Positions 1-27,348 of a stretch of 27,348 nucleotides of DNA are shown in pieces. The notes under the pieces were generated by a model. It saw nothing but the letters and a program-made list of their open reading frames with translations. It was not told where the DNA came from and did no database searches. The translations under genes were made by a program, and so were the position numbers. The DNA lies in the IMG/VR virus record IMGVR_UViG_3300037558_000630, positions 1 to 27,348 of that record. One strand, given 5' to 3'. Source of the stretch: a virus. The number at the start of each line of letters is the position of its first letter. Position 1 is the stretch's first letter.

Positions 1-153
1 CACGTTGATGCGAATGGTGCCCCAGAAGTTCATGACTTCTGTATCCTTCGCCTGCGCCAGAAACTGGCAGCATTCTTCGTCGGCATCCATTGCTGCTTTG
101 TCCGTGTAGAACAAGCGCCAGCCTTCGGCCGTGTCTTTCCAGAAAAGTTCCAT
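1..153 (-). CDS. Small hypothetical protein, 3' end outside window
   Basis: This open frame starts at the ATG at 153 and runs leftwards out of the window, so only the first 51 codons are visible. The start is set by a GAGGTG ribosome binding site four bases upstream. The visible protein begins MELFWKDTAEGWRLFYTDK and is rich in acidic and aromatic residues, with a CC pair near residue 33. I do not recognise a family. It is the first gene after the promoter-like site at 189-217, so it probably heads its own transcription unit. The leader matches those of three other units in this part of the window. Confidence 0.75.
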   Translation of the reverse strand, partial: MELFWKDTAEGWRLFYTDKAAMDADEECCQFLAQAKDTEVMNFWGTIRINV

Positions 154-188
154 TTTCACCTCGTGGTTAGGGTTTGCCTTACCCCTAC

Positions 189-217
189 ACAATAGCCCGC
201 GAGGTTGGCAGCGATAA
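189..217 (-). promoter_or_regulatory. Promoter-like site P1 (TTATCG-17-TATTGT)
   Basis: On the minus strand a -35-like TTATCG (212-217) and a -10-like TATTGT (189-194) are separated by 17 nt. The spacer ends in CGCGGGC, the G-rich block seen at the same place in other sites of this window. It lies directly after the stop of the DUF4031 gene and 36 nt upstream of the ATG at 153. The match to the sigma-70 consensus is modest; the support is the repeated architecture. Confidence 0.5.
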
Positions 218-220
218 CTC

Positions 221-469
221 TTATTTGTCGCGCAATATCCGGATCAATTCTTTGCTGGTGACTTCTTTTGCTCCCAGTTTCACAGCCTGCCGCCGCTTCG
301 CTTGGGAGACATCAAAGTGTTCTTTCCAAGTGCCAGGATATTGCAGATGCTGCCGATCAATCTTCAGCTTGTCCATCATATCCAGCAGTTCTTCGGTCGT
401 ATCAGCGCCGACGTGGCACATCTTCATTCGACCGTAGGGCATCATCTTGTCGTCAACATAAACAGCCAT
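221..469 (-). CDS. DUF4031 family protein
   Basis: An 82-residue protein starting MAVYVDDKMMPYG, followed by the RMKMCHVGADTTEEL stretch, a WKEHFDVSQAKRRQAVK block and a C-terminal EVTSKELIRIL. This order of motifs is that of DUF4031, a small family found in phages and bacteria with no established function. The open frame extends further upstream, but the ATG at 469 lies one base after the stop of the preceding gene and begins exactly where the family begins, so I chose it. It is the last gene of the block that starts at 1844. The family assignment is from recall of the motif pattern. Confidence 0.85.
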   Translation of the reverse strand: MAVYVDDKMMPYGRMKMCHVGADTTEELLDMMDKLKIDRQHLQYPGTWKEHFDVSQAKRRQAVKLGAKEVTSKELIRILRDK

Positions 470-470
470 G

Positions 471-767
471 TCAGGCCTCCAAAGCCATGTCCTCCGACCA
501 ATCCTCATACTCGAACATCTCAGGGATCCAGTTCTCAAGAATGAGTATGGTTTCAAGGCGTTGTCGTTTGCCCAAGTCGGGGCGGAACAGCACGCCCACC
601 CTGAACTTGAGAACTCCCTCCATCAGAGGTTGTTCCAGCTTCGCGCCGGGTATATGTTCACCGAGATCTGGCCCGGTGTAGTATCCCTTGGGTTGGAATG
701 CGACTTCGTGGTCCTGCTTCATGCCGCCTCGCCAGAACCCAACGCGGAGTCCTGCTGCAATTCTCAT
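471..767 (-). CDS. Hypothetical protein (98 aa)
   Basis: A 98-residue protein beginning MRIAAGLRVGFWRGGMKQD. The ATG at 767 overlaps the TGA of the upstream gene as ATGA, typical translational coupling. A GTG at 800 would give a longer frame but would overlap the upstream gene by 37 nt, so I prefer 767. The protein contains GYYTGPDLGEHIPGAKLEQP followed by LKFRVGVLFRPDLGKRQR, which suggests a small beta-rich domain, and an acidic C-terminus (MFEYEDWSEDMALEA). I do not recognise the family and propose no function. Confidence 0.75.
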   Translation of the reverse strand: MRIAAGLRVGFWRGGMKQDHEVAFQPKGYYTGPDLGEHIPGAKLEQPLMEGVLKFRVGVLFRPDLGKRQRLETILILENWIPEMFEYEDWSEDMALEA

Positions 768-1285
768 GCTGCTTGGTTCCAGTTTGCCCACGTCGGCCAC
801 TCCCGGTTCGTATAGGTCGGGGGCCGCTTGTCGGTCAGCCAGCGTTCCTGGAGATACGCTTGGTATGACTCAGGAACTGGCAGATGCGTGAAGTCAAGCC
901 CCAGTCCATCATGTCTCGCACTATTCTGGAACGGTAGCAGAGGTCCATCCGGTATGCAAGTCTTAAATCTCCCTATGTAGGGCGTGCGATCGCCAGAAGC
1001 ATGATGCGAACCGTAACGAACGCCCCACTCTTCTATGAGAGCGTATGCGTGCGCCAAGCACCACGCAAAGTTCCCACGGCTCTGGCCCACCCAGAGCGTC
1101 ACTGGATGGTGTTGATGGGTAGGCTGGCACAGCAGCCCCGGCCCAAACTCAGCGCCCTCTACGCCGCTCTGAACAAGCGCCGTGCTCATCAGTTGGTTGC
1201 ACTCACGCAGGGCGGTGCCGATGCGCTTATCGTCAAGACCCCGCGCGGCAAGCGCAGGGTCCGTGTTGGTGACAAACAGGTTCAA
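764..1285 (-). CDS. Phage hypothetical protein with NLFVTNTDP and HPVTLWV motifs
   Basis: A 173-residue protein. The start is a TTG at 1285 that overlaps the TGA of the upstream gene as TTGA; a GGAGAAG ribosome binding site lies five bases before it, and the next in-frame ATG would remove the conserved-looking N-terminus. The N-terminus NLFVTNTDPALAARGLDDKR, a following CNQLMSTAL helix, and HPVTLWVGQSRGNFAWCLAH then EEWGVRYGSHHAS resemble a family of uncharacterised phage proteins in which DP, W-x-x-x-S-x-x-N-x-x-W and H residues recur. Some relatives may be labelled as nucleases or glycosylases, but I see no catalytic signature that would justify it. Confidence 0.75.
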   Translation of the reverse strand: MNLFVTNTDPALAARGLDDKRIGTALRECNQLMSTALVQSGVEGAEFGPGLLCQPTHQHHPVTLWVGQSRGNFAWCLAHAYALIEEWGVRYGSHHASGDRTPYIGRFKTCIPDGPLLPFQNSARHDGLGLDFTHLPVPESYQAYLQERWLTDKRPPTYTNREWPTWANWNQAA

Positions 1286-1602
1286 TCGACTTCTCCATTC
1301 TCAGCCGCTGCTTCCAGCGCGTTGTTAATCATGTCGTCCCCGTTGGGAAACAACTCACCCAGTTGAGTCTCGGTGATGTCCAGCGCCGGTGAGTTTTCGA
1401 AAATCAGTTGGATACTTTCGATCTCCCACTCTGGAGGACTACCGGGGTCGTAGAACTCAGGTGGTCCCATGCGGCCAGACTCAGGTTCGCCGGGATGTGT
1501 GCAGACAAGCACGAAGCCGACATCAATGGCAGTAGCATCCCCATCAGGGTCGTTCATAATGTCGAGCTCTTCATACTGCCAAGTATAGGTTCCATAGCTC
1601 AT
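1282..1602 (-). CDS. Acidic hypothetical protein (106 aa)
   Basis: A strongly acidic 106-residue protein starting MSYGTYTWQYEELDIMNDPD from the ATG at 1602, preceded by GGAGGG. It contains DVGFVLVCTHPGEPESG in the first half and many Asp and Glu residues at the C-terminus (EAAAENGEVD). No domain is recognised. Small acidic early phage proteins often act as inhibitors of host nucleic-acid-binding proteins, but nothing here identifies such a role. It is coupled to the following gene by the TTGA overlap at 1282-1285 and follows the upstream gene by two bases. Confidence 0.75.
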   Translation of the reverse strand: MSYGTYTWQYEELDIMNDPDGDATAIDVGFVLVCTHPGEPESGRMGPPEFYDPGSPPEWEIESIQLIFENSPALDITETQLGELFPNGDDMINNALEAAAENGEVD

Positions 1603-1604
1603 GT

Positions 1605-1844
1605 TCAGCCCTCCACCTTATGAAGTTCGCCCGCAGCGTTGCGGACATACTTCTGACCGAAGCCAGTGCCGAGTCGGCCCATGCCGTTCATGTCGAAGGA
1701 ACGCTGGGTCATGGTAGCCCAAGGTCCAGCGCGTCCGTTGCGGCCACGGGTCACGGCATCATAGACGACTTCGCCTTCACGCTTGGTAAAGGTATCGCCG
1801 AAGTCATCCTGATGCAGCTTTTCAGCAGAAAGATAACGAGTCAT
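1605..1844 (-). CDS. Hypothetical protein (79 aa), first gene after P2
   Basis: A 79-residue protein starting MTRYLSAEKLHQDDFGDTF. I chose the ATG at 1844 because GGAGGTG lies five bases upstream; an in-frame GTG at 1850 overlaps that ribosome binding site. The sequence includes EGEVVYDAVTRGRNGRAGPW and a Gly/Met-rich middle (MNGMGRLGTGFGQKY). It looks like a small beta-strand protein and could be an immunity or anti-restriction type of accessory product, but no family is recognised. It is the first gene of the unit controlled by the promoter-like site at 1875-1903. Confidence 0.75.
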   Translation of the reverse strand: MTRYLSAEKLHQDDFGDTFTKREGEVVYDAVTRGRNGRAGPWATMTQRSFDMNGMGRLGTGFGQKYVRNAAGELHKVEG

Positions 1845-1874
1845 ATTCACCTCCAGGGTTTGTGCTACACTTAC

Positions 1875-1903
1875 AGTTTACACCGCGACACTTGCGGTGA
1901 CTA
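1875..1903 (-). promoter_or_regulatory. Promoter-like site P2 (TAGTCA-17-TAAACT) with internal inverted repeat
   Basis: Minus-strand TAGTCA (1898-1903) and TAAACT (1875-1880) are 17 nt apart. The spacer begins with a perfect 6-bp inverted repeat, CACCGC (1894-1899) and GCGGTG (1881-1886), seven bases apart. The site lies between the stop of the gene ending at 1910 and the ATG at 1844. The repeat could be an operator. The -35 element matches TTGACA at four of six positions. Confidence 0.5.
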
Positions 1904-1909
1904 ATTCAT

Positions 1910-2554
1910 TTAATCAGTTATCAGCTTTGTCACGATACCAAGTTCTGGATTACCTCTCTTATGAGGATTGACCCATACCTTCGCACCGTTCTTATATCTA
2001 CGGTAATGACCGATCACATCATGTTGTTTCTTCTTGATCCCGCTTGATCCAGGCTCGGGCCTGCAATACTCTGGTGAAGGCAGTCGGCTCATGTTGAAGA
2101 TACGCTTCCATTTAACGACATCGCCTTCCCTATAGTAGACAGAGGCTTTGTTCCTCTGTGCTGTGAAAACAGATTGTCTCTTCTTCAAGCGTGCCTGTGT
2201 CATGAGATACAAACCGAACATGATCTGAGTGATACACATCTTGTCGTCGACTGACATACTATCATATGAATTAACAGCTTTCTCAGCTACGTTCTTTTCA
2301 AACCTTCCTATCGTTTCTCCAGCAGCGTTGAACTTTACCACGAAAAGGTTTTGATCTTCTGGTGTGAAAGAACATAGAGCGCCCATGACATCTGTCTCAA
2401 ACCAGAAGAAATCATAGAACTCAATTTCATTGATAGGTTCTTTCTGCTTGTTGTTCAACTTGGCGAGATACTGGTAATCAAAAGCGATGAGAACGCTTGG
2501 CTTGAACTCACTCGGGAACTTGATATTCGCCCTTGAGAATATAATCGGCTTCAT
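1910..2554 (-). CDS. Hypothetical protein with C-terminal HDVIGHYRRYKNG motif
   Basis: A 214-residue protein starting MKPIIFSRANIKFPSEF at the ATG at 2554, which overlaps the TGA of the upstream small gene. The C-terminal stretch HDVIGHYRRYKNGAKVWVNP followed by HKRGNPELG is a motif I associate with uncharacterised phage and prophage proteins. The N-terminal two thirds is not recognised. Base composition is unlike the neighbours: a hand count of 2221-2280 gives 22 G+C in 60, against 36 in 60 for 3361-3420 in the GHKL gene. This suggests a recent arrival by transfer. Role unknown. Confidence 0.75.
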   Translation of the reverse strand: MKPIIFSRANIKFPSEFKPSVLIAFDYQYLAKLNNKQKEPINEIEFYDFFWFETDVMGALCSFTPEDQNLFVVKFNAAGETIGRFEKNVAEKAVNSYDSMSVDDKMCITQIMFGLYLMTQARLKKRQSVFTAQRNKASVYYREGDVVKWKRIFNMSRLPSPEYCRPEPGSSGIKKKQHDVIGHYRRYKNGAKVWVNPHKRGNPELGIVTKLITD

Positions 2555-2718
2555 AGCAACTCCTCCAATGTATCAGCAGCTTTTCGCAGCTTCGCTACCC
2601 ACGCCTCCACTTGGGCTTTCTTCAATCCTGTCTGCTTGATGTCAGCCAGTATGATCTCACCGACCACGCCCTGCATTGACTTCAAAGCGCGGTTCAGTAT
2701 GCCCGAAGTGTAGCTCAT
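2551..2718 (-). CDS. Small helical protein (55 aa)
   Basis: A short gene read directly from the minus strand: MSYTSGILNRALKSMQG, then VVGEIILADIKQTG and a charged helix ending in AADTLEELL. It is linked by ATGA overlaps at both ends, to the DUF1653 gene upstream (2715-2718) and to the next gene downstream (2551-2554), which is strong evidence that it is translated. The whole protein is predicted to be helical with a charged, amphipathic C-terminal half. No family is recognised. Confidence 0.75.
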   Translation of the reverse strand: MSYTSGILNRALKSMQGVVGEIILADIKQTGLKKAQVEAWVAKLRKAADTLEELL

Positions 2719-2924
2719 TCCCAGTTGCGGAACCGACCGTCGAAGAACTCCGACGCTGGCCGTATCCAGATCGGCCCAGTTCCATCATACTTCTGGTAAA
2801 TCACTGCACTCTCAAGAGATGACTCGAACAGGCCATGATGCAGGATCTTGTAGTGATTGCCCGTCTTCACGTGGATCCAAAGTTGTTCCGGGTCCGGGTG
2901 GCTGCTGGGATCTTTCAGTGTCAT
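2715..2924 (-). CDS. DUF1653-like small protein
   Basis: A 69-residue protein. After a short polar N-terminus, LWIHVKTGNHYKILHHG, SSLESAVIYQKYDG and IWIRPASEFFDGRF reproduce the usual order of DUF1653: a short beta-barrel reading Y-x-V/I, a (V/I)-x-Y-x-x-L/Y turn and a W-x-R-P-x-x-x-F-x ending. The function of that family is not established. The ATG at 2924 lies inside the upstream reading frame, so the two overlap by 113 nt, an unusually long overlap for this region. A later start is not available without losing the first strand. Confidence 0.8.
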   Translation of the reverse strand: MTLKDPSSHPDPEQLWIHVKTGNHYKILHHGLFESSLESAVIYQKYDGTGPIWIRPASEFFDGRFRNWE

Positions 2925-3129
2925 GGAAACGCAAGTCCTCTATGTTGATATGACCTATCGGGTCTTTGGCTGCGAGATAGTATGGCTGATAGTGAGTTCC
3001 AGCCACGATGTTGCCTTCACTGTCAAGCCCAAGACAAATGCAGGTTCCGTTCGGCTTTTGGGAGACCACGACCCAGCAATCGCTAGGTCCTGGCCCCCGC
3101 CGCGGATATATGTTACCGACCAGTGTCAC
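2812..3129 (-). CDS. Hypothetical protein overlapping DUF1653 gene
   Basis: A 105-residue frame starting with a GTG at 3129 inside the end of the GHKL gene (17-nt overlap). The first 70 residues look like a genuine protein (VGNIYPRRGPGPSDCWVVVS, then TCICLGLDSEGNIVAGTHY and DPIGHINIEDLRFHD), a small beta-rich domain. The last 37 codons overlap the DUF1653 gene in another frame and are Pro/Gly/Ser-rich (PPGPGTTLDPREDG), looking less constrained. The real gene may therefore once have ended near 2925. The C-terminus is uncertain and no family is recognised. Confidence 0.6.
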   Translation of the reverse strand: MTLVGNIYPRRGPGPSDCWVVVSQKPNGTCICLGLDSEGNIVAGTHYQPYYLAAKDPIGHINIEDLRFHDTERSQQPPGPGTTLDPREDGQSLQDPASWPVRVIS

Positions 3130-4261
3130 GCTTCACCAGTTCCAGGATCTTGTCAAACAAGAACTGCTGCATCCCACGGCTCTCGTCGGCGTAACCCATA
3201 GTGTCGTGGATCCACTCCTCATACATGGTGATAGCCAAGAAGTCACGGCCATTCGCCACGGTCTGGCGGGTGATCAGCATCTTGCCATCCTTGGCCTGTG
3301 CGTAGATACCCGGCCCGAGGTTCTCCACGAACGTGAAGTCATGCGGGTGAACAAGACAGTTCAGCGCACGGAGCATGTCACAGGCTTCGGCGACCGTCTT
3401 GGCTTGCTCTTCGTCAAGCTCGAACGTGTCCCAGTTGGTGACCTTGCGGTGCCGATGCAGCATGTCCTTGTTGCGATCGTTCATGCGGGCATTCGCCCGA
3501 TGCTTTTCCAGCGCATCGAGGAATTCCTCGCTGGGGTCATAGCAGTCCGAGAAATCAACGGCAGCTTCGTGACCGTCCCAGTTGGGATCAATGATTTTCT
3601 CAGCGAACGATGGGTCGGCGATGCGAGGCAGGCGCGTGCCGAGCTTGTAGTTCATGTCATACTGAGAAGCCAGCGTGCGGTCTTCGGTCAGTGCCATGTG
3701 ACACGTGAAGTTGTAGGTGAACCGGGTTGGCTTCATCAGCTTGTGAACGCGGACGCCGCGATAATAGACATACTGCGACTTGCCCCGGTGAACTTCTACG
3801 CCATCTCCGACGATCCAGGGTTCGTTCTGCAGAAAGATCTTGCCGCGCTCGGCGTGAACATCGGCGATTTCAGGACCGTTCACGATAAAGATGGTATCGT
3901 CTTCGGTGTAAACGCCGCTGACCTTGCCATATTCGTCCATGGCATTGGAGTAGAGTTCGCGGTATGCCTGCCAGACTTCCCAGTTCTTGCCGAGGTCAGT
4001 GGTGAACCCAAGCTGTTCGTCGCCCATGAAGATCATGTCGAACGACTTGCCGCGGATTTCCTTGGGCCGAGTTTCGAACTTGATGGTTTGCCCATTGGTG
4101 TGAAGCACGACTTCATGCCCAGTGCGCAGGAACGTCGCGATGGCATACTTCAGCCCAGTGCCGAAATAGCCAATCGGGTTGTCGTTGTCCTTGACAGACA
4201 CACCCATTGTCCGGATGACATCCAGGTCAATGTGGCCGCTGTTGGAGAAATAGATAGGCAT
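3113..4261 (-). CDS. Phage GHKL-like ATPase
   Basis: A 382-residue protein. The ATG at 4261 is chosen because GAGGTGA lies upstream at normal spacing; an upstream in-frame ATG at 4303 would start inside the promoter region. MPIYFSNSGHIDLDVIRTMG begins a family of phage proteins with an ATP-binding fold of the gyrase/Hsp90/histidine kinase/MutL type. NPIGYFGTGLKYAIATF (residues 28-44) is a glycine-rich lid, and YRELYSNAMDE (100-110) resembles the N-box in which Glu and Asn hold ATP and Mg. Near the C-terminus MYEEWIHDTMGYADESRG contains an acidic/His motif of unknown meaning. The biological role is unknown. It heads the operon 4261-1910. Confidence 0.8.
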   Translation of the reverse strand: MPIYFSNSGHIDLDVIRTMGVSVKDNDNPIGYFGTGLKYAIATFLRTGHEVVLHTNGQTIKFETRPKEIRGKSFDMIFMGDEQLGFTTDLGKNWEVWQAYRELYSNAMDEYGKVSGVYTEDDTIFIVNGPEIADVHAERGKIFLQNEPWIVGDGVEVHRGKSQYVYYRGVRVHKLMKPTRFTYNFTCHMALTEDRTLASQYDMNYKLGTRLPRIADPSFAEKIIDPNWDGHEAAVDFSDCYDPSEEFLDALEKHRANARMNDRNKDMLHRHRKVTNWDTFELDEEQAKTVAEACDMLRALNCLVHPHDFTFVENLGPGIYAQAKDGKMLITRQTVANGRDFLAITMYEEWIHDTMGYADESRGMQQFLFDKILELVKRDTGR

Positions 4262-4285
4262 TGAATTCACCTCGTTGGTTGCGTT

Positions 4286-4309
4286 GGGGTAGTGCCTTAA
4301 CACTACCCC
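4286..4309. repeat. Perfect 9-bp inverted repeat overlapping -10 of P3
   Basis: GGGGTAGTG (4286-4294) and CACTACCCC (4301-4309) form a perfect inverted repeat with a six-base loop. It covers the -10 element and the probable transcription start of the promoter-like site at 4300-4328. That position suits a repressor operator, or a hairpin at the 5' end of the mRNA. No T run follows, so a terminator is less likely. Confidence 0.7.
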
Positions 4310-4328
4310 GCGAGCGGGCCGGTGAACA
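4300..4328 (-). promoter_or_regulatory. Promoter-like site P3 (TGTTCA-17-TAGTGT)
   Basis: Minus-strand TGTTCA (4323-4328) and TAGTGT (4300-4305) are 17 nt apart, with CGCGGGG just before the -10. It lies five bases after the stop codon of the gene ending at 4333 and about 39 nt upstream of the GHKL start. The leader that follows, AACGCAACCAACGAGGTGAA, closely resembles the leader of the DUF2786 gene. Confidence 0.5.
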
Positions 4329-4332
4329 GCCC

Positions 4333-4980
4333 TCAGTTGTCCGTGGTGATAAAAGAGCCAGACAGCTTGAAAAAGCCGTTCTTGCTCTGGCGAGCAGACT
4401 TCTGCTTGGTGTCAACTCCGATCACCTTGTAGAGCGCCCCAGTGGACAGGTGGACCAGGACGTCGTCAACAGCGACAGTTCCAGGTTTCATCTCGTAGTG
4501 GCGCTGTTCGCCATCGTTGTTGCCGCCCTGGAACCGCTGGATGCAGACGGTGTGAGGGGTGACTTCTTCGATCTCGTTCTTGTCGAACGTCTCAACTTCA
4601 CCGCCGCTGCCTTTCATTTCCAGTGCGATCTTGCCAGTTGACGTCCGGGTCAAGAACGTGCCGAAACGCGGCTTGTCTTCCTTGGTTTGATAGAGTTGAT
4701 TTGCCATTGCGGCCTCCTCTTGAGGATCGTAGAACACGAAGTCATCGGCTTCTCGCCATGTGCGATGTTCGGTTCCATTGTTGTAATGATAGGACATCGC
4801 CGAAGCATACATGAACCGGATATACCAGCCTTTGCGAGGACGAGCCCATTTCTTAATCTTGGGAGGTGATGTCTCCCGACTTGCACAGTCGAAATAATCC
4901 ACTTCCAAGACGATGATGGGGGACTTGCCAGTTTTCAACCGGACTTTGTCCCCAGCCTTGAAACGTGGCGGATCTAACAA
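4333..4980 (-). CDS. Two-domain hypothetical protein with internal start site
   Basis: A 215-residue protein. The start is a TTG at 4980 because a strong AGGAGGT lies nine bases upstream, inside the frame of the preceding lipoprotein gene, which it overlaps by seven bases. The N-terminal domain starts FKAGDKVRLKTGKSPIIVLE, a pattern typical of small SH3/KOW-like barrels. At residue 92 an internal ATG (4707) is preceded by AGAGGAGG at six-base spacing, so a second 124-residue product MANQLYQTKEDKPRFGTFL may also be made. The C-terminal half has another barrel-like stretch (VAVDDVLVHLSTGALYKVIG). No family is recognised. Confidence 0.7.
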   Translation of the reverse strand: MLDPPRFKAGDKVRLKTGKSPIIVLEVDYFDCASRETSPPKIKKWARPRKGWYIRFMYASAMSYHYNNGTEHRTWREADDFVFYDPQEEAAMANQLYQTKEDKPRFGTFLTRTSTGKIALEMKGSGGEVETFDKNEIEEVTPHTVCIQRFQGGNNDGEQRHYEMKPGTVAVDDVLVHLSTGALYKVIGVDTKQKSARQSKNGFFKLSGSFITTDN

Positions 4981-5150
4981 GGTTTGATTACCTCCTCTTC
5001 TATGGTGTAGGCGCATCCACTTGGAATATACACCGGATCATAGAACCAACCCAAGCCGACAACATAAGGATCGACGACTTGGATGGGTTCAGACGGAGCG
5101 CAGGCACTCAGCAACAGAACAATCAGTAATGCGCCCCGAAACTCAGTCAC
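4974..5150 (-). CDS. Small lipoprotein (58 aa)
   Basis: A 58-residue protein starting with a GTG at 5150 that overlaps the stop of the upstream lipoprotein gene as GTGA. MTEFRGALLIVLLLSAC is a signal peptide with a lipobox (L-S-A-C), so Cys17 would be lipidated and the remaining 41 residues anchored to a membrane. The mature part is short and acidic/aromatic (VVGLGWFYDPVYIPSG) and has two further cysteines near the end. Ala and Pro after the Cys suggest outer-membrane sorting if the host is Gram-negative. Its small size recalls outer-membrane spanin subunits, but it sits in an early region away from lysis genes, so I do not assign it. Superinfection exclusion is another possibility. Confidence 0.8.
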   Translation of the reverse strand: MTEFRGALLIVLLLSACAPSEPIQVVDPYVVGLGWFYDPVYIPSGCAYTIEEEVIKPC

Positions 5151-5695
5151 TTGTTCCGCCCAGGAGCGTTCCCGGAGTTGCCCCCAGCATTTCCTCCGTG
5201 AGACGGATCAGCCCGCCCTCCCGGATCGTTCTCGGCGTTGTTATTGCCTCCGGAGTTTCCAGGTGCGTCCTGGTCACCGTTTCCGAAGCCATTGTTGCCC
5301 TGAGGTCCGCCACGATCAGGTCCGCCTTGATCACCACCAGGACCACCAGTGTCGCTATCCCCACCAGGATCGCCACCACCATCAGGGCCACCACCGTTCC
5401 CTCCGGTGCTCGGTCCAGACCCGCCCGGTGTGTCCGGAGACCCACCAGACCCGCCGCCATCAGGAGAGCCGCCGTTGCCATCACTATCGGAATCAGAAGG
5501 AGATCCCACCCCATTATCGCCATTACGGTATTCCCCACCCGGCGATGAAAGGGGCACGATGACGGGTGGCCGAGCACACTCGTCTTCCTGCGTGCCGAAC
5601 TTCGTCCATTCCTGGGCTTCCCGATCACAGATCGGCTGGGGCGCGGCACACGCTCCCAAGAATGCCAGGAAACTCACTCCTGCTAGAAATCGCAT
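5147..5695 (-). CDS. Lipoprotein with long Gly-rich low-complexity tail
   Basis: A 182-residue protein starting MRFLAGVSFLAFLGACAAPQ from the ATG at 5695, eight bases after AAGGAG; a nearer ATG at 5701 is too close to the ribosome binding site. The lipobox is L-G-A-C with Cys16, so this is a predicted lipoprotein. A short globular part (ICDREAQEWTKFGTQEDECA) contains two Cys. From about residue 55 to the end the protein is almost only Gly, Pro, Asp, Asn and Ser, for example GGSPDGGGSGGSPDTPGGS, and looks disordered. It is translationally coupled to the next lipoprotein. Function unknown; a surface-exposed spacer or envelope-interacting factor is possible. Confidence 0.8.
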   Translation of the reverse strand: MRFLAGVSFLAFLGACAAPQPICDREAQEWTKFGTQEDECARPPVIVPLSSPGGEYRNGDNGVGSPSDSDSDGNGGSPDGGGSGGSPDTPGGSGPSTGGNGGGPDGGGDPGGDSDTGGPGGDQGGPDRGGPQGNNGFGNGDQDAPGNSGGNNNAENDPGGRADPSHGGNAGGNSGNAPGRNK

Positions 5696-5708
5696 GTTCA
5701 TTACTCCT

Positions 5709-6425
5709 TTACCCTGCGATTGCTTTACGGCCACCAGGACCAGACTTCAGCGGGCGATTCAGGTTGACCCTATCACCAGCTTTGCGCCCCTCCGCCATAG
5801 CGGACCCATCAGCGCGGATACCCCTGCTGCGACCCTGCCGCAGTTGAAGTCCAGGGAGCATCTCTTTCATGCTAGCCTCAATGACGGCATACTTCTTGAC
5901 CACGAGGTCGGTGCCAGTGCTGTCAGTTTTGACTTCACGGGCTTCCATCAGCTCACGGATTTTCTCGTTGACACGTTCGGCCATGCCCAGCATGAACGAC
6001 CAGTATTCGGTGTGACGCGAGACGCCCGGACGCGGCGGGTTCTTGGGCAGGTAGTCCTTCCACTCGCGGTTCATGGAGTCATGCACAAGTTTCAGCAGAA
6101 ACTCATACATCTCAACGTCGCCGTTGAACCCAAAGCCATTGGAAGTTTGAGTTCGGCTGGAATACCACGTCACAACGCCGCAGAACTCACCGATGGTCCT
6201 GCTACACCATTTCGCGCACGGGTGCTGCGTTTTGATGCCATACTTGAATTCGCCAGCCCGCATGTCGCGCTTGGCTTCAGCGACCTCCAGGTCTGCTTCG
6301 GTCAGGCCATGCTCGGCCATCAGCTTGTCGGCTTTCGCTAGAGCGGCCATTACTTCAGCTTCGGAAGCTCCGCGCTCTTCGATCATGTTGCGCAGGGCCA
6401 GGATTTTGGCACGGATATCAGACAT
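5709..6425 (-). CDS. DUF2786 domain protein
   Basis: A 238-residue protein starting MSDIRAKILALRNMIEERGA. The first 45 residues fit DUF2786: a helix, then ASEAEVMAALAKADKLMAEH and GLTEADLE. The middle region (CAKWCSRTIGEFCG, GFNGDVEMYEFLLKLVHDS) matches the part that usually follows DUF2786 in phage and actinobacterial proteins. The C-terminus is basic and Gly-rich (RQGRSRGIRADGSAMAEG). The function of the family is not established. The ATG at 6425 is preceded by GAGGTGAAC and a leader nearly identical to that of the GHKL gene. It heads the unit 6425-4333. Confidence 0.85.
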   Translation of the reverse strand: MSDIRAKILALRNMIEERGASEAEVMAALAKADKLMAEHGLTEADLEVAEAKRDMRAGEFKYGIKTQHPCAKWCSRTIGEFCGVVTWYSSRTQTSNGFGFNGDVEMYEFLLKLVHDSMNREWKDYLPKNPPRPGVSRHTEYWSFMLGMAERVNEKIRELMEAREVKTDSTGTDLVVKKYAVIEASMKEMLPGLQLRQGRSRGIRADGSAMAEGRKAGDRVNLNRPLKSGPGGRKAIAG

Positions 6426-6461
6426 TGTTCACCTCGTTGGGTTGGTTGCGTTATTGAGACA

Positions 6462-6490
6462 ATACTAACCCGTGAGGCTTGCGGTGATAA
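6462..6490 (-). promoter_or_regulatory. Promoter-like site P4 (TTATCA-17-TAGTAT)
   Basis: Minus-strand TTATCA (6485-6490) and TAGTAT (6462-6467), spacer 17 nt, with CACGGGT before the -10. A 5-bp inverted repeat, TATTG-TCT-CAATA on the minus strand, covers the predicted start region. The surrounding AAATAAGACTTATCACCGCAA is shared in part with P1 and P2, making this one of the clearest members of the set. Confidence 0.55.
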
Positions 6491-6502
6491 GTCTTATTTC
6501 TC

Positions 6503-6524
6503 TATACGCTCGCACGCGCGTATA
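6503..6524. repeat. Inverted repeat downstream of the 6537-6797 gene
   Basis: TATACGC (6503-6509) and GCGTATA (6518-6524) form a 7-bp inverted repeat with an eight-base GC-rich centre, between the stop of the gene at 6537 and the promoter-like site at 6462-6490. It may act as a transcript end or as an operator. There is no T run to mark a classical terminator. Confidence 0.45.
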
Positions 6525-6536
6525 TATAATGTCGGA

Positions 6537-6797
6537 CTAGCTGTAGTCATTGACTGGTGAACCGTCTGGGTGGCAAATGTAGACTCCGAACCACTCTTGG
6601 CCGTCCATAATGTCGAGATACTGGAGGTTCGCATTTACCCAATCGTAGAACCGAGGATCACGGATCCATTCATAGCGGAACGTAAATTCTGTGCGCTGCT
6701 CTTTGATGAAGATCGCCCAGCGCTCCTTGGCGTCGATGGGGACTTTCGCCCCCATCGCCTTGCGGCACTTCTCCCGGAGGATCTCATGCGTGATCAT
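6537..6797 (-). CDS. Hypothetical protein (86 aa)
   Basis: An 86-residue protein starting MITHEILREKCRKAMGAKVP at the ATG at 6797, which overlaps the TGA of the upstream gene (ATGA). It is rich in Trp and other aromatic residues (ERWAIFIKEQRTEFTFRYEW, DPRFYDWVNANLQYLD). No motif or family is recognised. It is the last gene of the ligase unit. Overlap with its neighbour and codon structure argue that it is real. Confidence 0.7.
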   Translation of the reverse strand: MITHEILREKCRKAMGAKVPIDAKERWAIFIKEQRTEFTFRYEWIRDPRFYDWVNANLQYLDIMDGQEWFGVYICHPDGSPVNDYS

Positions 6798-7147
6798 GTC
6801 GGGATAAGACCTTTTGCGATCTGGTTGTTGCGCCGCCGCTCTTCTCGTGCCATAGCACGCAGAGCTTTGAAATCACGGCGCTCAGCAGCGCGGCGAACCT
6901 GCCTGGAAGGTGGACGCTCGATAGTCGGAATATCGCGGTTCGCTTTCTGCTTCTTGCGGAGCCGCTCAGCAGCCCGCGTCTCACCAGCCCGTGCAGGCTC
7001 AGGGTTTGCGAAGGTGATGTTCCAGTTGTTCATGATCAGCGTCTCTGCCGTTGTCAACGTCGGCGACGGGAACGCCTCGGTTTTCTTGACCCGCTTCTTC
7101 TTCTTGCGGTTCGGCATCAGCCGCTTGAATTTCTGCCACAGTTTCAT
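6794..7147 (-). CDS. Basic hypothetical protein (117 aa)
   Basis: A 117-residue, very basic protein starting MKLWQKFKRLMPNRKKKKRV. It has a Lys-rich N-terminus, a linker with Pro/Thr (FPSPTLTTAETL) and an Arg-rich C-terminal half (RPPSRQVRRAAERRDFKALR, REERRRNNQ). Most of the chain is likely helical or disordered. The charge suggests nucleic-acid binding, but no domain is recognised. Its ATG shares one base with the stop of the DNA ligase gene (TAATG), so it is probably translated with the ligase. Confidence 0.7.
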   Translation of the reverse strand: MKLWQKFKRLMPNRKKKKRVKKTEAFPSPTLTTAETLIMNNWNITFANPEPARAGETRAAERLRKKQKANRDIPTIERPPSRQVRRAAERRDFKALRAMAREERRRNNQIAKGLIPT

Positions 7148-8085
7148 TAGAATAGTTTCCCTTGCTCTGGTTCCATGTCATCGACGTCTCTGAAGCCTAG
7201 GAACACCGGGAACCTCGGTGCATCCTTCACTCCGACTTCAAAGTATTTGAACTTGACAACCTTGCCGATAAGACTGTCCCGACGTTGCCAAAGATTTAAC
7301 CTTTGCTGAGCAGTAAGACCCGTGCCGATTCGGACAAACTCACTCGTCAAATTTGGGACGTTGTGTCTGACTTCAAAAGCGCCGAGCGTGCCTTTGCCGA
7401 TCAGGTTTTCTTTGTGGCCGCTGTGCTCTGTGTAGCCGAGTTCGTTGATGGTCGCTGGATTGGCGTTGTGCATTTCTTCATGAACATCAACGATAACGCC
7501 CTCTGCATCGGCGAACCGTTTCAGCTTGATCAGCTCACCCTTGGTCGGCGTGCCACGACCTTTCTTGTAGAAAGCATCACGCCTCCGAAGGATTACACCT
7601 TCGTGACCCTCGGCCAGCTTCTTGGCTTCATACTCATTGAGCATGTCCATGTCTGAGAGCAGCGAGGTTTGCACAATCTGGATCCATTCAGGAAACACCG
7701 ACATACGCCCAAGGAGAGCGCCGTAGCGGTCGTCGTAATCGCCATCATGGTTCCACAAATCAAAGACTTGCAGCGTCGCGTAATGTGCGTCATCGCTATC
7801 ATAGCTCATGACAGCGGAACTGGTTCTGCGGTAGCAATCCTCGGCGGTTGCATCTCCCACAATAATCTCCGCATCCAATCCCACAATTTTATCTCCGACA
7901 TTATCCAGGAGATTTCGTATCTGGGATTGTATGATGGAATTTCGCACAGGCTTCAAGCTGCGCGTGTAGGCATAGCCATCCTCACCGATAAGGACACGTA
8001 TGCCATCCAGCTTGGGTTGCGCCCAGAACGGGAACATATCTCCGTTCTTGGCTTCGTCCCACTTGCTTGCGAGCATTGGTTTCAT
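7147..8085 (-). CDS. ATP-dependent DNA ligase
   Basis: A 312-residue protein, about the size of small viral ATP-dependent ligases. The adenylation motif I is QPKLDGIR (23-30) with Lys25 as the nucleophile; motif III-like LDAEIIVG starts at 70; motif IV is EGVILRR (162-168); motif V is LIKLKR (185-190). The C-terminal part (GKVVKFKYFEVGVKDAPRFP) fits the OB-fold with motif VI-like features. It seals nicks in DNA during replication and repair in the cytoplasm. The ATG at 8085 shares a base with the stop of the small gene upstream. No zinc finger or BRCT domain is seen. Confidence 0.93.
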   Translation of the reverse strand: MKPMLASKWDEAKNGDMFPFWAQPKLDGIRVLIGEDGYAYTRSLKPVRNSIIQSQIRNLLDNVGDKIVGLDAEIIVGDATAEDCYRRTSSAVMSYDSDDAHYATLQVFDLWNHDGDYDDRYGALLGRMSVFPEWIQIVQTSLLSDMDMLNEYEAKKLAEGHEGVILRRRDAFYKKGRGTPTKGELIKLKRFADAEGVIVDVHEEMHNANPATINELGYTEHSGHKENLIGKGTLGAFEVRHNVPNLTSEFVRIGTGLTAQQRLNLWQRRDSLIGKVVKFKYFEVGVKDAPRFPVFLGFRDVDDMEPEQGKLF

Positions 8086-8288
8086 CAGTCGTGTAGTCTC
8101 CTCATTGATTGAAGGATGGATTGCTCCTCCTCGGGTGTGCAGTCAAGTATCTCGAACAAGACACGGCCCTTGCTTGGGTCGGTCTCAGCTTGCTGCTTTG
8201 TTACCTGATCTTCGAACAGAACCAAGCTGCTTTCAAAGCAACAGTGGTTTGTCACTGACCACGGTATCATCCAGACTTTACTCAGCAT
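8085..8288 (-). CDS. Hypothetical protein (67 aa)
   Basis: A 67-residue protein starting MLSKVWMIPWSVTNHCCFES at the ATG at 8288, with CGGAG six bases upstream. It continues with SLVLFEDQVTKQQAETDPSK and an acidic helix (CTPEEEQSILQSMRRLHD). I do not recognise a family. Its stop shares a base with the ligase start (TGATG), so it is the first gene of the ligase unit behind the promoter-like site at 8357-8385. Confidence 0.65.
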   Translation of the reverse strand: MLSKVWMIPWSVTNHCCFESSLVLFEDQVTKQQAETDPSKGRVLFEILDCTPEEEQSILQSMRRLHD

Positions 8289-8356
8289 TATAGCTCCGAT
8301 AGTTTGTCACGATCCAACGTCACGCGAGGGCCGCAAAATTTTTGCCTAACAGGTGC

Positions 8357-8385
8357 AACATACCTTGCGACACCGCGCCTGACCA
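8357..8385 (-). promoter_or_regulatory. Promoter-like site P5 (TGGTCA-17-TATGTT)
   Basis: Minus-strand TGGTCA (8380-8385) and TATGTT (8357-8362), 17 nt apart, about 70 nt upstream of the ATG at 8288. The leader contains a short palindrome, GCAAAA-A-TTTTGC. It is weaker than P1-P4 in the G-rich block but lies where the ligase unit must start, since 8289-8530 contains no gene. Confidence 0.4.
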
Positions 8386-8404
8386 CGGCAACCTATCCAG
8401 CCGG

Positions 8405-8426
8405 GGCAGGGTATATATCCCATGCC
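8405..8426. repeat. Hairpin-forming inverted repeat in the 8289-8530 gap
   Basis: GGCA+GGG and CCC+A+TGCC flank an AT-rich loop TATATAT, giving a seven-pair stem with one bulged base. It lies between the palindromic element at 8453-8530 and the promoter-like site at 8357-8385, so it may help end the primase transcript or bind a regulator. Confidence 0.4.
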
Positions 8427-8452
8427 AGCGGAGGCGTCCGGAGGCCATCCAG

Positions 8453-8530
8453 GAGCGCCCTGGACGTGTTGCCCGCACCCTTACCCTACCGCCAGCATCC
8501 AGCGGCCTCTGAGGGCGCTCTGAGCAGTCG
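8453..8530. repeat. Palindromic element, copy A, with potential G-quadruplex loop
   Basis: GAGCGCCCT (8453-8461) and AGGGCGCTC (8512-8520) are perfect 9-bp inverted arms around 50 nt. The loop on the minus strand contains four G runs (8471-8493: GG, GGG, GGG, GGG with short spacers). Bases 8512-8530 are the exact reverse complement of 15108-15126 (19 nt), and the centre and right part also resemble copy B at 15108-15185 in the same orientation. Copy A begins immediately after the primase stop codon. Together with the hairpin and promoter described separately, it accounts for most of the 242-nt gap 8289-8530. Confidence 0.65.
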
Positions 8531-10942
8531 TTAAAACGGCACTTCACCGGGCTTGTCCTCGTCGAGTTCCATTTGGGCCGGATCGTCCCACTCTACCCTA
8601 CCGTGGGCTTTCTCCCATGCCTCGCGACACTGGTCCAAAGTTCCGAAGTCGTAGAAGGCCATGCGCTTGCTGACTTTGCGAGATGAACCATAGCCATCGT
8701 CAATCTCGACTGTTCCGCGCCGCCTGACTTTCTGCAAGTGTGGACACATGCGAGATAGGAACCTGCCCAGAGCAGTTTCGTTACCTCTCCGATTGAACCG
8801 CCACAGTTCCATATATCTGATGAAATCCTGTGTGATCTTGTCGGCTGGTGTGAACCTCTCCCACTCATCATCGGTATCAAGCAATCTGCCGTCTTGCAGC
8901 TTGCGGAACCACCACTCTTCGTCGTAGTTCATGGACAGCAGTTTCTGCTCTTGCAACGCATCAGTCTGCGGAACGTTGCGCACCTGGAAGTTGCTTATGT
9001 CCACCGATTGCAGATAGTAGAGCAGAGCTTCATAGCCGCCATTTTCCATCTGTTCATTGAGACGCCCAAAGAACTCAGCATTCTGTCGCTTGCCCTCGCC
9101 GACATTGAGAACAAAGTAGCGTCGTTCGTCTCCGGTTGCACGAATAACGTGCGGATCGTTGGACGCCATAATCATATGCACGAAGTTGGGCTGCGCTTCT
9201 ACATCGTAGCCCTTCTTTTCAATTGGTAGGATATCCTCGGTGATCAGCATCTTGAGCACTGACTCGTGAGACTTATCACCAGCAAAGAACGCTTCGTCAG
9301 CGAACAACATGCAGCAGTCTTGAAGGTGTGCGTTGAAGTTGCCGACTAGATGCTTCGCGTTGGCAATGTGCAGGAAGTGTCGCCCAAAGAGACGTCCGAA
9401 TGTCCTGGCGAACCAGCCCTTACCTGTCCCTTTGCCGCCTCGCAGAACGACAGCTACCTCTCCAGCACTCGCAGGCTCTTGCACAGCCCGCGCCATCCAA
9501 CAGATCAGATATTCGTAGTAGATTTCATTGCCGTTGCAGATGTTCTCTTTAACATGCTGGAGATACAGACTACAATCACCAGGAACACTCTCGTAAGCGA
9601 AACCACGCCACAAGTTGTAGACACCATCTTTCTCAATGAGAGGCATGAACCGCATCGTGTCATACTGGCGGCGCATGGGATGCTTGAGCCAATACTTGCC
9701 GAGTTCTTCGGTGACGTCGCCACCTTCTTTAGTCGTGCCGACTTTTATTCGCTTGTGCATGTATCGCTGACGGATACTGTCAAAGCTGGACATTGTCAGC
9801 TTCGTGCGTTTGAAAGTCTGATTGTTATGCAGCTTGAGGTGATCGTCGATCTCCTCGATGACCGCAGTCTTGCCACCAATGTTACCGATCACAGCATGTC
9901 GGTCGTTCATCATGAGCAGATTGGGGTCTTCAGCATATTGCTTGGCCCGTGCGATCTGCCGACGCGCATACCTGTCTGCACCAGACTTGAGTTCAAGCAC
10001 ACTATCTGAGATCCGCCAACCGGGGTCCGTGAGAATACTGTAGATTACACTGTCAGGCACGCCGCAGCGAGCCAGACCGCAGCAGCAGTCGAACACCCAA
10101 GCAGACCTGGAGTTGTCCTTCTCCTTGGGCTGGTCTGGATGGTGGCCCTGCGCAATGATAATCTTGATCCTGTCAGGCACTGACCATTCGTCGAGTTCCG
10201 TCAGGTCTGCAATTTTCTCAATGTTGCCTGCATCAATATCAACGCCCTGTTCCTTGCCACCGTCCATCATAGATGCAGACGATTGCACCCCGGCAGCTTT
10301 CTTGAAGTCGCTGATATCGTAAACAGCTTTCGGATCAAAGTGAAGCAGCTTGGCTTCTACTTCAACCCGGCCTTTCTTGCGCTTTTGCGGATTAGGAATG
10401 TTGATCGTGCCGGGTAGGCGTGCGATGCGATCGATGTTGAAGCAGTGATCGCCTCCGAACACCTGCTCCAATCGCTTATTGTATGCCTCGAAGTCTTCCC
10501 ACTTTGACTCGGTGCCTTCAATGAGCACTGGGTCTTTCAACTTCCAGAAGCCCCAGTATCCATTTCCTGAGAACACAATGGCTGTCGGCTTGGGCATACC
10601 TTTCGGCAGCTTGTCGGTAAGCTGAGACAGCATCATATCAAGGTCGCGGTCTAGACCCTCTCTATCAGTGGCGTTGCTGTCAATGTCAACATGCAGCCAA
10701 GCACCGTGACTGATGTCAGTTTTCGCAGGCTTTGTGCTGATTGGATGGGTAGTATCGTTGACCAGGAAATACAGATTACGCTTGCCGTTCTCCCGCTCAA
10801 CAAAAGCCAGAGCTTCTTTCTCACTGGTGTAGGTCTCAAAGGTTACACCCTTCCGGTCGGGAGCAATAGCGCCCAAAGTCCATGGACCGCCCGGTTTGAA
10901 CTTCTTCAAGAAGTCGATGGCTGACTTACTGTTCCCTTCCAT
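8531..10942 (-). CDS. PrimPol-type primase fused to SF3/DUF5906-like helicase
   Basis: An 803-residue replication protein. The ATG at 10942 follows GGGGTG; a GTG two codons earlier is also possible. The N-terminal third is an archaeo-eukaryotic-type primase domain: WLHVDIDSN has the metal-binding D-x-D (about 86-88), FSGNGYWGFWKL (about 125-136) replaces the usual sxH loop, and RIARLPGTINIPNPQK (about 172-187) is the conserved R-x-x-R-LPGT-N region. The C-terminal half is a ring helicase/ATPase: Walker A GGKGTGKG (about 502-509), Walker B MLFADEAFF, then IMASNDPHVIRATGDERR. It should prime and unwind DNA at the replication fork. A small basic/acidic C-terminus follows. Confidence 0.9.
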   Translation of the reverse strand: MEGNSKSAIDFLKKFKPGGPWTLGAIAPDRKGVTFETYTSEKEALAFVERENGKRNLYFLVNDTTHPISTKPAKTDISHGAWLHVDIDSNATDREGLDRDLDMMLSQLTDKLPKGMPKPTAIVFSGNGYWGFWKLKDPVLIEGTESKWEDFEAYNKRLEQVFGGDHCFNIDRIARLPGTINIPNPQKRKKGRVEVEAKLLHFDPKAVYDISDFKKAAGVQSSASMMDGGKEQGVDIDAGNIEKIADLTELDEWSVPDRIKIIIAQGHHPDQPKEKDNSRSAWVFDCCCGLARCGVPDSVIYSILTDPGWRISDSVLELKSGADRYARRQIARAKQYAEDPNLLMMNDRHAVIGNIGGKTAVIEEIDDHLKLHNNQTFKRTKLTMSSFDSIRQRYMHKRIKVGTTKEGGDVTEELGKYWLKHPMRRQYDTMRFMPLIEKDGVYNLWRGFAYESVPGDCSLYLQHVKENICNGNEIYYEYLICWMARAVQEPASAGEVAVVLRGGKGTGKGWFARTFGRLFGRHFLHIANAKHLVGNFNAHLQDCCMLFADEAFFAGDKSHESVLKMLITEDILPIEKKGYDVEAQPNFVHMIMASNDPHVIRATGDERRYFVLNVGEGKRQNAEFFGRLNEQMENGGYEALLYYLQSVDISNFQVRNVPQTDALQEQKLLSMNYDEEWWFRKLQDGRLLDTDDEWERFTPADKITQDFIRYMELWRFNRRGNETALGRFLSRMCPHLQKVRRRGTVEIDDGYGSSRKVSKRMAFYDFGTLDQCREAWEKAHGRVEWDDPAQMELDEDKPGEVPF

Positions 10943-11282
10943 TTTCACCCCAATAGATTACCAGTCTGTCTGGACAGACCTTGCCTTGTTCCATCATGTT
11001 ATACCAGTATCGCGAGACACCTGCCTGCTCAGCGCACATTGGGATTGTCCACCCAGAACGCCGCCTCAATATGAAGCAGATCTCGTGTGAATACAGGTCT
11101 CCGATGAAAGGCATTTCCTTCAGACTGCATTTCGTTTCTTGTCGCTCCAGTGCTGTGTAGGCTGTGATGCTCATACCCAGCACGGGACCAGCTTCTCTCT
11201 GCGTATATCCTTCTCGCCGCCGCCATATCAGGAGACGTTCGCCCAGTGTGAGGCTGGATACGGTGAGATTAGGAAGTCGCAC
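10926..11282 (-). CDS. Helix-turn-helix regulator with two HTH-like segments
   Basis: About 118 residues from a GTG at 11282, chosen because AAGGA lies just upstream and because the domain starts LGERLLIWRRREGYTQREAG. Longer starts at 11327 or 11360 would overlap the nuclease gene by about 100 nt or more, so the N-terminus is uncertain. GYTQREAGPVLGMSITAYT is an XRE/Cro-type HTH followed by ALERQE. A second, similar segment, FILRRRSGWTIPMCAEQAG then VSRYWYNMMEQGK, looks like another HTH. The protein is probably a DNA-binding regulator. It lies between nuclease and primase, overlapping the latter by 17 nt. Confidence 0.75.
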   Translation of the reverse strand: MRLPNLTVSSLTLGERLLIWRRREGYTQREAGPVLGMSITAYTALERQETKCSLKEMPFIGDLYSHEICFILRRRSGWTIPMCAEQAGVSRYWYNMMEQGKVCPDRLVIYWGENGREQ

Positions 11283-11674
11283 AGTTCCTTCTGAGGTAGA
11301 GACTTCTCGAACACCTTCAATGCCCATTCGTGCATCTCTGGTCGTGTCATGTTGTCCCATAGGTTATTCACCTTCAACGTGGTTGCGGAGAAAAAGAACC
11401 ACGACGTGCTGACCTTGCAGCAGACCAGACTGATGCCGCCACGCTTCTCTCTGCGATAAGCCCAGACCTGCTGCTCTTTCGTCCACGGGTGAGGGAACTT
11501 CACCGGATTGGTGTCTGCTCCTTTGGGCCACGCTTTCATCGCTTTGCATTCAATCCATCCGCAGATGTAGTTTACATCAGGGATGCCGAGGCCAGTCATG
11601 GGTGACTCAATGGCGACGGCATCCAATGAGGCGGCGCGTTTGATCAGCGTCGCCTTCGCGCTGTTCTCTGACAT
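11228..11674 (-). CDS. VRR-NUC-type nuclease (PD-(D/E)XK)
   Basis: A 148-residue protein starting MSENSAKATLIKRAASLDAV, with GGAGAG upstream of the ATG at 11674. ESPMTGLGIPDVNYICGWIE followed by CKAM contains the nuclease core: Glu23, Asp33, Glu42 and Lys44 fit E...PD...E-x-K. The next part, KFPHPWTKEQQVWAYRREKR, is typical of VRR-NUC/Holliday-junction-resolvase-like phage proteins. It likely cuts branched or structured DNA during replication and recombination. It is first in the unit behind the promoter-like site at 11705-11733. Confidence 0.82.
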   Translation of the reverse strand: MSENSAKATLIKRAASLDAVAIESPMTGLGIPDVNYICGWIECKAMKAWPKGADTNPVKFPHPWTKEQQVWAYRREKRGGISLVCCKVSTSWFFFSATTLKVNNLWDNMTRPEMHEWALKVFEKSLPQKELCDFLISPYPASHWANVS

Positions 11675-11704
11675 GAAGCTCTCCAGGCTTATGGGTTGGC
11701 TTTT

Positions 11705-11733
11705 AGCTTACCCCAGCGCCCAGTCAGCCGCAA
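11705..11733 (-). promoter_or_regulatory. Promoter-like site P6 (TTGCGG-17-TAAGCT)
   Basis: Minus-strand TTGCGG (11728-11733) and TAAGCT (11705-11710), spacer 17 nt ending in GCTGGGG. It fills the 61-nt gap between the dCTP deaminase stop and the nuclease start, about 31 nt upstream of the nuclease ATG. The same TTGCGG box is used by the site at 20496-20524. Confidence 0.5.
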
Positions 11734-11735
11734 GT

Positions 11736-12206
11736 CTAACCTTTCTCCAGGATAGGCTTGACTGGTCCGCGTTTCTGGTCTTGATACTTTCCTTCGTAGC
11801 CGACAGTATCATCGTCCACAAAGTGAAAGATCACCTGAGCGATAGGCATTCCACGCTCAATAGTAAGAGCCTCGTTGCCATGATTTGTCAGCTCTAGTGT
11901 GAGCCAGCCCTGCCAGCCGGGTTCTATCACAGTGTTCTGACACGCCAGCCCGAGACGCGCCCACGTTGACTTATCGTGGACAATTCCCAGGACATCAGGC
12001 GGCATGACGAACCTCTCGATCGTAGAGGCCAGCAGGAACTGACCGGGCAAGAGTTGAACGGCAGGCATGTGACCATGCTCGTCGAACTCTACCCTGACAT
12101 CATAGCCCGCTGGTCCACAGCCGAAGGTCATACCTTTGTGCCGAGTCCGACTATAGAATGGATCCATGATGCCGAGCTTCTGGATGGTCTTACCACTGAG
12201 TATCAT
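11736..12206 (-). CDS. dcd: dCTP deaminase
   Basis: A 156-residue protein starting MILSGKTIQKLG. The ATG at 12206 follows AGAGGT; an upstream in-frame ATG lies inside the previous gene. GCGPAGYDVRVE, then FLLASTIERFVMPPDVLGIV, HDKSTWARLGLACQNTVIEP and GWQGWLTLELTNHG are the dCTP deaminase/dUTPase trimer motifs. The S-T-W-A-R (Ser80, Arg84) and L-E-L (Glu105) residues fit the deaminase active site rather than plain dUTPase. It converts dCTP to dUTP, or to dUMP if bifunctional, and so supplies dUMP for the thymidylate-synthase homologue further up the operon. It is the last gene of the long operon. Confidence 0.88.
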   Translation of the reverse strand: MILSGKTIQKLGIMDPFYSRTRHKGMTFGCGPAGYDVRVEFDEHGHMPAVQLLPGQFLLASTIERFVMPPDVLGIVHDKSTWARLGLACQNTVIEPGWQGWLTLELTNHGNEALTIERGMPIAQVIFHFVDDDTVGYEGKYQDQKRGPVKPILEKG

Positions 12207-12208
12207 GA

Positions 12209-12934
12209 TTACCTCTCGTAAGTTGCGAGCGTTTGCCACAGGCTATCGTTGTCAAGCCGCGGAGGGATCTTGGCGGTGAACCCTTCCGAAAGCATGAAGG
12301 TATGGAGTTCCTTTGCTTCCTTCAGGCCGAAGCCATTGATGTGGATTTCCAGTGCGACTTGGCGCAGGTCGGGATACGCGCCGATCAGAGACTGGATGAA
12401 CTCATACTCGGCACCCTCGCAGTCGATCTTGGCGACATCGATCACAGGATGCTTGCTCTTGAGAGTGTCCACGCCCATGAAGCTGATAGGCACGGCCACA
12501 CGGCCACGGCGAGGCGTCGTGCTGGAGTTGCCGGGGTTCTTGCCAGTCTTGCTGAGATACATCTCACCTTCGCCACTTGGCCCGCTACGAAGCGCAGCGT
12601 TGTAGACTGTCGCAGCGTTGAACCCGTCTGCTTCGTAGGGGCTGACGTTGAGCGTGAGCATTTTCCAGTTGTTGATTTCCGGCTCCAGAGCGATGACGTG
12701 CAGCGGCTTTCGCTGGAGCGCCCAGCAGGTGAAGCACCCGATGTTCGCACCGATATCAAGAACAACGCGGCCTTCTACATCGAGTTGACCATAGCTGCGG
12801 TTGATCTCTTTCATGACATAGTGGTCATAGGTTCCGACCCGGCCAATCATCGGCTGAGAAAAGCCCTTGGCCTCCATGTTGAATGTCTCCCGCTCTTCGA
12901 ACTCACCGTCCACGAGGACGCCATACTTTTCCAT
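12209..12934 (-). CDS. FkbM-type SAM-dependent methyltransferase
   Basis: A 241-residue protein. RVVLDIGANIGCFTCWALQR (about 56-75) is the SAM-binding motif I; IALEPEINNWKMLTLNV is motif II with the acidic ribose-binding Glu; IDVAKIDCEGAEYEFIQSLI (about 165-184) is the D-x-E-G-x-E motif characteristic of FkbM methyltransferases. These usually methylate hydroxyl groups of sugars or other small molecules. Its position, sharing a base with the DNA polymerase stop and in one operon with a glycosyltransferase and hypermodification protein, makes methylation of a modified base or its sugar a reasonable hypothesis, not a demonstrated role. A role on a host glycan is the alternative. Confidence 0.85.
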   Translation of the reverse strand: MEKYGVLVDGEFEERETFNMEAKGFSQPMIGRVGTYDHYVMKEINRSYGQLDVEGRVVLDIGANIGCFTCWALQRKPLHVIALEPEINNWKMLTLNVSPYEADGFNAATVYNAALRSGPSGEGEMYLSKTGKNPGNSSTTPRRGRVAVPISFMGVDTLKSKHPVIDVAKIDCEGAEYEFIQSLIGAYPDLRQVALEIHINGFGLKEAKELHTFMLSEGFTAKIPPRLDNDSLWQTLATYER

Positions 12935-15012
12935 CAGTCTACTCCTTTGATCTCGCCCCAGCTTGGGCCAACTTCCGTGTCCACTTTGAACGGCACCCAG
13001 AGCTTGCCGGGATGCGCGTCGATGATACAGTCTCGCATGATATCGCCTGCCGCCTTGGCCTCAGCGACTGAACCATAGCTTCCGTCAGTCTCATCATGCA
13101 CCTGCAACTGCAAGAAATAACCAGCGCGATCTAACTCACAGAGAGCTAGCTTGGTCTGGTCTGCGCTGCTTCCCTGGATGATCCGGTTCAGAGCCTTGTG
13201 CGTATAGTCGAACGTCCCGTCATCACGACGCTCAAAGTTCAACCTGCGGCCCAGGATGGTGAATACACAGCCACGAGCCTCAGCTCTTTGGGTCGCAGCC
13301 TTGGCAAGTTCACGCACATACGGAACTTCATTGTCAAAGTTATCGAGGATTTCCTGACCCTCTTCGCCAGCCATCTCACGGACGAAGCCTTTCTGGATTT
13401 CCATTTTGTAGGCCATCGCCTCTCGTTGAGTATCGAAATACTCAACTCGGCGATCTCTACCCCAGCCGTAAGTCACACCCCAGCGAGTAGGCTGGCCGAT
13501 ATCGTGACAGAGCTTGGCTCCACCTTCACCGTAACACAGCCCAAGGAAGATGTTCTTGGAGTAGCCGCGATGAACCTTATACTTTCCTTTCGGATCGTTC
13601 AAGAACCATTGGTCAACCTGCTCGTCACCATAGACCAGTCGGGTCATCATATCGTGGTTGTCTGTGCTTGGGTCGTCTTGGTATCGCTTGGCAGCTTCCC
13701 TCGCTCTGGGTAGATCCATAACCGCCGCGAAATGAGTCGTCCATCTAGGCTCTTGCTGACTATAGTCATTACAGCCCCAGATTGCTCCCTCTTCAGGTAT
13801 AAAGATCTTGCGCCACTCGCCAGCGATCTCAGGGTCTCGATCAGGGCTTGGCTGCTGTTGAAGGTTAGGGTCTGCGGCACTGAGCCTGCCGAATCGAACT
13901 CCCACAGTCTCACCGTCGGAGTCAGACATTGCCATTTGTCTAAACGAGCAATGCAGTCTTTCTCCGACAGCATACTTCCGTATAGACGATGCGAACGTAG
14001 TCCTGAGTTTGTTAACCTTCCTAGCTCGTAGAATAGCTTGCGGAACCACATGGTCGCTGCCTCCCAATAGGAACTTGTCAATAGATGGTGCGCCCTGCGC
14101 CGTGCGAGGTATGGTCATGCCAATGGCTTCAAGAGCCGGGGCAAGAGCGCCGGGTTTCCATACGTCTCCGAACCCAATGCGGATACCTGTCTCGTGACGG
14201 ATCAGGTCTAGTGCTTCACGCTCTTCTCCCTCGGTCCAACGCTCGATCTCTTCTAGCTTGTCGAAGTCAATTCGAACACCACGCCGACGCATACGAACCA
14301 GCACTGGTAGAGTTCGGCTCTCCAAGTCCCAGATCTGCCGGAGACCATCTCGTTCAATGATCTCTTCCTGCTTACGCAAGATCTCTAGAGGGGACGCAAC
14401 ATCTTGCTCTCCGTATTCACCGACATACCTGCCGGGTAGTCTCCAGAGACCTTTCTTCGGATCAAGACCGTGAGCCCTTGCAGCTTCCAGAAGTGTTTGT
14501 TCATCCTTAGCCTCGATCCCATGTCGCTTTCCGATAGCGTCCAGGGAGTAGCTGCGATGGAGTTCGTAGATGATTGGGTCTGCAAGCTGAATGTCGCGGA
14601 ATGTCGCATCTTCGTGCCATTCAAATCCGTCGTTATATCCATAATCAATATCGTAGGCAAGGTTGGCTCCCACGAACTCTCCAGTAAAAGAAGCAATTTG
14701 TTCTCTAAGATACCTAAGAGTGCCTTGGAGATCGAGGTTGTCGCCGCCTTCATGGCGGATCGGGAGGTAGTGTTTTGGGCCTCCGTCAATCGCGAACGCC
14801 CACCCAACGGTATATCCGTCACGAAGACTTCCGGGTCCCAGCTTGTTTCCAATAGATGGGTCTCGCGTTTCTGCATCAATTGCAATCCTTTTAGCGCCCT
14901 TCCAACTGGGCAAATCAGATAGTGACGGGGGACGCCACTCTGCCTCTGGCATGAAAAACCCAAGCTGAAGCGCCCCACCGTCGTTCGGGTCAGATTTCTT
15001 GCGTGCGACCAT
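12934..15012 (-). CDS. polA: Family A DNA polymerase with 3'-5' exonuclease
   Basis: A 692-residue replicative polymerase. The exonuclease motifs are present: IAIDAETRD (Asp46, Glu48), GANLAYDIDYGYND (exo II around 116-128) and YGEQD (Asp204). Polymerase motif A is CNDYSQQEPRWTTHFA with Asp416; motif B is HRGYSKNIFLGLCYGEGG with Arg482 and Lys486; motif C is LQVHDETDG with Asp640-Glu641. FGRLSAADPNLQQ (about 374-386) is the usual template-binding segment. There is no 5'-3' exonuclease domain. An insertion after motif B (about 500-535, RWGVTYGWGRDRRVEYFD) is typical of phage versions. It shares a base with the DUF3310 gene upstream and the methyltransferase downstream. Confidence 0.95.
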   Translation of the reverse strand: MVARKKSDPNDGGALQLGFFMPEAEWRPPSLSDLPSWKGAKRIAIDAETRDPSIGNKLGPGSLRDGYTVGWAFAIDGGPKHYLPIRHEGGDNLDLQGTLRYLREQIASFTGEFVGANLAYDIDYGYNDGFEWHEDATFRDIQLADPIIYELHRSYSLDAIGKRHGIEAKDEQTLLEAARAHGLDPKKGLWRLPGRYVGEYGEQDVASPLEILRKQEEIIERDGLRQIWDLESRTLPVLVRMRRRGVRIDFDKLEEIERWTEGEEREALDLIRHETGIRIGFGDVWKPGALAPALEAIGMTIPRTAQGAPSIDKFLLGGSDHVVPQAILRARKVNKLRTTFASSIRKYAVGERLHCSFRQMAMSDSDGETVGVRFGRLSAADPNLQQQPSPDRDPEIAGEWRKIFIPEEGAIWGCNDYSQQEPRWTTHFAAVMDLPRAREAAKRYQDDPSTDNHDMMTRLVYGDEQVDQWFLNDPKGKYKVHRGYSKNIFLGLCYGEGGAKLCHDIGQPTRWGVTYGWGRDRRVEYFDTQREAMAYKMEIQKGFVREMAGEEGQEILDNFDNEVPYVRELAKAATQRAEARGCVFTILGRRLNFERRDDGTFDYTHKALNRIIQGSSADQTKLALCELDRAGYFLQLQVHDETDGSYGSVAEAKAAGDIMRDCIIDAHPGKLWVPFKVDTEVGPSWGEIKGVD

Positions 15013-15704
15013 TACTGCCTCTTATGAAGGGTGAAGTCTGCTTCGGGACGTTCAGGGTAGCCTTCTTCGGCAGCGTCATACCCAAACGGGTGTTCCATGC
15101 CTAATGCCGACTGCTCAGAGCGCCCTGTGGACGCGCTGGATGCCGCGCCCTGCCCTACCCTACCACCAGCACGTCCAGGGGCCTCCTGCCCCTGCTCTGC
15201 GTGCGCTACGGCAAGCTCCCGCACCGCCTGCGCCCGTGCAATGGCAAGGCTGAGGTCCACGTCGTTCTGCCAGCCGCTTGCGGCCCACATGAACTCGGCT
15301 TCCACGCCCTTGATACCGTTCGCGTCCAGCCACATCTGCGTCTGCTTGGCAGCGAACTCTTCGTGCAGCGGGTCTTGGAACAGAGACCGGTTCGGATACC
15401 GACCGTCGGCCCATGCCTCTTTGGCCTTGATCAGATAGTGGATTGCTTTCTCCACATCTTGCACGCCATTCTTGCCGCGCCAGCGCGTGACATACTTGGT
15501 CGCCGCACTTTCAAGGTAGCCGAGCCGAATGTTGATGGCCCAGTCCCAATGCTGATAATCGCTCTGGTAGTGAGAGCCACCGACCTGCATCATGTTCGCA
15601 ACTGTTTTCATATCTGGATCCTGATTTACATAGTGTCTGTCTGGTCCACCACATTCGCACATGCGTTTGTCGTGACCACATTGATCGCAATTACTGTGAC
15701 CCAC
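15012..15704 (-). CDS. DUF3310 protein with N-terminal Cys cluster and palindromic insert
   Basis: A 230-residue protein starting with a GTG at 15704 that shares its G with the upstream TAG; CGGAGA lies seven bases before. The N-terminus NCDQCGHDKRMCECGG has four Cys (6, 9, 16, 18) arranged like a small zinc ribbon, which supports this start. VGGSHYQSDYQHWDWAIN, then GYLESAATKYVTRWRGKNG and DVEKAIHYLIKAKEAW is the DUF3310 domain found in many phages, linked in databases to nucleotide metabolism but without a firm activity. The C-terminal EQGQEAPGRAGGRVGQGAAS region is low in complexity and is encoded by the palindromic element at 15108-15185, so it looks like an in-frame insertion. Confidence 0.85.
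   Translation of the reverse strand: MGHSNCDQCGHDKRMCECGGPDRHYVNQDPDMKTVANMMQVGGSHYQSDYQHWDWAINIRLGYLESAATKYVTRWRGKNGVQDVEKAIHYLIKAKEAWADGRYPNRSLFQDPLHEEFAAKQTQMWLDANGIKGVEAEFMWAASGWQNDVDLSLAIARAQAVRELAVAHAEQGQEAPGRAGGRVGQGAASSASTGRSEQSALGMEHPFGYDAAEEGYPERPEADFTLHKRQ
15108..15185. repeat. Palindromic element, copy B, inside the DUF3310 gene
   Basis: The left arm GAGCGCCCT (15118-15126) plus GGACGCGCTGG (15129-15139) pairs with CCAGCACGTCC (15166-15176) plus AGGGGCCTC (15177-15185): 17 of 20 positions pair, with a two-base bulge and a 26-nt loop. On the minus strand the loop reads GGTAGGGTAGGGCAGGG, a potential G-quadruplex. Bases 15108-15126 are the exact reverse complement of 8512-8530. In the same orientation the loop and right arm also resemble copy A. 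The element is read in frame as part of the DUF3310 protein. Confidence 0.65.
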
Positions 15705-16261
15705 TACAAGTCTCCGAGATCAGGCAGCATGGACCAGTCGTCACCGAAGCTCTCCCAGTATGCGTCAAGCACAGCAGGAGCGAACCGGGCAGCATCACGC
15801 TTCACATATTTGTGAATACGTTCAAGCATGACTTCCATGTTGCGGTTGCCGATATGGATCTGGTCCCGACAGAACAAGGCCAGTTCGAAGATGTCCAAGC
15901 CAGCGAGCCACATAGCTTCGTCTTTGCTGAGGGCAATGGCATGGTCGTAGCCCAGCGTGTCCACGAGGATGTCGTGCTCTATTTGGGCGAGGTTGTCTTT
16001 GTCTACAACGCCGAACCATTTGGGCGGAGCCGGAATATCACCAGTCAGCCGCTCCGGTGCATCGTGTTCAAGGATAGCCCAAACGAGAGGCAGCGGTGCA
16101 TCGGGCCAGAGGATGCGAAGCATGGACAGCATGTTGAACTTGTGAATGCCGACGTTGTATTCGCCGATAATCGGGACGGTGTGGCAGCGGCGAACCGCCC
16201 CTGCCTCTCGCATGAACTTGATCTTGCGCGTTGTCGTTGTCGCGTGCTGATATACATTCAT
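15704..16261 (-). CDS. HD-domain nucleotidase (YfbR-like)
   Basis: A 185-residue protein. RRCHTVPIIGEYNVGIHKFN (24-43), ILEHDAPERLTGDIPAPPKW (63-82) and LAGLDIFELALF with Asp123 give the metal ligands His40, His66, Asp67 and Asp123 of HD phosphohydrolases related to 5'-deoxynucleotidase YfbR. The RR-x-H-T and TGDIP signatures are typical of that group. It should remove phosphate(s) from deoxynucleotides; the substrate cannot be read from the sequence. Related HD enzymes in some phages deplete one dNTP to favour a modified base, which fits the neighbours here. It is linked to the thymidylate-synthase homologue by an ATGA overlap. Confidence 0.85.
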   Translation of the reverse strand: MNVYQHATTTTRKIKFMREAGAVRRCHTVPIIGEYNVGIHKFNMLSMLRILWPDAPLPLVWAILEHDAPERLTGDIPAPPKWFGVVDKDNLAQIEHDILVDTLGYDHAIALSKDEAMWLAGLDIFELALFCRDQIHIGNRNMEVMLERIHKYVKRDAARFAPAVLDAYWESFGDDWSMLPDLGDL

Positions 16262-17286
16262 TGCGCTCTCCGTTCAAGCCATTCTACACATGCCTTGCGC
16301 CAATCAGGAGCAAGGATCTGGTGAGCAAGTTCCAGCGCCTTGTCGTAGTGCAGCGGGTCTTCACGGTTTTTCCATGCGTGCCAGGATTGCAGCATCGGCA
16401 CGGCTGTTTTCTTGAAGAACTTGTCGCGCAGGCCGATAGCAGGACCAACGTCCATGAACATTTCCAGATCTTGGAACCAGTCCTCAATTGGACCATTCAC
16501 CATCGGCAACGGCGAAACTTCGCCAAGCTCATATGGATCAAAGCCGGGGCTGATGTCAAACAGACCAGCGTGCTTCTCGAGAGTTGCATGATACCCATGG
16601 AAGTTCGTGCTGACCTGCCAATAGCCGCCCATCGGCACACCGATCCATGCGGCCATCACTTCCTGCATCATAGAGAAGTGAACTGCGTTCGCACCATAGG
16701 CACCCCAGATCATGTCGTTGCTGCGATTGAACACAGTCATGTCCAGCTTGCCATACGGGTTCACACGCAGCGTGCAGATCAGGTTGCAAGGGAAATCCTT
16801 GCCGTTCAGGCCGAGGTCGCTCTCTACGTCCCACATTTGCAACACGACCCGCCTGTCGTCTGGGTTCTGCCGCAGCAGGTTGGCGATCGTCTCCAGTTGA
16901 TCGATCACGCCGACTTCACGCTTGATGCCATCGGGCATCTGCTCATGAACGCCGAACCAGCCGCGCCACCGCTTTCCGTAGCCACCGTGGAAAGTGACAC
17001 CGTCATCGCTATAGTTCGCGATGTTGCTGGAGAACTGGCTGATCCAGTCCACATCATTTCGGCCTGCGAGCATCCATAGACCTTCCATGAAGTGGAAGTA
17101 TGGGTTGGCGTCCCGCTCTGCGTAGAACAGGACGCGCTCCTCCGGGTGCTTGTAGTGAGTGGTGACTGGTCCTGGGAACACCCGGACAGGACCATTCCGT
17201 GAGTCGCGTTCAACGCCTTCTGCTTTCAGGGCTTGCAGCCCAATGAGAAGGGCGTCGTTCACGCCGCGTGCGCTGATGACTTTCAT
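16258..17286 (-). CDS. Thymidylate synthase homologue / possible dUMP hydroxymethylase
   Basis: A 342-residue protein of the thymidylate synthase fold. TFHGGYGKRWRGWFG (98-112) is the YG-x-x-WR loop, DDRRVVLQMWD (143-153) the phosphate-binding Arg pair, and KDFPCNLICTLRVN (163-176) the catalytic Cys167. FNRSNDMIWGAYGANAVHFS (186-205) carries the R-S-N-D motif and an Asn (200) where dCMP hydroxymethylases have Asp, which points to dUMP as substrate; NFHGYH follows at 228-233. The residue after the catalytic Cys is Asn instead of the usual His, as often seen in phage relatives. It would make dTMP or 5-hydroxymethyl-dUMP. The ATG at 17286 overlaps the glycosyltransferase stop. Which reaction it performs is undecided. 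Confidence 0.88.
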   Translation of the reverse strand: MKVISARGVNDALLIGLQALKAEGVERDSRNGPVRVFPGPVTTHYKHPEERVLFYAERDANPYFHFMEGLWMLAGRNDVDWISQFSSNIANYSDDGVTFHGGYGKRWRGWFGVHEQMPDGIKREVGVIDQLETIANLLRQNPDDRRVVLQMWDVESDLGLNGKDFPCNLICTLRVNPYGKLDMTVFNRSNDMIWGAYGANAVHFSMMQEVMAAWIGVPMGGYWQVSTNFHGYHATLEKHAGLFDISPGFDPYELGEVSPLPMVNGPIEDWFQDLEMFMDVGPAIGLRDKFFKKTAVPMLQSWHAWKNREDPLHYDKALELAHQILAPDWRKACVEWLERRAQ

Positions 17287-18569
17287 ACGAGAACTCCATA
17301 ATGGTCGAACATCAGATCGTCGTATTTCTGATGCAGGTTGGGATCAACGGCTCCAGTCTCCGTATGGATGTCACCGTTTGCGAGGTTGATAACCCTGTTC
17401 GCTACAGCCTTCCGGTCGAACTGGAGCAGGATATCGTGGGCTGCGTCCTGGAACTTGCGAGCCTGCATTGCAGACATGTGGCTCGTCTCCAGAATGATGT
17501 CAGCGTAGTCCTGCGGGTCGCGTGCATCATCAAGCGGAACATAGTGCTGATCAGGCACGAACAGGCTTGTCCCCATGCCTCGCTTGTGAGCCACAGGCAC
17601 CGCGCCACGGATCATAGCGTCCACGGCCACACGGTTCCAGTGTCCGCCGATCTTGCTGTATTTCTTGGACCAGCTTGGATCAACCAGAACCCGAGCCATG
17701 TGCAGCCATTCGTCCACGTCTGCTGTCGGCCAGTAGTCGTGATACTTCATGCCGTTCTCCAACGCCACGTCCCAGAACTTGCGGGTGTGAAACGGCTTGT
17801 CCGGATCGTCGTGGAAATAGGCAGGCTTGCACTTGTCTTCGCTGGTCATGTATTGATACTCGATCCCCTTGCCAGCGACTTCGCGCAGTTCTCCCGGCAT
17901 ACGAGGCGGCATGTATGCGATAGACTGCACCAGTTCATGGACATGCTTCCATGCTTTGAATGTCTGCATGTTGACAAAGCCAGCGTGCTTGTCTTCCCAG
18001 TCGTTGATAGTGCGAATCGGCTTGAACTGCGGGTTCACCACCAAGGCACGCGGAATAGGAAAGATGTCGGCGGAGTTGAGCGCACATTCGTGAACACAAG
18101 CCAGCCCAGACAGATGCTCGGCAACGTGATACAGATGCAGAGCATTGCTCTTGGCGTTGCCATCGTGAATGAACGCAACCTGCTTGACCTCTGGCTCCAG
18201 TGCATAGAGTTCAGGCCACTTGTCGTTGCCGAGTTGCTGCTTGTTCTTGGGAGGAACTGGCACTGTCCAGATCACTAGATCGTAGTGGTTCAGGATGTGC
18301 TTGGCATTTGCAAGACCTGCCGAGGTCTTATAGGAGAGGCGGGCAGACTTCGGGAAGTTCCAGCCTTTTCCTTGGGCGAATGGAATGCCGCTGGGTCCAC
18401 CGTGTTCAAAGTTTCCCGAGCGTGCTTGGCCGTGAGCGTTGTCCGCGTAGACCAGTTCGTAGAGATGCGCTTCGTGTCCGAGATCTTGGAAGCCCCCAAT
18501 CAACTGTTCGGTGTGATTGATAATGCCGCCGAGATCCATGCACGAATGCAGCGCGATAGCTATTTTCAT
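17283..18569 (-). CDS. GT-B type glycosyltransferase
   Basis: A 428-residue protein starting MKIAIALHSCMDLGGIINHT at the ATG at 18569, six bases after GGAGC; an earlier in-frame ATG at 18620 lacks a binding site. The N-terminus is the nucleotide-sugar transferase-like Rossmann start, with the Gly-Gly loop and HTEQLIGGFQDLGHEAHLYE. The C-terminal half has HWNRVAVDAMIRGAVPVAHK, the (N/E)-x-x-x-D/E-AM-x-x-GxxPV motif of GT-B enzymes, followed by DDARDPQDYADIILE. A sugar acceptor cannot be named. Lying directly before the thymidylate-synthase homologue and close to the hypermodification protein, it is a candidate DNA-base glycosyltransferase; cell-surface glycan modification is the alternative. 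Confidence 0.8.
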   Translation of the reverse strand: MKIAIALHSCMDLGGIINHTEQLIGGFQDLGHEAHLYELVYADNAHGQARSGNFEHGGPSGIPFAQGKGWNFPKSARLSYKTSAGLANAKHILNHYDLVIWTVPVPPKNKQQLGNDKWPELYALEPEVKQVAFIHDGNAKSNALHLYHVAEHLSGLACVHECALNSADIFPIPRALVVNPQFKPIRTINDWEDKHAGFVNMQTFKAWKHVHELVQSIAYMPPRMPGELREVAGKGIEYQYMTSEDKCKPAYFHDDPDKPFHTRKFWDVALENGMKYHDYWPTADVDEWLHMARVLVDPSWSKKYSKIGGHWNRVAVDAMIRGAVPVAHKRGMGTSLFVPDQHYVPLDDARDPQDYADIILETSHMSAMQARKFQDAAHDILLQFDRKAVANRVINLANGDIHTETGAVDPNLHQKYDDLMFDHYGVLV

Positions 18570-18627
18570 GATGAGCTCCAGGTTATGCAGTATGGCCCAC
18601 CATAGCGGCAGGCCACACAAAAGACAA

Positions 18628-18828
18628 CTACTGTTTTGTCTTCTTGAACGCCATGATGAGGATTATCAGAGGCGTGAACCCGACGAACAAAAAGCCGAAG
18701 GCTGCGACCAGCGGGTGCATCTTGGGCTTCTTGCCCTTGACGATCTGGTCGGCATACCACCCAATGAACAAGGCATACATGCCGAACCAGTAAATCGCCA
18801 GCCAGAGAACCCAGTCAGGTAGGAGCAC
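18628..18828 (-). CDS. Two-helix small membrane protein
   Basis: A 66-residue protein. The longer frame begins far inside the upstream gene and is not credible there; a GTG at 18828, eight bases after GGAG and overlapping the upstream stop by 14 nt, gives a sensible product. LLPDWVLWLAIYWFGMYALF and VAAFGFLFVGFTPLIILIMA are two hydrophobic segments joined by a basic loop (DQIVKGKKPKMHP), and the tail FKKTKQ is basic. It is a predicted inner-membrane hairpin with both ends on one side. Size and topology resemble small holins or membrane-anchoring peptides, but the location between DNA-modification genes does not support a lysis role. Confidence 0.7.
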   Translation of the reverse strand: MLLPDWVLWLAIYWFGMYALFIGWYADQIVKGKKPKMHPLVAAFGFLFVGFTPLIILIMAFKKTKQ

Positions 18829-19705
18829 GATACTTGCTCCGCGGCTTACCCTGCCCGAGCCTGACCCGTTCATACTTGTCGAACTCACACAAGCCGAACT
18901 GGATATCAGTTGGAGACAGGGTGAACTCATGCCCAAAGAAGTTCGCCTGCTCATGCCAGAGCCACATGATGCAGGAGAAAGCCTTGTCGTTCTTGAGAGG
19001 CTTTGCTGAGTCGTCTCCGAGAACACGGGCTGCTCCACGCAGAGCACCGGGGCCGATAGGCGTCCAGTCGTTCCAGTCGGCAGGGAAGGACATACGCTCG
19101 TTGTGGGCACGGTTTTCCCAGAAACCAGTATAGGTCGTGTCCAGCAGAACTTCCTTGGTCATGAAGCCAGTGCCTCCGAACCCTTGAATCTGCATCATAC
19201 GACGAGCCACCTTCTCCCAGGACTGAGTGGTCTGTGCCAGCTTCACGATCTCCGGCGTCGCTTCCCACAAAGCCTTGAGAAAGTAATTGACCACCACTTC
19301 TTGTTTCGGTGCCGATATGCCCTGATTTGTGATGACATACGCCCCGGTGAATACTCGCTCACGGTTTGCAAGTCGGTCCGTCGCGGTGTCCTCGATGAAC
19401 TCAAAGTCGAACTCCTCGTAGTTGTTCCAGCCGATCGCCGATGCGAACTCGTAAGTCCCAAAGTAGCGGAACGTTGCGCAGTTCATGAGGATTGCACGGC
19501 GATCATCATCGTAGTTCGGTGTGTAGAACCGTTCTCTCAACTCCATGCTGGTTCGGTCGTGTTGTCTCCGAACGTTGGTGAATTTGAAGGTCTGAAGAAT
19601 GTGGTCTTCAGTCCACGGAAAGAAATCGCCCGCCTCCTTTCGAAGGCGGACGTTCTCGCGTTCAGTGAGGTAATCAAAGAACGCTGGTGCGCGAGCAACG
19701 CTCAT
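18815..19705 (-). CDS. Thymine hypermodification family protein (5-hmdU kinase helical / amino acid:DNA transferase group)
   Basis: A 296-residue protein. AFFDYLTERENVRLRKEAGD, PWTEDHILQTFKFTNVRRQH (30-49), FTGAYVITNQG, FGGTGFMTKEVLLDT, GPGALRGAARVLG and the C-terminal CEFDKYERVRLGQGKPRSKY are, in that order, the motifs of a helical family known from phages with hypermodified thymine. Relatives are named 5-hmdU DNA kinase helical domain, alpha-glutamyl/putrescinyl thymine pyrophosphorylase, or amino acid:DNA transferase. Such proteins act on 5-hydroxymethyluracil already in DNA. I cannot say which subgroup this belongs to, and no P-loop kinase domain is fused. It shares a base with the preceding gene (TAATG). 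Confidence 0.8.
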   Translation of the reverse strand: MSVARAPAFFDYLTERENVRLRKEAGDFFPWTEDHILQTFKFTNVRRQHDRTSMELRERFYTPNYDDDRRAILMNCATFRYFGTYEFASAIGWNNYEEFDFEFIEDTATDRLANRERVFTGAYVITNQGISAPKQEVVVNYFLKALWEATPEIVKLAQTTQSWEKVARRMMQIQGFGGTGFMTKEVLLDTTYTGFWENRAHNERMSFPADWNDWTPIGPGALRGAARVLGDDSAKPLKNDKAFSCIMWLWHEQANFFGHEFTLSPTDIQFGLCEFDKYERVRLGQGKPRSKYRAPT

Positions 19706-20436
19706 TACTCAGCGGCCTTGGCAGCGGCTTCCTTCTCGGCAGCCTTTGCCTTCTTGGCGGCTTCGCGTTCAGCAGCTTTCGCCGCCTTGGCTTCCTCGCG
19801 TTCCTTTTTCTTGGCTTCCCGCTCGGCCTCGCGGGCAGCTTTCGCTTCCTCGCGCTCCTTGCGCTGCCGTTCCTTGGCGACGTCGGGGTCTTCGCGCCCG
19901 TGCTTCTTATACCATGCGGCACGCCGCTCGGCATACTCTTCGTCGTTGGCCGGAACGACCTGGACGTAGCCCTGCTTCTCCCAGTTGTAGATGTCCCAGG
20001 GAAGGGTGCCTTCGCCCTCGATCGCGTCGATGATCATCATGCCGTCCTTGTAGTTGCCCGAACGGTGAGAGCGATCTTCCTCGCCGTCGAACGGCTTGAC
20101 GATCTTCATCGTGTCGAACATCTTGCGGGTCGGACGCTTGACGTGCTGGGCTTCGGCGGGCTTCGCGAGCTTGCGCTCCTTCGGCTCCTTCTTGGCCTTG
20201 GCTTTCTTGGGCTTCTCACCCTCGCCAGCTTCGTCGGACGCAGACGCTTCGTATTTCTGAAGCGCCTTCATGGTCTGGTCGACCGCGGTCGCATGATCCT
20301 TGAACTGCTTGACCGACGCCACGCCGAGGTTCGACGCGATGAGGTTGCGCAGCGAGAGCAGGTCTTCGACAGACATGTTCTCCAGGTCGGCGCGATTGTA
20401 GGATTTGTCCAGGAATTGGATTGCTTCGGTGCTCAT
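19705..20436 (-). CDS. Charged protein with Lys/Ala/Glu-rich helical tail
   Basis: A 243-residue protein starting MSTEAIQFLDKSYNRADLEN. The first 65 residues are helical (SVEDLLSLRNLIASNLGVAS). A basic linker (KPKKAKAKKEPKERKLAKP) precedes a compact middle region, PTRKMFDTMKIVKPFDGEED followed by DGMMIIDAIEGEGTLPWDIY, that looks conserved. The last 70 residues are a repeating KEREEAKAAREAEREAKKK pattern, a long charged helix resembling histone H1-like tails or coiled coils. DNA binding or scaffolding is plausible. It is the first gene of the long modification-replication operon. The family is not recognised. Confidence 0.75.
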   Translation of the reverse strand: MSTEAIQFLDKSYNRADLENMSVEDLLSLRNLIASNLGVASVKQFKDHATAVDQTMKALQKYEASASDEAGEGEKPKKAKAKKEPKERKLAKPAEAQHVKRPTRKMFDTMKIVKPFDGEEDRSHRSGNYKDGMMIIDAIEGEGTLPWDIYNWEKQGYVQVVPANDEEYAERRAAWYKKHGREDPDVAKERQRKEREEAKAAREAEREAKKKEREEAKAAKAAEREAAKKAKAAEKEAAAKAAE

Positions 20437-20476
20437 TGGTCTGTGACTCCATTTCTACCATATGGTGTTGGTCGCT

Positions 20477-20526
20477 GCTTGCGGCCAATATCAGAACAGT
20501 AACCGTTCGGACCTCTGGCCGCAAGC
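20477..20526. repeat. Perfect 11-bp inverted repeat around promoter P7
   Basis: GCTTGCGGCCA (20477-20487) and TGGCCGCAAGC (20516-20526) are perfect inverted copies 28 nt apart. The right arm contains the -35 box of the promoter-like site at 20496-20524; the left arm is in the 5' leader. This is the layout of a pair of operator half sites, possibly looping around the -10. Confidence 0.65.
20496..20524 (-). promoter_or_regulatory. Promoter-like site P7 (TTGCGG-17-TACTGT)
   Basis: Minus-strand TTGCGG (20519-20524) and TACTGT (20496-20501), spacer 17 nt ending in GAACGGT. It is the only candidate in the 115-nt gap between the ribonucleotide reductase stop and the ATG at 20436, and would drive the long operon down to 11736. 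Confidence 0.5.
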
Positions 20527-20541
20527 ATTATTTGTCCACAG

Positions 20542-20563
20542 GCCGAGGGTTTTAGTCCTCGGC
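20542..20563 (-). terminator. Hairpin at the end of the ribonucleotide reductase gene
   Basis: GCCGAGG and CCTCGGC form a perfect 7-bp stem with an eight-base loop that contains the TAA stop codon. No T run follows on the minus strand, so as an intrinsic terminator it would be weak; it could also protect the mRNA 3' end. Confidence 0.35.
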
Positions 20564-22393
20564 ACAAGCGCCCGTGCGCTGACCAGTTTCAGGATCCCAG
20601 CCGCAGGCACCACCGTCTTCCAACGATGCCATTTCATCGTGATCTGCCTTGACTTCTTTCTTGGCAGACTGGATAGGCTCGTCGTATTTCCCGGCCGGAC
20701 GGTAGGTCGTGCAACCCTTGGCTCCACCTTCGTAGGCCATGAGATACAGATCCTTGAAGTCGTCGAACGAGAAGTTGCTCGGCACATTCACCGTCTTCGA
20801 GCAAGCGGAGTCGATGTGCATTTGGGCTGTCGTGAGGACACCGATATGTTCAGCAGCAGTGATGCCACCATCCATGACAGTGCGACCATGAACGCCCAAG
20901 TGAGCGACACCGTAGTCCGGCACAGTGACGATCCGGTGACCACCCGGCACGATGACACGACGCGACTGTTCGTAGTCCAGGACTGGCTCGATACCGGACG
21001 AGACGTTGTCAGCGGTGAACGAGATTGTGCCTGTCGGTGCAATCGATGTCAGGTGGCTGTTGCGGATGCCATACTTGCGGATCATGTCCTTGGTCTCGTC
21101 CCACAGACCAGCAACGAACTCGCTCGCCATGTAGCGTTCTTCGTCGTAGAGCGGGAAGCTGCCTTTCTCTGCTGCCAGCTTCGCAGAAGCCTGATAGCAG
21201 TGATTGGTTACGAAGGCCATGATCTCCTCTTCTTTGGAGAGGAACTCAGGCGTGCCGTAGGGGAAACCCATAGCTTCCAGAGCGTTGGCGACCCCGGTGT
21301 GACCGAGACCCATGCGCCGTTTCCGTTGGGCTTCCAGACGTTGCTGGGGCAGAGGGTAACGGCTCCGATCCACCACGTTGTCCATTGCGCGGACTACATG
21401 TGGAATGTCGGCTTCCAACTGATCGTAGTCGAACCAGTAGTTACCGTCGGCATCTTTGCGGAGATACTTCACCCAGTTGAAGCTGCCCAAAAGACAGGCA
21501 CCATACGGAGGGAGAGGCTGCTCGCCGCAAGGATTGGTGGCTGCGATCGTCTCGCAATAGTAGAGGTTGTTCATGCGATTGATCTGGTCGATGAACAGAA
21601 CACCCGGCTCTGCCCAGTCGTAGGTTCCACGCATGATCATGTCCCACAGAGCGAGCGGATCGACCTCGCGATAAACCTTGCCGCCGAACTGAAGCGGGAA
21701 AGGCTTGCCGGATGCGAGGCACTCCATGAACTTGTCGGTAACAGCGATCGACATGTTGAAACCACGAAGCGGACGCATGTCCCACGGGATACTGTCGTCG
21801 GCGACCTGCTTGGCACGAATGAACGCCTCGATGTCCGGATGGTCGATCCGCATGACGAGCATTTGTGCGCCGCGTCTGTTGCCCGCAGAGGACGTCGCCC
21901 TGCATACAGCATCATATATAGGGGCAAAGGCAAGAGGACCGTCTGTGGTGCTCTGCACGCCTCTGATAAGGTCGCCAGAGGGCCGCAACGTGCTGATGTC
22001 GTAGCCCACGCCGCCACCCTGACGCATCGTAATGGCCGCGTTCTTCGCGGTGTCCATAATGCTGAGGGCAGGGTGCTGCCCAGCACGGAGAGCCTTGATC
22101 TCTTCCTCACTGGGACCGTCGGTGAAACTGTCGTGAATGGTAGCCATCACGAAGCAGTTGTAGAGTGTCACATTCTTGAGGGAACCTGCCCCTGCCTGAA
22201 CGCGACCCGGTGGCATAAACCGTTGATCGATGCTGATTTCACGGAAGGCCATGTAGTGATCGTGCCCGTCTTGCAAGAAGCCTGACCAGCGGTTCGCTGC
22301 TTCGCGGAAGTTTTCATTTTCCCCGCGATACTTCTCGGCATGAACGAGGTCACAATCCGGATTGGTTGGACCATACATTCTTTTTCGCTCCAT
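20552..22393 (-). CDS. nrdJ: Class II (cobalamin-dependent) ribonucleotide reductase
   Basis: A 613-residue protein. YNCFVM supplies the first redox Cys (80); QGGGVGYDISTLRPSGDL is the loop typical of these enzymes; TNPCGEQPLPPYGACLLGSF holds the N-x-C-x-E active-site triad (Asn287, Cys289, Glu291) and a further Cys at 300. HLTSIAPTGTISFTADNVSS follows. The C-terminus has GCTTYRPAGKYDEP and a Cys pair (597 and 610) for reduction by thioredoxin or glutaredoxin. The PLPPYGACLLGS form is that of adenosylcobalamin-dependent NrdJ, and there is no adjacent small-subunit gene. It turns ribonucleotides into deoxyribonucleotides. It follows the SF1 helicase gene by 11 nt. Confidence 0.92.
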   Translation of the reverse strand: MERKRMYGPTNPDCDLVHAEKYRGENENFREAANRWSGFLQDGHDHYMAFREISIDQRFMPPGRVQAGAGSLKNVTLYNCFVMATIHDSFTDGPSEEEIKALRAGQHPALSIMDTAKNAAITMRQGGGVGYDISTLRPSGDLIRGVQSTTDGPLAFAPIYDAVCRATSSAGNRRGAQMLVMRIDHPDIEAFIRAKQVADDSIPWDMRPLRGFNMSIAVTDKFMECLASGKPFPLQFGGKVYREVDPLALWDMIMRGTYDWAEPGVLFIDQINRMNNLYYCETIAATNPCGEQPLPPYGACLLGSFNWVKYLRKDADGNYWFDYDQLEADIPHVVRAMDNVVDRSRYPLPQQRLEAQRKRRMGLGHTGVANALEAMGFPYGTPEFLSKEEEIMAFVTNHCYQASAKLAAEKGSFPLYDEERYMASEFVAGLWDETKDMIRKYGIRNSHLTSIAPTGTISFTADNVSSGIEPVLDYEQSRRVIVPGGHRIVTVPDYGVAHLGVHGRTVMDGGITAAEHIGVLTTAQMHIDSACSKTVNVPSNFSFDDFKDLYLMAYEGGAKGCTTYRPAGKYDEPIQSAKKEVKADHDEMASLEDGGACGWDPETGQRTGACAED

Positions 22394-22404
22394 TGAGTTT
22401 CCTT

Positions 22405-23655
22405 TCAGTCGTGCATATCAACAACGGTCACATCAGTGGCCGCTCGGGTTATCGCGGTATAGAGCCAGCGTTGCCGTGCTTGCTTCGGCCCCCAGCTTTC
22501 ATCGAACACGGCCACACTGTCCCATTGAGAACCTTGTGACTTGTGAACGGTGAGTGCATATCCATAATCGAACTCTTGCCCTTCGGACCGGAGCCAGTAT
22601 TGGGTATCAAGCTCTTTCCCACGGCCGAGAAAGTGCTGTTCTAGGGCGGCGACTTCCACGTCCCCTGCATTGGGGTTGTCCTCGGACCTGACAGTCATAT
22701 GGACTTTACCGTCCATAACACCATCAACACCAGTTGTCTGGAAGATAGCGCCGTTTAGCAAGCCTAGCTCAGAATTATTGCGGAGGCAAACCAAACGGTC
22801 ACCGACTACAGGGTAGTCACCGTCGTGATTGATGAACTGACGAACACGCCTGTTCATAGCATGACGAGTCTTGTTCTTGCCCACCAGTAGCTGATCGAAG
22901 CCGAGAACAGTTTCCTGATCAAGCTTCGTGCCGTATGGGTGAACATGACAGTTGTCGCCCCAGTCGCCAAGTTCCAAGCGTTTACCTTCGCGAACGTCAG
23001 TAGCCATTCGGAGGATCGCGCTCTCTTTGGCCTGTCGGTGGATCTCATCGAGCATTACGTCAGGCTTGACATTCTCGGTGAAATACCCAGCAGCGCCAAC
23101 GGGTGGAAGCTGAGCAGGATCGCCCAAGACGAGCACGGGCGTTCCAAACGACAGGAGGTCTTGCCCCATAGTCGCATCAACCATGGAACACTCGTCGATA
23201 ATCACCAGCGAAGCATCACGAACATCGCTCTCCGTGTTCAGGATGAACATGGGTTGATTGGCGTTCTTGGCCTCTTCCTCGATGTCGCGATTGAGCGCTC
23301 TCACCTTTGGGTGATTGTCGATATACTCTTGATCCATGTCTTTCATAGACACAAGCAACTCGGCCAGTTCAACCTTGAGTTCATCAAGACGGGCCTTGCT
23401 CTTGTCGCGGCTGCGATAGATCAATGAGTGGATAGTCGAGGCGTTGGAACACCCCTTAGTCTGTAGGACGTGCGCAGCCTTGCCAGTGTAAGCTGCGAAC
23501 AGGACATCGCCGTGGATGCCTTCGGCGAGATGTCTCGCCAGTGTGGTCTTTCCGGTGCCAGCATACCCAAAGAAGTGGAACACCTGCTTATCGCCGTTAC
23601 GATACCAGTCGTCTACTGCTTTGAGAGCGGCATCCTGTTGTGGACTGAATTTCAT
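22405..23655 (-). CDS. SF1 DNA helicase, RecD2/Dda-like
   Basis: A 416-residue protein starting MKFSPQQDAALKAVDDWYRN, with GGAGG upstream of the ATG at 23655. FFGYAGTGKTTLARHLAEG (28-46) is Walker A; LVIIDECSMVD the Walker B; LVLGDPAQLPPVGAAGYF motif III; YALTVHKSQGSQWDSVAVFD motif V; and QRWLYTAITRAA motif VI. The set fits SF1B helicases such as phage T4 Dda and RecD2, moving 5' to 3' on DNA. A charged insert at about 88-130 lies between motifs Ia and II. It probably works in replication restart or recombination. A terminator-like hairpin precedes the gene and a short untranslated gap follows. Confidence 0.92.
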   Translation of the reverse strand: MKFSPQQDAALKAVDDWYRNGDKQVFHFFGYAGTGKTTLARHLAEGIHGDVLFAAYTGKAAHVLQTKGCSNASTIHSLIYRSRDKSKARLDELKVELAELLVSMKDMDQEYIDNHPKVRALNRDIEEEAKNANQPMFILNTESDVRDASLVIIDECSMVDATMGQDLLSFGTPVLVLGDPAQLPPVGAAGYFTENVKPDVMLDEIHRQAKESAILRMATDVREGKRLELGDWGDNCHVHPYGTKLDQETVLGFDQLLVGKNKTRHAMNRRVRQFINHDGDYPVVGDRLVCLRNNSELGLLNGAIFQTTGVDGVMDGKVHMTVRSEDNPNAGDVEVAALEQHFLGRGKELDTQYWLRSEGQEFDYGYALTVHKSQGSQWDSVAVFDESWGPKQARQRWLYTAITRAATDVTVVDMHD

Positions 23656-23677
23656 TGGACGCCTCCGAGATTAAAGG

Positions 23678-23713
23678 GGAGAGGCGAGCAGTCGATGCTC
23701 CACCCGCCTCTCC
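23678..23713 (-). terminator. Terminator-like hairpin after the SSB-like gene
   Basis: GGAGAGGCG (23678-23686) pairs with CGCCTCTCC (23705-23713) over nine bases, with an inner GAGCA/TGCTC stem. On the minus strand the stem is followed by CCTTTAAT, a short T run. It lies in the 74-nt gap between the SSB-like gene and the helicase start. Confidence 0.6.
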
Positions 23714-23729
23714 GACCGTTCCGCCTGGA

Positions 23730-24587
23730 TCAGAACGGCATCTCGTCGTCGTCAGCCTTGCTGCCACCCCGCGCCGGAGCCGGGTCATCAGCGCCTTCAC
23801 CCTTCATGCTGTCGAAGTCAGCACGGGCCAAGCCATTGTCGATCATCTTGCCGAACTCGCGGCCTTCATCGAGCAACGCCTTGCCCTCCGCCGGGTGGAT
23901 CAGCGACGTCCGGTAGGTGTCGTTCATCGGCCCAATGGCGAAGGTGTAGAAGGTTCCGTCGTTGTTTTTCTGCTTGGCCGAAGTGACCTTGCAGCGGTTC
24001 GCATACATGGGCGGAGCGCCCTTCAGCGAATACATCGACGTCAGCCAGTCCTTGTAGACCTTGATGTTGGTCGACGCGAACGCCAGCACGCAGAAGCCTT
24101 CGACTTCCTCGCCAGTCTCGTCCAGGATCAGGCAGTAGATGTAGTAGGTCTCGACGAGGTCGTTCCCGTCAGGCGACTTGAACGGAATGCGTTTCCCATC
24201 GGCGTCCTTCGGCGGGATACGCGAACCGTTGTTGCGCTTGATTGCATCGAGAAAGATCTCGCTGTCCAGTTCATGGCGACCAGCGACGCCGCCACCCTTG
24301 TTCCGGGGAACCCACTCGACGACAGCGGCTTCCTTGAAGACAGGCTGCACGATGATAGGCTGCTTCATGATCTCCTTGGAGACAGAGTTCACCAGATCAC
24401 CGGGCTTCACCCCTTCGATCAGCTCGTCCTCGACCTCTGGGGAGTTGGACTGCATGATCTTGATAAACGGGATGGAGAGGTCGGCGATTGTCGTCCCCTC
24501 AAAGCCCTCGTGTGCATATTCGCCGTAGTCAAAGGTTTCCCCGACTGCGGTGTTTTTCGCCGTAGCGACGTCAGTTTTGCCAGCCAT
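23730..24587 (-). CDS. Single-strand DNA-binding-like protein
   Basis: A 285-residue protein starting MAGKTDVATAKNTAVGETFD. The ATG at 24587 follows AAAGGAG; the frame is open further upstream but without a binding site. IADLSIPFIKIMQSNSPEVE, DLVNSVSKEIMKQPIIVQPV and SLKGAPPMYANRCKVTSAKQ match a widespread phage family found next to replication and recombination genes. The C-terminus, GGSKADDDEMPF, is an acidic tip ending in Pro-Phe, as in bacterial SSB and T7 gp2.5, where it recruits partners. I infer that it coats single-stranded DNA. The family has no name that I am sure of. Confidence 0.75.
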   Translation of the reverse strand: MAGKTDVATAKNTAVGETFDYGEYAHEGFEGTTIADLSIPFIKIMQSNSPEVEDELIEGVKPGDLVNSVSKEIMKQPIIVQPVFKEAAVVEWVPRNKGGGVAGRHELDSEIFLDAIKRNNGSRIPPKDADGKRIPFKSPDGNDLVETYYIYCLILDETGEEVEGFCVLAFASTNIKVYKDWLTSMYSLKGAPPMYANRCKVTSAKQKNNDGTFYTFAIGPMNDTYRTSLIHPAEGKALLDEGREFGKMIDNGLARADFDSMKGEGADDPAPARGGSKADDDEMPF

Positions 24588-24636
24588 GATTGGCTCCTTT
24601 CGGCTCTCAGTTTTCGTTACAAGACCAGCGGTCAGC

Positions 24637-24657
24637 CCCAACACTATCCTAGTTGGG
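24637..24657. repeat. Inverted repeat around -10 of P8
   Basis: CCCAAC (24637-24642) and GTTGGG (24652-24657) flank nine bases and enclose most of the TAGTGT box of the promoter-like site at 24641-24669. It could serve as an operator for the SSB-like gene. Confidence 0.5.
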
Positions 24658-24669
24658 CAGGATCACAGT
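24641..24669 (-). promoter_or_regulatory. Weak promoter-like site P8 (ACTGTG-17-TAGTGT)
   Basis: TAGTGT (24641-24646), preceded by ACTAGGA, matches the -10 of P3, but the -35 position (24664-24669, ACTGTG) is poor and overlaps the end of the upstream gene. It lies in the 75-nt gap before the SSB-like gene. Confidence 0.3.
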
Positions 24670-25217
24670 TCCTTCACCTTTGCGGTGCGCTGGCGATAGA
24701 TGCCGAACACGTCCACTGGGAGGTCCACACCCTCGCTCAGTTGTTCCTTGACCCAGGAGACGAGCGTTGCGTTGTGGACGGAGAAATTCGTCTTGACGAC
24801 CAGAGTTCCAAGCTGGTCTTCCAAGGCTTTCACTGCCTTGAGGAACTGCTCGGTGCGTTCCTGTTCACCCTTGCCAAACTCGATGATCACCTGTCGCTTG
24901 ACGATGTGACCATAGTCATGTTCGTCGAGCCATTTGATTGCAGGGCCGCGCTTCTCACCTGCGATGCTGGCGCGGATCTCTTCCTTGAGTTGGAGTTCGC
25001 GGCCATCACCGAGGTCGAACTTACCGTCCATACCTTCGGTAGCTTGCGGGATGCGAACTTCTGCGATGTCTTTGCGTGCAGCCTTGGCGACTTCCAGCTC
25101 TTGCTCTTTCTGGGCAACGAGCGCGTCTGCTTCAAGGTATTCATCGGCGAGCGAGCGAAGCACGGCTTTGAAATTATCGCCGGGTTCGTCGCGATATGCG
25201 GCATATTCGTCTGTCAT
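24663..25217 (-). CDS. Coiled-coil phage protein next to the SSB-like gene
   Basis: A 184-residue protein starting MTDEYAAYRDEPGDNFKAVL, with GGAGG six bases before the ATG at 25217. Residues 25-50 form a charged helix (DALVAQKEQELEVAKAARKD). The rest, DGRELQLKEEIRASIAGEKR, AIKWLDEHDYGHIVKRQVII and SVHNATLVSWVKEQLSEG, follows a pattern I associate with phage proteins of unknown function that accompany SSB-like and exonuclease genes. A helper role in recombination or replication is suggested by location only. Confidence 0.72.
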   Translation of the reverse strand: MTDEYAAYRDEPGDNFKAVLRSLADEYLEADALVAQKEQELEVAKAARKDIAEVRIPQATEGMDGKFDLGDGRELQLKEEIRASIAGEKRGPAIKWLDEHDYGHIVKRQVIIEFGKGEQERTEQFLKAVKALEDQLGTLVVKTNFSVHNATLVSWVKEQLSEGVDLPVDVFGIYRQRTAKVKEL

Positions 25218-25257
25218 ATGTGGCCTCCAGGCAGGTTATGACCGGGCTTATTTTGAC

Positions 25258-25286
25258 ACGCTATCCCGGCTGCGGCTTGCGCCTTG
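25258..25286 (-). promoter_or_regulatory. Weak promoter-like site P9 (CAAGGC-17-TAGCGT)
   Basis: TAGCGT (25258-25263), preceded by GCCGGGA, has the spacer pattern of the other sites (GCAAGCCGCAGCCGGGA, compare GCAAGCCTCACGGGT in P4), but the -35 box is poor. It lies about 41 nt upstream of the ATG at 25217. Confidence 0.35.
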
Positions 25287-25288
25287 CG

Positions 25289-25325
25289 TGTGGTCCAGGG
25301 GAGCTACCCCTGTAGCCTGACCACA
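25289..25325 (-). terminator. Strong hairpin between the 25362 and 25217 genes
   Basis: TGTGGTCCAGG pairs with CCTGACCACA, giving a 10-bp stem with one bulged base, and the interior can form a second CAGGGG/CCCCTG or GTAG/CTAC stem. No T run follows. It most likely ends the helicase transcript or separates the two units; the alternative inner stems would also suit a regulatory RNA switch. Confidence 0.45.
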
Positions 25326-25361
25326 TTACCAGCACCCAGCCAAAAGACAAGCGGTATTTGT

Positions 25362-25699
25362 CTAATAGATCTTCGCTTGAATTTCGGTATATTCATTGTG
25401 ACGTCCACTCCACTGGAGAAGTTTCACACGCCCTTCGTTGTAGTATGCAGCGAGACTTGTCGCCATGCCGATCAGTCCTGGGTTGCCGATTAGAAGAAGA
25501 TGATCATCATCGCAGAAACCAGACAGCTTCTCGTGGAGATCGCCCAAGACGAGGTCGGGGTTGAACGGGTGTGCGCTGGGCGAGAGAGATACACGATTTC
25601 TCCCCATCGCTCTGCTTTCTTGATTGACGTGAAGCGAGGGACGAGTTCGCCCTTCGCTTGGTCAAATCGCATCTGTTGCTGAACTGCGTAGACAGTCAT
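25362..25699 (-). pseudogene. Small phage protein interrupted by a frameshift in a CT repeat
   Basis: Two overlapping frames together give one conserved-looking protein of about 110 residues. The first starts MTVYAVQQQMRFDQAKGELV at the ATG at 25699 (overlapping the helicase TGA) and is readable to GEIVYLS. The second continues PSAHPFNPDLVLGDLHEKLS, DDDHLLLIGNPGLIG and LLQWSGRHNEYTEIQAKIY. The break lies in minus-strand CTCTCTC (25582-25588). Removing one CT restores VYLSPSAHPFNPD exactly. Either a 2-base slippage has broken the gene, or a -1 ribosomal frameshift joins the frames, or the base call is wrong. Relatives are found beside phage helicases; function unknown. Confidence 0.75.
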
Positions 25700-27171
25700 A
25701 TCCACTCCTTCATCTCGTCGCCAAGAATTTCCGTGGACACGTTCTTCTTGTTGCGCAGGTTCCTCACAATGTGTTCGTCGATATCAAAGTCGCTCATGAT
25801 ATCGATGTAGTTGACTGGATGCTCGTCCATGCCGCCCCGGTGCGCTCGGTCTTCAGACTGGAGGCGATCCACTAGCCTGAACGAGTTGCTGTAGTAGACA
25901 ACGGTCTTCGCCTGTGTGAGTGTCAGGCCGCTGCCGCCCTTTTGGGCATTGCCGACGAACCACTTGTATTCGCCGCGTTGGAAGGCCAGCTTGTTCTGCT
26001 CTGCTGTGTCGTCATCAACCGCACCATCATAACGACACGCTTTGTCACCGAGTAGATCCATGATCTGGTCGATGTCATGGCGGAACCTAGCCCAAATGAT
26101 GCCCTGATGGTGAACTTCTGCATCGATCTGCTCGAGCACTTGCAAGCGAGGGTTCTTGTCCGAGAACATGTGAACCGGCTCGTCTTCACCGACAGGGACA
26201 TAGTTGCACGCGATCTGCTGCAAACGTAGTAGCATCACGATCGGTAGCTCTGCTGTGATCATAGAGTCGCCGACCTCGATCATCAGCTCTTCTTTGAGTT
26301 CTTCGTAGGCCGCACGCATTTCACGGCTGGCTTCGAAATAGCGTTTCTGGTAGAGCTTCGGAGGCAGATCAAGCACGTCGTCTTTCACGACACGGTCGGA
26401 GATCTCATTCAGCCATGCGGCCAGCTTGTCAAGGTTCTGATACTCGATCAGTTTATCGTAACCAGGATCATAGCCATGAAGCTGTTGGCAATCAGCTCGA
26501 GTGAACCAGCGCCCAAAGTAATTCCGGAACTCTACGGTTCCGTGGATGCCTTTGTTCTTCCAGAAGTATTCGTCGAGGAAACGAATTTGACTATAGAGGT
26601 CGAAGGGTCCGACAGCCACGGGAGTTCCGGTAAGGATACGACGCATTTTCGCATACTTACCAGACGCGACAATGGACTTGGTCCTCTTCGCATTGGGCGT
26701 CTTAATGTTATGCGCTTCATCGAGGACATACAGAACGTCTTTCTTGGCAAGGAACTTCTTGACAAGTTCCTTGCCTTCCTTGGTCATGAAGGCGTTGTAG
26801 CTGATGAGCAGCACAGACAGACCGTCGTGGGTGAACAGACTCTCCATCGCGCGTTTGTGCGCCTGCGTGTGTTTCTTGGCGGTCTTGAATACTTGGACCA
26901 GTGTGTCCAGAGCGACGTCTGGAGGCATGTGCTTCGGGATTTCGTCGGTGTTCCAGTTGCGCTCTACGCCTGGAGGCGCGACAACGAGCAAGCCGTTGAT
27001 GTTTCCGAGCTGATATTGGATTGCTGCCGTGTCGATGATCGGCTTGGTTTTCGCTGTTCCCTGTTCCCACAGCAGACCCCACGCCTTCTGTCCCACGTTG
27101 CGATACAAGTGTTTCCGCTGATGTTCGAACGGTTCCACTTGATGTTGATAATTCTTGAGTAGATCTAACAT
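25696..27171 (-). CDS. SNF2-type DNA helicase/ATPase
   Basis: A 491-residue SF2 protein starting MLDLLKNYQHQVEPFEHQRK, with AGGAG upstream of the ATG at 27171. LLWEQGTAKTKPIID (33-47) is motif I, with Ala replacing the usual Gly before Lys-Thr; VLYVLDEAHNIKTPNAKR is the DEAH motif II; RRILTGTPVAVGPFDLYSQI is motif III. In the C-terminal lobe IIWARFRHDIDQIMDLLGD, GNAQKGGSGLTLTQAKTVVY and DRLQSEDRAHRGG are motifs IV to VI. It belongs to the compact phage SNF2/Rad54-like helicases used in replication initiation or recombination. It is the first gene of its unit, downstream of the 9-bp repeats. Confidence 0.9.
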   Translation of the reverse strand: MLDLLKNYQHQVEPFEHQRKHLYRNVGQKAWGLLWEQGTAKTKPIIDTAAIQYQLGNINGLLVVAPPGVERNWNTDEIPKHMPPDVALDTLVQVFKTAKKHTQAHKRAMESLFTHDGLSVLLISYNAFMTKEGKELVKKFLAKKDVLYVLDEAHNIKTPNAKRTKSIVASGKYAKMRRILTGTPVAVGPFDLYSQIRFLDEYFWKNKGIHGTVEFRNYFGRWFTRADCQQLHGYDPGYDKLIEYQNLDKLAAWLNEISDRVVKDDVLDLPPKLYQKRYFEASREMRAAYEELKEELMIEVGDSMITAELPIVMLLRLQQIACNYVPVGEDEPVHMFSDKNPRLQVLEQIDAEVHHQGIIWARFRHDIDQIMDLLGDKACRYDGAVDDDTAEQNKLAFQRGEYKWFVGNAQKGGSGLTLTQAKTVVYYSNSFRLVDRLQSEDRAHRGGMDEHPVNYIDIMSDFDIDEHIVRNLRNKKNVSTEILGDEMKEWI

Positions 27172-27192
27172 GGTTGCTCCTTTTCTGACAGC

Positions 27193-27221
27193 AGCCTAGC
27201 CCAAGCAGGGCGCGGCGACTA
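27193..27221 (-). promoter_or_regulatory. Promoter-like site P10 (TAGTCG-17-TAGGCT)
   Basis: Minus-strand TAGTCG (27216-27221) and TAGGCT (27193-27198), spacer 17 nt ending in CTTGGGC. It lies 22 nt upstream of the helicase ATG. The triplets of 9-bp repeats begin 14 nt upstream of the -35, as activator sites would. Confidence 0.45.
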
Positions 27222-27235
27222 GCTTCCTTTCTCAG

Positions 27236-27262
27236 TGACCATACTTACCATACTTGACATAC
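27236..27262. repeat. Three tandem 9-bp repeats, proximal cluster
   Basis: TGACCATAC, TTACCATAC and TTGACATAC lie end to end on the plus strand. The cluster is flanked by CTCAGT (27231-27236) and ACTGAG (27261-27266), which are inverted copies. The 9-nt unit and strict phasing resemble iterons or protein-binding direct repeats. Confidence 0.8.
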
Positions 27263-27309
27263 TGAGAAAAGAATAACAGGTGACACATTTTGCCAATCAA
27301 AACAACGGG

Positions 27310-27336
27310 TTGCCATACTTGCCACACCTGACATAC
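27310..27336. repeat. Three tandem 9-bp repeats, distal cluster
   Basis: TTGCCATAC, TTGCCACAC and CTGACATAC lie end to end, the same unit and orientation as the cluster at 27236-27262, 47 nt away. A further related TTTTGCCAATC lies between the clusters. More copies may exist beyond the window edge. Confidence 0.8.
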
Positions 27337-27348
27337 CGTATTCAGCCT

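Follow-up and report, generated by a model that had tools for sequence, protein, structure and literature searches.

Probable glycosylation of 5-hydroxymethyluracil in DNA by a kinase-less form of phage thymine hypermodification

The virus fragment analysed here (27,348 nucleotides in full, hereafter the window) carries an operon that probably represents a branch of phage thymine hypermodification that has no kinase and would glycosylate 5-hydroxymethyluracil in DNA. From sequence and modelling we take the gene content, protein families and synteny of the operon, an apparently dUMP-type thymidylate synthase homologue (TS), a predicted GT-B fold for the glycosyltransferase (GT), and the observation that kinase and GT exclude one another. 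We infer each reaction, which sugar is donated, and the methylation of the sugar. The swap of a kinase for a sugar transferase recurs in roughly a hundred phage contigs from the environment, so sugar-coated thymines are probable in these viruses.

Organization of the operon

The window is collinear with that half of Pseudomonas phage M6 which serves replication and thymine hypermodification, and a megablast search of the operon against phage records gave no match. The M6 slot that separates ribonucleotide reductase from TS is filled by an amino-acid:DNA transferase (ADDT), by PLP and radical-SAM enzymes, and by a P-loop 5-hmdU DNA kinase and an HMUDK_hel protein. From this set the window keeps HMUDK_hel alone, followed by a membrane peptide, a GT-B enzyme and TS; by synteny the GT replaces the ADDT, PLP, radical-SAM and kinase block. 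All of the operon genes named in the original prediction were recovered at their coordinates with intact frames (Table 1), and their reported overlap was confirmed, with 1-4 shared bases at 19705 and at the GT/TS, TS/HD, HD/DUF3310 and PolA/FkbM junctions.

Table 1. Genes of the operon, with positions in the window and supporting matches
Feature	Position	Strand	Evidence
dCTP deaminase	11736..12206	-	TIGR02274 E 6e-28; PF22769 E 2e-22
FkbM-family methyltransferase	12209..12934	-	TIGR01444 E 1e-18
Family A DNA polymerase	12934..15012	-	PF00476 E 2e-35; phrog_17 E 3.5e-90
DUF3310-type protein	15012..15704	-	phrog_5839 E 2e-26; PF11753 E 0.001
HD-domain nucleotidase	15704..16261	-	weak YfbR-like E 0.005; phrog_6047 E 1e-34
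TS homologue, predicted dUMP hydroxymethylase	16258..17286	-	PF00303 E 1.8e-19; phrog_5131 E 3e-118
GT-B glycosyltransferase, 428 aa	17283..18569	-	family PF00534 matches and predicted structure
Two-helix membrane peptide, about 66 aa, GTG start	18628..18828	-	conserved in 5 close relatives
HMUDK_hel / aGPT-Pplase1 protein, 296 aa	18815..19705	-	PF18723 E 3.1e-35
243 aa protein, Lys/Glu/Ala-rich tail	19705..20436	-	relatives 71-82% identical

Of the genes downstream of TS, those named in the original prediction bore out their identities. The match of the nucleotidase to HD/YfbR-like proteins is weak but consistent; its gene sits at the position of M6 gp59, and the enzyme probably lowers competing dTMP/dTTP. 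The DUF3310-type protein is the positional equivalent of M6 gp61, and the polymerase, a member of family A, is 49% identical to M6 gp62. The dCTP deaminase, whose start is more likely the ATG at 12206 than the GTG at 12239, is predicted to feed the dUMP pool. The FkbM assignment is firm (TIGR01444, 68 bits against a cut-off of 37.7), and an FkbM gene was present in 19 of 104 GT-type loci and in none of 38 kinase-type loci; this co-occurrence makes it plausible that FkbM methylates the sugar, a weaker proposal than glycosylation itself.

The two-helix membrane peptide is present as a probable gene. It is confined to close relatives and absent from many GT-type loci (for example L038, L040, L041 and L054), and was rejected as a core part because many relatives lack it. 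The protein encoded upstream of HMUDK_hel, whose gene overlaps the hel gene by one base, had no Pfam or PHROG match; its similarity to relatives (Table 1) extends over most of its length, and it shows partial similarity to M6 gp49.

Exchange of kinase and glycosyltransferase across phage loci

Among 157 loci that encode HMUDK_hel, a GT-slot gene was found nearby in 104, a kinase in 38, neither in 15 and both in none. The GT-slot genes comprised TAGT (64 loci), the GT-B family of the window (30) and two unverified families (10). For the larger of these two, GT4c (8 loci), glycosyltransferase identity could not be shown and it was counted apart, as was GT57 (two loci). On the HMUDK_hel tree there were at least 13 changes of partner class, and 3 changes between kinase and GT, all three forced by well-supported branches. 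The absence of a kinase in the window is not a local accident, and the partner-swap pattern supports the sugar-bearing thymine that had been proposed for this operon.

The lack of a visible P-loop 5-hmdU kinase, noted in the original prediction, holds up within the limits of the tests: neither PF18748 and PF18751 nor the ADDT family PF18724 was found in the window or in any of the seven relatives that were searched for these three families, among them records of 59, 52 and 67.7 kb. Scanning the 67.7 kb relative for Walker-A motifs returned the large terminase and the Dda helicase only. All 21 GT-type contigs of 52-74 kb lacked PF18748 and ADDT, all four kinase-type control contigs had them, and no PLP or M6-type radical SAM gene was seen near hel in GT-type loci. 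The Brevibacterium phage LuckyBarnes, which is cultured on B. iodinum ATCC 15728, has the gene order TS-TAGT-TAGT-hel, and neither kinase family nor ADDT was found in it. A very divergent kinase could conceivably lie outside the window, because PF18748 finds no kinase in phiW-14 and only just detects the one of PaMx11, and in Microbacterium phage Lucky3 the kinase is of a different family.

Predicted roles of TS, the glycosyltransferase and HMUDK_hel

The TS homologue shares about half of its residues (about 50% identity) with proteins of the M6 type that carry the annotation deoxyuridylate hydroxymethyltransferase, and its best PDB match is the CMP hydroxymethylase MilA. It has the catalytic Cys167, a dUMP-type Asn200 and no Trp at the equivalents of E. 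coli positions 80/83. The catalytic Cys and the dUMP-type Asn (the column of TS Asn177) occur in 140 of 140 aligned phage TS proteins; T4 gp42, in the same alignment, lacks this Asn, and dCMP-specific hydroxymethylases are of the Asp179 type at that position (PMC6400193). Cytosine as the target base was rejected on account of the Asn in all 140 proteins. From these residues TS is predicted to be a dUMP hydroxymethylase, and its active site supports thymine rather than cytosine as the modified base.

Taken alone, the GT of the window matches the Glycos_transf_1 C-terminal domain (PF00534) weakly, below the cut-off (E 0.011). However, 21 of 22 members of its family match this domain (best E 4.7e-9) and its AF2 model (pLDDT 91.7) has a clear GT-B fold of two Rossmann-like domains, in agreement with the earlier assignment. 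Foldseek returned glycogen synthase, T4 AGT with DNA and HepE (E 3.5e-12 to 3fro and 7e-12 to 1y6f). An invariant H135-D136 lies opposite H114-D115 of AGT in a weak profile alignment. We propose that this enzyme is a 5-hmdU-DNA glycosyltransferase, although glycogen synthase and HepE give comparable scores for the GT-B fold.

Relatives of this GT were collected from five close IMG/VR loci first, and then through HMUDK_hel neighbourhoods; tblastn against named phages gave no match, and a scan of a genome collection yielded one 11.9 kb MAG contig only. TAGT, the commonest slot partner (Pfam-confirmed in 22/22), is homologous to the T-even beta-glucosyl-HMC-alpha-glucosyltransferases, which adjoin dCMP hydroxymethylase. 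In some relatives the same slot holds nucleotide-sugar genes (an epimerase in L051 and L055, an NTP-transferase-like gene in L060); a search for a donor-sugar epimerase in three long records related to the window found none.

An HMM search places the protein first described as belonging to a hypermodification family in the 5-hmdU kinase helical family (HMUDK_hel, above the Pfam cut-off) and not in an unrelated one. Across 46 relatives 21 residues are invariant, and they are the same whether the partner is a kinase or a GT. A PDB search and Foldseek of its AF2 model (pLDDT 94.9) gave no match, and a viral library returned further members of the HMUDK_hel family, along with a weak match to an amino-acid:DNA transferase. 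HMUDK_hel is predicted to be the constant component of the module, recognising or acting on 5-hmdU in DNA; its constancy across kinase and GT partners suggests a partner that recognises DNA or the base, or else an obligatory co-enzyme, and the shared invariant residues would also fit an independent enzymatic step preceding glycosylation. We lean slightly towards a broader reading, in which HMUDK_hel is not a kinase domain but a universal 5-hmdU-DNA partner, which a large and mostly uncultured set of phages pairs with interchangeable GTs to give glycosylated, sometimes O-methylated, base-J-like thymines with no kinase step.

Alternative readings, proposed pathway and known systems

It is very unlikely that the window encodes part of an M6-like amino-acid-type hypermodification, with the kinase and transferase lying outside it and the GT either a further addition or without any connection to it: the window is a fragment, and known HMUDK_hel phages such as M6, FP1, Sonora and TM26 do carry kinase and ADDT, but the near-complete relatives and the 21 long GT-type contigs have neither, and GT and kinase never share a locus. 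GT-B enzymes that build lipopolysaccharide and glycolipids give good scores against the GT, and the membrane peptide adjoins it, as would suit a GT that acts on glycans of the host surface, in seroconversion or superinfection exclusion, and has the peptide as its partner, while HMUDK_hel and TS only make 5-hmdU DNA. We give this reading very little credence, as many relatives lack the peptide, the slot alternates with a kinase that is a DNA-modification enzyme, and unrelated families refill the hel-TS slot, including TAGT, a DNA-glycosyltransferase family.

Glycosylation might instead take place on 5-hmdUMP or its triphosphate before replication. In phage SP-15 dihydroxypentyluracil is made before DNA synthesis (PMC5977210), and the operon genes cluster with nucleotide-metabolism genes; however, the polymerase would have to accept a bulky dNTP, the related enzymes TAGT and AGT have DNA as their substrate, and proteins of the hel type are part of pathways acting on 5-hmdU in DNA (PMC6449724), and we consider the nucleotide-level route unlikely.

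In the pathway that we favour, glycosylation of DNA, dCTP deaminase and TS would supply 5-hmdUMP, given the specificity suggested by the active-site residues of TS, the HD enzyme would deplete dTMP/dTTP, and the phage polymerase would incorporate 5-hmdU, by analogy with M6-type phages. After replication the GT would take the sugar of a nucleotide sugar made by the host and attach it to the 5-hydroxymethyl oxygen with no phosphorylation, presumably helped by HMUDK_hel as recognition partner or co-enzyme, and FkbM may then O-methylate the sugar. The end product would be a base-J-like glycosyl-5-hmdU.

M6-type phages (Mesyanzhinovviridae, 5-NedU) share the collinear operon with its TS-type dUMP hydroxymethylase, HMUDK_hel, HD enzyme and family A polymerase, whereas the window has a GT in the slot of their 5-hmdU DNA kinase, ADDT, PLP and radical-SAM enzymes. 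The 5-hmdU-derived hypermodifications of M6, ViI and phiW-14 are thought to run via phosphorylation of 5-hmdU in DNA (PMC6449724). In T4 (gp42, AGT, BGT) a TS-family hydroxymethylase also lies beside DNA glycosyltransferase and polymerase genes, and AGT has a GT-B fold like the GT of the window; but the TS of the window appears dUMP-type and not dCMP-type, so the base would be uracil rather than cytosine, and HMUDK_hel is an extra constant partner. The pelagiphage HTVC023P-type cluster of TS, aGPT-PPlase1 and beta-glucosyl-HMC-alpha-glucosyltransferase has the same three-part neighbourhood in its TAGT version; the available part of that report (PMC9599517) notes the co-location and a possibly broader function, and is silent on the absent kinase, on the exclusivity of GT and kinase, and on the GT-B version. 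Kinase-less glycosylation would be a new form of phage thymine hypermodification, the earlier pelagiphage work having described which genes are neighbours without drawing this conclusion.

Base J of kinetoplastids belongs to the same proposed product class, O-glycosylated 5-hmdU, but is made by thymine oxidation in DNA, whereas here the TS homologue would make the precursor before replication; no TET/JBP-type thymine dioxygenase was found among the proteins scanned in the window, itself a fragment. Glucosylated 5-hmdU had not been reported in phages by 2019 (PMC6449724). YerA41, with a probable oligosaccharide of about 1 kDa on T (PMC9023294), and SP-15, with glucose on its dihydroxypentyluracil (PMC5977210), also bear sugar on a thymine-derived base, a likeness in base chemistry.

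If the proposal is true, glycosyl-5-hmdU would be added to phage DNA chemistry across about a hundred phage contigs, as a new form of restriction resistance and a new target for Type IV restriction or DNA glycosylases. These phages would also be a source of DNA glycosyltransferases for uracil-type acceptors, and the unexplained HMUDK_hel family would gain a directly testable role. The cultured relative LuckyBarnes puts the main prediction within reach of a test.

Gene order and the variable slot

The genes of the 27,348-base virus record lie on the minus strand and are collinear, one by one, with gp41 to gp71 of Pseudomonas phage M6, a thymine-hypermodified phage whose base is 5-(2-aminoethyl)deoxyuridine (PMC6449724). 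The shared order is helicase, three small genes, Dda helicase, ribonucleotide reductase, a variable slot, a thymidylate-synthase homologue (TS), HD, DUF3310, DNA polymerase A, VRR-type nuclease, regulator and primase. The M6 slot contains DUF3489, DUF7300, an amino-acid:DNA transferase (ADDT, PF18724), a PLP enzyme, a radical-SAM enzyme, a P-loop 5-hmdU DNA kinase (PF18748), HMUDK_hel (PF18723) and Nmad5, whereas that of the window holds a 243 aa protein, HMUDK_hel, a membrane peptide restricted to close relatives, and a glycosyltransferase (GT). The window also carries FkbM methyltransferase and dCTP deaminase genes after the polymerase, both above curated cut-offs and both without a homologue found in M6. 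The original prediction had assigned the HMUDK_hel gene to a hypermodification family, and HMM search indeed places it in PF18723 (E 3.1e-35).

Coordinates of window features and of loci in other records (L-numbers; positions internal to each locus record)
Feature	Record	Positions	Strand
195 aa protein, signal-like start, long Gly/Asp/Asn/Ser-rich tail, barely conserved in relatives	window	5147-5734	minus
dCTP deaminase	window	11736-12206	minus
FkbM methyltransferase	window	12209-12934	minus
TS	window	16258-17286	minus
GT	window	17283-18569	minus
HMUDK_hel	window	18815-19705	minus
TAGT, APH-like kinase, NTP-transferase-like protein and Nmad5, between HMUDK_hel and TS	L060	10716-14167	
PF18748 kinase fused to HMUDK_hel (one 636 aa protein), Bacillus phage Goe26	L190	5044-6954	
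TS, two TAGT genes and HMUDK_hel in one run, cultured Brevibacterium phage LuckyBarnes (NC_047851)	L191	2801-6816	
PF18751 P-loop kinase, then directly HMUDK_hel, Microbacterium phage Lucky3	L192	1353-2823	
Window-type GT (34%), contig binned as Flavobacteriaceae MAG, possibly a phage contig	L193	4344-5519	

The base and the glycosyltransferase

TS matches phrog_5131 (E 3e-118) and is about 50% identical to M6-like phage proteins that carry the annotation deoxyuridylate hydroxymethyltransferase. Across 141 aligned TS proteins the catalytic Cys is invariant; at the position of E. coli Asn177, Asn stands in 140/140 phage proteins other than the dCMP hydroxymethylase T4 gp42, which differs; Asp179 of gp42 is the determinant of dCMP versus dUMP (PMC6400193). 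Where thymidylate synthase has Trp80 and Trp83, the window protein has other residues, and its closest match among solved structures is a CMP hydroxymethylase. Together these features indicate, at the level of sequence, that the base is uracil-type rather than cytosine-type, with 5-hmdUMP the likely product.

Alone, GT gives a hint of Glycos_transf_1 (E 0.011), a profile matched by 21 of 22 members of its family (best E 4.7e-9). Its predicted model (pLDDT 91.7) has a GT-B fold, with glycogen synthase (E 3.5e-12), DNA-bound T4 alpha-glucosyltransferase (AGT; E 7e-12) and HepE among its PDB neighbours, as well as two further AGT entries containing DNA with an HMU base. A profile alignment, weak at an hhalign probability of 27%, puts the invariant His135-Asp136 on AGT His114-Asp115.

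Exchange of kinase and glycosyltransferase

The original prediction had also remarked on a missing P-loop kinase, and this absence extends well beyond the window. PF18748 and ADDT, both present in M6, Sonora, FP1 and RHph_TM26, are absent from the window and 8/8 close IMG/VR relatives, and the alternative kinase family PF18751 from the window and 7/7 relatives tested. A strict Walker-A scan of a 67.7 kb relative that carries terminase, portal and tail genes picks out the ORFs of the large terminase and Dda helicase and no others. Twenty-one further contigs of 52-74 kb with a slot glycosyltransferase (GT-type) gave no PF18748 match and no above-cut-off ADDT match, while kinase-type contigs had kinase and ADDT in 4/4 (one kinase below cut-off); the sensitivity of PF18748 is limited, with no kinase match in phiW-14 and a weak one in PaMx11.

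We collected 157 HMUDK_hel loci from two IMG/VR profile scans (best 80 matches each) and annotated phages, removing known duplicate contigs, and scored partners within 6 kb of HMUDK_hel. Among the loci listed, the partner was TAGT in 64, the window GT-B family in 30, GT4c (unverified) in 8, another GT-like family in 2 and the kinase in 38 (29 with ADDT); 15 had none, 13 of which also lacked a nearby TS. A slot glycosyltransferase and the kinase occurred together within this distance in 0/157 loci, which are not independent samples, so that the counts speak for exclusivity and not natural frequency. TAGT was Pfam-confirmed in 22/22 sampled, and tblastn linked it to T-even beta-glucosyl-HMC-alpha-glucosyltransferases; PMC13216743 counted solitary TAGT in 288/753 genomes and described the function of TAGT as still to be defined.

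An IQ-TREE phylogeny of 92 HMUDK_hel proteins requires at least 13 partner-class changes and at least 3 between kinase and glycosyltransferase, all 3 forced by well-supported branches; FastTree (98 rows) gives 15 and 5. HMUDK_hel and TS were thus retained while unrelated enzymes repeatedly took over the slot. The Lucky3 kinase is apparently a second kinase type for the same slot. In six loci (L068, L074, L075, L082, L083, L084) the glycosyltransferase position is filled by a 320-350 aa family with the motif SPxNRxYExLS, possibly an undescribed glycosyltransferase; its tested member has no Pfam match, and its profile matched no solved structure.

FkbM lies near HMUDK_hel in 19/104 GT-type versus 0/38 kinase-type loci listed (Fisher p 0.002, uncorrected for phylogeny), and directly between HMUDK_hel and TS in 8. 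Other slot occupants include a nucleotide-sugar epimerase (L051, L055) and the NTP-transferase-like gene of L060, whose slot is a candidate for a more complex sugar modification. Six GT-type loci (L050, L056, L058, L066, L074, L075) have, between HMUDK_hel and TS, a radical-SAM/SPASM enzyme family other than that of M6. Making and tailoring a sugar would call for accessory genes of these kinds.

HMUDK_hel and the probable kinase-less branch

The persistence of a kinase-named domain without any kinase implies a function common to both routes, and its invariant residues are common to kinase-type and GT-type members. The simplest proposal is that HMUDK_hel recognises or flips 5-hmdU in DNA; the main alternative is an enzymatic step of its own. 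Its confident predicted model has no PDB match, and a viral fold library gives a weak link to amino-acid:DNA transferases.

In LuckyBarnes, PF18748, PF18751 and ADDT are all absent. Its genome report (PMC6588365) already recorded two glycosyltransferases along with a hydroxymethylase that it labelled dCMP-type, although the LuckyBarnes TS has the dUMP-type Asn in our alignment. According to PMC6449724, glucosylated 5-hmdU had not been reported in phages, and our literature search, with key subscription papers outside its scope, found no pathway of this kinase-less type described.

A glycosylating thymine-hypermodification operon, as originally predicted, is the best-supported reading of the window; the finding is real, and its chemistry is predicted. 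The operon represents one case of a variant that we have not found described as such and that is widespread.

Follow-up and report, generated by a model that had tools for sequence, protein, structure and literature searches.

The two triplets of 9-bp repeats that precede the gene for an SNF2-family helicase in the window, a 27,348-base IMG/VR fragment, on balance probably represent the proximal half of an iteron-type origin of replication, situated where the replication module begins, an assessment that we base on the sequence of the fragment and of its relatives. The window comes from a phage that is related to Mesyanzhinovviridae and Pam3-like phages. The DNA that contains the triplets, which we call R1, is a conserved non-coding control region in a family of bacterial viruses, and it has a partner, R2, before the terminase small subunit gene (terS).

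Phased 9-bp repeats in the window

Read on the minus strand, the triplets are GTATGTCAAGTATGGTAAGTATGGTCA and GTATGTCAGGTGTGGCAAGTATGGCAA, and the units within each of them are contiguous (Table 1). They fit three consecutive copies of GTATG[GT][CT]AA with 1 and 2 mismatches, against 8 for the next best non-overlapping 27-mer. A two-unit pattern allowing at most 3 mismatches gave five matches, four of them in this stretch, whereas dinucleotide shuffles lead one to expect 0.01, and the period of 9 in the repeat stretch was stronger than all other periods from 6 to 20, a result equalled in none of 300 shuffles. Because four matches stand against an expectation of 0.01, and because 9 is the sole strong period, the repeats must be considered real and correctly placed. 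The first-pass annotation thus had the coordinates, the unit, the end-to-end triplets, the 47-nt spacer and the site upstream of SNF2 right. It had missed that the contig ends inside the repeat region, 12 bases past the second triplet, that a 13-bp inverted repeat surrounds triplet A5, and that related genomes contain a partner region.

In the relatives, the position of the spacer is occupied by an inverted array (A4) and AT-rich DNA. Most relatives have the element AAAACAACGGGTTG, in exact or near copies, next to the AT-rich stretch of R1, of R2 or of both. The window copy of the region is the fourth least stable 60-bp stretch of its own fragment, a moderate AT-richness that has to be read with the contig ending inside the region.

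Table 1. Features of the R1 region and associated genes in the window
Feature	Position	Strand	Remarks
Triplet A3	27310..27336	-	Three 9-bp units, GTATGTCAG GTGTGGCAA GTATGGCAA; aligned in L002, L003, L005, L007
Spacer between A3 and A5, 47 nt	27263..27309		A4 degenerate in the window
Element AAAACAACGGGTTG	27299..27312	+	Overlaps A3 by 3 bases
Triplet A5	27236..27262	-	Three 9-bp units, GTATGTCAA GTATGGTAA GTATGGTCA; closest to the SNF2 promoter
13-bp inverted repeat around A5	arms 27224-27236, 27261-27273		Absent from some relatives
Putative SNF2-operon promoter, weak, sigma70-like	27193..27221	-	TAGTCG (27216-27221), 17 nt, TAGGCT (27193-27198); from sequence reading
SNF2-family helicase	25696..27171	-	First gene of the replication module
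Two XRE-like HTH domain protein	10926..11360	-	Gene overlaps primase-helicase gene; candidate binder
Primase-helicase, VapE-like/DUF5906 helicase domain	8531..10948	-	Candidate initiator or recruited helicase

Conservation of R1 in related phages

The SNF2 protein, used as a query, led to 32 related loci, among which the intergenic DNA before SNF2 was compared. This DNA has as many as five arrays, and typically the full set (forward, reverse, forward, reverse, forward), followed by the SNF2 promoter, with an AT-rich stretch amid the arrays. SNF2 follows the array directly in every case, unless an inserted gene comes between them. In L006, L010, L012, L028 and L031, inserted genes that resemble those of HNH homing endonucleases, identified by reading, separate SNF2 from the array region. 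The unit is AGT-NNN-G[TC][AC], in which NNN varies between phages: it is typically ATG in the closest relatives of the window and ATA, AAA, AGA, GAT, GAA or ATT elsewhere, usually with a single version per phage across its arrays. Both A3 and A5 align with arrays of L002, L003, L005 and L007, and the A5 block AAG.ATGGTAAGTATGGTCA is invariant in all but one column in the five phages.

Ten long relatives of 52-66 kb were analysed over their full length. In nine of them, the densest 350-bp cluster of units in the genome lies just upstream of SNF2, with 4-13 units against 0.5-0.75 expected. Many unrelated copies throughout the genome, which the first-pass annotation had named as evidence against an origin, are not what the genomes of the relatives contain: double units exceed chance in R1 alone, with none beyond chance outside it, and single units are present in R2 as well. 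Phasing of 9 bp also occurs at the equivalent place with other sequences, strongly in Epa43, PAKlein3 and JM2 and weakly in Pam3, and the phasing test gave no signal in Simon, PaMx11 and TM26. Since Epa43, PAKlein3 and JM2 have changed the letters and retained the phasing, the latter has been kept across several lineages.

A partner region before terS

When all 60-bp stretches were ranked by nearest-neighbour stability in the 16 genomes holding both places, R1 and R2 were the two least stable stretches in 15 of them. In G004, where an inserted gene splits R1 from SNF2, R1 falls outside the two least stable stretches. SNF2 and terS are 0.51-0.59 of the genome apart, and a like region at about half a genome's distance suggests paired, linked start sites in these viruses.

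R1 and R2 duplicate each other in the named phages: over 225 bp in Pam3 (92% identity), 232 bp in TM26 (79%), 370 bp in PaMx11 (76%), 209 bp in Epa43 (79%) and 189 bp in Simon (76%), and JM2 has a 57-bp repeat common to both regions with an identical 26-bp piece of array. The pair is the best or second best self-repeat of the genome in all six. Nearly all related records are matched twice by probes made of R1 and R2 (32 places in 16 records, 6 in 3 and 2 in 1). The copies are opposite in orientation in PaMx11 and Epa43, so that the core flips relative to the downstream gene in these two phages and keeps its orientation in Pam3, TM26 and Simon; all PaMx11 genes are annotated on one strand. The shared core does not include the promoter element. 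In PaMx11, Pam3, TM26, Epa43 and Simon, each of the two regions has the motif CGCTAG[GA] next to its AT-rich stretch.

In the group to which the window belongs, R2 is recognised by its position, AT-richness and matching units only. The units in it number 1-3 and mostly keep a near-constant distance from the AT-rich stretch, and the alignment of whole R1 and R2 regions is marginal, being clearly above shuffles in G008 and G013 only. R2 units nevertheless resemble the R1 of their own genome, with a mean of 2.09 out of 3 against 1.15 for the R1 of other genomes (permutation P 5e-5, descent not controlled, the genomes compared being related and not independent samples). In G002 and G004, which are near the window, R1 and R2 alike contain ATG units. 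A conserved minus-strand ORF of ~175-250 aa is found left of R2, divergent from terS, in G006-G013, G002 and G004; the copy of G009, when scanned, had no match in Pfam or PHROG.

Putative promoter, candidate binding proteins and other genes

The putative SNF2-operon promoter was missed by a consensus promoter scan. The sequence TTGGGCTA at 27197-27204 is conserved, and the relatives have better -10 boxes (TATAAT). The gene for the two-HTH protein probably starts at 11360, not at 11282 as first annotated, judging from the extra N-terminus MGQ[HY]D that is kept in relatives. The first of its two HTH domains is far more variable than the second. In a covariation test with the unit across 11 related genomes, which leans on phylogeny and is not interpretable, this protein had a partial r of 0.01, the Dda helicase, ligase and primase-helicase scored above it, and no protein stood out as array binder. 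The AlphaFold model of the two-HTH protein (pLDDT 73) gave weak matches to repressors; that of the primase-helicase had a mean pLDDT of 44, with an unusable C-terminal half.

Elsewhere in the window (18815-19705 and 16258-17286), we found a Pfam HMUDK_hel (5-hydroxymethyl-dU DNA kinase) domain and a gene resembling thymidylate synthase / dUMP hydroxymethylase, the latter assigned by synteny with annotated relatives. Because of these two, hypermodified thymine is probably present in the DNA of this phage.

Discussion

Initiation at an iteron-type origin may be envisaged as follows. Copies of a phage-encoded protein would sit next to each other on the contiguous 9-bp units of several arrays, upon which the adjoining AT-rich stretch would open, and the primase-helicase and the family A polymerase of the phage would start at the opened stretch. 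The protein that binds R1 probably acts at R2 too. Origin function, the binding protein, the opening of the AT-rich stretch and the role of R2 are what we infer from the observations described above. An iteron-type origin fits these best because the arrays are combined with an extreme AT-rich stretch, are unique in the genome except for the partner region, adjoin replication genes and have a core that occurs in either orientation.

The view of the first-pass annotation that the location makes an origin attractive is therefore upheld in part. The uniqueness of the array apart from its partner, its conserved place, the AT-rich stretch in the relatives and the 9-bp phasing that persists despite changed sequence all support it. 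On the other hand, the GC skew, a check proposed with it, is nearly monotonic, without a turn at R1, and is uninformative, since the genes almost all point in one direction. The HTH protein named there as a possible binder shows no covariation with the unit. Other observations also count against an origin, namely the rank of the window copy in AT-richness, the marginal likeness of R1 and R2 in the group of the window, the operator-like location of the SNF2-proximal array just upstream of the promoter, and the fact that two regions, each ahead of one module, would also fit a common control of transcription.

The latter point is the basis for the main alternative, in which R1 and R2 are operators and one phage regulator, bound to the 9-bp arrays, acts as a switch for the operons of replication (SNF2) and of packaging and structure (terS), jointly or in turn. 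We consider this unlikely, if by no means negligible. Each region does head a module and is followed by TTGGGCTA or a -10-like element, the SNF2-proximal array stops just short of the -35 position, and the phage encodes the two-HTH protein. However, that protein shows no covariation with the unit (in the 11 related genomes, where the test leans on phylogeny), double units are found nowhere else in the genomes beyond chance, and the shared core of 190-370 bp, including the AT-rich stretch, goes beyond what operators need. PaMx11 and Epa43, moreover, have the core turned round with respect to the gene that follows it. Simple operators are thus less favoured because inverted copies lie ahead of same-strand genes, because the shared core is long and because the promoter elements are outside it; for PaMx11 in particular, the copies face opposite ways despite the genes being on one strand, and hence an origin fits better than a promoter.

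It seems improbable to us that R2, and perhaps R1 too, is a packaging (pac) or recombination site of circularly permuted genomes, a view that may be supported by the position of the terminase small subunit gene directly after R2 and by the description of the family as headful-packaging with permuted genomes (PMC11946847). R1, however, is far from the terminase genes and, in the group of the window, richer than R2. Furthermore, two arrays half a genome apart are not usual for pac sites. As to the 13-bp inverted repeat, together with A5 it could fold in the SNF2 leader RNA into a hairpin that regulates translation. The predicted energy is -33 kcal/mol, but the z-score is only -1.64, L003 and L007 retain the triplet but not the arms, and the hairpin is upstream of the apparent promoter. 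Rfam gave no family for it, and we have set aside an RNA hairpin or riboswitch, weak and not conserved as it is, as very improbable.

The proposed origin can be compared with several known systems. Iteron plasmid origins of the RepA/RepE type have tandem short repeats by an AT-rich stretch, a replicon-specific unit and replication genes nearby. The phage region resembles them in all these respects: tandem short repeats above chance are phased, the unit is specific, replication genes are near, and an easily melted, AT-rich neighbour is present in 15 of 16 relatives (moderate in the window copy, where the contig ends). It differs in that plasmid iterons are ~17-22 bp long, whereas the 9-mers of the phage adjoin one another in several triplets whose orientation alternates, that no Rep gene is adjacent, and that there are two such regions per phage genome.

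In satellite phage P4, ori1 and crr carry the same repeats, and there is one primase-helicase, the alpha protein. The phages studied here likewise carry shared repeats in two regions that lie apart, together with one primase-helicase, which is known from its gene. The initiating helicase-primase of P4 is a fused protein (PMC7145576). Unlike in P4, the regions are spaced by half a 60-kb genome and the phage has its own family A polymerase; the likeness is one of arrangement. The origin of the SaPI elements, used by their Rep protein, has repeats that flank an AT-rich stretch. The phage shares this arrangement, and its primase-helicase has a helicase domain of the same VapE/DUF5906 type; binding of the phage helicase to the arrays is hypothetical, and the model of its C-terminal part is of low confidence. 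Finally, 9-bp units and an AT-rich neighbour are reminiscent of oriC, but near-matches to the DnaA box TTATNCACA number 12 in the window versus 13 expected, none of them in the array, and an oriC with DnaA boxes was rejected. DnaA domain IV is absent from the group of the window. Small, stand-alone DnaA domain IV proteins are encoded beside the family A polymerase gene in Pam3 (W02, 42182-42391) and RHph_TM26 (W03, 6916-7116).

A limited literature check found no mapped origin for YuA-like/Mesyanzhinovviridae and Pam3-like phages, and the papers checked that deal with phage Lydia, A1432, ZC01, Vojvodinavirus and Pseudanabaena cyanophages do not mention such a region. As an extension of the origin reading, which we regard as possible rather than probable, the 52-66-kb phage group may have two origins that bear iterons and co-evolve, one for each module and separated by roughly half a genome, served by a single phage initiator whose specificity differs between phages, with each origin firing in its own phase of the infection or with the two obligately paired. 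The two precise, conserved regions make the origin question directly testable in cultured relatives, and the phages concerned include some that have been proposed for therapy. The fact that the sequences of R1 and R2 change together points to one protein of rapidly changing specificity, a property that could govern superinfection or hybrid incompatibility among related phages.
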